From the NCBI GenBank assembly GCA_008802785.1, contig VUYT01000010.1:186001-250000 (forward strand): a DNA stretch of 64,000 nt. Reading direction: 5' to 3'. The position numbers and the translations under genes are program-made. Within the stretch, counting starts at the first letter, position 1, and each line of letters opens with the position of its first letter. This stretch comes from Symmetrospora coprosmae. Taxonomy: Eukaryota > Basidiomycota > Cystobasidiomycetes > Symmetrosporaceae. The notes under the pieces are model-generated. The model did no database searches and was not told where the DNA came from. It worked only from the letters and a program-made list of their open reading frames with translations. Of this stretch, positions 1 through 64,000 are shown one piece after another.

Positions 1-3000
1 GTGCGTGCCGGGCTCCATGTCTTTCAAGTCGGACTTTGCCTGTGGATGTCGCAGAAGAGATTTCGAGAAGAAGATGATGAGGCTGCGGGGATTAGGCGAG
101 AGATAGGACGATCAGCCCGTCTTTTTCCCGTGGTTTGATTGAGCAGGAGAAGCGTGTGCTGGACACTCACGGCTTCCGGAAGTCGCGGTGGATCTGCCTG
201 CGCAAGACGTGGAAGTAGTTGCTCGGCGTCGTCATGTAGACGACCTGCATGTTGCAGTCCTGGATCTGGCGCGTCTGCTTGTCGCCTTCTGGGAAGATGT
301 ACGGATGGTCATCGCACAGCTGCAGGAAGCGCTCGATGCGCGCAGAAGAGTGCTCTGGGCCCTGGCCGTCGTACCCATGCGGGAGCGAGAGCGTCAATCC
401 GGAGCGCTGCAGCCACTTGCGCTCGCCAGAGCAGATGAACTGGTCAATCATGATCTGGGCAGAGTTGGCAAAGTCGCCGACTGAGGCAAAAGATACGAGC
501 GGGCGTATGCAACGTCAGCAATGCGCAAACTCCAACTCGAGAGTGGCGCGCACTCACACTGCGCCTCCCAGATGGTGAGCAAATTTGGGTCGACGAGCGA
601 GTAGCCGAGCTCGAAGCCCAGCGCGCCAAACTCCGACAGAGACGAGTTGCAGATGATGACGGGTGCCTGGGCCTTGTCGAGGTGAGCGAGAGGCATGTGC
701 CTCGCTGCGGTCTCCTGGTCGTGGAGGACGGCGTGCCTCTGCGAGAAGGTGCCTCGCTCGACGTCCTGTCCCGCAAGGCGGATGTGGTTGCCCTCGACGG
801 CGAGCGTGCCAAACGCGAGCGACTCGGCCGTGGCCCAGTCGATGCCCGTTCCTTCCTCGGTGGACTTCCCACGCTGGCTGATGATGCGGCCCAGGTTCTT
901 GTGCACCTTGAAGTCTTGAGGAAGCGTCGTCAGCGCTTTCCCGATCTTCTTGAGGTGATCGAGCTCCATCCCCGTCGGCCGCGCCTCGAGGACGTTCTCG
1001 CGCAGCTCCTTGGGCGACGGGAAGCCGTCCCACGAGCTCGAGAGCCACTCGCGGCTCGTGGCCTGGTAGTCCTTGCTCTCCTCGAACGCCTTCTCGAGCA
1101 TGCCCCACACCCACTTCTTGTGCTTGTCGATCTCGGCGGGCTTGAATGTGCCCTCGTCAATCAGGCGCTTCGTGTAGATGTCGAGCGTCGAGCTCTGCTT
1201 GCTGATGGCCGTGTACATCTTTGGCTGCGTGAACATGGGCTGGTCCGTCTCGTTGTGCCCGTGCTTGCGGTAGCACACGACGTCAATGACGACGTCCTTG
1301 CCAAACTCGGCGCGCCAATCGGCCGCAAGCTGCGAGACAAAGTTGACGGCTTCCGGGTCGTCGCCGTTGACGTGGAAGATGGGCGCATCAATGGCTTTTG
1401 CAATGTCGGACGGGTACGGGGTCGATCGGCCCTGGCGGGGATCTGTGGTGAAGCCAATCTGGTTGTTGACAATGAGGTGGATCGTGCCTCCGGTGCTGTA
1501 GTTGGGCAGGTCGGCAAAGCCCATCGTCTCGTACACAACGCCCTGCCCGGCGAACGCAGCGTCTCCGTGCAGGAGGACGGCCATGGCCGACTTTACGTCG
1601 TTCTCGCCGTCAAAGAACTGCAGTGCGCGCGTCTTGCCGAGCACAACTGGGTCCTCAGCCTCGAGGTGGGACGGGTTGGCGACGAGCGACAGGGCGACGC
1701 GCTTGCCCGCAGGAGTGGGGCGGACGTAGTTGGCGCCCAGGTGGTACTTCACGTCGCCGCCTCCCTCCTCGTTCGGGTCGGCCGAGCCCGCAAACTCGGA
1801 CAGGATGGCCTCGATGGGCTTGCGGATGACGTTGGCGAGCACGTTGAGGCGCCCTCGGTGCGGCATGCCGATGACGACGGATTTGACACCCGCATCGACC
1901 GAGCGGTCGATGAGGGCCTTCATGCCGGGAATGAGCGACTCGCCTCCCTCGAGGCCGAATCGCTTCTCGTTGGGATACTTTGAGGCAATGAAGCGCTCAA
2001 ATGAGTCGGACCAGATCATGCGGTCGAGGATCATGCGCTTCTCGTCGACAGAGTACTTCCATGGCTCTGGAACCTCGAGACGAGCTCGTAGCCAGTCGCA
2101 TTCCTTGCGGTTGGGGATGTGCAGATACTGTGCGCCGATGTGCCCGCCTGCAGACGGATGCCGCCCTGCGTCAGCGTGCCTTTCTCGCGCAGAAAATGTC
2201 GGCCTTCCTCTTTTCGCTCACAGTAGATGCGCTCCATCGTGTTGATGAGGTCTCGGATGGTGAGCTTTGCAATGCCCGCGGCCTTGAAGTGGGGCAGGAT
2301 ACCGGGTCCGGTCGAGATCTCTTTGTCGAGGTCCTTCTCCGTCCAGCCGTAGTGCTCGAGGGTGAGCTCGACGGGTGTCTGGCTGCTCAGGTCGGCGTGA
2401 AGGATTCCGAGGGGGTCGAGCTTTGCCTTGTGGTGTCCTCGGACCTGGTAGGCTCGGACGAGCAGTTGGACCTGGGGTGGCGTAGACAGGCAGGCGTGGG
2501 TTCAGCGCGCGCGCGAACCCAGAAGAAGCGCACCGGCTGACGAAAGTCGGAATCTGCGCACCTTCATGTGGTCCTGCACGTCAGTGCCCTCTGACAGCGA
2601 CATCTCGCTGCTTGCGTTGCCGGGTGCGCCCATTGTCTCGAGGTCGAGGAGACTTGGTGCGGGCCTGAAAGCGTCCTCGGAGCGGATCCCCTTCGACAGT
2701 CCGCTGAAGTAGACGTTCCAGGATGGGTGCACCTGCGACGGGTCCTCCTTCCACAGCCTGTACATCTCCTCGGCGTAGTATGTATTGCTTGCGCCGAGGA
2801 AGGCATCGTTTGGCGATGGGCCTATCCCAGGGCGGGGGACACGCGCGTCAGCTTCTTTGCCTGGGAAGCAGCGCGCTGCAGCTGCGGAGGGGGAAGGCTT
2901 CATGACATCGCAGACGCCATCCTGCAGCGCATGCACACGATCGCACGGCGCCAGGACTGCTGTCCTGTCCTGTTCTGGCGCTGGCCTTGCATGCCCCAGC

Positions 3001-3217
3001 AAAACTCACCACTGGAGGTAGGAGCATCCGTGGCAGTGGCGAGACCTCGCTTGGACCCGGAGCTGGAGGAAGACTGCCATCTGCGCTGCTGAAGAGTGGC
3101 TGCTATAGGGCGTCTGGATGCTGCTGCTGCGGTCACTGAGGATGCTGAAGCTGCTCCACTGCGCAGGGACGCGGCACACCGGGCGCCGGCGACGAGCCGG
3201 AGTCGCAGCGCGGCCAT
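1..3217 (-). CDS. KGD1: 2-oxoglutarate dehydrogenase E1 component, mitochondrial (3' end outside window)
   Basis: Thiamine-diphosphate-dependent E1 subunit of the 2-oxoglutarate dehydrogenase complex (TCA cycle, mitochondrial matrix). Exons on minus: 3217-3010, 2821-2562, 2471-2222, 2147-558, 480-171, 82-<1; every junction has GT/AG and keeps frame. The N-terminus ([20 protein letters not shown]) is Arg/Ala/Ser-rich like a matrix-targeting peptide. Next come the E1 N-terminal segment ([10 protein letters not shown]), [36 protein letters not shown], the [15 protein letters not shown] block and, near the edge, [13 protein letters not shown] and [14 protein letters not shown]. The last visible residues ([19 protein letters not shown]) are close to the normal C-terminal part, so only a short tail is missing. 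Family identity is certain. The symbol follows the yeast name. Confidence 0.96.
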
Positions 3218-4072
3218 GGGTCACACAGTCAGGTGCGGGGAGAGCAAAGGTGGGACAGAAGAGTGCACAAGTGCTGCTGCTGCTGCTGGTGAATGTGCTG
3301 TCGATATGCTGTTGCTGTCCCTGCTGCTGTTGGATGCTGTCGCTGTTGGTTGGTTGGATGTTGGCCTCCCGTACCTGGCCGGCGGCGCTGGTCGGAGGCT
3401 TCGGATGGATGGCACTGGCACCGCATCGCCCGGCTTTCAGGGGCAGATCATCTTCCCACGGCCACCACAATGCTCACAGACGGGAAGCGCAAGGGCAAGG
3501 GCAAGGGCAAGGGCAAGGGCAAGGGCAGCATATGCCGGAAGGGCACAGAGGTGCACATAATGCGTGCTTCGCATCGCATCGCATCGCACCGCGTCAAGGT
3601 CGAATTCGGTCGATCCATTATAGCTGCGGCAGCGCTGCCCTGCCCGGCTTTCAGACATTGCTCGAATTCCAACTATTGCAGGTACAGATTACTGGCTGGC
3701 TTACTATGCTCAAGGGGGATCGTCCGCGTCTGTATATTCACGGGCGGCAGAACGGTGCTGAAGGAAGAAAATGCGGGAAAAGCAGCAGGTAACTCCGCGA
3801 GCGCGGTCGGCCTACCCGGACAGGCTGCACCCTCCGTATGGCCTCCCGATCGCGCTACTTTAGATGCACGCATCTTGCGAATCGCTGCTCGCTGCTAAAG
3901 CGCGTTGAGAGTGTCGAGGCGGAGTGGGGCCGTCGCCTGTCGACATGATCTGAGTTGGCCTTGTTGTCCGCCTGGTCCGAACGAGGACTCCAAGTACAGC
4001 ATCGACCGAGGCTTGTTGCGGGCAGTCGGACTGACGCTGTTCTCCCATGTCAATGGCATATCGTCCGCATCT
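3218..4072. other. Intergenic, KGD1 5' side / CTK1-like 3' side
   Basis: No gene supported. It holds the KGD1 upstream region, a GGGCAA microsatellite and a short GCATC run near 3565-3590. Short open frames here are compositional and resemble nothing I know. Confidence 0.6.
3489..3527. repeat. (GGGCAA)n microsatellite
   Basis: About six tandem copies of a GGGCAA hexamer, about 270 bp upstream of the KGD1 start codon. A simple-sequence repeat likely to vary in length between strains. Confidence 0.9.
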
Positions 4073-7000
4073 TCATGTACTGGCCGTCCGCTCCGTGCTC
4101 GTTTGGCCCCGATGTTGCGATGATCTCCCTCCGCCGGCACTGGCACTGGCCGCTGCAGCCGCCTTGCGCTGCTCGCGCCCTTTCTTCCTACTCGCCTCCT
4201 TGCTCTCCATCTCGTGCCAGTCGCCCTTGATCTCGGCAAGCCACGTCGGCTGCTCGGGCGCAGGCTCCTCGCTTGTGAAATACGCGAGCTGCAGCGCTTC
4301 TCGAGCAGTAGGGCGCGCAGCAGGGTCAAATGCGAGTAGCGCTTCGGCCAGGTCCAGACCTGCCGCCGTCTTGATGAATTCGCTGTAGTAACAGCGGAAA
4401 GTACGACACATCGTCAGTGTCCTTGTCACTCCGCATAGAAGTGGGCATTCATCATGACTCACGCTCCAAATACCGCCCGGAAGCTGCTCTGAATCTCCTT
4501 CTTCGGCTTGACCAGCTCGTACCACGGCAGATCTGACAGACCAGGCCACGATTCGGCTGAAGGTGTCCCCATGTACTTGTAGATAACGTCAAGCTGGTGG
4601 ATCTCGTCTTGTCCCTGAAAGACGGGTCGCTTCGTGAAGAGCTCGAGGAAAATGCATCTGCGTCAGAATGCAGAATCAGCCTTTGATCTCGGCAGCAGCA
4701 GTCAGCGGCACAAGATACTCACCCAGCAGACCACATATCGACGTCAGGTCCGTACGCGGTCGCCCCGAACAGGAGCTCTGGCGGCTTATACCACTGCGTG
4801 ATGACGCGATTGGTGTAGTCGTTCTTCTTGCCCTTTGCGTAGAACTTGGCGAGCCCGAAATCGGCAATCTTGAGCTCACCGTTCTTGCTGAGGAGGATGT
4901 TGCTTCCCTTGAGATCGCGGTGCAGAACACCTCTCCAATGTATGTAGTCGAGACCGGCAAGGAGCTGCTGCATCAGGCTCTTGAGATTGCCCGGTGTGAA
5001 TTGGACGCCCGGGTGGTGCAGAATCCCAGTGAGGTCGTGGTCCGAGTACTCAAACACCATGTACACGTGCCCCTTGCTGACCATCATCTCGAGGAGCGAG
5101 ACGACGTTGGCGTGGCTCAGGCTCTGCAGCAGCTTGATCTCGCGGATGGCAGTGACGGGAAACCCGTCCTTCTCCGCCTCCATCCGGATCCGCTTCATCG
5201 CCACCAGCCCGCCGCTGAGGACGTTCCGCGCCTTGTACACTTTGCCGTACGTTCCTTCGCCGACTTGGACAAGGCGCTCGTACAGCTCCTCGGTCGGTTC
5301 GAGCGCGCGTAGAGGGGGCGCAACAGGTGCTGGTGCCGGAGCTGTGGTCGATGCTGAGAGTGGAGCCGCACCTCCACGCGAGACTGACGCAGACACTTCC
5401 CGCGCAGAGCGTGGCGCTTGCCCTGGTCTGCTGGGTAATGAGGACATCGCCATGTCCCGTTGCTCGGTGGGCGCAGCGGATGCTGGCGCATCGGGGAGGG
5501 AGGGCGAAGGCAGGAGGGCCTGGGCAGAGGCAGCCGGCGCGGCGCCGGACTGCTCCGTGGCCCTGGACGGCGAGGCAGCTCGTGCGGGTGCGGGCGGGAG
5601 CGAAGGGTGCAGCGGAGGCGCTCGCGCCGTAGTTGGAGCAGACGAGGCGGCAGCTTTACTTGAAGATGACGCCGGATTGGCGGGGAGAGGCGCAGATGAC
5701 CCGAAATTGCCAGTGAAGGACGGTGGCCTCGGAGGCAGGAAGGATGGCAGTACGATGGACATCCCCGACGCCGTGGTCGTAGGCTTTGATGTCTGAGCTG
5801 TGGTTGCTGAGGACGCGCTCGCCGTTGATGGGCTGTGCGGTGGCACCCCGGTGAAGTTTGGTCGGGGCGGGAGTGGTATCGCTGGCAGGACTGGGGTTGA
5901 TCCAGACGATGAAGCCGCAGTGACGGGCGGAGTGTGCACCACCGCCGTCGGCGTCGGTGGCAGCTTGGCCGGTGGTGCAGCAGAGACTGGTGACGCAGGC
6001 AGCGAGGGCAGGTTGGCACTGGCTAGTATCGAGGTTGACGTTGACGCCGACGCCGACGTCGATGCCGCTGCTACCTGCGGTGGTTTCGCAGCCTGCGCTT
6101 TGACAATGATTTGCTGCTTGAACGCCTCAAACAGCGCCTTCTGCTTCTCCGCTTTACTAGCCGGGTCGTTTGCCATGCTTGCTGGCTGTTCCGGCTTCCG
6201 GAACGCAAGATGCGGCGGGACGGGCAAGCCAGCGTGCGCGAGCGGGTTATTCCTGCCCGCAGGCGGATCCATTTCCATCTTGTCGCTGGAGATTGAGAGC
6301 CGGGCAGATGCGCTCTGGCCGTTCGCCGTGCTAGGCGATGCAGATGAGCCTTGCGCGTGCTCGTCTGGGAAGAAGCGCCATGCAGGTGCCGCGCCGGTCG
6401 CTGGAACAGGGCTCGTAGCGCTCACGGGGCGGAATTTGTTGCCTGTAGCTTTTGGTGGCAGTGCTACAAGGGGCGAACCGGGAGCGCCTGAGATCGAGCC
6501 TGCACTCTGCGGCCATGGCTCGCTTTCCTGCGGTCGCGATGTTGGCGGATAAGGTGACACGGATGGCTGCTGTTGCGACTGCTGCCAAGATTGTTCCTGT
6601 CGCTGCTGCTGCGGTTGCTGCCCTTGCAGCAAGGATGGGGGCAGAGGTATGCCACCCGGCAGCATGGGTGGGAACGCCGGCGATGGTGCCTTGTGTGCTG
6701 CCTGCGACGCAAAGTGCGGTGGCAGAGGGATGGGCGGCACGGCCGGCATCTGCGTGTGACCTTGAGGTGTGTACGGCGAGCCTTGCTGGGATGGCTCGTA
6801 CCCGGCGCCATTGTAGGCCTGAGTGGGCGAATACCCAGCCTGTTGGGGCGTGTATCCAGGCGCTTGCGCATGGTGCTCAGTAGAATACGCAGACGCGGGA
6901 GGCCAAGGCGATGGAGCAGGGGCTGCTGGGCTGTAGCCGGGCGTCTGAACGGGGTGCATGCTCGCCTGATTGGGTGAATACCCCTGCACATCGCTTTGAG

Positions 7001-9366
7001 GAGGAGGGAGGCTGGGCGAAGGCGCAAAGAATGGAGGAGGCTGGTATGGCGGCGGTTGCCGCTGCTGAGTGTATGAAGGTTGTTGTTGCTGCTGCTGTGG
7101 GTACTGCGCAGCGTGCTGCTGGGGGTCATACTGCTGTTCTGGCTGATGCGAGGGCTGCTGCGGATGGTACTGCTGCGATGCAGAGCGGGATGGCTGCATG
7201 GAAGGCGCTTCTGCAGCAGGAGTCGGGTGGTGGAAGTCGCCGTAGCTATAGCCAGGCGATGGCTCCACCACGGGTGCGGGAGTGGGTGCAGCCTGCATGG
7301 GGGCCTGAGCAGCACCCGGGCGATAATTGGCCCATGCATTCTCCGACGCTGCCTGCGCTTCGGCGGCTAGCTTGGCCGCTGCAACCGCCGTGTCCGAGTT
7401 CAGGCTTCGCGACCCGCCCCGGTCGGGCGTGGCGCTGCCGCTTCTCGTATTTGTGTTGTTAGCTGTGTAGCGGCTGTCGATCGAGCGCGAGCGCGACCGC
7501 GACCGCCTCGTCTCGCGGTCCCGGAACTCTGTCGCGCGTACACGATCACGGTTGTCAGATTGTCGAGGGTACGGCACGCGCCTGGACGATTCGGCAGAGC
7601 GACTGCGGGAGCGCCTGCGGATGGACTGGCGCAGGTCGTCGCCGCGTCCGTCAAAGCGGCGATCGCGGTCATCGCGGGCTCGTTCAGGCGATACGCGCCT
7701 CAATCTGTCACTATCTCGATCTCCGCTGTGCAGGTCCCTGCCGTCCCGCTCTCCGTCCCGGAGATCTCGTTGGAAGTCCCGCTCGCGGTCGTCCCGCCTT
7801 TGCCCGCTGTACGGATCTGCGTCTCGCCCGGAGCGTGTAGACGAAGAAGGCGAGACGGATCGCCGACGTCGTTTCGCGAAAGCCGCGAATGAGCCACCAC
7901 CACCGCCGCCCGGGGAGCGGGATCTCGAGCGAGAGCGTGACAGCGAGCGCGCCATCAACGGCGAGCGGGAACGAGAGCGGCCTCGAGGTGCGTTGTTGCC
8001 TTGCCGCAGAGAAGTGGAAGATGTGCTGGTTCGAAGAGGAGGTGATGGGCTCCTGCGGCGGGGCGGGTAGGCGGGCCGGTCGCGGTTGCCGAGGTGCGAG
8101 TTTGGCGTACCTGGGCGATCCCGGTCGTTGTTGCGATACGGATCTCTGTCGATGTCTCTGGCTCGGTCGTTGCGCCGCACGTAGACGCCCTTTGATCTGG
8201 AGAAAGACGCACGGCCAGCAAGGTACGCAAGGAAGGGACGGCAGGAATCAGCAAAGAGCTTGGCAAGAAGCAACAGAGAGAGAAGAGAATGCAAGACCAT
8301 GGCACTGCGTTGCGTTGCATTGCACTGCAGGAGCCTCGGGCCCTGGCCTATGGCGGGGCGGGTACACGCACTTTTCTGCTGCAGCAGCTACTGCTGCTGC
8401 TGCTGTCGACGAAGCTGCCCCTGGGGCGTCTAGGGATGGCGCTCCTGTATCGTCGTCTAGTCTAGGCCGCTTGTAATCCCTCTGCTCGTCCCGTCCACTG
8501 CCTGCACTTGCGCCAGTGCCAGTATTGCCTGCCGTCGAGTCGCCCCTCCCTGCTGCCAGGGTTGGAGGAAGATCGTGTCGTGAGGACGGCCTGCCGGGCT
8601 CACCAGACGACGACGACGATGAGGCGGGTAAGAGCGGAGCCTTCCTACCTCCTCGAGCGAGGTTGCTGCTGCCCACGCCGTCCCAGAACTTGCCCGTGGG
8701 CGATGCCGTGGTTGCGTTTGCGTCTCGGTGGAAGGTCGTGCTGGCGGCCGAGCTCGTCATCGAGGTTGACATGACAGGCTGAGCAGGCGGCTCGCGCTGC
8801 TTTGCGAACTTGTCTCGCTTGCGCTCACGCTCCCATTCGCGCTCTCGCTCGCGGTCGCGTCCTCTGTCCCGTTCTCTTTCTCTGTCTCGTTCGCGTTCGC
8901 GGTCTCGCTCTCGCTCTCGCTCTCGCTCTCGTTCTCGTTCACGCTCACGGTCGCGCTCGCGATAGCTGTCACGATAGCTGTCCCTGTCTCTGTCGCTCCT
9001 TGTGCCACGTTCGTCCTCCTGGCGCCTCCGTCCGACGTAGACGCCCTTGCCCGTGCTGGTCGTCATCCTGTCGTGGTCCATGCTGCTGTCGGACGTGACA
9101 GCTGCAGGCGGATGGGCTTCTCCTTCTTCCCGCCCAGATGGACCAGGGCGCTCGTCCAGAGGATGCTGCCCCGTGAGTGGAGGGATCCACCACGTCGGCA
9201 ATGGCGATGCGGTTGCTTCTGCGGTGAAGTCCCAATGATACCGGTACTCGGTGCGGTGGTCGGAAGGAAGAAGGGGACGAGGACCTGCATCCTGTCCGGT
9301 ATGGACCTGAGGAGCGCGACGAGCAGGCAGCTCCGAGCCCAACCGTCGGCGAGCAGCCTCCCACAT
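4073..9366 (-). CDS. CTK1: CTD-kinase catalytic subunit (CTK1/CDK12-type CDK) with very long disordered N-terminus
   Basis: Cyclin-dependent kinase predicted to phosphorylate the RNA polymerase II C-terminal domain in the nucleus. Exons: (9366 or 9081)-8372, 8196-4723, 4657-4463, 4382-4073. The ATG at 9081 (1562 aa) is preferred; the frame is open to an ATG at 9366 (1657 aa). The N-terminal ~1100 residues are low complexity: Arg-Glu/Arg-Asp dipeptides, RS-rich stretches, then Pro/Gln/Ser/Ala-rich sequence. The kinase domain has every hallmark: GEGTYGKVYKA loop, AMKRIRME lysine, PVTAIREI cyclin-binding helix, HRDLKGSN, DFGLAK, PPELLFGAT and DVDMWSAGCIFLE. The C-terminus is KKGREQRKAAA-like and basic. 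The fungal CTK1/LSK1/CDK12 assignment rests on the RS-rich N-terminus and kinase motifs; a BUR1/CDK9 assignment is less likely. Confidence 0.88.
8816..8995 (-). repeat. Arg-Glu/Arg-Asp-coding simple repeat in the CTK1-like N-terminus
   Basis: CGCTCT/CGCTCG-type hexameric degenerate repeat that encodes alternating Arg-Glu and Arg-Asp on the minus strand. Charged RE/RD runs of this kind are common in nuclear RNA-processing factors. Confidence 0.8.
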
Positions 9367-10069
9367 GGCAGCGCGCTCCCCCCTTTTGACAGTGATAGTG
9401 CCTGCTATGCTCTTCCTGCTGCGCTGCTGCTGCCGTTGTGGTGCTTCTTTCCCTCTCCGCAGAGGAGGCTCTCAAGCGGGAGGGATCCCCTTCCTCGCCC
9501 TCTCTGTGCACTGCCAACACACACTGGCTCGCCTCGACAGCGCGACAGCAGGATGGTTGCGCGTCTGACTCGAAGCGAATCTGCCCTATGACCCTCCAGA
9601 GACCGCCTCTGATTGCGCCTCACTCAGCACTCTGCAGGGTCGCCGCCGTTGTCAGGGCGCCCACTCACCTGTGGCCCCGACTTCACTGAAACACCCGTCC
9701 AATTGCTCTCAGCAGAGCAACAGTGAACGATATCAGTCGGCCTCTGGCTGTTGTCCTGTCGCCTAGCAAGGCAACCCCCCGGTATTCTGATCCGTCCCCG
9801 TCTTCCTGCTCTCTCGGTCGGAGGCGTCCGCTGTTCCCCGCGCGGAGTACAGCCAGCAAACAGACTCTGAGACGTCTTCGGCGGAGCCTGGCAACGGAAA
9901 TTTCCCTTGAGATCTGCATACTGGAGGAGACGCTCGCGCTTAGCGTCCCGCCGTGAATCCTTCGACATTCTACAAGGTGGTCATTCGTCCGCCATCTCGC
10001 CTCCCCTGCGCCCCGTTCCGTTCCGTGCATCTCATCCTCTCATCTCTCCTTCTACAGCGTCGTCACAAC
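9367..10069. other. Intergenic between CTK1-like gene (minus) and family-copy relic (plus)
   Basis: Divergent spacer; no supported gene. It should hold the CTK1-like promoter and 5' UTR. Confidence 0.55.
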
Positions 10070-10295
10070 ATGTCGTCCTCCTTCGCCCAGTCCGTCTTCT
10101 TCGGCGACTCGGACACGGCTCTCGGATTATTGCGGACTACGAGAAATGTCAACGAAGGCTTGCACAGCGATGGTGAATACCGTCAAGAACCTTGTCGCCT
10201 TGCGAGTGCAGGAGGTGGGAGCGCCGTTGATGCATCTCGTTAGGGCGCCTATTGACGGGTACAAGATGCTCCGAAAGATCAATGTAAAGCATTGA
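10070..10295 (+). pseudogene. Internally deleted relic of the FFGDSDT family (copy 1)
   Basis: It starts like the two intact neighbours at 10634 and 14904 (MSSSFAQSVFFGDSDTALGL). After about 30 codons it jumps to their last ~38 codons (TVKNLVALRVQEVGAPLM, then the terminal region, stop at 10293-10295). That tail lies in another frame from the ATG. About 1 kb of coding sequence present in the intact copies is missing between the two parts. This is a host gene remnant, probably non-functional; a short fusion peptide cannot be excluded. Confidence 0.8.
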
Positions 10296-10633
10296 GAGAA
10301 GGAGACGCGTCGCGGAGTTTTGCCACCGGCGTCACTGTTGTTGTTTGGCCGAACGGAGCATAGCGCTCGGACCTCTCTGCTCGCTAAGACTCTCCTCCCT
10401 TTACTCTCCCTGTGCAGGTTGGCTCCGCTCCAACCGCATCTTCTGTATCGGCTCAGAGCAACCTCAAACACTGTGAGTGCACAGCTTCGGGAGACGCAGA
10501 GCAAGCTCATAACTGACGCGCTCTCCTTCTCACATGCACTCGCGCTTGCTGCCTCTCCTCTCCTCTCCGCCCCCGTCTTCGTCCCGCTTCTGTCGCTGCT
10601 CTCCTCACCACAGCCTCTCCATATCCGGACACC
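10296..10633. promoter_or_regulatory. Upstream region of family copy 2, partly shared with copy 3
   Basis: Segments at about 10318-10345 (GCCACCGGCGTCA core) and 10413-10443 (TGCAGGTTGGCTCCGCTCCA) have recognisable counterparts at 14569-14596 and 14663-14693 upstream of copy 3. The duplication therefore carried 5' flank as well as coding sequence. No specific site is identified. Confidence 0.5.
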
Positions 10634-11987
10634 ATGTCAGCTTCCATCGCTCAGGCTATCTTCTTCGGCGACTCCGACACGTCTCTCGCGCTTCAGACCA
10701 ACCTCTTCGACAGTATCAAGGGCCTGGATCACCCAGAGAAAGGAAGATTCGGCTCGCACTTTCTCCTTTTCCCCTTGCTCGGCGTCAACAAGCATCTCAG
10801 GATGGAGGTGTGAGTGCGGAGGCTACATCCGCATTGCAGCCCAGAGCGCGTGGCAATTCGCCTTGAGCTGAGACGCCCCTCCGGGTCTTCAGTGCGCAGT
10901 ACCTGTACAAGCACGTCCTGACTTGCATGGCGCCTTGCCTCGAAGATCCCAAAAGCCGTGGTAGGAGCCGCCTCACCGTGCGTGTCGAAGACGAGCTTGC
11001 TACACAGCTCGCTTTGATGACGCTGACTGTTCAAGCCTGACTGGTTGGTTGCCTGATCAGCTTCAACGATGGTCCAGCGAAGACGATAGTCCCGTCGAGG
11101 AGAGCGACCCCCGCTTCCTCTTTACCCACGCCGCTAACCGCAAGTACAAGAACCCTACACTGGACCTCTTCCCAGCCTCATTCGACGCCACGAGCCTGCA
11201 GCTTGAAGTCTCGTACAAACCAATGAAACACCTCAGCGATATTCTTTCCATCGAGACGGCTGAGCGGGTCAAGACCGGACGTGCCTTCTCAGATGTGCCG
11301 GCCGGCTTCGTTCTGGCCAGCTCAGCTGCTTACACACACGCCGGTCAGAAGTATCAGAAGCTCAACGAGAAGATCAAGGTCAGTTTCTGGTGCGAGCCAC
11401 GCATCCCCGATCCAAACAATCGCTACACCCTGGAGGCGCAGGCGGCTACAGCCAAGCTGGGAAAGCAGACTGGAAATGCAGACAGATGGGGACTTCGCAG
11501 TGCGGTCCCTCTACCGAAGGGTAGCGGCCTCAAGATCGGCCACACCGAGCTGCTCGCCCCAAAGCGGGCTTGGCCTTGCACGAAGGATCCGCGAACCTTC
11601 ACTACCAAGAACGAGATCTTCCCTGGCAACTACAAGATCTCATACACAGTCAAGCTACACGATGAAGAGGACTACACGGACGAGATTATCGGGGAGTGGC
11701 ACGAAGCCATCGACACGGACGACGAGGACGAGGCGGCCCTTTCGGACTCGGAGGATGAGTCGCCCGAGGCAGAGGAGCGCCGCGACAATAGACAGAGCGA
11801 GAGATTCTGCCACAAGGTCGCCATGTACAACTGGGACAGAAAGGAGGACATGACGCCTCGTGCCGGTACCGTCAAAAATCTCGTTGCCCTGCGCGTCGAG
11901 GAGGTGAAGGCGCCCCTGATGCGCCTGCTCAAGCCGCCCGTAGTCAGGCGGAAGCTGAAGAAGGTCAGCGACAACGAGCAATACTGA
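10634..11987 (+). CDS. Unrecognised FFGDSDT-family protein, copy 2
   Basis: Function unknown. Exons 10634-10809, 10893-10977 and 11061-11987 give 395 residues; all junctions are GT/AG, with the same phases as copy 3. Exon 1 encodes SLALQTNLFDSIKGLDHPEK and FLLFPLLGVNKH; exon 2 encodes AQYLYKHVLTCMAPCLEDPK. Exon 3 opens LQRWSSEDDS, contains FSDVPAGFVLASSAAYTHA and NADRWGLRSAVPLPKGSG, then a strongly acidic stretch (TDDEDEAALSDSEDESPEAE), and ends VKAPLMRLLKPPVVRRKLKK. There is no signal peptide or membrane segment. It may be a cytosolic or nuclear lineage-specific protein. A relative sits at 14904..16222 and a relic at 10070. Confidence 0.8.
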
Positions 11988-12487
11988 AGGATGACACAAG
12001 TCAAGGAGGAGAGGATATGCAGAGACAGAGCGGATACAATCCAGAAATGCCTGTAGAATACGTGAACGGGCCGTCCACAACTCCCATGTGGGCGTTTAGA
12101 CAGAGTAGGTCGAGGCTCGTCTGCAGTAACAGGCTATGTCTTCCCCTTGTACAGTAGGCCTGCAGGACCTTGCGGGCGTGCGCCTGGAAAAGTCGCCTTG
12201 AGCGTTGTTGTCGGTTTGTAGGTGGCGGACATACCGAAGGGGCCCTACTCAGGCAGTGATGGTTCTTGCCCAAGCTCTCGGCTTCTACTCCTTCCTTTCC
12301 ATGCTTCGGACTTTGTTGTCCCGACCGCGAGCGGTGACCAAGGTATGCGTCACCAGTTCGGGACGGAGATCGCCCTCTCAGCTCATCGAGGAAACGGGAG
12401 GAGACTGCCAAATGAAGAAGATGCCATCATCACATTAGCACCACTCAATCCTCACTGCTGTATGCACGATTGCCTACCTATCTTCTC
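11988..12487. other. Convergent spacer
   Basis: Region between the stop of family copy 2 (plus) and the stop of the membrane-protein gene (minus). Nothing recognisable. Confidence 0.55.
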
Positions 12488-12955
12488 CTACTGAGCCCTC
12501 TTGTCGTTCAGTCCTGTGACAGTACCCATCATCTCTGGCTTGACCAGCAGCGCGTACAGCCTCCAGGCAAGCGTGCTGCCCAACACCAGCCACGTAGCTC
12601 CCATCGCTCGCTCCGTCAAGACGTTCTGTGCTTCCATGACACCTGGTTTGAGCATCTGCAGTCCCATGACGCCCAGCAATGCAACTTCTCCTGCCCCAAG
12701 CGTCCAGTACGCGATAGGGCGGCTAGCGATAGCTCTCGGTGTGTCTGAATACGCGAGGAGCAGAGGGGTGTTCAGGGCCAGGACGATACCGCCGAGCCAT
12801 TGCGTGAGCTGAACAGCGAGTGGGGTAGCGAGGACGGTGGGATGGAGGAGGAAGCGGAGAAAGGTGCTTGGAGCCAAGATCATCCCCGATCCGCCGACGA
12901 GGTTGGCGAAACTCTCGAAAAGCAGGGCCTTCCTGAAGACCGAAGAGGACGGCAT
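12488..12955 (-). CDS. Small multi-spanning membrane protein
   Basis: Single-exon frame of 155 residues starting MPSSSVFRKALLFESFANLV. Four hydrophobic stretches are visible at about residues 10-33, 45-68, 80-102 and 117-138, with no charged catalytic-looking motif. The C-terminus is polar (NDKRAQ). Small four-helix proteins of this sort are common and mostly uncharacterised in fungi; I do not recognise the family. A TATA-like TATATAA lies about 40 bp upstream of the ATG. Coding status is supported by length, hydrophobic periodicity and the upstream box. Confidence 0.65.
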   Translation of the reverse strand: MPSSSVFRKALLFESFANLVGGSGMILAPSTFLRFLLHPTVLATPLAVQLTQWLGGIVLALNTPLLLAYSDTPRAIASRPIAYWTLGAGEVALLGVMGLQMLKPGVMEAQNVLTERAMGATWLVLGSTLAWRLYALLVKPEMMGTVTGLNDKRAQ

Positions 12956-13272
12956 GGCGATAGATGAAGGAGAGTGAGAGACAGCGGTGGGCCTATATAA
13001 TAGGCGTCAGTCGGTGCTAGTGAGGCGAGGCGTCCTGAAGAGCTCGCGGCCTCCGCAGATCCGATCGAGTGGCAACAGTCGCGAGCAAACGCGTCATCTG
13101 CTGACGACTCCTCCGATATGGTGCCTCATTCGCAAGACTGTACGCCTTGTACAAGCAGGCCAAGCACCATCCCCGTCACGGTACAGCTGTCCTCGCGCGA
13201 TACATGCTACTGGCCTCGCCGTCATCGTGATCGGAAGCTAGCGCTGCACATCTACCGAGTGTCATTGCCACA
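12956..13272. other. Intergenic spacer, membrane protein to SDR
   Basis: Both flanking genes are on minus. The spacer contains the TATA-like box and no supported gene. Confidence 0.5.
12994..13000 (-). promoter_or_regulatory. TATA-like box upstream of the membrane-protein gene
   Basis: CCTATATAATAGG centred about 40 bp upstream of the ATG at 12955, in an otherwise GC-rich region. Confidence 0.4.
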
Positions 13273-14298
13273 TTACCACTCGCTTATATGCCCATCTCCT
13301 GTATCAGTGTTATTGTCGTTCTGCCAGAAGTCTCCCGAAGAGTTGCCTATATCTCCTACTGCCAGACGAACGGGAATCTTGGCTCCGTCTTCGATGCTCT
13401 TGGGCGCTCCGCCCATCTGCGAGCCCATGTCCTGATGATGACAGCGCCAATCGTAATCAGTCCTGCGCCTCTCCAGTACGCTCGGTCCGCCTAGTACTTA
13501 CCGTATCCACCCAACCCGGACAGCAGGTGTTGATCTGCAGGTCCCTATGCTCCGCAGCCAGTGCCTTCGTCAAAGCCACCAGGAACGCCTTGCTCATGCA
13601 GTACGCTGAGTCCCTGAATCCAGCGTCTAGTTCCTTGCCTTCCTCCAGAAGAGACTCGTAATCTGCGATGAGAGAGTCGAGCTTGTCGAGCGAGACGGAC
13701 CCATCGAGCATCTTCTGTTTGGCGGAGGGAGAGTACTCGTCGAGATGTCCCGCACCGGACGCGACGTTGACGATGCGGCCGCCTTTCTTCAGCAGCGGGA
13801 GGAAGGCATCGCACATCTGGTACCTCCGTATGTCAGCGCTTGTCGCAACTCGATCAGTTCCTGGGGGGGCGGAGCGATCCTCACGTTCCGCGATCCGTAG
13901 TAGTTCGTCCTCATCGTCTCTTTCACGTTATCCTTGTCGTAGATATGGCCACCGCCTTCTGGATTCTCGATGTTGAGCCCAGCATTGTTGATGAGGACGT
14001 CCACCCCGTTCTTCCCTTGCTCCTTCTCGACTCGTGCAGCGAAAGCTTTGATGGACGATGGATCTGTAATGTCGAGCTTAACGGGATGGAAACTATGCGG
14101 TGCTTTGGCTGCGGGGAAATTGTCGCCTGCTCTTGAGGTGAGGTAAAGCGTGTATGGCTTTTGAGAAGCTGAGAGGAGATGCACGATGCCCAAGCCGACG
14201 CCTCGATTCTGGAGACGCGATCTCAGCTTCAATAGCCGTCGAAAGCGACATACGGGATCGCTGCTCACGGCACCAGTGATGATGATGACAGACGACAT
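13273..14298 (-). CDS. Short-chain dehydrogenase/reductase, carbonyl-reductase (CBR1) type
   Basis: NAD(P)(H)-dependent oxidoreductase of the classical SDR superfamily; substrate unknown. Exons 14298-14269, 14208-13885, 13816-13502 and 13431-13273 give 275 residues. The cofactor motif TGANRGVGLG is formed across the first intron. Also visible are LDITDPSS (adenine-ring Asp region), LINNAGLN (NNAG), IVNVASGAG (catalytic Ser) and SAYCMSKAFL (YxxxK). The C-terminus (GAKIPVRLAVGDIGNSSGDF) matches the carbonyl-reductase branch that ends on a loop plus Trp (ISEW). Soluble, with no targeting signal. It diverges from family copy 3. Confidence 0.88.
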
Positions 14299-14903
14299 GG
14301 TCTCAGCACTTGCGATATGCAAGAAGAAAGAGCTGTCCGGCGATGTGCAGGCAGCGCTAGCCTCATATTCCGACCGGGAGATCACGTGTACAGAGGTTCT
14401 CCATGCGCGCCAGTGCGAATATGGCTGCCCCACCTTTCTGATCTGCGTACCACATGCAAGACAGACGTACCAAATGAGGAGCTCGACTATGGCGCGTCCT
14501 CTGTGTGCGCCTTGCATCCCAGTGTGCCTGAGGAGGGCTGCCGCATCCCGACGCGTCGCAGCGATTCGCCACCGGCGTCATTGTTTGGGCGCCGTCGACG
14601 GAGGTCCCGAGCGGGCTCCCCTCGGCGCTCAATCCATGCTCTTCCCTTTTTCGTGCGCCTCTGCAGGTTGACTCTGCTCCATCCCGTTTGCCATCGATTC
14701 ACAGATCGTCAGGGATTGTCTCGCATTCCTGCCTATGTACGCTGCCAGCGACTGTACAGTACATCGTGTAGCACAGTCTCGCTGCGCTTGCTGACTCCGC
14801 CGTGATGCTCCACCTCTTCCCTTCCCATCATTTGATTACTCGTTGCTGTTGTACCCTTCCCTCTTGCGGCGCTCGCCTCGGCACAGCAACATCTCCCTTC
14901 ACA
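14299..14903. promoter_or_regulatory. Divergent intergenic region, SDR (minus) / family copy 3 (plus)
   Basis: 605 bp. Its right half contains 5'-flank segments shared with copy 2 (about 14569-14596 and 14663-14693). No gene is supported in it. Confidence 0.5.
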
Positions 14904-16222
14904 ATGTCGGCTACCTTCGCTCAGGCTGTCTTCTTTAGCAGCAACTCCGACACGTCTCTCGCGCTTCAGACCAACCTCTTCGACAGTATCAAGGGCCTGG
15001 ATCACCCAGAGAAAGGAAGGTTCGGCTCGCACTTTCTCCTTTTCCCCCTGCTCGGCGTCAACAAGCATTTCAGGAAGGAGGTGTGAGTGGTCTCCCTACT
15101 CTTACGAATGTCACTCGGACGATCCATCTGAGGCCCCTGCCTACCTCCACAGTGCAAAGTACCTCTTCAAACATGTCTTCATGGGTTTGGCTCCTGCTCT
15201 CGAAAACGCAGAGTGGAAGAGCAGATCCAAGATCACGGTGCGCCCTTCTTGCATGACTCAGGTGTCCCTCACTCCCCATCCGAGAGTGGATGTTAACATC
15301 ACTCCTATGTGCGGATCACTAGCTTCAAAGGTGGACCCTGAATGGCGAGGGGTACGACGAGCAGAACGACCCCCGTTTTCTCTGGACCAATGCCGCCCCA
15401 CGGAGGCACAAGAATCCACCTCTTCACCTTTGCGCAGCTTCCTGTGACGAGTCTTCCCTCACCCTCGAAGTCACCTACAAGTTGAGCGAGTATGCCACTC
15501 CCGTGCTCTCCATCGCGACCGTCGAGAATCCAGACACTGGACGGGAATTCTCCGATGTCCCGGCCGGATTCGTCATGGCTAGTTCGGCGGCTTTCACTCA
15601 TGCGAGCGAGGAGCTGCAGCTGGTCAACAAGGACCTGCTCTACTGTGCGGACGAGGCTCAGGACCCTTACGACGATTTCAGCGAGTACGACGGACATTTC
15701 GCGGAAATCATGCTTCAGCAAGAGCTTGGTTACGACACCAGCGACATCGATCGCTGGGGACTTCGCAGCGCTGTACCTCTTCCAACCGAGGGAGGTTACA
15801 AGATCGACTATACCAAGCTCCTCATTCCCAAGCTTGCCTGGCCGTGCACCGCTGACCCGAAGTGTGTCAGCGCGAAAGATGAGATTCTCTGCAACGGTTA
15901 CACAATCTCGTACTCGGCCAAACAACACGACGAGGAGGACTTCATGGACGAGAACATCTGGGAGCTCATGAGCCTCGACAGCTACATCGATGACGAGGAC
16001 GACCACTCGGCCGAAGCAGAAGCTCGCCGTAATGCAAGCCAGGAGAGATTCGACAGCAGGGTCATGGACTACGAGTTGGACCGAGAGGAGGAGAAGGAAG
16101 ATGGAGACACAAACCTCATTGCGTTCCGTGTCGAGGAGATCCGCGCGCCCATGATGAGCCTGCTCAAGCCGCCGGTCACCACGCGCGAGCTGAACAGGAG
16201 GAGCGACAACGAGCGATACTGA
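14904..16222 (+). CDS. Unrecognised FFGDSDT-family protein, copy 3
   Basis: Intact paralogue of the gene at 10634, 387 residues, from exons 14904-15082, 15153-15237 and 15323-16222 with identical intron positions and phases. Exon 1 is almost base-for-base identical to copy 2 over ~147 bp, while exon 3 is clearly diverged. Shared blocks are SDTSLALQTNLFDSIKGLDH, LQRW at the start of exon 3, REFSDVPAGFVMASSAAFTH, DIDRWGLRSAVPLPTEGG and the basic tail RRSDNERY. An acidic stretch (YIDDEDDHSAEAEAR) replaces that of copy 2. Function unknown; no signal peptide or membrane segment. Intron 2 holds its own in-frame stops, so splicing is required. Confidence 0.8.
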
Positions 16223-16801
16223 GAGGAGGGCGTCAGGTCTGGAAAGACGGATGAGTCGCTCGATGTCGGAAACCTGCGCTGGACACGATGTGCGGAAGAC
16301 CGGCCTGTACTTCGCGCAGCGTTGCATGTATCGCAAGGTGCTGTTGAAAGCAGGCATGTACCGTAGCCAGTCTTTGCGTCACCATAATGTTGAGCTCTTC
16401 CACCCGTCGCGTCGCTCTTGCGGTTGTTCTGCTTACCGCCCTCCCCTTCTCCCGGCTTTATCCGCTCTTTACCCGGCCTGCCCCGGGTGAGATTGCCGCT
16501 GAGCGCAGCCGTGTGGGACGGGACATCTCATGCGCTCAGCCAGCTCTCCTCAACGCCAACCTCACAGCATCTCACCTCTGCTGCACTCCAGTCCATCTAT
16601 ATTCGTTAGCAAAACCGCATAGGATGTGAGCGAGCTGTGAGGGCCGCCGAACTGTGACCGGGCGCCAGGGCCAGGAAGCCCAGGGCGATCCGGCTGCGGG
16701 GCGGGGCACTCTTGCTGCCTGGAGCAGTCTACGGTATCTATGAATGACACGCTGACCCTGGCAACTGACGGCTACGCTTCTCCTTGTGCCAGCAATCCAA
16801 A
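16223..16801. promoter_or_regulatory. Upstream region of the fructose-1,6-bisphosphatase gene
   Basis: 579 bp between two plus-strand genes; it should hold the FBP1 promoter. No site is assigned and no gene is seen. Confidence 0.45.
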
Positions 16802-17868
16802 ATGGACACGCAGCCAGTCTCGGGAAAGATTGTCACCCTGACGTCGCACACGCTCCAGCAGCAGGCGTCACTGGGCGACAAGGCCACGGGAGACCTCACC
16901 CTGCTGCTCCAGGCCATCCAGACGACATGCAAGACGATTGCCATGAACGTCCGGCGCGCCCGACTGCTCAACCTGATTGGTGTCGCGGGGACGGCCAACG
17001 AGAGCGGGGAGGACCAGAAAAAGCTCGACGTGCTCTCGAACGAGATCATGGTCAACACCCTCCGGCAGTCTGGCAAGACGGGCGTCATGGTGTCGGAGGA
17101 GGACGCCGAGGCCATCTTTGTCGAGGGCGGGGGCAAGTACGCCGTCGTCTTTGACCCGCTCGACGGCTCGAGCAACATTGACGCCGGTGTCAATGTCGGC
17201 ACCATCTTTGGCGTGTACGCCGTGGCGGGCAAGGGCGAGCTCAGCGACGTCCTCCAGCCGGGCCGCAACATGGTTGCCGCGGGTTACTGCATGTACGGCT
17301 CATCGTCCAACCTGGTCATCTCGACTGGCAACGGCGTCAACGGCTACACGCTCGACAACGGCATTGGCGAGTTCATCCTCACCCACCCAGACATCCGCAT
17401 CCCGTCCCGCGGTAAAATCTACTCATTCAACGAAGGCAACTCGCTCTTCTTCCACGAGCCCGTGCTAAAGTACCTCGACTCGATCAAGAACCCGGCCAAC
17501 GGCAAGCCCTACTCTGCGAGGTACATTGGCTCGATGGTGGCCGATGTCCACAGGACACTGCTGTACGGAGGCATCTTTGGATACCCGGACGACAAGAAGT
17601 CAAAGAACGGGAAGCTGCGCCTGCTGTACGAGGGCTTCCCGATGGCCTACCTTGTGGAGCAGGTGCGTCTCTTTCGCCTTTGCTCGCTTGAGGTCGGATG
17701 GACGGACGGGCTGATCTGTTGTCACAACACGACTCGCAGGCCGGAGGTCTCGCAAACTCTGGCACCCAGCGCATCCTCGACATCCAGCCAAAGGGCATCC
17801 ACGAGAGGACGGGCATCTTCCTGGGCAGCAAAGAGGACGTCGAGGACGTGCTCAGCTTCTACAAGTAG
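16802..17868 (+). CDS. FBP1: Fructose-1,6-bisphosphatase
   Basis: Hydrolyses fructose 1,6-bisphosphate to fructose 6-phosphate, the committed step of gluconeogenesis, in the cytosol. Exons 16802-17662 and 17740-17868 give 329 residues, the usual length. Clear motifs: LLLQAIQTTCKTIAMNVRRA (AMP-site helix region), VMVSEEDAEA, the metal-binding FDPLDGSSNID, YGSSSNLVIS, SARYIGSMVADVHR, LLYGGIFGYP and LRLLYEGFPMAYLVEQAGG, the last completed across the intron. The ATG at 16802 is the first in frame. Identification is certain. Confidence 0.97.
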
Positions 17869-18031
17869 GCTAGCTTTAGGCTATGCCAGGCTATGTCGTG
17901 CAGTGCAAATAGTGTACGAGTGTTTGCATGCAGCTGTATCGTAGCTATCTAGGGAAATGAGGCAACCCTTGCGGATGCTGCGCCCCGTCTCTCTGCTTGC
18001 TCTTCTGTCACGCACAAGAAGTATCGCCAGA

Positions 18032-19300
18032 ATGTCATCGCCTGAAGAAATACGACGAGAAGAGCTCGAGGTGTCCGTCATTATACCTCCTCCATTGTCA
18101 TTGCAGGATATCTGCTGCTGATGACGATGGTCTCCCCGCTGTCACGCTTCTTCTGCCCGGCCGCGAGCAGGCTGCAGTCCATCCTCGACCAGGACGTGCA
18201 CTGTGAGGCGACTATGCGAGGGAGATGATCCGTATCATGGCAGCCGCTGATGCATGCAGTCTATGCCCCTCGTGCTGCCGTTGCTGGCTCCCCTGCAGCC
18301 ATCTCCGACAATGAGCTGACGGTGCGGATAGAGGCCGAGGAAGGATCCACGACAGAAGAGAGTGCGTCGACATCCAGCGAGCTCGCGACCGTGCAATCCT
18401 TTCTGACGCGGATCGGTCATCCGTGTACCATTGCATTTGCAGTGGTCCTCCTCTTGCGCGTCAAGTACACACCGGCATACCCCGACGAGCTGCCCGAGCT
18501 CGACATCGAGGTGCAGGAAGGGTCCGAAGGGTCTGATGAGGACCGGATAACGGAAGAGGACAAGAACACGTTGCTGGACCGCTTGAGAGAGACGGTGCGT
18601 CCCAACGGGCCGCTTGGCTGGACTGATAGTTTCGACCCGCCCTGGCTGACCAGCTTGTGTCGCATGCTGCATCGCAGGGCGAGGAGTCATTGGGAATGAG
18701 CATGATCTACACGCTTGTGGACAAGGTACGTGCCTTCCACCTTGCTCCTTCGAACGGGCCCTGACAACGTGGACGACCGCAACCCCCGCAGCTCAAGGAA
18801 AGCCTGACCGAGCTGCTCGTAGCGAAAGCCTCGTTGCGCGAGATGGAGGAGCAAGCTGCCATGCTGAAAGTGCAAGAGGTACGTGTCCTTTCCATTCTTT
18901 CCTTTCCTTTCCTCCTTTGCTGCCCGTGCATGGCTTACTGTGCCTTGTGTGCGAGCAGGAGGAGCTCGCCGGGCCAAAAGGGACGCCTGTGACTATCGAG
19001 CGCTTCCTTGCATGGCGCAAGCGGTTCGAGGTGGAGATGCGCGACCTGCGCCGGAAAGCAGCAGACGAGGAGCTCCGAGCTCTGCCGCCAAAGGAGCGGC
19101 GCGAGCGCGAGCAGTTCAGGGCGCGTCCGAACGGGCGAGAGATCTTTGAGCGGAAACGCGGCATCGCGGACGATGACGATGAGGACCAGGATGAGGGAGA
19201 CGATGGATACGTCGACATTACAAAGTATGACAGGGAGGCGGACCGCGCGCAGAGTGATGATGAAGGGGAGAAGGGCTTCTTGCACGAGGATAGCGATTGA
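18032..19300 (+). CDS. RWD-domain protein of the RWDD1/GIR2 (DRG-binding, DFRP2) type
   Basis: Seven exons: 18032-18070, 18178-18202, 18299-18361, 18443-18594, 18678-18725, 18792-18878 and 18959-19300 (251 residues). The model aligns with the RWDD1/GIR2 pattern: MSSPEEIRREELESILDQD, then ISDNELTVRIEAEE, VKYTPAYPDELPELDIEV (YPxxxP of the RWD fold), EESLGMSMIYTLVDKLKESL, GTPVTIERFLAWRKRFEVEM (hallmark of this subfamily) and an acidic tail. In yeast and animals these proteins bind DRG/Rbg GTPases and Gcn1, linking them to translation. Exon 2 is only 25 nt. The 5' small exons are the least certain part. Confidence 0.85.
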
Positions 19301-19678
19301 GGGTCGTGTAATACAACGACGGGCGACACCTGCAATCTGGCTACAATCTAGTCGCCTCCATGCCGCGCATCGTACCGTGGAAGACTGGGTGTCGACAGCC
19401 GCGAGATGCCCTTTGTGCCGCGGCAAGCGGTCGAGCTCGTCCTGAAGGTAGCTCTCGATGGACCGGCCTAGCACCGTAATGCAAGAGGTACCGTAAACCT
19501 ATGTCCTCGTCCCTGTTGCGAGGCCGGAGGCGTCCTACATCGGTCTCGGAGACTTCGGACGTGGTACGGTGCCGCGGACCATAGCTTGAACCCGTGCGGC
19601 AGCTTCGTCTGACTTACGAGAAGGTACCTGTCATCCAGCTCAGGCACGTACGCGGCGACAATCTAGCCTGTCCATGCC
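19301..19678. other. Convergent spacer
   Basis: Between the stops of the RWD gene (plus) and the TatD gene (minus). Nothing recognisable. Confidence 0.5.
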
Positions 19679-20735
19679 TCAGTCCAAGTCAAAGAACTTC
19701 CTCGCATTCGCCGTTGTTGTCCGCGCGATTTCCTCCTCCTGCACGCCATGGCACTCGGCCACCTTCTTGAGCACCCAGGGCAGGAGGGCCGGCTCGTTCC
19801 TGCGCGGCAGAGGTCGAGGCGTGTTGCGCGGGGTGAGGTACGGCGCATCTGTCTCGATCATGAGGCGGTCGAGCGGGATGCGTGGTACAAGGTCGGCCAG
19901 CTCCTTGCCCCGTCGATCGTCGGCTACCCAGCCTGTGATGCCTATTGCGCAATTTGGCAGTGCAAGGAGGGCGTCCAGGTGCGCAGGGTCCGGATTTGTA
20001 TGACTGTGGACGAGCAAGGCGGCACGCCAGCGGTACTTTCTCAGTATCAGCGTAGCGAGCTTCCTGAACGAGCGAGGGCAGCACCCACCAGTGCACGCAT
20101 TTCTTGACGCCTGGATAGCGAGATAGTATCTCGACAAAGTCCTCGAAGGCGTCCCGGCAGTGTAGGAAGGCGGGAAGCTGGAGTTCCTGCGCGAGCTGCA
20201 TCTGCTCATCGAAGGCCTGCTTCTGAACCTCCATTGGCGAGAACATCCGATTGTCTGCGCGTGCGTGCAATATACGAGGATCTCTCGTCAGTCTTGCCTC
20301 GCAGTGCAACCTGGCACGCCAAGTCATCGGCCGCGCCAGCAGAGGTCCCTATATGCGTCGGCAACCCCACGCACAGTCAAGCCCGCATTCGCCTATGGCT
20401 TTCACAGTCTCCGGGTTCTGCTTGACGATATCTCTCAACTGTGCACGCCAGTTCGCACGCTTCGCGATGTCCTTTGCAGCGTGCGGGTGTATCACCGCCG
20501 TGCACGTCAGATTGACGGCAGTGCTTCCATGTGCCCGCTGCTCCTGGATGAGCCGGAGCGCGTTTCGTGTTGATGAGACAGTCGTGCCTGCGAGTAATGT
20601 GTGCGAGACATTGGCTTCGGACGCGCGGGCGAGCGCTTCAGAGACGTCGGCGGAGAACTGCTTGTCGGCGAGATTGCAGCCGATGTCGATGACGGGAGAG
20701 GGCGCGGTTCGCCGATGCGCAGCGGAGAGGGTCAT
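19679..20735 (-). CDS. TatD-family metal-dependent DNase
   Basis: Exons 20735-20375, 20254-20089 and 20003-19679 give 283 residues. Family landmarks in order: VIDIGCNLADKQF (metal-binding region; the usual DxHxH is reduced, as in the TATDN1 branch), AVIHPHAAKD, AIGECGLDYNRMF (metal Glu, completed across intron 1), LPAFLHCRDAFEDF, CVHCHT (metal His, completed across intron 2), AIGITGWVADDRRGKELADL, LMIETDAPYLTPRN (catalytic Asp) and a C-terminal helix ANARKFFDLD. Members are 3'-5' exonucleases or AP-type nucleases, in yeast linked to apoptotic DNA degradation. Closest to the yeast Tat-D/TATDN1 subgroup. Confidence 0.93.
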
Positions 20736-21061
20736 GCTGCGGACCAGAAGGTGCGCGGATGTCGCAGCTCGGAAAGAGGCAAAGCGTGAGCCGGTGAAGC
20801 GAGCAGCCAGATTGGGCGAGCTGGCCGGAGATCGAGCTGGACGTCAGGCGGAGATGGCACAAGCCAACAGGACACCTCGACGTTCATATTCTCCTCTGAC
20901 TACCTTGACCAGCATGTATGACCCAGGCTCAACAAGCGGGAGAGCAGCTATGCACGCGGGATAAATAAATGAGGGCCTTCCCGCTTAGAGAACGGACGGG
21001 TAGACGTCCAGGCACGCCAACGGGGTGAAACGTAAACACCACAAGAAGCGGTGCGGATGCA
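20736..21061. promoter_or_regulatory. TatD upstream region / REI1-like 3' flank
   Basis: 326 bp between two minus-strand genes. No gene or specific site identified. Confidence 0.4.
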
Positions 21062-22663
21062 CTATTGCAGCAGCATATCGCGGTAGTGCTCCTGGCTGTT
21101 GCCAATCATCCCAATCTTGAGCATGCGTCTCTGCATCTGTTTCTGCGCCTTGAACGACTGCGTGACCTTCCTTGCGTTCTTGGCCTCCCCAGCGTTGCGC
21201 GCCACGACCATGTCTTGCGGTCCGTTGCCGTTCCGAGGGATGAGAGCAGAGCTGTTGGCGTCCTTGCGCATCTCGCGTGCCTGCGTGTTCGCGAGCAACC
21301 GAGACAGCTTGTCCTTTGGCTCGTTGAGATCGACATAGGCTGTGGTTGAGACGCACAACATCAGCATGGTCCGACATATATGGCAAGAGATCTTGTGAGC
21401 TCACGCATGACGTTCTGCTTGTAGACGCCCTTGAGCGCCCGGTGTCCGATGCGCGTCCCGCTCGGCAAGACAAGCTCGTAGTCCGCCTCGCCGACAGCCA
21501 GCCGGTAGTCGAGCTCTTCTTCTTCCGGTCTGCGCGTCTTCTTCTTCTTCTTGATGGCAGAGTAGTCCATGACGACCTCGTCGTCCGAATCGACGTCCGA
21601 GCCGTCCTCGTCCTCCCAGTCCTGCGCGTCTACGTCCATTCCGTCCTCTTCCTCCTCCTCCTCCTCGTCGCCCTGTCCCGCAGGGTATGACGAGGTAAAG
21701 TCGTAATAGTCCGAGTAGACGAGGCGCTGGTTCTCCGTGTCCCACGGGATGCGGCAGTGGCCTTTGTCGACCATGTGCTTGCGGACGGCCTCGGCTCCGC
21801 GTCGCGCGCGCTTGACGAGCTCGCGGTCGCTCTCACTGCCCGTGACGAGACCGCCAAAGCCGTGCGAGCACCACAGGCAGATGTTGCCGAGCAGGACGTC
21901 CTCCCCAATGTGCTGCAGCAGACCGGGCACGTCGACGCAGTACACGGCGTCGGGGATGTAGAAGGCGTGGTTGGCCGACATGTGCTTGAGGTTCACCTCG
22001 AGGCTCGAGAAGGAGCGCGGGCAGAAGAGGCAGCTCGTGGGCGTGTATGTGGGCATCTCGGTCGGCCCTGCTGCGGTGGCGGGCGCCTTCGAGGTGGAAG
22101 GCTCGGACGGGACTGCCTCGGCGCCCTCGGCAGCGCGCGCATCGCCGCTAGCGTCCATTGACGGCGTAGAGGCGGGAGAGCTGCCGCTGCCGTCGCTGAC
22201 TTGTATGGCCGCAACGCGCTTCATGACTTTCTCGCGGTGCTTCCTGCTTCTGAGGTGATCATCGTGGGCATTCCGGCTGCTGAAGGTCTTGCTGTGAATG
22301 CACGCAGCGATGCGCGGAGGACAGAGCAACAGCGTCAGCCATGAGGCTATCCCAGCAGCCCACGAAGCCGTCGGTCACTCACCCGCAGGCCTTGCACTCG
22401 AGGCGCTCAGCCGCAGATGCAGACGCAGCTGCGGCGCCCACGGCACCTCCAGCGCCTGCCAAGACGGCGCCCGTGACGGATGCGAGCTTCTCCCTCCTCT
22501 CTGCGATCTTGTCGTTGAAGACGTCTGCCGTCACGGGTGGCAGCTCTGCGACTTTGCGCTTTGCATTGTACCGGTGCAGGTCGGACGAGTAGTGCGCGCG
22601 CTGCGCCGTCGACGAGACAAAGGCGAGCGAGCACGTCAGGCACGAGTATGGGTGGGACTGCAT
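21062..22663 (-). CDS. REI1: REI1/ZNF622-type C2H2 zinc-finger protein (60S biogenesis)
   Basis: Cytoplasmic late 60S ribosome maturation factor. Exons 22663-22383, 22291-21405 and 21339-21062 give 481 residues. Finger 1 (YSCLTCSLAFVSSTAQRAHY), then CKACGKTFSSRNAHDDHLRS (completed across intron 1), then CLFCPRSFSSLEVNLKHM, followed by NICLWCSHGFGG. Also visible: MVDKGHCRIPWDTE, SDYYDFTSSYP, a Glu/Asp-rich block and LVLPSGTRIGHRALKGVYKQ, all typical of REI1. The basic C-terminus ends MLKIGMIGNSQEHYRDMLLQ. Yeast REI1 recycles the Arx1/Alb1 complex. Orthology between REI1 and its paralogue REH1 cannot be settled here. Confidence 0.93.
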
Positions 22664-23100
22664 CGTGATCTGTGCTTGTGATATGCTGATGGTGCGATGC
22701 AGAGGATGGATGGGCCGTGACGACGGACTCAAGAGGCGAACGGGAGCAGGTGGCAAATTTGGCAGAAGGGCTCCTCCTCGACTCGGAGACGGGCAAGGAC
22801 AGTCAGCAATCTTGGGGGAGGGATCCTCATAAAACAGGCACACAGACACACAGTGCATATCGCACATTCGTTGTCTCTAGTCAGCGCTGACCAAGTCCGA
22901 CCGAGATCGTGCGAGCGAGCCAGCGAAGAAGGGCAGCCATTTTTGCACAACTCTGAGACAAACTCGCTGACATCGACCAAGGGCAGGCGGGGAGTAACAC
23001 CCAGTCGTGCCAGCCCTAGCTTCCGCGCTCTATCGCCCAGTCTATCAGCCTCTATCACGCGCAAGGCGGGAGACGCCAGCAGACACGGTGAACCGCCTGT
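22664..23100. promoter_or_regulatory. REI1 upstream region / MAS1 3' flank
   Basis: 437 bp between minus-strand genes. No coding gene supported. Confidence 0.4.
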
Positions 23101-25009
23101 CTACCACAGGAGCTTGCTGCAGTCGGCACGGATTCGGGCATAGTCGAGGAGCTGATCGGCAAGGAAGGGGCATGAACAGCGATCGTCAGCCTTGTGGTCA
23201 TCTTTCCCAACTCATTCACACCGTCGCAGGATCGCGCACCCCTTCAACGCGTCCGACAGCGGCAAGGGCAAAGTCCTTGTCCCACAGGTACGTCCTTCCG
23301 CAACGCTGAATGTCCTCGACCGTGACGCCGTCAATGGCCGCCTCAATCTCGGCGGGGTCGAGTCGCCTGCCAGAGGTGACGAGCTGGCGTCCAATGTCCT
23401 CTGCCACAGCGGTGGTACCGTCGAGGCCGAGAAGGAGCGACGCCTTGAGCTGGGCCTTTGCGCGCTCGACCTCTGCCTCTCCCGGGCCAGTCGTCATCCT
23501 CTGCCACTCCTTCATGGTGAAGTGGAGCAGGTCGTCCAGGTTGGTCACGTTCTCGCTGACCATGTAGATGCCCCAGAGTCCCGTGTCGCTGTACGACGTG
23601 CTGAAGCTCATGAACGAGTTGGCCAGGTTGTTGGCCTGAATCGTGTGCGCGAGCCGGCTGCTCAGCAGCGGGGACGAGCCGAGCGAGCGGTCCCAGTTGC
23701 CGAAGATCGACTGCATGACGAGCATGGGGTAGTAGTCGGGCGAGTTCCATCCGACGCCCTCGAACGCAATGGCAATGTTGGCCGTCGACATGGTGTCGTC
23801 GCGCACGCGCACGTCCGACCCGACAAAGTCCGTCTTCTTGCCCGCCTCGAGGCGCAGAGGCGTGGACGAGCCTGGGAGCTGGCCAAAGTGCTTCTCGGCC
23901 AGCTGGACGAGCGCCTCGTGCTCGACGCCGCCCGCGCCGACGAGGACCATGCGGTCAGCAGTGTAGTTGGTCTTGATGTAGTTCTGGAGGTCGGATTTGC
24001 GGATCGAGAGAATGTTCTTGCGCGGGCCGAGGATGGTGCGTCCGAGCGGTTGTGCTGGGATTGCGAGGCTACGTCTCAGCCTGCGGAAGCTTGGAAGAGC
24101 AGTCTGGACGCGGGACAGGACTCACCCTGGAAGGCGACCGCGTGCAAGTGGTCAAACACAACCTCCTCCATCATCTTGTCGACCTCCTCCTGCTCGCGCA
24201 GAATGACGTCCCGCTCGCGCTCGATGGCCGCCTCCTCGAGCTTGCTGTTCTGCAGGATGTCGCTGATGATGTCGACTGCTTTTGGGACGTCGTTCCGGAA
24301 GGCCTTTGCGTAGTAGACAGTCTGCTCGCGCGACGTGTAGGCATTCAGGTGGGCGCCGAGGTTCTCGACCTCGAGCTCGAGGGCGTGCTGGGAGCGCTTG
24401 CCCGTGCCCTGCAGCGATGCGAAGCGAAGCGGCGAGAAGAAGCGCACGGAGCGCATGAAAGCAGAGCCAAAGGAAGCAATTAGCATCAGCATAGAGTGTC
24501 AGCCAGCGCTTGCGACTTTGCCTGGGCCTTGTGTAAACTGCAACGCCTCCGATGCAACCCACCTTGAAGGCCATGTGCTCGAGGAAGTGGGCCGTCCCCT
24601 CTGTCGGATCCGTCTCTGCCCTGCTTCCAGCATCAATCCACACGCCCACGGTAGCCGTCTGGGCGTATGGCTGCGCTTCCGTCGCTACGGTGAAGCCATT
24701 GGCGAGGGTGGTGATCTGGGTCGAGGGCGAGTTGACGCTGGTAGCGTACGCTCGCAGGAGGGCCGCCTGATTGCAGAAAGGACAGAGAAAGCACAGCGGC
24801 GAGTCAGCATACTGCACAAGGACGCTGCTGCTGCTGTACGTGGCCTCATCCGGCCATGCTTCCCGATTCCAAGCACGGAGCAGGCCGGCCGGACAAGCCA
24901 GCCCTTCAGCCTCAGCCGGGGAAACGAGGGAGCTCTGACTGACGGGTCGGACGATCCTCGATGTGGATGCGCTGCTCCTGAACTGGCGTGCGAGCAGTCT
25001 GGAGGCCAT
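23101..25009 (-). CDS. MAS1: Mitochondrial processing peptidase, beta subunit
   Basis: Zinc metallopeptidase (M16) that removes presequences from imported matrix proteins. Exons 25009-24944, 24766-24563, 24408-24126, 24054-23222 and 23151-23101 give 478 residues. It starts with a targeting peptide ([20 protein letters not shown]). Next come [29 protein letters not shown], the inverted zinc motif in [12 protein letters not shown] (HxxEH), [17 protein letters not shown] (substrate and zinc region), [14 protein letters not shown], the M16 partner half ([20 protein letters not shown]) and the C-terminus [16 protein letters not shown] in a separate 51-nt exon. HFLEH makes this the catalytic beta subunit rather than alpha or a cytochrome bc1 core protein. 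Confidence 0.96.
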
Positions 25010-25350
25010 CTTGTGTGCTGCTGCTGGATGCTGTTGCGTGATGGCGAAGGCGCAGGCAGCCTCAGCTGGTTCCGACCTTTTCCTGCCTGCTACAGGCGGC
25101 GAATCAGCCGACGTACGGTTGGTTGGCTTCAGGGCAATGCAACAGCAGAGATACGGCTGCACACAGACTGCGAGCAGGCAAGCAGGGTGATAGCGTTCTC
25201 ACACTTGAACGATGGCCTCATACAACAGGACTAAGCTCCGTCTTGAAGCGATGCCTGGCTTCATCGGGCTCCGCAAGTCGCAGGGGTCATGAACATACTA
25301 ATTGCTCACATTGACGCCTCCTAACGCTCTCTGACGATGCTCCATAACAG
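25010..25350. promoter_or_regulatory. MAS1 upstream region / F-box gene 1 3' flank
   Basis: 341 bp between minus-strand genes; nothing further recognised. Confidence 0.4.
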
Positions 25351-26631
25351 TCAAACAGGCACAAGCTGCACCTCGATCTGTGGTCGCCGTCCGGGCTGGC
25401 TCCCTGTCTCCTGCGAAAGCAGTGCCTCCCCCTCCCCACCTCGCCTTTCCAACACCAGATCCTCGAGATGCACCATGAGATGGGCATGCAGCGAGTCTCG
25501 GGAGGTCAGCCAGGTGATTCTCCGGTTGTCCCATGTGGAATAACCGTCTTTCCGCCGGTCTTTGGCAAACGCGCTCTGCGGGACCTGAATTATCACCTCT
25601 CGTAGGGCGGGAAAGCAGTGTCGTTCTGCTGCGTCGCCTGCATGGCAGTCGACCGCTCTTCCAGCAGCTGCTCCAGTCAGCAGGCCGAGGATGACCTGGC
25701 GCATGCTCTGAGCGTACGAGGTGGCTTCACGCAAGGTCCGTGCTGGATCTCGGCGGAAGAAGCAATCGTCGCTGACCGTGGTGATTGTCAGGCGCTCTAG
25801 CTTGGGCTGATAGCCGAGTAGCGTCGCCAGATACGCAGCAGCGTGTTTTGGCTGACCCGCGTCCTCGGACAGCAATGACAAGTGCACCTCCCGTACTGAC
25901 GAGCCCGCGAACCTGGCGAGGCACCATCCGTCCGGAAACGGCGTCTCCGGGCGGTCACGGCGGTGATGCTGCATCACACGTAGATGAAATACCGGAAGCT
26001 CCCGCCCAGTGAAGAAAGGCTGCAACCGCGTAAGCTCAGAGCCGGTGAGGCACTGTCCAACGTTTCCAAGAGGTAGCTTCACGGACTGCAGCTTTGTGAA
26101 CGGCTCCATGCCGATCTGAAGCAAGACGCTGATGGGCCGGTCGAAGTGACCAGAAGCAAGATCGAGTTGCTCGATGTGGTGGACCCGCTGCTTGACCGCA
26201 GACAGGGCGACCGCGTCCACTGACCACTCGAAGCCTGCTAGAAAAATGGACCACACTCGAGCTCTGCTCTGCCGCATACACACCGCAGCAGCCTCGTTAG
26301 CGAGCATCCTGGTTCACCCACCTCCGTTGAACACCAGAACCTCCCGTCCCTCTGCCCTCCCCATGATCCTTCTGATGGTGCGGAAGTCGGTGGAGCGGTA
26401 CAGGCGCCGCTCGGCCTCTTCTCGGTACGCTTTGCAAGTCACTGCGCACCTCGCCAAGTCTGGAAATTCGAGCTGCTGCATGATCATGGCCACCATATCA
26501 AGCGGCACCTCGACGGAGCGAACTGCCTTGATAGGGTTGTCCGCCTCGACTCCAGCCTCGGCGACGGTCCATGCCCGCTGGCGGCGTAGCCAAGCAGGTG
26601 CGGACTTGCACAGCTGGCGAAGTGACTTCAT
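25351..26631 (-). CDS. F-box-like protein 1 of a tandem pair
   Basis: Exons 26631-26322 and 26234-25351 give 397 residues. Residues ~40-75 (VPLDMVAMIMQQLEFPDLAR then CAVTCKAYREEAERRLYRS) follow the pattern of a fungal F-box: hydrophobic helix, L..L..CAxTCKxYRxEAERRLYRS. F-box proteins usually bring substrates to SCF ubiquitin ligases. The rest has LRR-like hydrophobic spacing (LQSVKLPLGN, KLERLTITTVSDD, FPALREVIIQVPQSAF) but no recognised repeat. The downstream neighbour at 26886 shares intron position and several blocks (YxxxEAERRLYRS, RLxITTVxDD, FPALREVxIQV). Fungal F-box genes of this kind are typically lineage-specific and expanded. Confidence 0.75.
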
Positions 26632-26885
26632 GGTGGCTGCCCTAGACAGCTCCCGAGAGAAAAGGCAGTCGACTTTCGGAGATCAAGAAGAGAAGGTGGT
26701 GCGACATCAAAAGTCAGAGTTTGCAATGACCTTGTCCGACGCCCGAGACCTAGCGAACGGACAGACTACCGGTGACGGCACGGACAACCCTGCCGTCACT
26801 CCGTGAGATTGCTAGAATCTAACCAGAAACATGCCGCCTTCGCCACTCGACATACGAGGCATAGGGTAATCTACTCCGCCTATGC

Positions 26886-28146
26886 TCAAGACTGTACCAT
26901 ATGCACCTCGACATTGAGATCGTCGCCCCGGCCAGCCGCCGCATCGCAATGCGCAATCAGATCACGAAAGTGCACCTGGACACGAGCATATATCGAGGTT
27001 TCTGACGGCCTCCAGGCGACCATTTTGCTGCTCCCATCGCTTTGTTCAGACAGCTTGCAGTAGCGACCCTTCGCACCTTGCAGAACCTGGATGACGACCT
27101 CTCGCAAGGCAGGAAAAACGCGGCGCCGTAGGCCCTCCTGCCCGGACTGGTCTTGCGATCCTGCAATCGCCAAGGGAGCGACAATGCTGTACAGGCCCGC
27201 CGCGTACACATTGCAATGTTCGTAGCTGCCGACTTGGCCGTGAGAGCAAAGGTCGTCATCCACGGTCGTGATCACAAGCCGCTCCGTATTGGGCTGAGGA
27301 CCCAGCACCGTCTCCAGATACCTGTAGCTCTCCAGAGGCTGCCCAGTGCTGCCGAAGAGGAGGTACAGCTGCACCTCTTGCGGCGGTCGCAAGCGCGTCA
27401 AGGTGGCGAGTGACCATCCCGGTGGAAAGGGCGAGATCGCTGGCCGATTCTGCCGTATCTCGAGATCCCACGCAGGTATGAAACTTCCCTTGAAGTTCTC
27501 GAATAGCCGTCGGAACTCGTCGAGTTCCGCAGGCGTGAACGAAGGAAGCGAGTCGCTGAGCGAGAGCGTGATGCATTGCAGCTTCTTGAAGCACCGCATC
27601 CCGTCCCGCAGCAGGACCCCGGGCGCGCGCTCACAATCTCCAGCAAAGACACTGAGGTGCTGGACGTGCTTCGCCCATCGCGGTACAGTGCATGTCCCGT
27701 TTGTAGCAGGTACTGGAACAGATGCGATTGATCGTCAGCTAGCAGGAACATCTCCCGCAGGTGCACCTTGCCGAATTAGTAGCCAGTCCCGCTTGCTCAC
27801 GATGTGCCATGCCCCGACGCTGCGCAGCGTTGACATGCGCGAGAATGCCGTCGTTGATTGACCGGTACAATCGTCTCTCGGCCTCGTCCTGGTACGCTTT
27901 GCTTGTTGCTGCGCATCTCGCCAACGTGGGCAGATCGGCCTCTTCGAGGATGAGCAACAGTAAGTCGCGGGATAGCTCAACGGAGCGAGCGCCTCGTGCT
28001 TCAACGAGATGGACGCTGGGAAGCGCCTTGTTGCGACTGTCCGGAATCTCGTTGCGATCTCCCAGTCCGGGCTCAGCGTTGCAGCTTTGAGCGGCTGGCG
28101 CCGATGAGATGAACTGCCAGAGTCGCCTGAATATATTGATTTGCAT
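26886..28146 (-). CDS. F-box-like protein 2 of a tandem pair
   Basis: Exons 28146-27801 and 27712-26886 give 390 residues. F-box-like region: SVELSRDLLLLILEEADLPT then LARCAATSKAYQDEAERRLY. The C-terminal half shares ERLVITTVDDD and RRVFPALREVVIQVLQGAK with the paralogue at 25351..26631, in the same order and with the single intron at the matching place. No catalytic motif. Divergence between the copies is high, so the duplication is not recent. Function as an SCF substrate receptor is family-level inference only. Confidence 0.75.
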
Positions 28147-28474
28147 ATCGATGCTGCGTCAGAGGAACGAGTGTGAGGGTGAGAGGCAAGAAGCTGCCAG
28201 GTACGCGCAGGAAAGGCAGCCAGGTCAGGCATGGCTGACGCCTCCGACGTGACTGACCGATTGACAAGCTAGACAGATGGACGTCAGAGGCGTGTAAGGA
28301 CTGGGACGTCAAATCTCTATGTACTGATCCGGATGAGACAGGCGTCAAGGTAGCGGGCTCAGCGCTCCTTCTATGGTCGGCACTGAACAGTGTTCACCAA
28401 GGCCTGACGCGGCTGACAATCGCGTTGCCCCGCCCGCAATATTGATGAGTAACAAAGCAGGTCTCTCGTGCTGT
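28147..28474. promoter_or_regulatory. F-box gene 2 upstream region / CCS1 3' flank
   Basis: 328 bp between minus-strand genes. No gene supported. Confidence 0.4.
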
Positions 28475-29683
28475 CTATATCTTTGCCTCCTTTGCCTCTT
28501 CCCACTGCGTCTTACCCGAGCACGTACACACCGTCTTGTCGTTGGTCCACGCGCCGGCTGAGCGCGCAATGACGCCTGCGAGTATGCCTGGGCCAAGCTT
28601 CATTGCGCGCTGTGCGTCGTTGGCAAGGCCCTTCGCTGTTGCGGGCAGCTCGGCCGCGAGCGGGGCGATGACCACTGCGATTCGTTCGTTCAATCAGTCA
28701 GCCGAGTCAGCCGGCGCTCCGCCAGGAGCGAGAATAGGCAGACAAGCAGGGAGAGGGCTTACTCGCGCGCCCGATAATCTCCCAGATGTTGAGCCCGGAC
28801 ACTTCGGTGAAGAGGTCGCCGTACCCGTCCCGCTTGCGCAGCTCGACCTTCCCTAGCTCGCGAAGCACCCCGCCTGTCGATGCGGCACCGGAGCTGATGT
28901 CGCCCGTTTTTGCAAGGTATACGCCATAATTCGTGGGTAAGACCGAGGAGGAGGAAGAAGAAGAAGAAGAAGAAGAAGAGGAGGAGGAGGAGGACGGTGT
29001 GGGCAAGGGGTGCGCGAGATTGTCGTGCCGAATAGTCAGGTCCAGAAGCGTTGTCTTGCCCACTTGGACCTGCGGGGATGCCTCCGTCAGCTTCTCCAAG
29101 TTCTTTCGTTCTGTGCGGAAGAGGGACCAACCATCCGAGCGATGCCGTGTACATCTTGCTGTCGCCCAGGCTCCAGCGCCTTTGCGGGTGTGTAGCTTTC
29201 GAAGATGCACACTGCGGCCTGGTCCGCCACCGTATCGCGTGACAGAGGGTCAAATCAGGTGGGTCCCGAATGGTCTTGACACCAGGAAGGCATAGCGAAA
29301 CGGAACCGCACCTCTGTCCCATCATTCCCCGCATCCATTGTCCCTGTCCCCTTCACAATGACCTGTCTTCCGTCCTTCTTGAGTGCCCGGGCGATGCGCG
29401 ACGGGGCGACCTTGCCCGTGACGGTGACGCGCTGGTCCTTGAGCGAGATCTCGTAGCTCTCGACGCCTGGCTGGTTGCGTATTGCATCTTTGCAGTAGGC
29501 GACGCAGGCATCGCAGTGTCTGCAGGCAGGCAGGCAGCGACATCCGAGATGCCATCAGTCAGCAGTCTGCCAGGCCCGGCTCCAGCTTGGACGGGCGGGG
29601 CGGTGGACGCACAGCTCTACGGCGAGCTCGGTTGTGAATGCGAGGTCGAGCTGTTCATCGGAGGGAGACGGTGAGATGGCCAT
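28475..29683 (-). CDS. CCS1: Copper chaperone for superoxide dismutase
   Basis: Delivers Cu(I) to, and helps oxidise, Cu,Zn-SOD1 in cytosol and intermembrane space. Exons 29683-29613, 29519-29312, 29218-29132, 29069-28763 and 28674-28475 give 290 residues. Domain I has the Atx1-like metal knuckle HCDACV, followed by [20 protein letters not shown]. Domain II is SOD-like: [52 protein letters not shown] and [11 protein letters not shown]. Domain III carries CxC in [12 protein letters not shown]. Oddities: the usual Met before HCxxC is Leu (ELHCDAC, formed across intron 1), and a run of ~17 Ser interrupts domain II. It shares a 148-bp promoter with the plus-strand gene at 29832. Confidence 0.93.
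28945..28994 (-). repeat. Poly-Ser-coding (GAA/GAG) simple repeat inside CCS1
   Basis: GAG/GAA run on plus that reads as a Ser homopolymer of about 17 residues on minus, inside the SOD-like domain of the copper chaperone. Confidence 0.88.
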
Positions 29684-29831
29684 GGCTGCTGTGGTTTGGA
29701 TGGAGCAGAGCAGAGCAGAGAGGGACGACGAAGAGAGCTGGCCATGCCATCGCCATCGCTTCGCCCGCTTCGCCAGCACGTGCCCTTGCTCTGTCGCATA
29801 TCAGAAAGAGGACACATATAATCACACGGAG
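29684..29831. promoter_or_regulatory. 148-bp divergent promoter, CCS1 (minus) / MED16-like (plus)
   Basis: Only 148 bp separate the two start codons. A CATATAAT element lies at 29815-29822. Both genes must share this control region or have regulatory sequence inside the neighbouring transcription unit. Confidence 0.6.
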
Positions 29832-32800
29832 ATGGACGTGGACGTGGACGGTGACGGTATCGCACAGGGAAGCCTGGATGGCGAGGATGGAGGGGGCAAA
29901 GCTATGGGCACGGGCAAGGGCAAGGGGAAGGGGAGATCATCAGAGTACGAGGACGAGCTGCTGATGCTCGAACGGCTCGCAAGAGGAGAAACGGGTGCAA
30001 GGTGAGGCCATGAGACGCGGCATGATCTGCGTGTGTGTATGAGATGCAGCTGATGTTTCTGTGCCCGCTTTCATGCAGCCATCGCATCGCATGCTGGTGT
30101 GCCGTGTCCGGTCTCACCGCCGTCCCAGCTCCGAGGAGATCCCATGCAGACAATACCTCCCCGGCCATCCTGCTCTCCTACCCGCTCGCTCCTGCATCCT
30201 CTCCTTCCTCCTCGTCATCGTCATCGTCTCCCGCTCCGTCCGAGATCACTTTCGCCCTTCCGCTTCCAGAGCAGCCACCACCATTACCCCTCGGCCTCGC
30301 TTCGACCGTCCCGCACAACCAGGCAGCGCTGGGAGCGACATGCTCCAGCTTCATCACCCACCTCTCCTTCTCGCCAGATGGCGGCTTCCTCGCGGCCGTC
30401 TCAGTCACGCAGCCACCCTCCATCGACGCCTCGTTCCTCACTCCTGCGACAAGGTCACGCCCGTCCGTCCGCCTAACCATCTTCCGCAAGCTGGATTGCA
30501 TCAACACGTGGGAGTGCATAGCCGACTGGGAGGCAGACAGAGCGCGTGCAGCAACAGGAGGGCTCGGCGTTGGGAAGGTCGTCGATGCTAGATGGTTAGG
30601 AGCGGGTCGTAGTGGTGGCGGCCGGGACCTACTCGCAAGCCATGGCGGGAACACCTTCGTCGCAGTGCTAGACACGCAGGAGGTGCGCCTACCGTTTCTT
30701 CTGGTACTCCTTCTCAGAAGCATGCAACCCTAACTGACTTTATGCTTGATGGCATCTTCTCCCTGCTAGTGCCTCGTCCTCCATCTAGCATCGCCAGACT
30801 CGCCGCCGACAATCATCATGTCGTCTCTCGCTTCTGCATCCACCGACATGCTCAACATCTACTTCTCTGGGACGGCACTCGCGGCGCCGCTCGTGGATGC
30901 GATGGGCAACCTGCTCCCTCCAATACCTCCGCTCCCGCCTGCCCGTCTCGTGCGCCACGCCGCCATCTCCGAGAGCATGAGTCGCGAGCGGGGCGACGTG
31001 GGCCGTGTCCTGGTCGCCTACACCAGCCAGGCAGTCCTCCCTCCACCAGATAGCAGCGCGACCTTAGGCTCGGGCACCGACACGGGGCTAGACGCCCCGG
31101 GCTCCATCGTACAGCAGCTCACGGGCCTCCCTGACCCATTCGCACCAGCTACAGGCGCGACGTCAGCGACCATGCAAGTCGAGACGGGCATGGGGACCGT
31201 CCAGCTGCCCGCCCCCAGCGCAACCAGCAGCGTGTTCGATGCGAATGGGGGAATTGACCTCTCTGCCCTTGACGAGATGTTCGACGCCAGCAGCGGGCTT
31301 GCTGCCTCGAGTGATTTTCTGAACAGCAGCACGTTGATGGGCATGGGCGGGTCCTTCGACATGGGTACGCAGATGGAGCAGCCTGCCCCCGTGCCCGTGC
31401 AGGTGCAGAGCGGGGCATCGCCGGGCGGGACCGGACAGAAGGAGGTCAAGATCGGCTCCGAGTCGCCATCGAAAAGCATGGAAGGCAGCGTGTCGCCCAG
31501 AAAAGGCGCTGCGCTGCTCGATACGAGCAGTGATAGCTTGATTCCGGAAAAGCTGGCGGATGACGGCGATGACGGGCAGTCGGTAGACGCAGCTGCATCC
31601 ATCGAGATATGGGAGATCCTGATCCGCTGGGATAGCTTGAGTCAGTGTGGTCCTGAGGACATCTTCGGCGCGCTTCTGCCCGAAGCGAAGCATGCTCGCT
31701 CGCTGATAATCAATGCATTCTTCGGCAGGCGTCACATCGAGTCTCGTCAAGTCACTGCCGGTGCACGATCTCCTAGAAGACGTAAAGCCAGACCCAGACA
31801 GCTCAAACCCCGCATCGGGAGCTTCGGGTCCTGCTGTGAGCACCAGCGAGACAATCACGCACCTCTCTTTCCTGCCCAATCCACGCGCAGACAAAGCCAT
31901 TCTGTGCGCCATACTCGCCTCGTCGCCGACACTATCCTTCGAAGCAAGCCCGCCGCATGCGCCTGTCTCCACATTGCGGACATGGCAGATTTCGCGACAA
32001 GCATTCTCGCTCAGCGACGCATTCAAGACGCTTGAAGGACGGAAGAAGGACCCGCCCTCCTCGCCGCCGGGCGTCTTGGGCGCTGCTTCAGCATTTGGAA
32101 GCGAGTGGGTGGTGGCGGCTGACAGCAAAGCTGCGCAGGATACCCTGGTCGTCAACCTATTGTGTGGCGCCGGCGGTCAGCTCTACTCCGTCGAGAGGTC
32201 TGGTCACACAAAGCTGCAGGTCAGAGCTCTAGACTCGTACGTGCCTCTCTCCAGCTCTCCAGCTCGTCTCCTACGATGCAGAAACCTGGACTGATCATTG
32301 CTCCGCGATACCAGGACTAGTCTTCTACCGCAGTCTGAGTGTCCGCCTCAGGTTGTCGCGACACGAGGTGAGCCGCAGCAGGCTGAGACAGAGAGGCGAG
32401 TCTGGGCTGAATGTGCGTCACTCCGCTGTAAGACCCCCTCTCCATAGCACTCTCTCCTAATTGTCTCCTCGCGCTGGCAGTTGCCTTCCCGGCTTGCGAT
32501 AGCGGACTGCTGGTCGGCCGGCCGGCCATCTTCCCGCTGCCCCGTGTAGGCCGGAAGACCGAGGACGGTCCTGCCAAGAAGGAGGAAGAGTCATCGGATA
32601 CTCCCGAAGGAACCTTGACGGACAGCGTTAACGCAGTCGGTCGTGCCATCGCGGGTAGTCTGGCGAGCCGCTGCAGCGCCGTCGACGCGCTGATCCTGAT
32701 CCAGGGAAAGAGCCTCGGTAAGGACAGAGTGTCTCGCGCGTGCGCCGAGCAGGTTCTGGCTGACACTGCCTTGCCGCATGTAGACGAACGCAAAGCTGTC

Positions 32801-33892
32801 ATGACCACCGCCTGGCAGGCGGTGACCGAGGGGATGCGCGGGCTGCGCATCGAGCAGAGCGCACTCCTCATGCCCTTCATCTCGCTCCAACAGGCCATTC
32901 TTCCGGCAGCGGAGACAAGCAGCCCAGCCAAGACCCTGATTCAGCTCGTGTCAATGCAGCGCCTGCTACAGAGCAGCAGAATGACACTTCGGCAGTCCGG
33001 GTCAGGCGCTGCTGGGCCGCAGGGGACCCTCGATGCCTTCGACTTGGGTGAGCCCCCGCCGCTCTTAGGAGGTTACCCCGCGAATTGTGCTGAAACACGG
33101 CCTGCCATCTGGACTTGTACAGCTGCCATGTGGCCAATCATCGGGCACATACTGTGGCTCTTCGAGCTATGGGACCGCCTTACTCTCGATATATCGTCAA
33201 GCGCCGGCTGCGACACCTGGGCGACATCGGCCTTCCTCCTCGTCCATCCGCTGCCTCGGGCGATTCAGCAGCGGCTCATTCGGCTCATTGCACGCTTTGC
33301 TGGTTTTGTGATGTCGCCGCGGGAGGCGCAGATCCCGCATCTGTACCCTCCGTCCGCCGCCGCGTTAGTGGGTGACCTCGCCGGCGGGAGGGGTGCAGAG
33401 GGCACGGCACGCGTTACGCTCGATGTAGAGGTCGCGCGCAGCGTGCTCGGCGACATGATTGTCGCGAACCGGACAAAGACCCAAGAGTGGAATACGCTCC
33501 TGCAGCACCTTCAATCGCGCACGCGCGAGGTGTGGAGCACGACCGAGCCGGCAGACCTGGACCGTGCGCGAGACGCGCTCGTCGAGCTGCGCTTGCCGGA
33601 TGAGCTGCGCGCTGTTGCGGACGAGGCGCGTACGGTGCTGATGGAGAAGCTGCGCCCGCTTGCGGAGCGGCAGCAACCGCAGAAGCGGCAGCGGGATGAG
33701 GTCGGGACCTACGACGCCATCACGAGGGCAGCGCTCTCGCAGGCGGGAGCCGCGCAGCTGCGAATGTGTCAGAGGTGCGGAGAGTGCTCGCAGATGAGGA
33801 GTGAAGGACTTGCAGTGACTGAGTGGGAAGCGTCCAAGCGGAGAAGCTGCATCTGTGGAGGAAGCTGGTACGCGGTGGCAAGCCAGCCTTAG
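29832..33892 (+). CDS. MED16: Mediator tail subunit 16 (SIN4)-like protein
   Basis: Six exons: 29832-30001, 30079-30682, 30770-31640, 31729-32236, 32315-32412 and 32481-33892 (1220 residues). The N-terminal half has WD-like stretches of the MED16 type: IACWCAVSGLTAVPAP, FITHLSFSPDGGFLAAVSVT, WECIADWEADRA, SHGGNTFVAVLDTQE. The C-terminal half is helical, with WPIIGHILWLFELWDRLT. The protein ends in a Cys-rich motif typical of MED16: MCQRCGECSQM ... EWEASKRRSCICGGSWY. MED16 belongs to the Mediator tail, which relays activators to RNA polymerase II. A Ser/Gly/Pro-rich insert (~residues 300-500) is lineage-specific. Assignment rests on the WD-like start plus the CxxC...CxC-GG end; alignment would be needed for certainty. 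Confidence 0.7.
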
Positions 33893-34255
33893 TTTGTCCA
33901 CGCGCGCGCAACAGGGCACATTCGCTGTTCTGGACAGACTCGCTCTAGACGAGGCATCTTCGTTTCTGCATATGCTTGCTTTCAACCGCTGTACTGTGAG
34001 GCACGGCCATCCTATTTACATTCGGTAACCCTCTCGGGCAGTCTCTAGCTTTTCGTCGTATCCAGATGTAGCAAAGGCAGGTGATGGAAAGAGCAGAAGG
34101 AACAGGTAGCGTGTATCTACAGAGAATGGAGAAGAAGACGAAGGCTGTGATTAAGCACTGATGGGACTGAGTTGCACTTCGTGGAGCTGAAAGTCCATGT
34201 GTGACCGCTTGAGCATGTGCAGGCGGTCGAGAGGGAGAGCGGAGCAATGCAATGC
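33893..34255. other. Convergent spacer
   Basis: 363 bp between the stops of the MED16-like gene (plus) and the C2H2 factor (minus). Nothing recognised. Confidence 0.5.
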
Positions 34256-36706
34256 TCAGATGGCCGCGCCAGAGATGTACTGGATCTGCGGCTTGACATC
34301 GTCGCCGCCGAGGTACATGTTGCCAAAGGTGGGGGTAGAGTGCATGGCGGGCGTGGGCGGCATGTACCGGAGTGGCATGATTGGACTCGAGATGGAGCGC
34401 GCGAGGGGAGGAGCGACGAGGTACTTATTGCTCGGCGGAGGGGATGGCGAGGCGTAGTATGCTGCGGGAGCGCCCGAGGCTGTATGCTGCAGCGCGTGGT
34501 GCTGACCGGACTGCGCGCTAGCGTCGTCGCTGGTCTCCGTGCCGACGCCATAGTGCTGCATCTGCGCAAAGCCTGGGTGAGAAGCCGAGAGGTACATCTT
34601 GGGGGCTGATGCGTCGGCCTGCGTGGCCTCGTCGACAGCGAGAAGGGACGGGCTGGGCCCCTGGAATTGCGCGATGAACTGGGGTTGCGAGGACGTGGGA
34701 GGGGTCGGATAGAAGTGCTCCATGGAGCCAGCCATGGGAGCATGCTGCCCGTGCATGCCCTGCGGCACGAAGGCTGTGTGCGGACGCTGCAGTTGCAGTT
34801 GCTGTTGCTGCTGGGGCTGTGCGTGGACGTAGTGGTAGCTTTCCGCATGGTGGCCCGTGCTCGCGGCTTCGAGGTGCTGGAATGTCTGCTGGTGCGCCGG
34901 TGCATAGTTGATCATCATGGTCGGGACGCCTGCAGACGTGGACGGGGCAGACGTAACGACGTGCTGACCAGGACCGGACTGGTAGACAGCAGAGCCGGAC
35001 GCGAGGTAGTGGTGCCCAACTGGAGGAGGGTACGCGTGCTGGACCTGGACAGGCGCCGGAGAGCTCTTGACCTTGCATGGACTGACCGGGGAACCCTGCT
35101 GGAGCCCGCTCGCCGAGCCAGCGGGAGCGGGCATGCCAGAGTATCGGTGTTGTTCAGTCGGGTGGGCATAAGTCAGAGGGACGAGCGGGACGCCTTCTGG
35201 CGTCGTGTAGACAATCTGCTGGTCGTGCTGGAGGATGGGCGGAGCAGAGAATGCCGAGTGGTTCGAGTTAGACGAAGGTGGCCGCTCGCTGTCACCATCG
35301 CCCTGAAGCTGAGCGAGATGCGTAAAGTACGACGAGGGCTCGGAGGCGGGGATGCCAGGCGAGAGGAAGACATCGGCGCAGTGATAGTTGGCGATGAGGT
35401 CGCCGTGGACGTGAGTGCGCGGATTGTAGTGCGAATGCCCCGACTGCGACTGCGGGTGCTGCATAGCTCCAGGCTGGAGGTGCTGGTGCAGTGCCTGCTG
35501 ATGGCCATGGCCCATATTGATGCCAAGCCCAGCGAACTCTCCCACGGCAAAGTGCGGCTGAGCATAGTACTGCTGGCCATCCTGGAATTCCTCGTCGCCC
35601 TCGGCATCGTCCCCCTGCTCGTCGCCATACATCATCTCTTCGTACTCGTCCTGCGGCAGGACAATGAGGCCCGGAGGTGTCATGCCGCCATTGGCCTCGA
35701 TGGCATCGCTATACTCCTCTTCCGTGACGTAGCGGAAGCCAGGTGCGGCTTGCGGAGTGGCAGGGACCTGCTGGGTGTTGCTGGCAGGGCCGCTCCGCTT
35801 AGGCTTGCGGCTCGCCTTGGTCTTCTTGCCAAAGTGCTCGCGGTTGACGTGCTTCGTGAGGGTGATTTTGCGGCAGAACTCCTTGCCGCAGATATGGCAG
35901 GTGTACGGGCGTTCGCCTGTGGGAGGGTGATGCGTAGCATGTCAGTGTGAATCCCCGTCGAAGCTATAGTGTCCGAAAGCGGACGTACCGGTGTGCGTTC
36001 GGCGGTGGCGGGCCAGAGAGGATGAATCGCTGAAGGCCTTGTCGCACCCGACGGCATCGCACGTGTGGGGCCGCTCTCCGGTGCTGTGAATGGTAAAGTC
36101 CGAGCGTCAGCACATGCAGAGTACACCACTGCATACTAGAGGGAGAGACGGAGAAGGGACCCACTGAGTACGCTCGTGGACCTTGAGGGCGCTCGCCTGG
36201 ATGAAGCCCTTGCCGCATGTCTTGCAAGGGAAGGGTCTGAGTAACGGATAGCAGGAGCAGGGAGGACGTGCATTAGCTCTCCATTCACTCTGCTATCGCT
36301 CCTGTTCTATCAATGTTCTGTGGTTTGTGCCGTTTCCCCCATCGCCGGTCCAGGCCCGCCCGCCTGTCTTCTCGCCCGCCCGCCCAGCTCGCCGTTCAAT
36401 CATGGGCGAGGACGACGACAAGGAGGAGGATCGTGCGTACGCTGTGGAGAAGGCTCACCTCTCATTCGTGTGTATCCTGTTGTGCCGGATGAGGTCGCTC
36501 CTGCGTGCAAACGCCTTTGCGCACTCCTGGACATGGCAGACGTAGTCCTTGACTTCCTTGCTCTTGTGGGCACGCTGCTGCTGCGGCTTTGAGGATGAGG
36601 TTCTGCTCGATGGTGCATCCGTCATGTCGTCATTGTCCAGGTCTGCCGTCGTCAATGACGAGGATCGTGAGGTGGATGCAGACATGGCAACCGATGTGGC
36701 CTTCAT
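34256..36706 (-). CDS. Four-finger C2H2 transcription factor
   Basis: Exons 36706-36459, 36236-36165, 36083-35989 and 35916-34256 give 691 residues. Four tandem Kruppel-like fingers lie at residues ~55-170: [60 protein letters not shown] and [20 protein letters not shown], joined by TGERP linkers. Introns fall at or next to the finger linkers. A basic patch follows ([14 protein letters not shown]), then [17 protein letters not shown], then a long His/Gln/Pro/Ser-rich tail likely to be an activation region. DNA-binding nuclear regulator; target unknown. The first three fingers resemble those of many fungal regulators, so no symbol is given. It is followed upstream by a 3-kb region without genes. 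Confidence 0.88.
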
Positions 36707-39700
36707 GGTGGGAGATTTGCGTCTAGTGGGGGGTGGATAGGCAGAAATGAGGTGGAAGGGAGATGAGCCTCAAGCTGCGGAAAGAGCAGGAAGCCGTTCC
36801 TCATATCTCACCTTTCTTGTCCTGTCCGATGTACGGCTAATCAGATGCTGCGGCTATCTGCGAGTGAGCGAATTGCCTGCCGGCGTACCTGCCGAGGGAT
36901 GTGGGTGACGGTGGGTGGGATGGATGGATGCGCCCGTTTGATGGACTGCGCCTCGACGTTGGAGAAGGGAGATGAGGTGACCGTTGGATGGGAAGATCCC
37001 GACGGAGATTGATGAGTGCAGAGGTTAAGGCAGACGAACAGATCCTCCGTAGGTGAATTGCTTGCTCAGGGAGAGCGGGGATTGGAGTCGAGGTGACGAG
37101 AAAGGCGCAGGGAGAGGGATCTCCCGAGTCTTCTTCTCGTTACGATGCGGTGGTCAGATTGGGTGACTGAGTGAGTCTAGCGCCGGAGGACACCGCGGAA
37201 TAGGGCGGGTGTCCAGCGGGCAGCGGACAGCACGGAATGGCGCGGGCAGCGTGAGATAGGGTGTGGAGCATCAGAGTCAGCGGAAAGACCTCGGCTTTGG
37301 CTGGGATGGGATTGGATGGGATGAACTGCCGTGGCGCGGTCGGGCTTTGCCGGCAATCGCCAGACTAGACCAGCAACCGAAACACACAAGACACGGAGGT
37401 CCTGCTCGCGTGCTCGTCTGGCCTGCTGCAACCGTCCCGCTCCAGTCCGAGCTGTTTGTCCGCTCCTTCCGAAACTCCGCTCTTCGCTCAGCTGAGTCGG
37501 TACCGACGGAGTGGGCTCGAGCGGAGTGTCCGCGGCGATGACTGACATCCAGGCGCTTGGGCCGCCTCCGCTCGACCGACTCTCGCTCGTGGCATGGCAA
37601 AGCGGAATTGGACGGTCTGCTGTGACGGATATACTTGATTGCCCGCGGGCGGGACACATGCCAGGCGAGGCGGGTTTCATGAAGAGTGCGAAGCCAAGGC
37701 CAGGAAGGCGGCAACGTGGTACTCACAAGTAGCGTAGGTTCAGGCGGAACGGTTAGACCGGGTGTGTGGACGGAGTCGAGAGGTAGGGAACCAGCCAGCT
37801 GGTTGAGGTCGGAGCGCGCGCGGTGGCGAAAGCTTGTAGCGAATGTGGTGGACTGATGCGACTATGATGCGATGCAGTGAGGCCGGGTCCGGACGAGACT
37901 GTCAAAGCTCGAGAGGGAGGGTCTCAGGTGAACACAGGCGTGTCTGTGTAGAGGGGTACGGCTCTGCTAGAGATCGAGCACTGATGCGGTGGTATGCGAA
38001 TGCGGAAGGTGGACAGAGTAGAGCAGAAGGTCAGACCAGGAGGGGAGGATGCGCAAAAGAGCACCAAGCGAGCGGACCCACCACAGGCTGAATGACGACT
38101 TGTGGAAGGCCAGTACCGGTGGCGAGTACTGTGCTGATTGCGATTGCGCGGATGGGAGACGGTCGTCGTCCTTCTTTGCCGGAAAGGAGGGCTGACGAGT
38201 GCAGAAAGAGAACAATGCGGGCCTTGTCGTGGCCGTTCTTGTTGCTCACGGGACCACGCTCGCTAGGAGGAGGTCAGTGTAGTAGAGGAGCGGAGACGCT
38301 TTTGGCAGATCTGTCTGCGCTGATGCGCTGCCCGAGCCTTGCGACAACCGGTGCACAAAGCGAGTCAGCGAGCGAGGAGGGGCAGCTCGAGAGAGGTGGT
38401 GAATGGGGACGGTGGTCGAGCAGAAGAGGAGAGCGAAAGCGAAAGAAACAGAGAACGAAAGGAGGCCAGTGCAACGAGCGTCGGCCGTCAGTCCAAGGAA
38501 GCGAAGCGGTCGTGGCTCTCTCTCTCTCTGTGTCTGCCGGTGCGTTGCCCATTGTCTACCGTGAATCGCTTAGCTTAGCTCTCTGCCACGCATCCACACT
38601 GACTGGCGAGCGCAACGAGCCGCCAGTGAGTGCGCGGTCTCCGCATCGGCTTTTCGGAACTGGCAGCTCTTGCTCTTCGGCGACGTGTAAAGAGGTCGTC
38701 CACTGTACGCGGGTCTGCAGAGGGCGGCCTGTCGACGGATGCAGCTCCTCGCTGCTCCGTCCAGATGTCTGAACAAAGAGCACTTGCAGAGAGCGTGGCA
38801 GCTGCCTTCTTTGTTGCCGGAGCGGGCCCGACGTCGCCGTGATGGTCCTTCTTTAGTTCGGAAGGTGTCGCCACTCATGGAGCCGCAATCATTGTTGAGC
38901 GGAGGTGGCCACTGCATGGAGTCCGCACGGCCGAGCTTGAAGCGGGCAGCTCGGCGGTGACTGCTGTTGTGTCATGGCATCTGTGTTGCGTTGCACCATC
39001 GTTAGAGCTGCCATGGCTCTGTCGCAAGGAGCCGTTGGTGGCCTCCCTCCTCGTCAGGCCGCCGGCATCAGCTGGAAAAGTGCCAAATAGCGGCAGTGCT
39101 CATGCAGGCAGTACCGCACGTCGCGGCCGCTCCTTCCCTCGTTGCGGACTCCCGCGAGCGAAGCAGTCCAGTCTCTGCTGCATGGCCGCTGCTCTTCTGG
39201 AGCGCGTCTCTCTCCGACAAGCGCTGTCTTTCCGCTCAGAGCGGTGTCGGCTGCAGGCAGCCCTGTGGGCAGGCGGCAGAGCACTATGAGTGTGCCTTGG
39301 CGTGCTCTGTGCCATGTGAGAGTGCCTCCAACGGCTCGCGAGCGTCCACTCGGAGTCGGTCAAGGTCAGAGAAGCAGGTCCCGACCTGGAGTGGCCGGCG
39401 CAGCGAGGCGGGTCTTTCGGCTATGGCTTGCTGCACAGGTCCTCAGGCAGTCAACGGTGAGAGTGGGTCTGCATCCTACGAGACTCTGCGATGATGCGTT
39501 TTGGGGAAAGGAGGATACCAGGCGGTCGGCCACGAACTGAAGAGCGCGTCGGGATGTCACGAAACAGAAAAGACTGGCCGCAAGAAGCAGCGACGACGCG
39601 CCATGTGATCCTAGACTAGACAAGCAGGCTATGCACAAGCCTCTAGAACTGACATGTGTGAACCGCATGATGAGAGCCAGTATTGCACGGTGTCACATCC
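36707..39700. other. 3-kb region with no supported gene upstream of the C2H2 factor
   Basis: 2994 bp, far longer than other spacers in the window (mostly 150-630 bp). Open frames on both strands are short and GC-driven, and none resembles a family I know. Reasonable readings are a long promoter or 5' UTR of the regulator, an unannotated non-coding transcript, or rapidly evolving small genes. Confidence 0.5.
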
Positions 39701-41503
39701 TCACGACGCCGCCACCCATTCCGCAAACGTGAGCTCGGGCATGCGCCATCCTTTGCTCTCTTTGCTCTTTGCATTGTTGATGGTCCTGAGGCTCGGCTGA
39801 ATTAGTCTGCCACTGACGCCTGCAATGCCAGCTTCCGCTCCGTGCACGTCGGCGTCGCCGGTCCTGTTCAGCCCGGGGTGCCGCGAGAGAGGTGCAGTCG
39901 GGGACGCATCGCGCGAGATCGAGTCGTCGCGGTACGCAGCATGCCGCAGGGGCGGCAGGAGATGATTGCGCGCTGAGGGATGCTGCAGGCTCGTGCGCTG
40001 TGACGGTTGTGATGGCGGCTCGACAGCCAGCGAGGACACGCTGTTTGATAGGCTCTCGATCCCCGCAGAGTGCACAGAGTCCGTGTCGTCGTTGTCGTTG
40101 TCGTGGTCCGTGTCCGACAGGTCCACCTCCACCTCTGCGCCTGAATCAATGTCGGACAGCGCGGGCGCTGGGAACGTCGGCGAGTGTCTCCGCCGCCCGC
40201 GAGTCTGTTCCTGCGGCACTCGCTCATCGGGCCCCTCGGGCGTTATCGCTTGCAGAGTCGCGTCCCCTGCCTGCTCATTCTCGTCGTCCTCCTCTCCTTC
40301 GCTCAGCTCAAGTAGCGAGGCAGTCTCGCTCGCCGTGTCGAGCCCCGTGTCGGCGTCCGCGTCGGCGTCCGCGTCCGTCTCCGCCTCCGTCTCCGTCTCC
40401 GTCTCCCCGCGCTCGCTCCCCGTCGTGTCGGCCGTGCTGCTCGCCTCCCACTCGGTCGTCGGGGGAGTTTCGAGGCCTGCGCGGCTGAAAGGGTCCACGG
40501 TCCTGCTCGGCATGTTGGGTCTGAGCAGGTAGACCAGCCTCCGCGGAGGCGCCGCTGCCTCTGGGGCGGGGACGGTCTTTGTGAACGAGACGACGCGGTA
40601 GTAGCGCGCTACCGCGTGCACGAGGAAGCGGATGAACGGGTCCTGAATAGCCCAGATGAGGTTGTGCGGCTGGCGCGAGATCTGCGCAATCGTGTACTCG
40701 GACTGGGGTGCACTGGCGCTGGCGTCGTCTTCGAGGTCGAGGATGCACCGCTCGTCTGTCGGCAGCCCGCCAGGCGCGTCTGGATTCAGGAAGACGGCGG
40801 CACCGCCGAGCCAGTGCCGGAGGTGCGCATCCACGACGCGCACGACCTCTTCCCCCGGCCCGCCGCCGGACTCGACGATACGCCGGGTGGCCTTCTTCAG
40901 ACCCTTGAGGGGGAGGCTGAATCGCCCAAAGTCGGCCGCGCGGCTGTCGTCGAAGACGTGGGCATCGGCGGATGTCGTGGTCTGAGGTGCGGAGGAGCGG
41001 TAGGGGTAAAAGGTGGAAGGTGGGGGTGATGGGAAGGTCGGGCTCGAGGATAGGTTGCAAGGGCTGTAGTCGGACGCGCGGGGGCGTGTCACATACGCAG
41101 AGCCGTGAAAGTTGGCTGCGGGCGGACGAAGCGAGGCATAAGCGCACGGGCAGAAGACAGACACGGCGATGGATTGGAACGCACCATTCTCCCATCGCCT
41201 CTGCTTCCGTTTCCCGAGCTTGCCCGGTGACGCCGATGAACCACGCCCTCCGCCCTCGCCACCTCCGGCTTTGAGCTGGGCCAGCCTGCTGCTGCTGCTA
41301 CTGCCCGGTGTCTGCGCCGCCTTGATTCTGCTCTTGTATCCAGGCACGTTCTGCCGCAGTATGGCGGGCAGCGTCATTGGGCGTGGTACATCGGGTCCTC
41401 CACTCCGTTGCCGATGCACTGTGGTGGCGGCGGCGTTGGCGTCGGCGTCTCCTCCATCGTGCAAGGGAAGCGAGTCGACAATGTGCGCATCGCTGGACTG
41501 CAT
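39701..41503 (-). CDS. Ser/Asp-rich protein with R3H-associated-like region
   Basis: Single open frame of 600 residues from MQSSDAHIVDSLPLHDGG to LTFAEWVAAS. Near residue 100 is KLGKRKQRRWENGAFQ, reminiscent of the R3H-associated N-terminal domain (RRWEN). Residues ~280-310 (IWAIQDPFIRFLVHAVARYY) resemble an R3H-type helix with FxR..xH..ARYY. The rest is disordered: an alternating Glu-Thr/Asp-Ala stretch, acidic DTDHDNDNDD-like runs and Ser/Pro-rich sequence. R3H proteins bind single-stranded nucleic acid. The family call is weak. Continuous coding over 1.8 kb and the ordered core support a real gene; a 5' intron is possible. Confidence 0.6.
   Translation of the reverse strand: MQSSDAHIVDSLPLHDGGDADANAAATTVHRQRSGGPDVPRPMTLPAILRQNVPGYKSRIKAAQTPGSSSSSRLAQLKAGGGEGGGRGSSASPGKLGKRKQRRWENGAFQSIAVSVFCPCAYASLRPPAANFHGSAYVTRPRASDYSPCNLSSSPTFPSPPPSTFYPYRSSAPQTTTSADAHVFDDSRAADFGRFSLPLKGLKKATRRIVESGGGPGEEVVRVVDAHLRHWLGGAAVFLNPDAPGGLPTDERCILDLEDDASASAPQSEYTIAQISRQPHNLIWAIQDPFIRFLVHAVARYYRVVSFTKTVPAPEAAAPPRRLVYLLRPNMPSRTVDPFSRAGLETPPTTEWEASSTADTTGSERGETETETEAETDADADADADTGLDTASETASLLELSEGEEDDENEQAGDATLQAITPEGPDERVPQEQTRGRRRHSPTFPAPALSDIDSGAEVEVDLSDTDHDNDNDDTDSVHSAGIESLSNSVSSLAVEPPSQPSQRTSLQHPSARNHLLPPLRHAAYRDDSISRDASPTAPLSRHPGLNRTGDADVHGAEAGIAGVSGRLIQPSLRTINNAKSKESKGWRMPELTFAEWVAAS
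40355..40412 (-). repeat. Glu-Thr/Asp-Ala-coding degenerate repeat
   Basis: GCGTCC and GTCTCC hexamers on plus encode alternating Asp-Ala and Glu-Thr in the R3H-like gene. Confidence 0.75.
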
Positions 41504-41994
41504 GGTGTGAGCTGAGTGATGATGCGGTCCTGCTGGTTAAAAGATATTTGGGTGATCTCTCGATGCACAAGACGGAAGGATGATGAGGGGATGGATCTCC
41601 TTGGACCCTGGACATGACCCCTCTCTGCTCCGCTCCGATGGCAATGAATCACAGGATTGACAAGAAACACGCCCGCTCGCCGCGTGGACTCGCTCGTGTC
41701 GTTCTTCTTGTTACATTGCATCGTCTCTGCTGCCGTCCTGGTTACATGGTTGTCGCAGTGCATCGAGCCCGTCGCAGACGAGGGCGTGCCCGCGCGACTG
41801 CAGGCGGACGGGACGATGATGCCTGATACTGATACTGATACTGCAAGGGGGATCGCTGTGATGCAATATCAATATCTGACTGCTCCGCCTCATCGCCTCG
41901 TTGACATTGCTCCTGCTCGCTCTCTTCTCCCAACTGCGCGACCCGTTTCCCCCTCTGACGACGACGACGAGGACCTCCATGAGATTGGAGCAGC
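41504..41994. promoter_or_regulatory. Divergent intergenic region, R3H-like (minus) / SUZ protein (plus)
   Basis: 491 bp with no supported gene; it contains both promoters. A short (GATACT)n-like run is at about 41824-41842. Confidence 0.45.
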
Positions 41995-43208
41995 ATGTCG
42001 TCGCGCGTCGTCGATGCCTGGGACGATGACTGGGAGAATGTGCGTGGGCGTAGCACTGCATATGCAAAGACTATACAGGCGGCTGATGGGACTGACTGCA
42101 CGTCTGCTGCCTGCGCACGCAGGAGGACTATGCCAGAGGAGGACCTCCAGCGGCATCGGGGAGTGGGAGCGCGAACGCGAATGGCAGAGACGCTGCAGCC
42201 GCTGATAACGCGCGGCTGTGGCAGATAGCGTGGGTCGTTCCGCTACTTGTTCTTCTTGTATGGACATCAGAGTGGACGCCGTCGCTGATCCATCCGGCCC
42301 TCGTCTGCTTGCGACCGCACCCCATGTGCAGAAACACGTCGCTCTCGTTCGGCCCGCAGACGACATCAACAGGAGCAGGCAACGCGCGCAGCAACCACGC
42401 CTACGCCTACGATGCATCGGGCCCATCTCCCGCCATGCCGCCTCCACAGGCCTACATGCCCTCGCTCAAGATCCTAAAGAGGCCGACGAGCGCCGCCGCC
42501 AACAGGGCAAGCAGCTCGGCTGCCTCGTCTGCCGCGGCACAGGCAAAGAGCCTGAAGGACAGAGAGAAGGCATATCAGGAAGCGCGAAGGAAGATCTTTG
42601 GCGAGTCAGAGATGGCAGCCATCAATGCTCCCTTGCCGGCCTCACCTGCCCTCTCGCCTGGACAGAGTCCCGACGTCTCGGAAGGCGAGCAGCAACAGCA
42701 GCCACAGTCCGGACAGCAGCAGCAGCAGAGTATCCCCGCCAAGCAAGGGCGCGACGGGAGCAGAGCAGGTAAAAAGGGCACCGGCAACGGCAGAGGAGAC
42801 TCGCGCCAGCGCAAGGGCGCCCCTCCCCCACCTTCAGCTCCAGCCGCCGGGACCAGCGCGGGCTCCCTATCCGTGCCGGGGAGCTCGCACAACACGCCGC
42901 CCGTCTCACTGCGCCCGTCGACGCCTCTGGCTCTCGCGTCCGTCACAGGCGGGCCCAGCCTCATCCGCGAGCCGCTCAACCCGCCCTCGGCAAACAGCCA
43001 GACAGGCCACGTCCCGCGCGGCTTCACAAACACGCGCAAGCCGCCAAAAGTGCAGAAGAACCTCTCGCCCGCCGCCCAGGCATTCGTGCCCAGGGGGCTC
43101 GTCCCGGCCAAAGTCGCAGACAAGCAGATCCAGACACGCCAGCCAGTCGAGAGTCTCTCTTCACAGCCGACAACGCTCCAGGAGGGCATGTCCAGGCTCG
43201 CCGTGTAG
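41995..43208 (+). CDS. SUZ-domain protein (SZRD1-like)
   Basis: Exons 41995-42039, 42123-42229 and 42332-43208 give 342 residues. It starts MSSRVVDAWDDDWEN, matching the W(D/E)-rich start of SZRD1-like proteins. The SUZ motif is bipartite: PSLKILKRPTS, then SLKDREKAYQEARRKIFGES. The rest is Gln/Pro/Ser-rich, with a C-terminal segment NLSPAAQAFVPRGLVPAKVA. SUZ domains bind RNA and often occur with R3H domains; SZRD1 proteins act in the cytoplasm on mRNA metabolism. Intriguingly, its divergent neighbour looks R3H-like. Exon 2 is assigned from splice signals and the continuous frame ending ARLWQIA; exon 1 is supported by the conserved W/D motif. Confidence 0.82.
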
Positions 43209-43476
43209 CCCAGTATCTGCCCGCTCACGGCGCTCCCCTGGTGCTTTGTTTCTTGGTCCTGTTGTCATCGTCCTGTCGCGCTTAGTCTACGGCGCGCCCC
43301 TGTAGCCAAAACCGCATCTGCTTGACTCGCGCGACTAGCACACATGAGGAGCAGCCTCTATTTTGCCTTCTCTGGGTCCGAGATCGCGACCGATGGTACG
43401 ATCGAATACTTCAAACATGAAGGAGACGCAGTTTCTTGTCAGGGCACCGTCGAATCGCTGTCAGTGCATGAGAGCG

Positions 43477-44665
43477 TCAGTACAATACCACCAATGAGGC
43501 GGACGCATTCCCGAAACTGACTCCTTTGGACAGCTCGTCGCGGATGAAAGCGTGGTTCTGGCGGGTAAAGGCGTCGTTAGCCTTGTCCTGCTCAATGCAT
43601 ATGCCCAAGTCTACTTCGCTACGCACCGCCTGGACCTCCATCCACGTCAGCGGCACCCCGACGTCCATGAGTCTCGCGCGGATCTTCTCTCTTCCAGCAC
43701 GGTCGACATGTGTGTCCTGTATCCCGTGGATCATGATAAGCTCGCCTCTGATCTCGTCTGCGCGCTCGAGCGTGTCGGAAGGTCCCGGCGAGCCGAGCGT
43801 GCCGGAGTGCACATCGGTCGCAAAGAAGCAGCACGCGGCCAGCACGCGGGGGTCGAGTGCGCATCGGAGCGCGAGATGTCCGCCGAGGCACCTGGGTAGC
43901 ATCATATGCTTTCAGCTATCTTCCGCTTAGGCAAGGGGGGGCGTACCCACATCCCCGTTGAGGCTGAGTATAGGCAGACAGGCGTCCCTTAGTCAAGGAG
44001 TACGGACACCGCAGAGTAGTCGCACACATACCGACACGGCCTGTGCAATTTGGCAGGGAGATCAAAAAGTCGAGAGCGGCGGTCGAGTCCGAGTCGTACG
44101 CGGTGAGAAGCTTGTCCTTCTTGTACGCATTTCCCTTGTCCGTTCCCTCGGAGTCGTAAGGGAGAGCGTCTTGACCCCACTCATGGAAGACGCAGGGTGC
44201 TACTGGGATGTGCAATCAGAAACCCGTCAGCGGCGCGTGCTTCCGAGGTAACAGCTGGTTGCGCGGAGACCTCTCACCGACAACATAGCCATGCGACGCG
44301 ATGAGTTCCGCGTATCGCAGGACAGGTCCGGTAGCGTTATAGATCTCTGAGCTGTGCAGATAAGGTCCAGGGTACGCGCCGAGGCACGTCCAGGCACGGA
44401 TCCGTCCGTCGTCGATGGATGAGCGCCCACCCAACGCGCGCGACAGACCTGGCCGTCCCGCGCACTCACAAAACAACAACGCCCGGGAACTTGGCCTGCA
44501 GAAGTCGCGTCAGTTCTGATTGCCGGGCGCTGCAGTGCTCCCGCACACCTGTCCGGAGGGAGACCGCCCCACCTTCGGGTACCCCGGCACTCTGGGCGAC
44601 ACGAGGTCCACCCGCATCGGGCCCGTAGACGTCTCGATGGTGTGCACAGAGTTCTCGATGAGCAT
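43477..44665 (-). CDS. Dienelactone-hydrolase-family alpha/beta hydrolase
   Basis: Seven exons: 44665-44573, 44495-44470, 44351-44278, 44202-44032, 43963-43951, 43891-43627 and 43557-43477 (240 residues). Assembled sequence: HTIETSTGPMRVDLVSPRVP, FPGVVVFSEIYNATGPVLRY, AELIASHGYVVVAPCVFHEW, GNAYKKDKLLTAYDSDSTAA, GRVASTGMCLGGHLALRCAL, IMIHGIQDTHVDRAGREKIR and VQANHAFIRDELSKG. The triad is Cys in GMCLGGH, Asp in IQDTHV and His in NHAF, as in carboxymethylenebutenolidase-like enzymes. Substrate unknown. A 13-nt exon supplies part of the nucleophile elbow (STGM), and the catalytic Cys codon begins the next exon. Without it the active site would be missing. Cytosolic; no signal peptide. Confidence 0.87.
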
Positions 44666-45033
44666 CTTTGCGGATGTCGAGTTTTCTGAAATGCGGTGGG
44701 GTGTGGAGGAGAAAGCGAACTCGGCGGATCGGAGCGGAAATCGCTTCGTGTATGCGAGGGACTCTACAAGTCGGTGACAACAGCAGGTACACTACCCTCG
44801 CGCATGGCAGTGTTGTGAAGCAGGCATGTCCCAATTCGACGAGCTCAGAAGCAGCGGAACACGCTTTCATCGAGAGAAGGCTGGGTAGGAAGGGACCAAG
44901 AACAGACGGCACAGAAGGGTAAAGCTGCGATACATAGGGGTGTACTACGTAAAAGGCGTCTAGGCTATCCTGCTCTTGCGAGCACGACTTTTCGGACACA
45001 AAGCGAGACGAGGCGGTAGATTAAGGTGCCCGC
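44666..45033. promoter_or_regulatory. Dienelactone-hydrolase upstream region / SDR 3' flank
   Basis: 368 bp between minus-strand genes; no gene supported. Confidence 0.4.
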
Positions 45034-46899
45034 TTAGGTCGTGCTGTGGAAACGCGACAGACACGTCAGCTGATTCAGAGTCGAGCACTGGGAAAGAGAG
45101 ACAGCACGCACCAGTAGCCGCCGTCGACCTTGACTTCGGTTCCGGTCACAAAGGCACTCGCGTCCGATGCAAGGAAGACGATGGCGCCCTTGAGGTCCTC
45201 AGGGACGCCGAGCCGGCCCATCGGGGTGAGGGATGTCCAAGTTGCCTCGAGGTCCGGGTTATTGTCGAGGATGGTGCGCGTGAGCGACGTGACCATGTAT
45301 CCGGCTGCGCGCAGAGCGCATCAGCTTCGATTCATTGGGGACCAAGCAGCAAGACGGTGGATGCAGGGATGGAACGCACGGGCCAAGCTGTTGACGCGGA
45401 CCTTCTTCTTGGCCCATTCTACCGCCAGCGACGAGGCCATGTGCTTTACGGCCGCTTTCGACGCGTTGTATGGCGTCTGCGGCTGAGGCACATTGACAAT
45501 GCTGCCGGACATGGAGCCGATCAGGACGATGGAGCCGCCCTCCTCAGTCTTGAGCATGTGCTTGGCTGCTTCGCGGGCGCAGAAGCTGTTGGCGAGGGCG
45601 ATGCAGCACAGGTCAGCGTGTGATCGCAAGAGCGAAGCGATCGATTCCTACGACGACAGAGCAGGGAAGAGCGACGCACAAGGTGCCGTCGATGTTGATG
45701 CTGTTGAGGAGACGCATCTTGTCTGACGGGTACTCTGTCGCCGGGTAGTTGTGCACAATGCCCGCGGCGGTGATGAGGACGTCGATGCGTCCAAAGCGGT
45801 CGACGACCTTTTGCATGCTGTCGCGGACGGCCTCCTCGTTCGAGACGTCGCACCCGAGGCCCATGGCCTGCACCTCGCCCTTCTTGGCGCCACCGTGCTC
45901 GGTGAACCATGTCTCGACGTCGCGAGCGGCCTCCTGCGAGACGGCGGCGTCTAGGTCGAGGATGGCAAGCGCGTCGGCGCCGGACTCGACGAGCGTTCGC
46001 GCCATCAGGTTGCCCAGACCGCGCGCGGCGCCAGTGACGACGCAGACCTGCAGCAGAGAAACAGAGAGCCAATCCGCGGCATGTGAGCTTACGACATGCG
46101 CGACCTGGAGGCTGTGACGGCGTGGCTTCACGCACCTTGCCCTTGAGAGAGAGCGACTCGAGGGTACGCGACCTGTGCCTGCCGACGCCGGGTCCTGTGG
46201 TACTGTGGCCGTCTGGAGGTACGAGAGTAGAGCCGCACAAAGCAGATTGAATCGGGTGGGTGTTTGATAAAGCGGAAAGCGGGTATTGAGCGGGGAGGCG
46301 GTCCGGTGGAAGAACGGGGCGACCGGTGCAGGGGAACAGCTCGGATCAGCATATAAGGAGCGATGGGAGACGTATAAGCTCTCTCTGAAACAGATGCGCA
46401 CAGTCTGACGGGTCTCGCTCATTGACATCGATGTAGTCCTGCACGAGTGGTCGCAAAGCGGAGAAAGGCAGATTCAGCAAGCGAAGCGGAGCTCAAGCGG
46501 ATGATCCCAGGAACAGCAGGCTGAGCAAGTCATTGTGCTGGTGCACACACCTGGATGACGGTATCCTTTGTCTGAGCGTATTCGCCTTCTCCCTCGCTCC
46601 GGACTGCCGTCTGCTCTATCTGGGCCGAGGGGGTGGTCGAAATGGACCGGCGGAGGTCCTTGAGGTTGGCAGCAGCTGGGACCTGGTCATTGCGGGCGAC
46701 TTGGACGGTGCAGCTGAATGTGCGGACTGTGTCCAGATGGGTGGTCTGCTCTCAGTCTGGTCCTCTTCGCATCCGTCGATGCTGACAACTCACTGGATGC
46801 CCTGGACGCGACGACGGACTGGCGTAGAGCTGCTGTCGCCCGGATGACGGATCCCGCAGCAGAGGCGGATGCTGAGGTGCGAAGAGCGCTGTATGCCAT
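45034..46899 (-). CDS. Short-chain dehydrogenase with putative mitochondrial presequence
   Basis: Eight exons: 46899-46794, 46726-46551, 46438-46410, 46202-46136, 46047-45680, 45585-45380, 45304-45112 and 45043-45034 (384 residues). The N-terminus (MAYSALRTSASASAAGSVIR, later SRASIRTFSCTVQVARN and RRSISTT) is Ser/Ala/Arg-rich and almost free of acidic residues, like a matrix-targeting sequence. It is followed by DYIDVNERDPTTGPGVGRHR and the SDR fold: KVCVVTGAARGLGN, LITAAGIVHN, LIGSMSGSIVN (Ser), TPYNASKAAV (YxxxK) and a GGYCTT end. This resembles sorbose-reductase/D-arabinitol-dehydrogenase SDRs; substrate is inference. The last coding exon is only 10 nt. The 5' exons are predicted from splice signals and frame only. 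Confidence 0.8.
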
Positions 46900-47529
46900 T
46901 GTGTGTATGTGAACGCTGTGTATATATATGGTGGGATTGAGCAGACGCTGAGGATGGGTGCTCTCGCTCAGCTGCCAGCAGTCTCTGCGACCCTCACGGA
47001 GGTCTCTCCCCGATGTCGTCACTGCCAGCCCAGGCACAGCGACGGCCACGGCGAAGGGGCACCGCTTGGGGGAATCCGGCGGGGCCTCAGAAGATAAAGG
47101 CGATCCGAGAGCAGAGACGTCTGGATATGCACATGCCGATTGTGAGAGACAACAGATTGGATCATATCGTTGATATACATGCTCGCACTTTGCTCCGAGT
47201 CGACAGCATGGCGGCAGAAAGCGCGAGACCTGCCGGATAGAGGTAGACTCGTGTGTCTGATATTGATGTTGGTAGACCTGGTTCACTCATTTCGTTGATC
47301 TTGTTATCCGGCTTCTTGACACTGCTAATCCTGCTATTAACATTGTTAACCATCCTTATGCCGAGGTCTTACCTTTTCGCTGATTCTTGAAAGTTAGAAA
47401 GTTAGATCGAAATCACTGTAGGGTCGTCAGCCCTTCGTCCGGCTTGATCTCACTTGAACTTGCAGGAGACGCCGACAGCGCCATTGGGCCGAGCACCACT
47501 TCTCCAACCCGACAGAGAAGCCCATCACC
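46900..47529. promoter_or_regulatory. Divergent region, SDR (minus) / complex I subunit (plus)
   Basis: 630 bp. A TATATATAT element lies at 46921-46929, about 22 bp from the SDR start codon. AT-rich sequence near 47290-47420 includes GTTAACATTGTTAACC-type palindromic sequence and GAAAGTTAGAAAGTTAG direct repeats. No gene supported. Confidence 0.5.
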
Positions 47530-48508
47530 ATGCTCATCACATTGACCGCAGCTCGTCGAGCAGTCACAGTCGCAGGGAGCAGCGGTTCTGCCCGCCTCGC
47601 TGCCCGCGCCGTCGGCACCGGCGCCCGCTTCCAGTCGAGCTCATCCACGCACGGCGACGCCAACTCTGGCATTGTCGGCGGACCAAAGACCGAGGTCAAC
47701 CCAGAGAAGAACGCGCACACTCACTCGTCGTCGTCGTCTCCCAGCTCGGGCTCAAGCTCGGACCCGACGAGCAAGGAGGTCCTCGCCAGCGAGGCAAAGG
47801 CAGAGGCAGATGCCTCCCTCACGCGCCACCGCGCAGAAGGAGACGCAGTAGCAGCCGGCGTCGTCTCGGGCGTGCCCCCAGAGATGGCAAGGAGGCCAGT
47901 CAGGATATTCCAGCCGTCCCAGGAGAGCACGCAGAGTGCAAAGTCCGCGAGGTGCGTCTGTGCACCGGCTGGGGTACTGGAACCCGCGCAGGCGAGGAGA
48001 AGAGCAACGGGCGCCCGCTGTGCCCGCTCTTCCGCCTCGAATGGTCATCGGCTGATAGACAGACACGACCCTCACTCACCAGCCACAACTGGATTATCGA
48101 CTGGGACACTCTCCCCGGCGGGAACCGGTGGGAGAACGCCACAATGGGCTGGGCCTCGAGCGCCGACTACATGCAGGGCACCTCGCTCAAGTTCAACACC
48201 AAGGGTTTGTCGTTTCGCACAACTCTCCAATCAGCATGTCGCGCAATGACTGATGCTGCTTCCTCGCTGCTTCCGCGCCACAGAGGGCGCCATCCGATTC
48301 GCAGAGAAGCAGGGCTGGTCGTGGTTCCTGCAGGAGCCTCACCACGTCAAGTTTGTCCCCAAGTCGTGAGTGGTCTGGCTGTCCTCCTCGGTGAAAGCGT
48401 CGCAGTCCCGGTAGCTGATCAGATGGATTGCCCGTGCATCGACAACGCAGATACTCGAATAACTTCATCTACAGCCCGGGAAAGCTGCGCTACATCCGGA
48501 CAAAGTAG
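47530..48508 (+). CDS. NDUFS4: NADH:ubiquinone oxidoreductase NDUFS4-type subunit (complex I)
   Basis: Accessory subunit of respiratory complex I (21-kDa subunit in Neurospora), at the matrix-arm N-module/Q-module junction. Exons 47530-47951, 48083-48204, 48284-48365 and 48451-48508 give 227 residues. An Arg/Ala-rich presequence is followed by a Ser/acidic linker, then the conserved domain: PVRIFQPSQESTQSAKSA, WIIDWDTLPGGNRWENATMG, WASSADYMQGTSLKFNTKEG, AIRFAEKQGWSWFLQ and the C-terminus SYSNNFIYSPGKLRYIRTK. The order RxFxPxxxxxQS...RWxNxxMGWxSxxD...A..FAEKxGW...Y..NF is diagnostic. Its presence indicates a complete complex I, unlike Saccharomyces. Confidence 0.95.
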
Positions 48509-48656
48509 AAGCCTTCCCTGCAGCAGACTGTGAAAGTCTTGGCGCTGGCACTCGGGCCGCTTTGTATGTAGTTCTCCCCTGTGTGCCTTTCATCTGATTC
48601 GCGAAACGCCAGCGGACCTCCAGGCGGCGCCAGCCCGCCTCGCCGCTGATCTCCCC

Positions 48657-50663
48657 TCACGCTGGCAACAAGATGCGTTCCTTCCGCCTCTGATCCAGCA
48701 CCCGTGTCATTTCCCACTCCTCCTTACCCAGCTCCCGCCTACCCAGGCTCAGGCACAGCAACCGCGCGACCGTCATCCTCCGCACGAGATCGTCCTGGTC
48801 TAGCTCTTTGCGCTGCCGCCGCTCCACGAAGTCTGACTGGATGAAATCGCTCATGGCGGGTGTGAGCTCGAAGACTGACTCGGGCTCGGTGCGCGGGGTC
48901 GTACCGGAAGAATGGGCGAGGAAGAGGGCGCGCCAGGCAGCTAGCTGGGCAGAAGAGGGTTGTCTAGCGGCTGAAGGAGTCGTGGCCGGGACGACTGGCA
49001 CGATGCACTCGACCTGCACAGCAGAAGGCGGACCAAACGATCAGCCTCCGCACGCTCTCCAACCCTGACGATACCTCAGAACTGACCGGCAAGAGGCTCT
49101 TCCCCCGGCTGAGCACGACGACCTTCAAGTCCGTCTCGAACTCAAAGCTCGAGAACGGGAACACGTAGCCCAGCGTCTGCTCATTGATGACCTTCGTGAG
49201 TGCATGGACGTTACGCACGCCCGCGTCCTTAAGCGTGCCCTCGCCGAGCGCGCTCTCGTCCACCAGCACCGCCGTCCCCGCGGGCAGCTGGAGTGCACCG
49301 CTCTGCAGGCTCTCGTCCACGCTCCGGGGGAAGAAAGGAGAGGCGTTCAGAGAGGGGATTGTCAGAGACAAGGCTACGAAGCGGGGTAGGACGGAGGATA
49401 GCGCGGCCCGTAGTGAGACTATTGAGCCGGAGGGGAAGGACGGCGGAAGGACGAGGTTGATGGGCAGCTGGCCGAGCGCGAGGGCGCCGCGTCGGGCGTG
49501 TCTGCGATGCATGGCATTGCGAGCGTCTCAGCTTCGGTCTGAGCCTGAAGAATCCGGAAGACGCACATTGAGCCGAGAAGGGAGAGGAGCAGCCACTCCG
49601 CCGCGAGCGAGTCTCCTCCCAGCCCCTCTGCCAGATATGCAATGAGATCCTCGCGGTCCGTTCTCTCTAGCGGTGTGCTCGCTGCGGGCTGCGCATCGAT
49701 AGGCAAGCGAAAGATGGCATGCAGCGTCTTGATGTTCTCCTGAGATCCGCTCGGTGCATCTTCGACTGCCGTCGGGAACGCAGAGTAGTCGAGGACCCCG
49801 ACAAATTCCACTATCTCGGTCGTGCGCAGGTGCTGCTCTTCTCCGGCAGTAGGGTAGAGCTTTACGAGCGCGCCGCTGTGCGGTTCTGACGGGAAGGGAT
49901 ACTTGCTCGCCAGACTTGCTGGTGTGTCGCTGGATGAGTCGACGCGTAGCCGGGCGCGCAGGTCGTCCGCCAGTGAAGCATCGTTATCTGTAGTAGGGCT
50001 GCTCGCTGCGTCTGGCTGGTCCCTCGAGGCGCGGTACCAGTCGGTTTCCCCAGGCACCGAAGTGGCATAGACGACCTGGCGTTCTCGGAGCTTGGAGTAA
50101 TCTATCGCTCCGTGCTGTGATGCTCAAACCCCGTCAGTCGCCCGCATCGAGTGCAGCACTAGTGTGGCAGAGCTCACGTCCTGCACCGGCGAGCCGTCGA
50201 TGGCTCCTTCCGAGTAGGCACAGCACCCGGCTCCCGACTCGTCTGCACCCGCTCCCGCCCGTCCAGTGTCGAGAGCGTACACCTCATTCGCGAGCCCAGT
50301 GTCCTGCACCATGCATCTGAAGCGAACGAGCCTGCCCTGTGCGCTCGTGTCCTCCAGCCGAGGGATCTGCGGGCGCGCAGCTCTCAGCCTTTGACGCGTC
50401 TCTCGCTAGGAAGAGGACGAGGGGGAAGCGCACCTGGCTCGCATGGCCGGACAGGACAGAGGAGAAGTGCGAGCTGACAGAGCTGAAGAAGTCATCTTGC
50501 TGATGACGGCTGCCGTGCGGTCGCGCGTAGAGCTCGGCGACAATGGACAGAGGCGTCTGGATGGCACGCGACTCGGCTGTTCGAGACGGGTCAGCTCCTT
50601 CTGGCCGCTTTTGGCGACGAGTGAGCACGGGAGCGTGGATGCAAGCTCACGAGATGGCGACAT
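48657..50663 (-). CDS. MCMBP: Mini-chromosome maintenance complex-binding protein
   Basis: Binds MCM3-7 and helps load or unload the replicative helicase in the nucleus. Exons 50663-50651, 50576-50434, 50366-50178, 50114-49567, 49501-49087 and 49013-48657 give 554 residues. Landmarks: TPLSIVAELYARP, RLVRFRCMVQDTGLANEVYA, YATSVPGETDWYRASR, LIAYLAEGLGGDSLAAEWLL (near-invariant in the family), LGQLPINL, AGTAVLVDESALGEGTLKDA, GVRNVHALTKVINEQTLGYV, DLKVVVLSRGKSLLP, and the tail SDFVERRQRKELDQDDLVRR that sits next to the MCM-like C-terminus. The 13-nt first coding exon (MSPS) is supported by a good donor and branch site but is the weakest part. Confidence 0.9.
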
Positions 50664-50988
50664 GTCTGTGATATGGACGTCGGAAAGCGCGCAACGATGG
50701 CGTCGTTGGCTGAGTGCGGAGGATAGAGGGCTCCTCAAGCTGGCAAGCTGGTGGCGGACCCACTGTGGACCTCTCTCGCAGACACCAACTCGCGTTTTCT
50801 GACCTATATGCAATGCACACTGGCACGCTAATATTGACACTGACACGCTGGAGGAATATACCTTGATACAACAATCTAATGGGACCGCCTTCCGCGCGTC
50901 TCGCACTGAATGGCGAGCAGACACCGACCGCCTCATCGCCTTCCGGGTACTCCCGCACATATCCAAATCAAGGGCAGCGCTTGCGTGG
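50664..50988. promoter_or_regulatory. MCMBP upstream region / zinc-finger gene 1 3' flank
   Basis: 325 bp between minus-strand genes; no gene supported. Confidence 0.4.
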
Positions 50989-51160
50989 TTATCGGTGCCG
51001 TGCCTTCTTTGTCTCATGACCTGGAGGAGATGGCGAGGACCGTGGAGAGCTCGATGGTGCCGGACGGCGGATTGCACCACCATCAGAGGGTGCTGCGGAC
51101 GATCGGGTAGGAGGCGGTTGGTGAGACGGTGCTGACAGAAATCGGCTCGAGGACGTAGAG

Positions 51161-51200
<40 letters not shown>

Positions 51201-54200
51201 GCTGTAAGCGCATCGAGACCCGGGTGGCACCCTGCGCGCTGACCGGAGGCTGACGGAGCGGAGACGACATAGGAGGGGCAGAAGCAGAGCGGCGGGCCAC
51301 GTCAGAACTAGTGCTTGATGGAGAAGGCGAGCGCTGTCGCGCGGTAGTCGCTTGTACGTCGAATGCGCGGTCAAGACCGCCGACGCTCATGAGCGACGAG
51401 CTGCGCGGACTGGCGCTCCGATATCCGCCCATCGGCGGAGGCGACCCTCCACTGCCCGAAAGAGGGCTGTGCATGACGGACTGCATCGGTGCGACCCCCG
51501 AGCCCCGGGGGGATCCACCGAACAGACTGCCTACAGAGCCAAGCGGACTTGGAGTCCGGTCGCCGCCCTGAGACGGCCTGATACCCGCAGAGGCAGAGCG
51601 GCGTCCTACGTCTGGTCGGCTCCCCGAGGCTGAGCGCGAGGGAGGCACCCAGCCGCCGAACCCTGTGGACTGCAAGAGGAAGGCCGTGTCACCGAGACCT
51701 AAGGGCGAACCGCGCGCGCTGGTCGAGCGCGATTGTGGGCTTCTGGCAGGGTGATCTGACCGTGCTGAAGGCGCTCTGTCCAAATTTGCAGATGAGCCAG
51801 CGAGAGGGACACCTGTCGGCACTCCAATCCGATGGACGGCGGAGCTGCTAGTTGCCGTTACTGCCCGACGAGGTGAGGTACCTGTAGATGAGGGAGGGGA
51901 CGACAAAGACTGGGGCGAACCGGGGGAGGTAGCGAAAGGGCCCATAAGGCGTGTTATGCTGGACGACCGCACTTCAGCGGCGGGTGAGGCCGGCTGCACC
52001 AATGGTGCAGCACCTCGGGAGCCAGACTGCGCCTCTCTAAGCCTAGCGCGGCCTCTTTGCTTGCCACCTGACGACGCCTGAGCATGCTGTGGGGCCTTGA
52101 ACAGTGCGGACCGCACATCTCGACTTGGCGGTACGGCGGATCGAGACATCTGGATCCATCGTGCATTCGGCACGCCCCTGTACGCCGGCTTGCTTACCCA
52201 GATTTTGTCCAGCGGAAGTACACCAAACCGTTTTCGAGGATCGTAGTCTTGCGTTGCGGCTAGGTCAGCCACAGCATCGTATCTGGGTATCTTGCCATGA
52301 GCCGTAGCCTGATGTCCATTTCGCTTGGCCACGGTCTTGAAAGTTCGAGGACTGCGGGAGCACGGCGGCGTATTGTCGGCAAGCTAGATTCAGCTACATT
52401 CCACGATCGTGGCGAGTTCCTGCGCTGCTTTATCTCACCAGTGACTACAAGGCCAACCATCGATGCACAATTCGCCAGACTTTTCGATCCAGAGGGGTGG
52501 TTTGCCTTCCTTGCAGTCCTTCTGGTGTAGCGAAAAACCTTCGGTCGATATACCCGGGAAGCTCTGGTAGCTGCATGACCGCCCATCGTCAGGTTGGTCG
52601 TCGTATTGTATACAGACCGCGAGCAGGTGTTAGACTCACCAATGTAGACACACCACCTCATTATCTCCTTGCTCTACGTTACCTTCAACATACGCTTTCA
52701 CTGGGGCAAGCAGCTTGGAAAGCGCCAATGCAGATGCGTCTGCTCCGTGGGCCGCACTCGAACCAAAATCGCGATGCAAGCCTGGGGAGCCTCCGTGCGG
52801 CCCAGTCGAGCCACGCTTCCCGGATGATGGGCTTTGAGCGGATGACGGAGAAGAATGGCGCGAGGGCTGTCCGGACTCTGAATCCGATCGGATGCTTCCA
52901 CCAACGAGCCCCTTGTCTGGCTGTGGCGCAAGAATCCATCCAGCGTTCTCGTCTGGCGTGAGTGGTAGAAGCTGGACCCATGCATGACCCGCGCCGAGTC
53001 GCTTTCGCGGATCGGGCTCAATGCCTTTTTGGGGGTCGTTTGTCACGTCCCGAAAGGCACCCTGGCCGTGTTTGGCTTGCCGATGTTCACCACGAGCTCT
53101 CATCGTCTTCGACGGGTTTTTGCGACTGCGAGAACATTGGAGGCGCGAAGCGAGTTGCAGTTAGTGTTGCACTACAGATGACTGGGGCTGGCTTGTGGAC
53201 GGCTCACCAACGCTCTACTTCACACGGCCAACCGACAATGTGCAGTTCGTCGCCCTTCCTTTTCCAAATGGGACGCCATCCTTTCACGCAATGTGACCGA
53301 TGCTTGCCGAGCGCCTTGGTGCTTGGGAACGCCTGGAAACTGAGCACGGATGGTATCTCAGCCCAGCGTTCAGGTATAAAGCAACTTTGCGGTTGTCTGA
53401 TGAAAGAGCCTACCAGTGAGAGCATATGTGCTCCTTAACTTTGGGTACAACCGTCGAGACGGCGACTCCCACCGGTACAGCGTGCGTATCGAAAGCTTTA
53501 GGCTCTCGGAGCTCAAGTTCCGCTTGAGACGGTTTGTACAAGCCCATTCCGCCATGCTTTGTCGAGCTATGGCCACTGCGTTCGCGGGCTCCGGGGAAGG
53601 TCCTCGCACTGATACGACGGTCATGCAAGGGGAGGGTCAAGAAAAAAAACGAATGCGTCCTAAGACGGGTCACGGAACCCTAGCTGGTTTAGCGCAGCTG
53701 CACCCACCAATGAGCACATGGCCAATCTAGGATAAACCAGCCATGCCCGATGTCAGTCAACTTGTCAGATTCTTGAGGGCGATATGTCCATCGAGGACTA
53801 CGTCGAGTAATAGTATTTGATCTCGAGTCAGTGGCCAGTGATGAGCGTTCGTAGTGCCTCAGCCCACCGAGGTGCGCCCTGACACGTCACGATGTGACGA
53901 ATCTTCGCAGTAGAGGAAAAGGACTCCGGAAAGCGAACAAAGCTAGCCATGCAGCATATTGTGTGGGTGACACACGGATCAGCGGGATGAAACAGTCGCG
54001 AGCGTACCTACTCTACTCACCACCACTCGCATCTCGTTGCGCTTCCCCAGTCAGGACCGTGCCCACTAGCTGGGATTGGCTCTTCCGAACTGGGTTGCGC
54101 CTGTTTGGGGCCTCTGCCGTTGTGTGCCTTGTTCCAGTGTTTAGTACGTCCTCGCAAGGACTTGAGATTAACGAGGCTATATTGAGAGACGCGTGCGGCT

Positions 54201-54499
54201 TTCAGCATGGGAGGCTCCGTGAAGGACAGGTCCGTGTGTGTTCTTGGCGCAGGACGTGCCGGTTATTTACCATTCGGAGTGTCCGCATGGCCACCAAAGC
54301 CGGCCCTCCTTGTCCACTATAGGTTGAGGTCCCATTGTACACAAATGCACATGACGGTCGAGTTGTTCCTTGATATGCCCTTTGCTAGGCCCGTGGAGGA
54401 CAGTTGCCGCTGATGTCAATGGCCTGAAGCCTCGGATTGTCAATCTCAGTACGCAAGATAAGACACGTACCAATGATCGCATGTGCCCCCTGGTGCCAT
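50989..54499 (-). CDS. Alternating C2HC/C2H2 zinc-finger repeat protein 1 (unrecognised family, 8 units)
   Basis: Ten exons: 54499-54471, 54384-54271, 54176-54021, 53942-53868, 53797-53708, 53608-53414, 53339-53208, 53125-52640, 52570-52439 and 52351-50989 (923 residues). It starts MAPGGTCDHC. Units alternate: a Cx2C...Hx3C finger (CFQAFPSTKALGKHRSHC follows ICSH), then a linker with GxxPxW...ELxIxGWPC, then a finger whose first Cys is in WPC, ending Hx4H (CPRTFKTVAKRNGHQATAHG after WPCSH). Two C2H2 exons continue with DPQxxxxxDPRKRxG and NAGW/NARW. All introns are phase 2 and all but one split a finger Cys codon. The last exon is a ~450-residue Ser/Pro-rich tail with 13 Gln and a basic end (TKKARHR). 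Probably nuclear and nucleic-acid-binding; that is inference. Confidence 0.82.
51161..51199 (-). repeat. Poly-Gln-coding (CTG)n repeat in the zinc-finger gene 1 tail
   Basis: Thirteen uninterrupted CTG/TGC triplets on plus that read as CAG (Gln) on minus, followed by CCGCTG. Located in the disordered C-terminal exon. Confidence 0.9.
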
Positions 54500-55098
54500 G
54501 CCTCTTTGCGATGTCAAGAGCGGAAGCGAGCGAGATTAGCGGTAAGAAAGGAGCGAAGAGCGGCTGTCCAATCTATTGACTTTGGTTAGATAGCGGAAGC
54601 AGAGAGACGGAGGAGCCTCGCGGGCCAGGACAATGCACTCGAGGCCAGACAGGACGGGGACTGTCGAGTCGGTGCACTTTTGTCAGACATTGCAGGCGCT
54701 GCCAGATTGCCCGACAGGCACGATAGCCTGGGAAAGCTCGATCCGGACGCCGGGGGCGCTCTTCATCTTGAGGATGCAGGAAGAATACAGGCACTTGCAT
54801 GGATGGCAAGGAGCTTGTATCCGTTTTCGAAGCAACATGCGCCAGGATGGACATATCCGCGCACGGGCTCTGTCAGTCGCGAACGGTGTCAGCGGGAGCG
54901 GGAGGTCAGCTGCTGCTCGGTCAAAGGATGTTAGTGAGACTGCAGTCCTTGTTGAGCAATACACCTGAACGCGGTCGTTGGATGCTCAGCTGTTCTTGCG
55001 TTAAGTAATTTAGTGCGGAGAAGCCAGAGGTGCGCCTGCCCCGGCCGCTTGACCTGCAGCTCGCATCATCGTCAGTCTCGAGGTTAGACTCACACGCG
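54500..55098. promoter_or_regulatory. Divergent region, zinc-finger gene 1 (minus) / small gene (plus)
   Basis: 599 bp with open frames on both strands, none recognisable. It should hold both promoters. Confidence 0.45.
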
Positions 55099-55503
55099 AT
55101 GACGGACACGACCAGCACCGCCAGCACGCCGTCAGCCGGAGAAGGGAGCAGCGGCAGCAGCAGCACGCTCAAGGAGAAGCTGCATCATATCGGCGAGAAG
55201 GTGAGGCTGAGGGCGGAGAAGCGCGTGTCAACTGGAGAAGTGGCGAGCGGTGAGCTGACGGACGCCAGGGATGCCCAGCTCGCTCTAGTGCCGCCCACGG
55301 ACAAGGAGGTCGGTCGTTGCTGCGTAGTTCATTTTCAGACGCAGGCCCTCAGCTGATGCCTTTGCCGTTGCCATCTCCCATGCTTGCAGCTGTCTGACCG
55401 GATTGAGGTCGCGCGTGCGAACGGCGACGAGGAGGCAGAGAGGAAGCTGCTCATGAAGCGGGCAGCAGCAGGGCAGGAGGCGGCGACGGATGCCAATGAG
55501 TGA
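55099..55503 (+). CDS. Small hypothetical protein, helical and charged
   Basis: Exons 55099-55308 and 55390-55503 give 107 residues: a Ser/Thr-rich start (MTDTTSTASTPSAGEGSSGS), then a charged region likely to form helix (TLKEKLHHIGEKVRLRAEKR) and an Ala/Glu-rich end (KLLMKRAAAGQEAATDANE). The intron has GT-AG ends (GTCGGT donor, TTGCAG acceptor), phase 0. No family recognised. Coding status rests on the spliced frame and biased charged composition. Confidence 0.5.
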
Positions 55504-56099
55504 TGCGCACAGTAGGGGTGTCTGCTGCTACACAGTATGGCAATGCTGCTGTTTTGATGCTGTTCTGGCTGACACCTCCTCGAACGCGTCGCCTCTGTGC
55601 TCAGGCTCAGCCGTTCTGCTCTGACCCAGCCAGGCTTCCATCTGCACGCACGCCATCGCTCGTTGTATCCATGCATGCATCGCAACCTCGTTCGCTGTTA
55701 TATCTGCCCTTCTTGCACACATGCTCCCTCCTCTCTCCCCCCTGCGTTCAGGTCACCTCCTCTAAAGCCGTAGTGCGCATTCCGCGGGGAGCCGCGAGCT
55801 TGTGACGTGCGCGACGATGGGGATTGGGGGGGTCTCACCCGAGAAGACGGAGAAGGGACAGGAATAACAGCAACGCACTGGCCAATATCCTCCTCTCCTT
55901 CGCTCCTAACAGTTGCCTCCCGTCCTTTTCCATTCGCACCTGCAGGTCTCATCAGTCTGGTCTTCGCCCCGCTCGCGTCCGTGTCCGTCCCCATCTACAT
56001 CTCCGGCCCGTCCACACAACTTCTACGCTTGCGAAGATCCGTTCGCGCACGCTCTTTGATCTTATCGACAGCTCGACAGCACCTTCCACCCTTGGAGTA
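55504..56099. promoter_or_regulatory. Upstream region of the aspartic protease
   Basis: 596 bp between two plus-strand genes; pyrimidine-rich near 55900-56090. No gene supported. Confidence 0.45.
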
Positions 56100-58120
56100 A
56101 TGCTTTGCTCACTCTCCACCACCGCTCTTGTCCTGCCCCTGCTCGTCTCGGCGGTTCCCTCGCAAGCCCGATCCAACACAATCACCCTGCCGCTCGTCCA
56201 GCGCGACCTCAACATAGACGTACAGGCCGGGCCGATCGACGCGTCGCTCGATGTCGGAGGCAGCTGTCCGCCCCGCCTGAGCCTCCACCTCGCCAACTTC
56301 GCCTGGCTTGAGCGCATCAAGCGCACCGTCTCGTCTCGCTACAGCAAGCCGACGGTCGAGCAGGCCTCGGCACTTGCACACGCTCAGTCGCAGCTCGAGG
56401 GAGACACCGCTGTCTCCGCACTGCAGAGCAGGAGGCGCAGTGCGCCCGTATCCGACGGCGCGGGCTTGCATGAAACGGGACAGGAGACCGCTGGCCGTAG
56501 GCACAGGAAGGCAGCGAGGAGGGCAGAGCTGGCCCTCAAGCGAGGCAATGGAACGGTTCAGTCCACACAGGGCGCTTCCAACGCCAGTTTCGCAAGCGAA
56601 GGAGAGACTCGCTCGGGCAGCGTTGGTCTCGAGGACTATGTTGTCTCGCACGAGGACATGGACGTGAGTGCCCTGTAGGCGGACGGACGACGCACTGGAG
56701 TAGACTGACTGATGCACGCTCTCGTGCTTGCAGTTCATGGCTATCGTCAAGTGAGCGGTCTGCTTCTGCTGCAGAACCAGACCGGCCTCAATTGACAGAG
56801 CGTTCTCGCTTCCACAGCGTCGGCACTCCTCCTCAGCCGTACAAGCTCATTGTCGACACGGGCTCCTCCGACCTCTGGGTCCAGAGCGCGTCCTGCACCA
56901 ACTGCTCGCGCAACCCGGACCGCCTCGCCCCCACCGACTCGAGCACGATCAAGAACCTCAACGGCACCTTCGACATCCAGTACGGCATCGGCTCGACGTG
57001 CGTACCTGCTTCCTTGCTTGTACGCGACGAGAACGGGCGGACTGATGCTGTTAACTCGCACAGCTCGGGCGACCTCTACGAGGACACGGTTAGCGTCGCC
57101 GGCTTGACGGTCCCGAGCCAGACATTCGCTATCGCAGACGAAATGTCCGAGGATTGGCTGCAACAGCCGTGAGTACATCTGCCTGTCACTCATCCACGAC
57201 GTAGCTTACTCGCACAACTGCATACCGTACAGAGCGAGCGGCATCCTCGGCCTCGGCTTCCAAACGACAGCTAAGACCCGAGCGCCCCCATTCTTCAAGA
57301 ACCTCGCTACTTCGAACAGTCTAGCAGAGCCCGTCTTCTCCTTCGCATTTGGGCGAGCGAACGACGGCACGCAAGATCAGTCGAGCATGACTATTGGCGG
57401 AACTGGTGCGTTCGCCTCGCTATTCGTTGACGAGGATCAGAGCCGACCTTCTCGCTCGCTACTACAGACCGGAGCAAGTACACCGGAGACATCGCCTACA
57501 TCCCGGTCGCCGACCCAAGGCTGTACTGGCAGCTGAATCTCGCCAAGATCGCAGTCGGCGACACGGCCGTTACCCTACCCGGCAACAGCGAGACCGAGTC
57601 GGGCGCGAGCTCGGGCCCACGGCAAGCCATCGTTGACACGGGCTCGACGCTCATCTCAGCAAGCCCGGAAGACGTGGCCGCCTTTTGGGGCGCCGTTCCT
57701 AACGCGACGTACGACGCGTACGGCAAGTACTGGACGTACCCGTGCGCCTCGGAGGTCCGCGCCAGCTTCACTTTTGCAGGGCGCGAAGACATGCCGCTCT
57801 ACATCAACGAGACGGACCTCAACTTTGGCCGCGTCACGGCGTTCAGCAACAGATGCGTCGGCGCCATCGTCGAGGCTGATACGGCAGGGCTGTGGGTGCT
57901 AGGTCTGACATTCCTCAAGAACTACTACACGGTGAGTCGGGGCACTCGCGGTTTGGAATCTTCGCATGCTGACTGCAACCTCTTCTCTGCTCTGCTCGGC
58001 GCTTCAGGTGTTCGATCAGGGGAATTTTCAGAGTAAGCCACTCAGCACGGAGGAAGCTCAAAAGCCAGCTGATCCATGCTAATCCCCGCTCCAGTCGGTT
58101 TCGCTACACCCACGTATTGA
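56100..58120 (+). CDS. Secreted pepsin-like aspartic protease (A1)
   Basis: Eight exons: 56100-56663, 56734-56750, 56818-56997, 57064-57168, 57233-57405, 57468-57931, 58008-58032 and 58095-58120 (517 residues). Signal peptide MLCSLSTTALVLPLLVSAVP. An unusually long ~165-residue propeptide contains basic pairs (RRHRKAARRAELALKR) suited to Kex2 cleavage. The mature domain begins near FMAIVNVGTPPQPYKLIVDT, with catalytic DTGSSDLWV and second catalytic DTGSTLIS. Also LPGNSETESGASSGPRQAIV, WVLGLTFLKNYYT and VFDQGNFQIGFATPTY, the normal end of the fold. A 17-nt exon bridges propeptide and mature domain. Likely extracellular or vacuolar; N-glycosylation sequons (NGT, NCS) are present. It lies between the two zinc-finger repeat genes. 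Confidence 0.92.
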
Positions 58121-58294
58121 GCAGGTCTCTGCGTCCTGCGGGAGCAATCCAGGCTACTAGGCGGTCCGCTTGTTTGAGGGTCTCTGCTGGTCACGGCCCT
58201 TCGCAACATATTTGCAGCACAGGTGGCACATACACATAACGGAGAAGACAGTCATAAGCTGTATCATAGCTCTTTTTTTTTTTCAGGCAAGCTG

Positions 58295-61200
58295 TTACGA
58301 TCCATTTCCGGGCTGCTTCAGCCATTCCCAGACTTTGGCTAGAGGATGAGCGCCCGGCGATTCTGCGCGTGCTGAGGGAGGAGTGCGTGACGCTAAGCGC
58401 GGCCGCTTTTCACGCTGAGCGTGTCCAGAGGCGGAGTTGGCGCTGTTGTTCGAAGGGGTGGAAGGATGCGGGCGAGCGCGAGAGGCACCGGGCGCGGCAA
58501 GATGCGCGCTTCCGCTTGGCCGCACTGGAGGCGAAATCCGACTTTGCGGACCAGGTGGCACGCTCGTCCGTGAAGGCGAGTGGGACCCAAAGAGGGGTGC
58601 ATTGAGAAAGCCGTAGGAGCCGCTACTGAGACTCGATGCGCCGGAGGCCGGTCGCGGCGCTTGGCCAACCGAGTGGTGAGCAGGACTGCCCTGTCGACTG
58701 CCGGTCCAAGACCCGCCAAAGAGAGGTGGTGGCTCTCGCAGATCCAAAGCGCCGTAGCCAGAAGATGAACGAGACGCAGCCCGCAATGGTGGCGTAGCAT
58801 CCGGTCTCCACTGCTGAAGACCATCCCAGGTAGGACTGTGTTGCCCAATACTGGGGCTGTGCTGCCAGTTGGATGGGCCTGGCTGACCCAGAGCCGGAGC
58901 AGGCGCAAGACTGGGCTGGCGACTCGACCTGTAAGGTCCGGCAAGGAGGGCGCTGGCTGCATCAATGGTGCCAGCACGTCCACACGGGCCGCCACGGCCC
59001 GCCTGCTCGGTGCGCTGTACCTCCTGGCTCCCGGCCGGACCTTGCGGGGGCTTAGGTCTAGCCTTTCCTCTATATTTATGCACGCGATTCGGACGCGGAG
59101 TTGTGTGCTCGAACTTGTGGTGCTTGAGTTGTATGTGCTTGTTTCGATGGTGAAGACTAGGGAAATCCTCCTCGCTGGTACCGGCACACGGCCAGAGCGA
59201 CATCAGTAAAGCCAAACGATTTAGTAAGTCTTTCATACGGCCTGGATCAGCAATCTTCCATCTCAGACCGTACTCACCAGCCTCCAATTTTACACGGCCA
59301 AGCAACCGTGCCGTCCCGTTTGACTGGGGGCTCACCAGCTGTGCAACTTGCCTGATGGCGCAAGAAAGCTTGTCGCGTGCGGCCCACGAAATCCTTTCCG
59401 CTGTCCACCAGGAGACCAGTTCCGCACAGGAGCAATCATGTCAGATGAGTCGCCGGCTCGCCTGCGAGGGTGCTCACCAGGAGGAGCAGACACCTTGATG
59501 GGGCACTTTTTGATGGCGATTCCGTCCATTGAGCGTCGGAAAACGGCGATCGCTGGCGGACGCAGCGAAAGAGGCAGTCATGAGTGGAGAGGCTCAGCCG
59601 CTATCTAGTTTGCCGAGTTGCTGCTGTCTGCTGTACTGACCATCCTTGTACCCCACATGGCCAGACTTGACGAATTCCATTGGGCGTTTCTTCATTCAAG
59701 GGCAACTCACCACTAGTCGAAAGGCACACAAGGCAATGCTGACGGTAATAGGACGCTCTGCTGCGGGAAAAGCGTCGCGAGCTGTTCGCAAAGGTGGCTC
59801 CTCGCTCAGCGGGGCGCGTGACCACGACGAACTGATCCAGATGGCAGACACCTCACCATGATGGGCAAATGAAGACATCATTTTCTGCTTTGTGCGCAGG
59901 TCCCGGCATTGTACCGAATGGCGCGTCCGATGCTGATCCGTTGCTTGCTGCCGAATGCGCAGCAGCGCTGCGAGACCGAGTACTGCTAGACATACGAGTT
60001 GGCAAGTCAGGCGAGGCACGAGTTGGAAAGTCGAGGCCGCCAGGAAGTGCGCCGGGTGTCTGTTGATAAGCACGCTCCGGGCTGTGGCGCCGACCGACAT
60101 TCCCTACAGGCTCCAGCAATGGGACAGGCTCGCGTAGGTCCAGCCAGTGCCGCCCGGAAGAAAAGCTCGAGCTGGCTCTACGAGAACCAGCGCTAGCCAT
60201 GGGTGAGGGCGAGTGCCTCGCGCTCCACACGGGGCTGCGTGCGAGCGACGGCATAGCTGCGTCCACGGAGCTTCGCTGGAGTCCCGCAAAGAGACTGCCA
60301 ATAGAGCCAATAGATCGCCCTCGTAAGTGCTGGCCTGGAGTCTCGTGGCCGCGTGGAAACGATCTGCTGGCCGGAGAGGCAGACCGCGTTTTCGGAGACG
60401 AGCGTGACCAGGCGACACCGGACATCGGCTGGTAGAGGAAGCCTACCGAACCCATGCTCATGGCGGAGGATTGACTGAGACCTGGCGAAGGGCGATTAGC
60501 CAGCGTTGGCTGAGGAGAGTGGTGGAGGTCCCGAGCTGCTGCGGTGGCGGCTTGCGTTCGGACGGGCGTGCCAGCGCGACTATCAAGTCCATTGCCAGGG
60601 TGACCAGGAGAGGAGGTTCTCGACGCAGACACTGCAGGAGAGAGGGAATTCCTCATCGACCTGGACGATGCGGTCTCGAATCTCAGCAGGTGAGCCGAAC
60701 TGAGCGACCGCAGGGAAGGTGCCGGGGGAGACGGCAGCTCAGGGGCAGTGTCGCCTCTAGTGTCAGTTGACAACGCTCTACTCCGAGCGCGGCCACTGAC
60801 GGCGTCCCTGTCCGATATCGGCTGACTTTGCTGTCGAGCCTCAACTGTTCCGGACCGCACGCTGCCTTCCTGCTGTACCGTGGACCGAGACTCCAGGAGC
60901 CACCGGGCATTCGGCTCTCTCTCGGTTGCAGGCTTGCTGACCCACATCTTCTTTGAAGAAGATGCGCTGAAGCGCCCTCGGGGATCATAGTCTCGCCCTG
61001 CATCAGACGCCGCATCGTATCTGGCCATCTTGCCGTGAGCCGCAGATTGGTGCTCATTCCGCGCTGCCAGAGTGACGAAGTTTTGAGAACTGTGGAACGA
61101 AGCGAGTCGACAGCAAGTTTGGATGATATCTCGCAAAGCTGCTTTGAAAGTAGCTGTGCCTGTGCTTTTTGCTCACCAGAAACTGCACGGCCAATTGTCA

Positions 61201-63836
61201 ATTCGCAGTTCGCTGCCGACCTTCTTCCGTATTGGGCGTTTGCCTTCCTCGCATTCATCTCTGTGTTGCTTGAGGATTGCGTTCGGTAGGCTCGGGAAAC
61301 CTTGGTAGCTGATTGTACCATCATCAGCATGTACAGAGGGACTGAATGTAGCAGCATGATGAGCACACAGAAAAGGCAGGCAGGCACCCACCAATGAGAG
61401 CATACCAGCCCCTTATCCTGTACTGCTTGGGATGAATCGCGACGAGGTGATGCGCTCTCCGCCCTGACCGTGCGCTGCGGCACAGAAGAAGGCTCGGGGG
61501 CGTAGCCGGGAAACAGGTATCCCGAAGGCTGGGCACCGCGCCGATCTCCTTGACCCGAGCGAATCGCTTCGTCATATTGAGGGTTGAGTACCCACCCCGC
61601 ATTGTCGGTTTCTCGTTCCGGTCGTTTGCAGATCCATGCTCGCGTCGATGAGCCTGGTGCTAGGCGCTTCCTTGGGTCGCACTCCATCTGCTCCTGCGGA
61701 TCCCTCGGCACCCCGTGTACGAGTAGTTCCTTGTGCTCCCTGAACCGATGGATCCCACGACCCATTCTTGTTGGGAATGTTCTAGGGCTACAGAATGACA
61801 AAACGGAGAATGGCAATCAGTGGCATGTACTGGTTCGGGGGAAAAGATCGTCCGCTGTGGCCTCACCAGCCGGCGCATGGCCAATAGTCAATGAATAGTT
61901 GGTTGACCTCACGCTTCCAGACGGGACGCCAGCCCTTTACGCAGCTTTCTTCGTGGCCGCGATGGGATGATTGGATAGTAAAGCCTTGGAAACTGCATAC
62001 GAACGGCATAAGAACGGAATGTCAGCTGAGCGCGTGTCGAGAAGAACAGGAATGGAAGCTAGGCGGCAGGAGGAGCTAACCAATGAGAGCAGACAAATAC
62101 TTCAGCTGCAATTCGGCCTCGGGGCGGCCAATCTCCCGTGCGAAGATCCCGATGGACGGCAGTCGCATCTCTTGACTCGGAATCGCGAATCCATCCGGCA
62201 TTCTGTGCTGGATCACTCGGCAATAGCTTAAGCCATCTCAGTTTCTCGCCAAAGCGCTTCCGTGGATCATATCCAGGGTTTTCTTGAGGATCTGCCGAGA
62301 TAACGTAGGCGGCATTCCGACCGTGAATCCGGGTACGATGAACGGCACGACTACGCATTGTCTTTGACAACTCAGAACTAAGATGAGCGATAGAGCGCAG
62401 AAAAAATTCTGTGTCAGCCGCCGAGGGCCTTGTATGAGGGATCTGAGATCGCTGCGGCCTCACCATTGCCCGCCGAATTCGAAGACCTCGCATGGCCAAC
62501 CGACGATGCGGAGTTCGCGACCGTCAGCTTTCCAGATGGGGCGCCACCCCTCTTTACACGCTTTCAGGTGCCTCGCTGCAATTTCTGCATCGCCGAAAGC
62601 CTGGAAACTGTAGAGCGTGTTCTAGTCTCAGTCGCATACGCTGGCTATGGCAAGCCGCCAATTTGAGGCTAGAGACGAGCACACACCAGCGAGGGCATAC
62701 AGATGCTTCGGATGTACTTTTGATATCGATAGGCTGCAACTGCGTCCGGTAATCTCGGGGCTCGCTGATCATAAATTCCTCTGGGGCCGGTTCGTATGAT
62801 CCCGCTTGGTGGTGCGACTGTCTCAGATGTTCCATGCGCCCACGACAGCTCTTGAGATGCACCGTACTTCATCGCGGGCATCGCGATCAGGAATCGCGGG
62901 CATCGGGATCAGGAACAAATTGTGTTGGCAGGGGCGACGTGTAAGCCCGCCGAACGCTTCGCAATCTTCGCGTTCGTAGCCCACTCAAGTGCGGTCAGAC
63001 ATACCACAGGGCGCAAGGCCAGTCTCGGATGTACCAGTCGTGGCCGATACTCTGCAGTGTAGCAGAACCCTCTTCAAGTTTGGCCCACCTGGGACTGCAA
63101 CGTGCAACGATGTCCAGTCAGATGGAGACGAGAGCCTGACTGCCGTGGTCGAGCTCACTGGGGTCCGCTCTTGCACTTGTCCGTGTGACGGGTTCTTGCA
63201 GCATGGGTCAGGTGCTGTGCGAAGATTTCGAAGCTTGACCATTTACGGAAGATGTGATTCGAGCGCGTCTTCATCCGAGTCAGACACCCATGGCAGCCAG
63301 TTGCATTCCACCCATCGCCACTCACCACCAGGAACACCGATCTGAGCTTTCCCAAGGGAGTTCTTCTTGACCACCGTCATGATCTCCTGCTTTGCGGTCG
63401 TCTGGTGGATCGTGAGGGCCTCTGCCGCCGTGGTCGAGCGTGTAGTGTGTATTACGTCGTGCCATACTCTTGAATCTCCTTTCGTCTCCGGGACCTGCTT
63501 GACTGCATTGTACGGACAGTACGCGCTCTTTAGCATCACGCAGCACTCGAGAGCCGCACGGTTGTGCGCCTGTATGCTAAGTAATCAAGGACGCTCACCA
63601 TCCGGGATGCCCACATGGCCACCATACCCGACCTGTCCCGTCCTTGACTGGCGGGGGTCCCCTAACACATCGCTTATGGTGAAGCAGAAGGTCCCTCGGG
63701 AGTTTCTCCTTGCTTAAGCGTAGGACAGGCAGAGATCGAGGGTGTCAGTGGACAGCGAATCGACTGCGCGGCTCGACGTGCAGGGCACATACCAGTGGTC
63801 ACATGTACCGCCCGCTGACATTGTTGGCGCGCTCAT
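58295..63836 (-). CDS. Alternating C2HC/C2H2 zinc-finger repeat protein 2 (unrecognised family, 14 units)
   Basis: Sixteen exons: 63836-63793, 63712-63599, 63502-63326, 63233-63159, 63094-63005, 62866-62687, 62607-62464, 62377-62081, 61992-61867, 61787-61392, 61308-61177, 61089-59857, 59781-59641, 59552-59478, 59400-59278 and 59174-58295 (1408 residues). It begins MSAPTMSAGGTCDHC. Seven Cx2C...Hx3C units (e.g. CFQGFTIQSSHRGHEESC) alternate with seven C...C...Hx4H units (e.g. CSQNFVTLAARNEHQSAAH). WPC precedes most of the latter, and three carry a DPRKR/DPRGR linker. Exon 12 adds ~380 Ser/Pro-rich residues and still ends in CPSC, so the gene continues past its apparent stop. The terminal exon is again Ser/Pro-rich and ends WLKQPGNGS. 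All 15 introns are phase 2. Upstream exons outside the window cannot be excluded. Confidence 0.82.
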
Positions 63837-64000
63837 CGAAGGCGGAGAGAGGTAGGAGAGCGATGGACGGTAGGTCGTGCGGAGGGAGCGGCTCCGCAAT
63901 ATCAGGTCTCGGTGAATGACGGGAGCAAAGAGGCGGAGGAGGCGCCACCAGAGCAGAGCGTAGCACTTGAAGCTCGCTGAGGCGGGGGCTGTCGGGGCGG
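63837..64000. promoter_or_regulatory. Upstream flank of zinc-finger gene 2 (window edge)
   Basis: 164 bp to the window end. No ATG in frame with the first exon is seen upstream, so this is probably promoter or 5' UTR. Confidence 0.4.

Follow-up and report, generated by a model that had tools for sequence, protein, structure and literature searches.

Two neighbouring predicted genes, denoted G1 and G2, that lie in the window (the entire 64,000-nucleotide stretch analysed here) encode proteins in which two types of zinc fingers, C2HC and C2H2, follow each other in alternation, and the question is how such arrays are built, how they could have arisen and whether they represent a new kind of zinc finger protein. 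The sequence itself shows the open, mutually consistent gene models, the unit structure and the paralogy of the two genes; the exon junctions, and hence the Cys codons split by introns, are predictions.

The end points of the two genes given in the first-pass annotation (50989..54499 and 58295..63836) are exactly those obtained on re-splicing (Table 1). The junctions were sought as TG donors before GT and AG acceptors before C/T, with no unbiased gene finder involved in the models, and because this search favoured phase 2 in Cys codons, it partly predetermines the split Cys. A single frame-keeping acceptor exists for 6 of the 22 finger donors and, for most of the others, the first acceptor in the list was used; for intron 10 of G2, the second acceptor was chosen from likeness to the paralogue, and two donors before linker introns had no listed acceptor, the joins being placed by hand. 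The predicted introns of both genes are 64–138 nt long.

Table 1. Predicted features of G1 and G2 (positions in the window).
Feature	Coordinates	Strand
G1, whole gene: 10 exons, 9 phase-2 introns, 923 aa (predicted model)	54499..50989	minus
G1 exons 1-3: pair 1 (C2HC CDHC..HVHLC; C2H2 WPCGHSEC..HWNKAH) and Cx2C of pair 2	54021..54499	minus
G1 exons 4-6: remainder of pair 2, Cx2C of pair 3	53414..53942	minus
G1 extra linker intron, same position as in G2	53867..53798	minus
G1 exon 7 (module exon): second half of C2HC-3, hairpin linker (GWRPIWKRKGDELHIVG), WPC start of C2H2-3	53208..53339	minus
G1 exon 8: second half of C2H2-3, DPRKRLG and NAGW, spacer, Cx2C of C2HC-4	52640..53125	minus
G1 exon 9: second half of C2HC-4, linker, WPC of C2H2-4	52439..52570	minus
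G1 exon 10: second half of C2H2-4, DPRKRFG and NARW, low-complexity tail, stop	50989..52351	minus
G2, whole gene: 16 exons, 15 phase-2 introns, 1408 aa (predicted model)	63836..58295	minus
G2 exons 1-5: pairs 1-2 up to WPC of pair 2; correspond to G1 exons 1-5	63005..63836	minus
G2 linker intron (within the exon 1-5 region)	63158..63095	minus
G2 exons 6-8: remainder of pair-2 C2H2, pair 3 (WPC-x8-C; DPRKRFG and NAGW), Cx2C of pair 4	62081..62866	minus
G2 exons 9-11: remainder of pair 4, pair 5 as far as the WPC knuckle	61177..61992	minus
G2 exon 12: second half of C2H2-5, DPRGRF and NARW, internal tail, Cx2C of C2HC-6	59857..61089	minus
G2 exons 13-16: remainder of pair 6, pair 7, C-terminal tail, stop	58295..59781	minus

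Judged by their sequences, G1 and G2 are paralogous, and their exons correspond: exons 2, 4 and 5 measure 114, 75 and 90 nt in both genes, and the proteins encoded by paired exons are 25–56% identical. Across eight exon pairs (369 aligned codons), there are about 165, 140 and 211 differences in the first, second and third codon positions, respectively; the third position is the most divergent in five pairs, tied in two and not in one, and its excess is significant compared with both the second (chi-square p = 2.5e-7) and the first positions (p = 9e-4). The C-terminal tail of G1 is rich in Ser, Pro and Arg, with a polyQ stretch and a basic KKAR end, whereas G2 has two tails, an internal one after pair 5 and another at the C-terminus. 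The internal tail of G2 is homologous to that of G1; the best match in the alignment of the three tails has an E-value of 2.4e-22, which is soft given the low complexity and the contribution of the DPRKR/NARW segment in which the match begins.

The strict alternation of C2HC and C2H2 fingers, eight in G1 and 14 in G2, is unbroken on re-splicing, so that G1 consists of four C2HC-C2H2 pairs and G2 of seven. All 11 C2HC units conform to Cx2C-x10..15-Hx3C, and all 11 C2H2 units start with WPC, with a Cys-Cys spacing of 2, 4 or 8, and end with Hx4H, in line with the first-pass annotation. When the residues of both proteins were shuffled 2000 times, the mean numbers of matches were 0.02 for C2HC and 0.001 for WPC-C2H2 (at most one of each), compared with the 11 and 11 that were found. 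The distance of 12–13 residues from the second Cys to His holds for 10 of the 11 C2H2 units, including the last unit of G2 (x12), and fails in the first unit of G2, where it is 18; an alternative listed acceptor would give 6, and none of those listed gives 12. The motifs outside the ligand sets turned out to be less general than proposed in the first-pass annotation: C(V/K)xGxxPxW is exact in five of the 11 linkers, ELxI is present in four, and DPRKRxG, far from being shared by all units, follows three of the 11 in the strict form and five as DPR(K/G)R. Arg is found three residues before the first His in all 11 C2H2 units, and L, F or Y occupies this position in 7 of the 11 C2HC units. The fingers contain 57 of the 61 Cys residues of the two proteins and are separated by gaps of 14–29 aa within pairs and 3–389 aa between pairs, with no TGE(K/R)P linkers in either protein.

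The alternation is best described as one composite C2HC-hairpin-WPC-C2H2 unit repeated 11 times, rather than as 22 independent placements. In the tree of the units, u1, u2 and u3 of one gene group with u1, u2 and u3 of the other, respectively, with one of these three branches passing both support limits and the program issuing a warning of long branches. The two types of fingers mostly score poorly against each other's profile, so the case for their common origin rests mainly on the intron position.

In the predicted models, the codon of the second Cys is split TG|Y in 22 of the 22 fingers, and all 24 introns of the two genes are in phase 2, the phase that the junction search favoured in Cys codons. 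Since all introns are in the same phase, each of the 141 possible exon skips keeps the frame, and 125 of these restore a Cys at the junction; in these models, joining an exon to any one further downstream would leave the frame intact. Intron phases are mixed in the neighbouring protease gene, where three of the seven introns are in phase 2, and in a classical C2H2 gene located in the same window, three fingers detected by pattern and a fourth one recognized by eye are unsplit at this Cys. Gain or loss of exons is accordingly predicted to stay in frame and mostly to rebuild a zinc site.

The first-pass annotation was aware of no described family of this kind, a point that was checked here against Pfam, PDB sequences and the open-licence literature. 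No Pfam family reaches its cut-off in the 1471 residues scanned, i.e. the finger-bearing parts of the two proteins (584 of the 923 aa of G1; 678 and 209 of the 1408 aa of G2), and no description of the alternating architecture was found in the titles and abstracts of the open-licence papers searched. The Pfam result is weak evidence because the scanned part of the plain classical C2H2 gene in the window misses the cut-off as well (23.5 vs 25.2 bits). Scanned singly, C2H2 units reach an E-value of 7.5e-4 at best (20.5 vs 27 bits, given for the first member only) and C2HC units 9.6e-4 or worse, with 5 of the 11 C2HC units weakly matching zf-C2H2_4 (best E-value 0.0015). In the PDB, the C2HC profile retrieves solved classical fingers, namely, those of ZBTB17 (5.7e-7), PRDM9 (9.3e-6) and CTCF (2.6e-4), and the C2H2 profile reaches solved fingers weakly (GLI, 0.026). 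By these matches, the C2HC fingers belong among the classical beta-beta-alpha fingers; the C2H2 fingers are diverged. Given the position of the C2HC profile, the layout of G1 and G2 arranges a known fold in a new way, which qualifies the claim of novelty.

An AlphaFold2 model of the G1 module exon alone (mean pLDDT 75, pTM 0.42) shows a helix (residues 7–16) and a hairpin (24–28/31–36); it contains the helix half of a finger, each finger being divided between exons. Foldseek with this 43-residue model detected nothing convincing (best E-value 3.5), the module-exon profile had no matches in the PDB, and phmmer with 410 residues gave a best E-value of 2.1 there; the model of the DPRKR module (pLDDT 56) is unusable. 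A PDB match of a second profile to AcrIF23 (0.038) was taken as chance. A transposon origin was dropped, as Pfam detected neither a transposase nor a reverse-transcriptase domain in the scanned parts and the PDB gave only weak matches (0.22) to a reverse-transcriptase-like protein. Within the window, the unit profile, at the sensitivity used, matched only the open frames of G1 and G2, and tblastn matches outside these genes have E-values of 0.30 or worse. Short-peptide pattern searches, which reach close relatives only, were run against two non-fungal collections: in IMG/VR, the three-exon and two-exon alignments yielded 28 and 44 matches, respectively, none confirmed, and in GTDB, one of the 54 pattern matches (27 residues of a bacterial contig, 45% identity) was judged to be due to chance.

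Such genes can escape the usual zinc finger searches. A survey of 30 Basidiomycota picked its candidate C2H2 genes by PF00096 (PMC12295980). This family is unlisted even at E <= 10 for residues 1–584 of G1 and 1–678 of G2 and appears with an E-value of 0.015 in the scanned 209 residues close to the end of G2. A survey of this design would thus probably miss G1, with G2 being a borderline case.

Taken together, these observations give a roughly even chance that G1 and G2 are multi-zinc-finger regulators with separate, multivalent pair modules, the arrays of which come from exon-cassette duplication. This is the most likely reading, and in it the two proteins are specific to their lineage and act in the nucleus through pairs of fingers that are set apart and bind multivalently. 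Under this scenario, G1 and G2 would be paralogous nuclear genes of a fungal-type genome, and the repeat unit would comprise a C2HC beta-beta-alpha finger of the classical type, linked by a short beta-hairpin to a diverged C2H2 finger that opens with W-P-C, and followed in 5 of the 11 units by a DPR(K/G)R...NA(G/R)W segment. The unit would be borne on symmetrical phase-2 exons, with the boundaries in the codon of the second zinc-ligand Cys of each finger, and the arrays may have grown through duplication of exon cassettes by recombination in introns, which would keep both the frame and the alternation; the layout thus points to a route for copying a two-finger unit with both intact. Zinc binding is suggested by the ligand spacing and the profile match, and nuclear location by short basic stretches. 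Each pair might be a module in its own right that binds either nucleic acid or a partner protein, the four to seven modules on flexible spacers would provide for multivalent binding, and the proteins would act in the nucleus, regulating transcription or chromatin.

The uniform intron phase also fits a gene that mixes and matches, i.e. one where alternative splicing at TG|Y joins half-fingers from different units into hybrids with an altered type and specificity. The exon skips that are all in frame and mostly restore Cys, along with the unsplit fingers of the classical gene, speak for this reading, but tandem duplication of cassettes accounts for the pattern without any skipping, and the introns are short, a length at which skipping of exons is not known to be common in fungi; this reading is quite improbable. 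The broader version, a splice-modular system in which interchangeable exons yield hybrid fingers (C2HC/C2H2 halves or swapped units) via either alternative splicing or intron recombination, is improbable too; if true, it would define a gene family with a built-in capacity for combinatorial change of binding specificity. That G1 and G2 are decaying or non-functional copies is hardly credible: the low identity of the paired exons and the odd spacing of 18 in one unit could be read this way, but the combined spliced frame is open over 2331 codons with 22 complete ligand sets (in models chosen to be open), and the third-position excess between the paralogues is also at odds with decay.

G2 could, in principle, be two genes, a five-pair gene ending in the internal tail and a two-pair gene beginning inside exon 12. 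The similarity of this tail to the end of G1 is compatible with such a split, as are the Met that precedes the Cx2C of pair 6 by 14 residues (the start Met precedes the first Cx2C by 6 residues in G1 and by 11 in G2) and the identity of only 23–34% that places pair 6 among those least similar to the other pairs. Exon 12, however, has an open frame of 410 codons that reaches the split Cys codon and, when left unspliced, meets its first stop in the donor itself, leaving no intergenic space; because of this long open exon, we read G2 as a single gene and consider the split unlikely. A possible, although doubtful, alternative to the regulator scenario above is a FOG-like cofactor, with fingers that recognize proteins rather than nucleic acids and bridge a DNA-bound factor and the chromatin machinery. 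The mixed C2HC and C2H2 fingers, mostly wide apart and lacking TGEKP linkers, would suit this role, and both types occur also in FOG1 (PMC4146578). The CtBP-type motif P-x-(D/E)-L-(S/R/K), however, has no match in either protein, and no recognized partner domain was detected in the Pfam-scanned parts.

Among the known systems, the classical fingers (zf-C2H2 group; CTCF, ZBTB17, PRDM9) share their ligand spacing with most units: C-x2,4-C-x12-H-x3,4,5-H is exact in 8 of the 11 C2H2 units, the exceptions being C-x8-C (unit 3 of G2), x13 (unit 3 of G1) and x18 (unit 1 of G2). Classical C2H2 fingers carry an aromatic residue two positions before the first Cys, as do the C2H2 units of G1 and G2, and a hydrophobic core residue, usually Leu, three positions before the first His, where all 11 units have Arg instead, which argues against ordinary DNA-reading fingers. 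Furthermore, classical DNA-wrapping arrays employ TGEKP-type linkers, whereas in G1 and G2, the fingers form hairpin-linked pairs that are mostly far apart.

The C2HC finger of the MYST family has the spacing Cx2C-x12-Hx3C and is not known to be repeated in MYST proteins. Its Pfam family (PF17772) is weakly matched by 3 of the 11 C2HC units scanned singly (best E-value 0.00096) and scores 17 vs the cut-off of 28.8 bits in the scan of the finger-bearing parts, and no acetyltransferase domain was detected in the scanned parts of G1 and G2. The fingers of FOG1 are not known to alternate strictly. This animal protein (FOG1/ZFPM1) resembles G1 and G2 in mixing C2HC and C2H2 fingers, nine in all (PMC4146578), and differs in carrying a CtBP motif as well as a PR domain. 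No such motif or domain was found in G1 or G2, where the fingers begin as early as residues 7 and 12, respectively, too close to the N-terminus for a PR domain to precede them. In gene structure, the closest parallel is with the LRR genes of Tetrahymena, where tandem symmetrical 90-bp exons with more than 96% of the introns in phase 2 are explained by exon duplication and shuffling (PMC6564038). Near-total phase 2 between repeated exons is common to the two systems (24 of 24 predicted introns in G1 and G2), but the Tetrahymena system involves LRRs, a uniform exon length and thousands of genes, whereas in G1 and G2, the codon that is split is that of a zinc-ligand Cys.

G1 and G2, two zinc-finger genes predicted in the window, encode a known fold arranged in a new way; of the new-looking protein plan proposed in the first-pass annotation, the arrangement stands but the fold is a familiar one. 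The strict alternation of C2HC and C2H2 fingers (8 in G1 and 14 in G2) is real, and more orderly than had been reported. All 11 C2HC fingers have the form Cx2C-x10..15-Hx3C. The proposed plan of the C2H2 fingers, WPC-x2/4/8-C followed by Hx4H, likewise holds, except that one of the spacings between these elements is 18 residues, not 12–13. Shuffled G1 and G2 proteins yield almost no finger matches, and 57 of the 61 cysteines of the two proteins lie inside fingers. The other motifs are less general than claimed: 5 of the 11 linkers match C(V/K)xGxxPxW exactly and 4 match ELxI, while the proposed DPRKRxG linker, in the looser form DPR(K/G)R, and NA(G/R)W are each found after 5 of the 11 units.

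Zinc-finger genes and their neighbours in the window
Feature	Start	End	Strand	Remarks
G1	54499	50989	-	10 exons, 923 aa, predicted
G2	63836	58295	-	16 exons, 1408 aa, predicted
Aspartic-protease-like gene	56100	about 58120	+	between G1 and G2; seven introns
Classical C2H2 gene, separate from G1 and G2	36769	34259	-	one finger after TGERPYTC linker
Pfam-matched genes				include dehydrogenase E1 component, fructose-1,6-bisphosphatase, protein kinase, NDUS4

The window contains ordinary fungal-type nuclear genes, with 7 of the 10 long open frames scanned matched by Pfam. The gene with DTGSSDLW and DTGSTL, which we take to be aspartic-protease features, provides a same-window control with intron phases of 0, 2, 2, 2, 1, 0 and 1. 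A second control comes from the classical C2H2 gene, whose fingers are unsplit at the second cysteine (three by pattern, the fourth by eye).

The junctions of G1 and G2 are predictions because the search favours split cysteine codons and because several introns have more than one frame-keeping acceptor. Donors were sought as TG/GT (the slash marks the splice site) in the frame where TG opens a Cys codon; acceptors were sought as AG/C or AG/T and had to keep the frame open. A consistent exon chain was obtained in both genes, and the end points assigned to them earlier were reproduced exactly by re-splicing. The main support for the predicted junctions is the agreement between the paralogues. 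The first exons are short and similar (MAPGGTCDH/C and MSAPTMSAGGTCDH/C), the second pair carries in both genes one extra phase-2 linker intron at the same place (before PRW), and several matching exons are equal in length. Eight pairs of paralogous exons, covering 8 of the 10 exons of G1, align over 369 codons, of which about 165, 140 and 211 differ at the first, second and third position, respectively (counts rebuilt from rounded fractions); the third position is the most divergent in five of the eight exons and tied in two, but not in exon 3. Despite the large divergence (amino-acid identity of 25–56% per exon), the third-position excess supports coding and purifying selection.

The exon layout that carries the finger arrangement is unusual and testable. 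In the predicted models, all 22 second-cysteine codons are split after TG (TG/Y) and all 24 introns are in phase 2, the two outside the finger cysteine codons being the linker introns. Because of this uniform phase, all 141 possible exon skips computed from the models remain in frame, and the cysteine is rebuilt at the junction in 125. For 15 of the 24 introns, the codon immediately following would be a stop if the intron were retained, as expected from phase-2 introns with donors beginning GTGA, GTAA or GTAG. The pattern is taken in the first place as a footprint of cassette duplication; these genes may also use exon skipping. The longest of the 24 introns is G2 intron 5 (138 nt), where a 22-bp unit in two copies (62871..62915) directly precedes the exon 6 acceptor.

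The repeated element appears to be the two-finger pair, a C2HC finger, a hairpin linker and a WPC-C2H2 finger, and copying of such pairs would produce the alternation. Leave-one-out tests separate the two classes of finger: 21 of the 22 fingers score higher with the profile of their own class than with the other, the exception being the C2HC finger of G2 unit 6 (3.6 bits versus 4.2), with a near-tie for that of G1 unit 1 (4.7 versus 3.6). In a tree of the units, built on a short alignment with a program warning of long branches, the first, second and third units of G1 group with their counterparts in G2, only the second-unit branch passing both support limits. This grouping and the equal exon lengths point to a shared ancestor that already had several pairs. 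The G1 region after the last pair is homologous to the internal G2 region after pair 5 (2.4e-22, starting in the DPRKR/NARW segment), and the G2 C-terminal tail is weakly similar to the internal one (0.003), both E-values being softened by low complexity. Ser, Pro, Gly, Arg and Ala are abundant in all three tails, and that of G1 includes 14.7 consecutive TGC units (51161..51204), read as polyQ. The last two pairs and the tail of G2 may have been gained by further duplication or fusion; for this reason too, G2 might instead be two genes.

A PDB search with the C2HC profile returns classical fingers, including ZBTB17 (5.7e-7), PRDM9 (9.3e-6) and CTCF (2.6e-4), among the best 60 of 64 matches (E<=10); with the C2H2 profile, GLI appears at just 0.026 among 13 matches. 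In classical fingers the third residue ahead of the first His is Leu, and an aromatic residue stands where WPC has its Trp; in the C2H2 class the Leu position is occupied by Arg in all 11 cases. For G1 exon 7 alone (53208..53339; second half of the third C2HC finger, linker and WPC start of the third C2H2 finger), AlphaFold2 predicts a finger helix and a beta-hairpin linker with moderate confidence (pLDDT 75, pTM 0.42, nine sequences).

No Pfam family reaches its cut-off in the parts scanned, which are G1 residues 1–584, G2 residues 1–678 and a segment of 209 residues around pairs 6 and 7 of G2, and which take in only a minor part of the low-complexity tails. The best match in these parts is DUF7565 (1.9e-4, 22.2 versus 27.1 bits at cut-off), and single fingers give at best 9.6e-4 (C2HC, zf-MYST) and 7.5e-4 (C2H2, zf-C2H2_4). 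Caution is due, as the neighbouring C2H2 gene has an ordinary classical finger that likewise falls below the cut-off in the part scanned (23.5 versus 25.2 bits). No description of this finger layout was found in titles and abstracts of the open-licence literature searched. We infer that the two proteins most likely act as regulators in the nucleus, their finger pairs being set apart and multivalent. The closest known protein with both C2HC and C2H2 fingers is FOG1 (PMC4146578). Neither the PR domain nor the CtBP motif of FOG1 is found in the G1 and G2 proteins. For the intron layout, the nearest published analogue found is that of the Tetrahymena LRR genes, in which 90-bp exons are flanked by phase-2 introns (PMC6564038).
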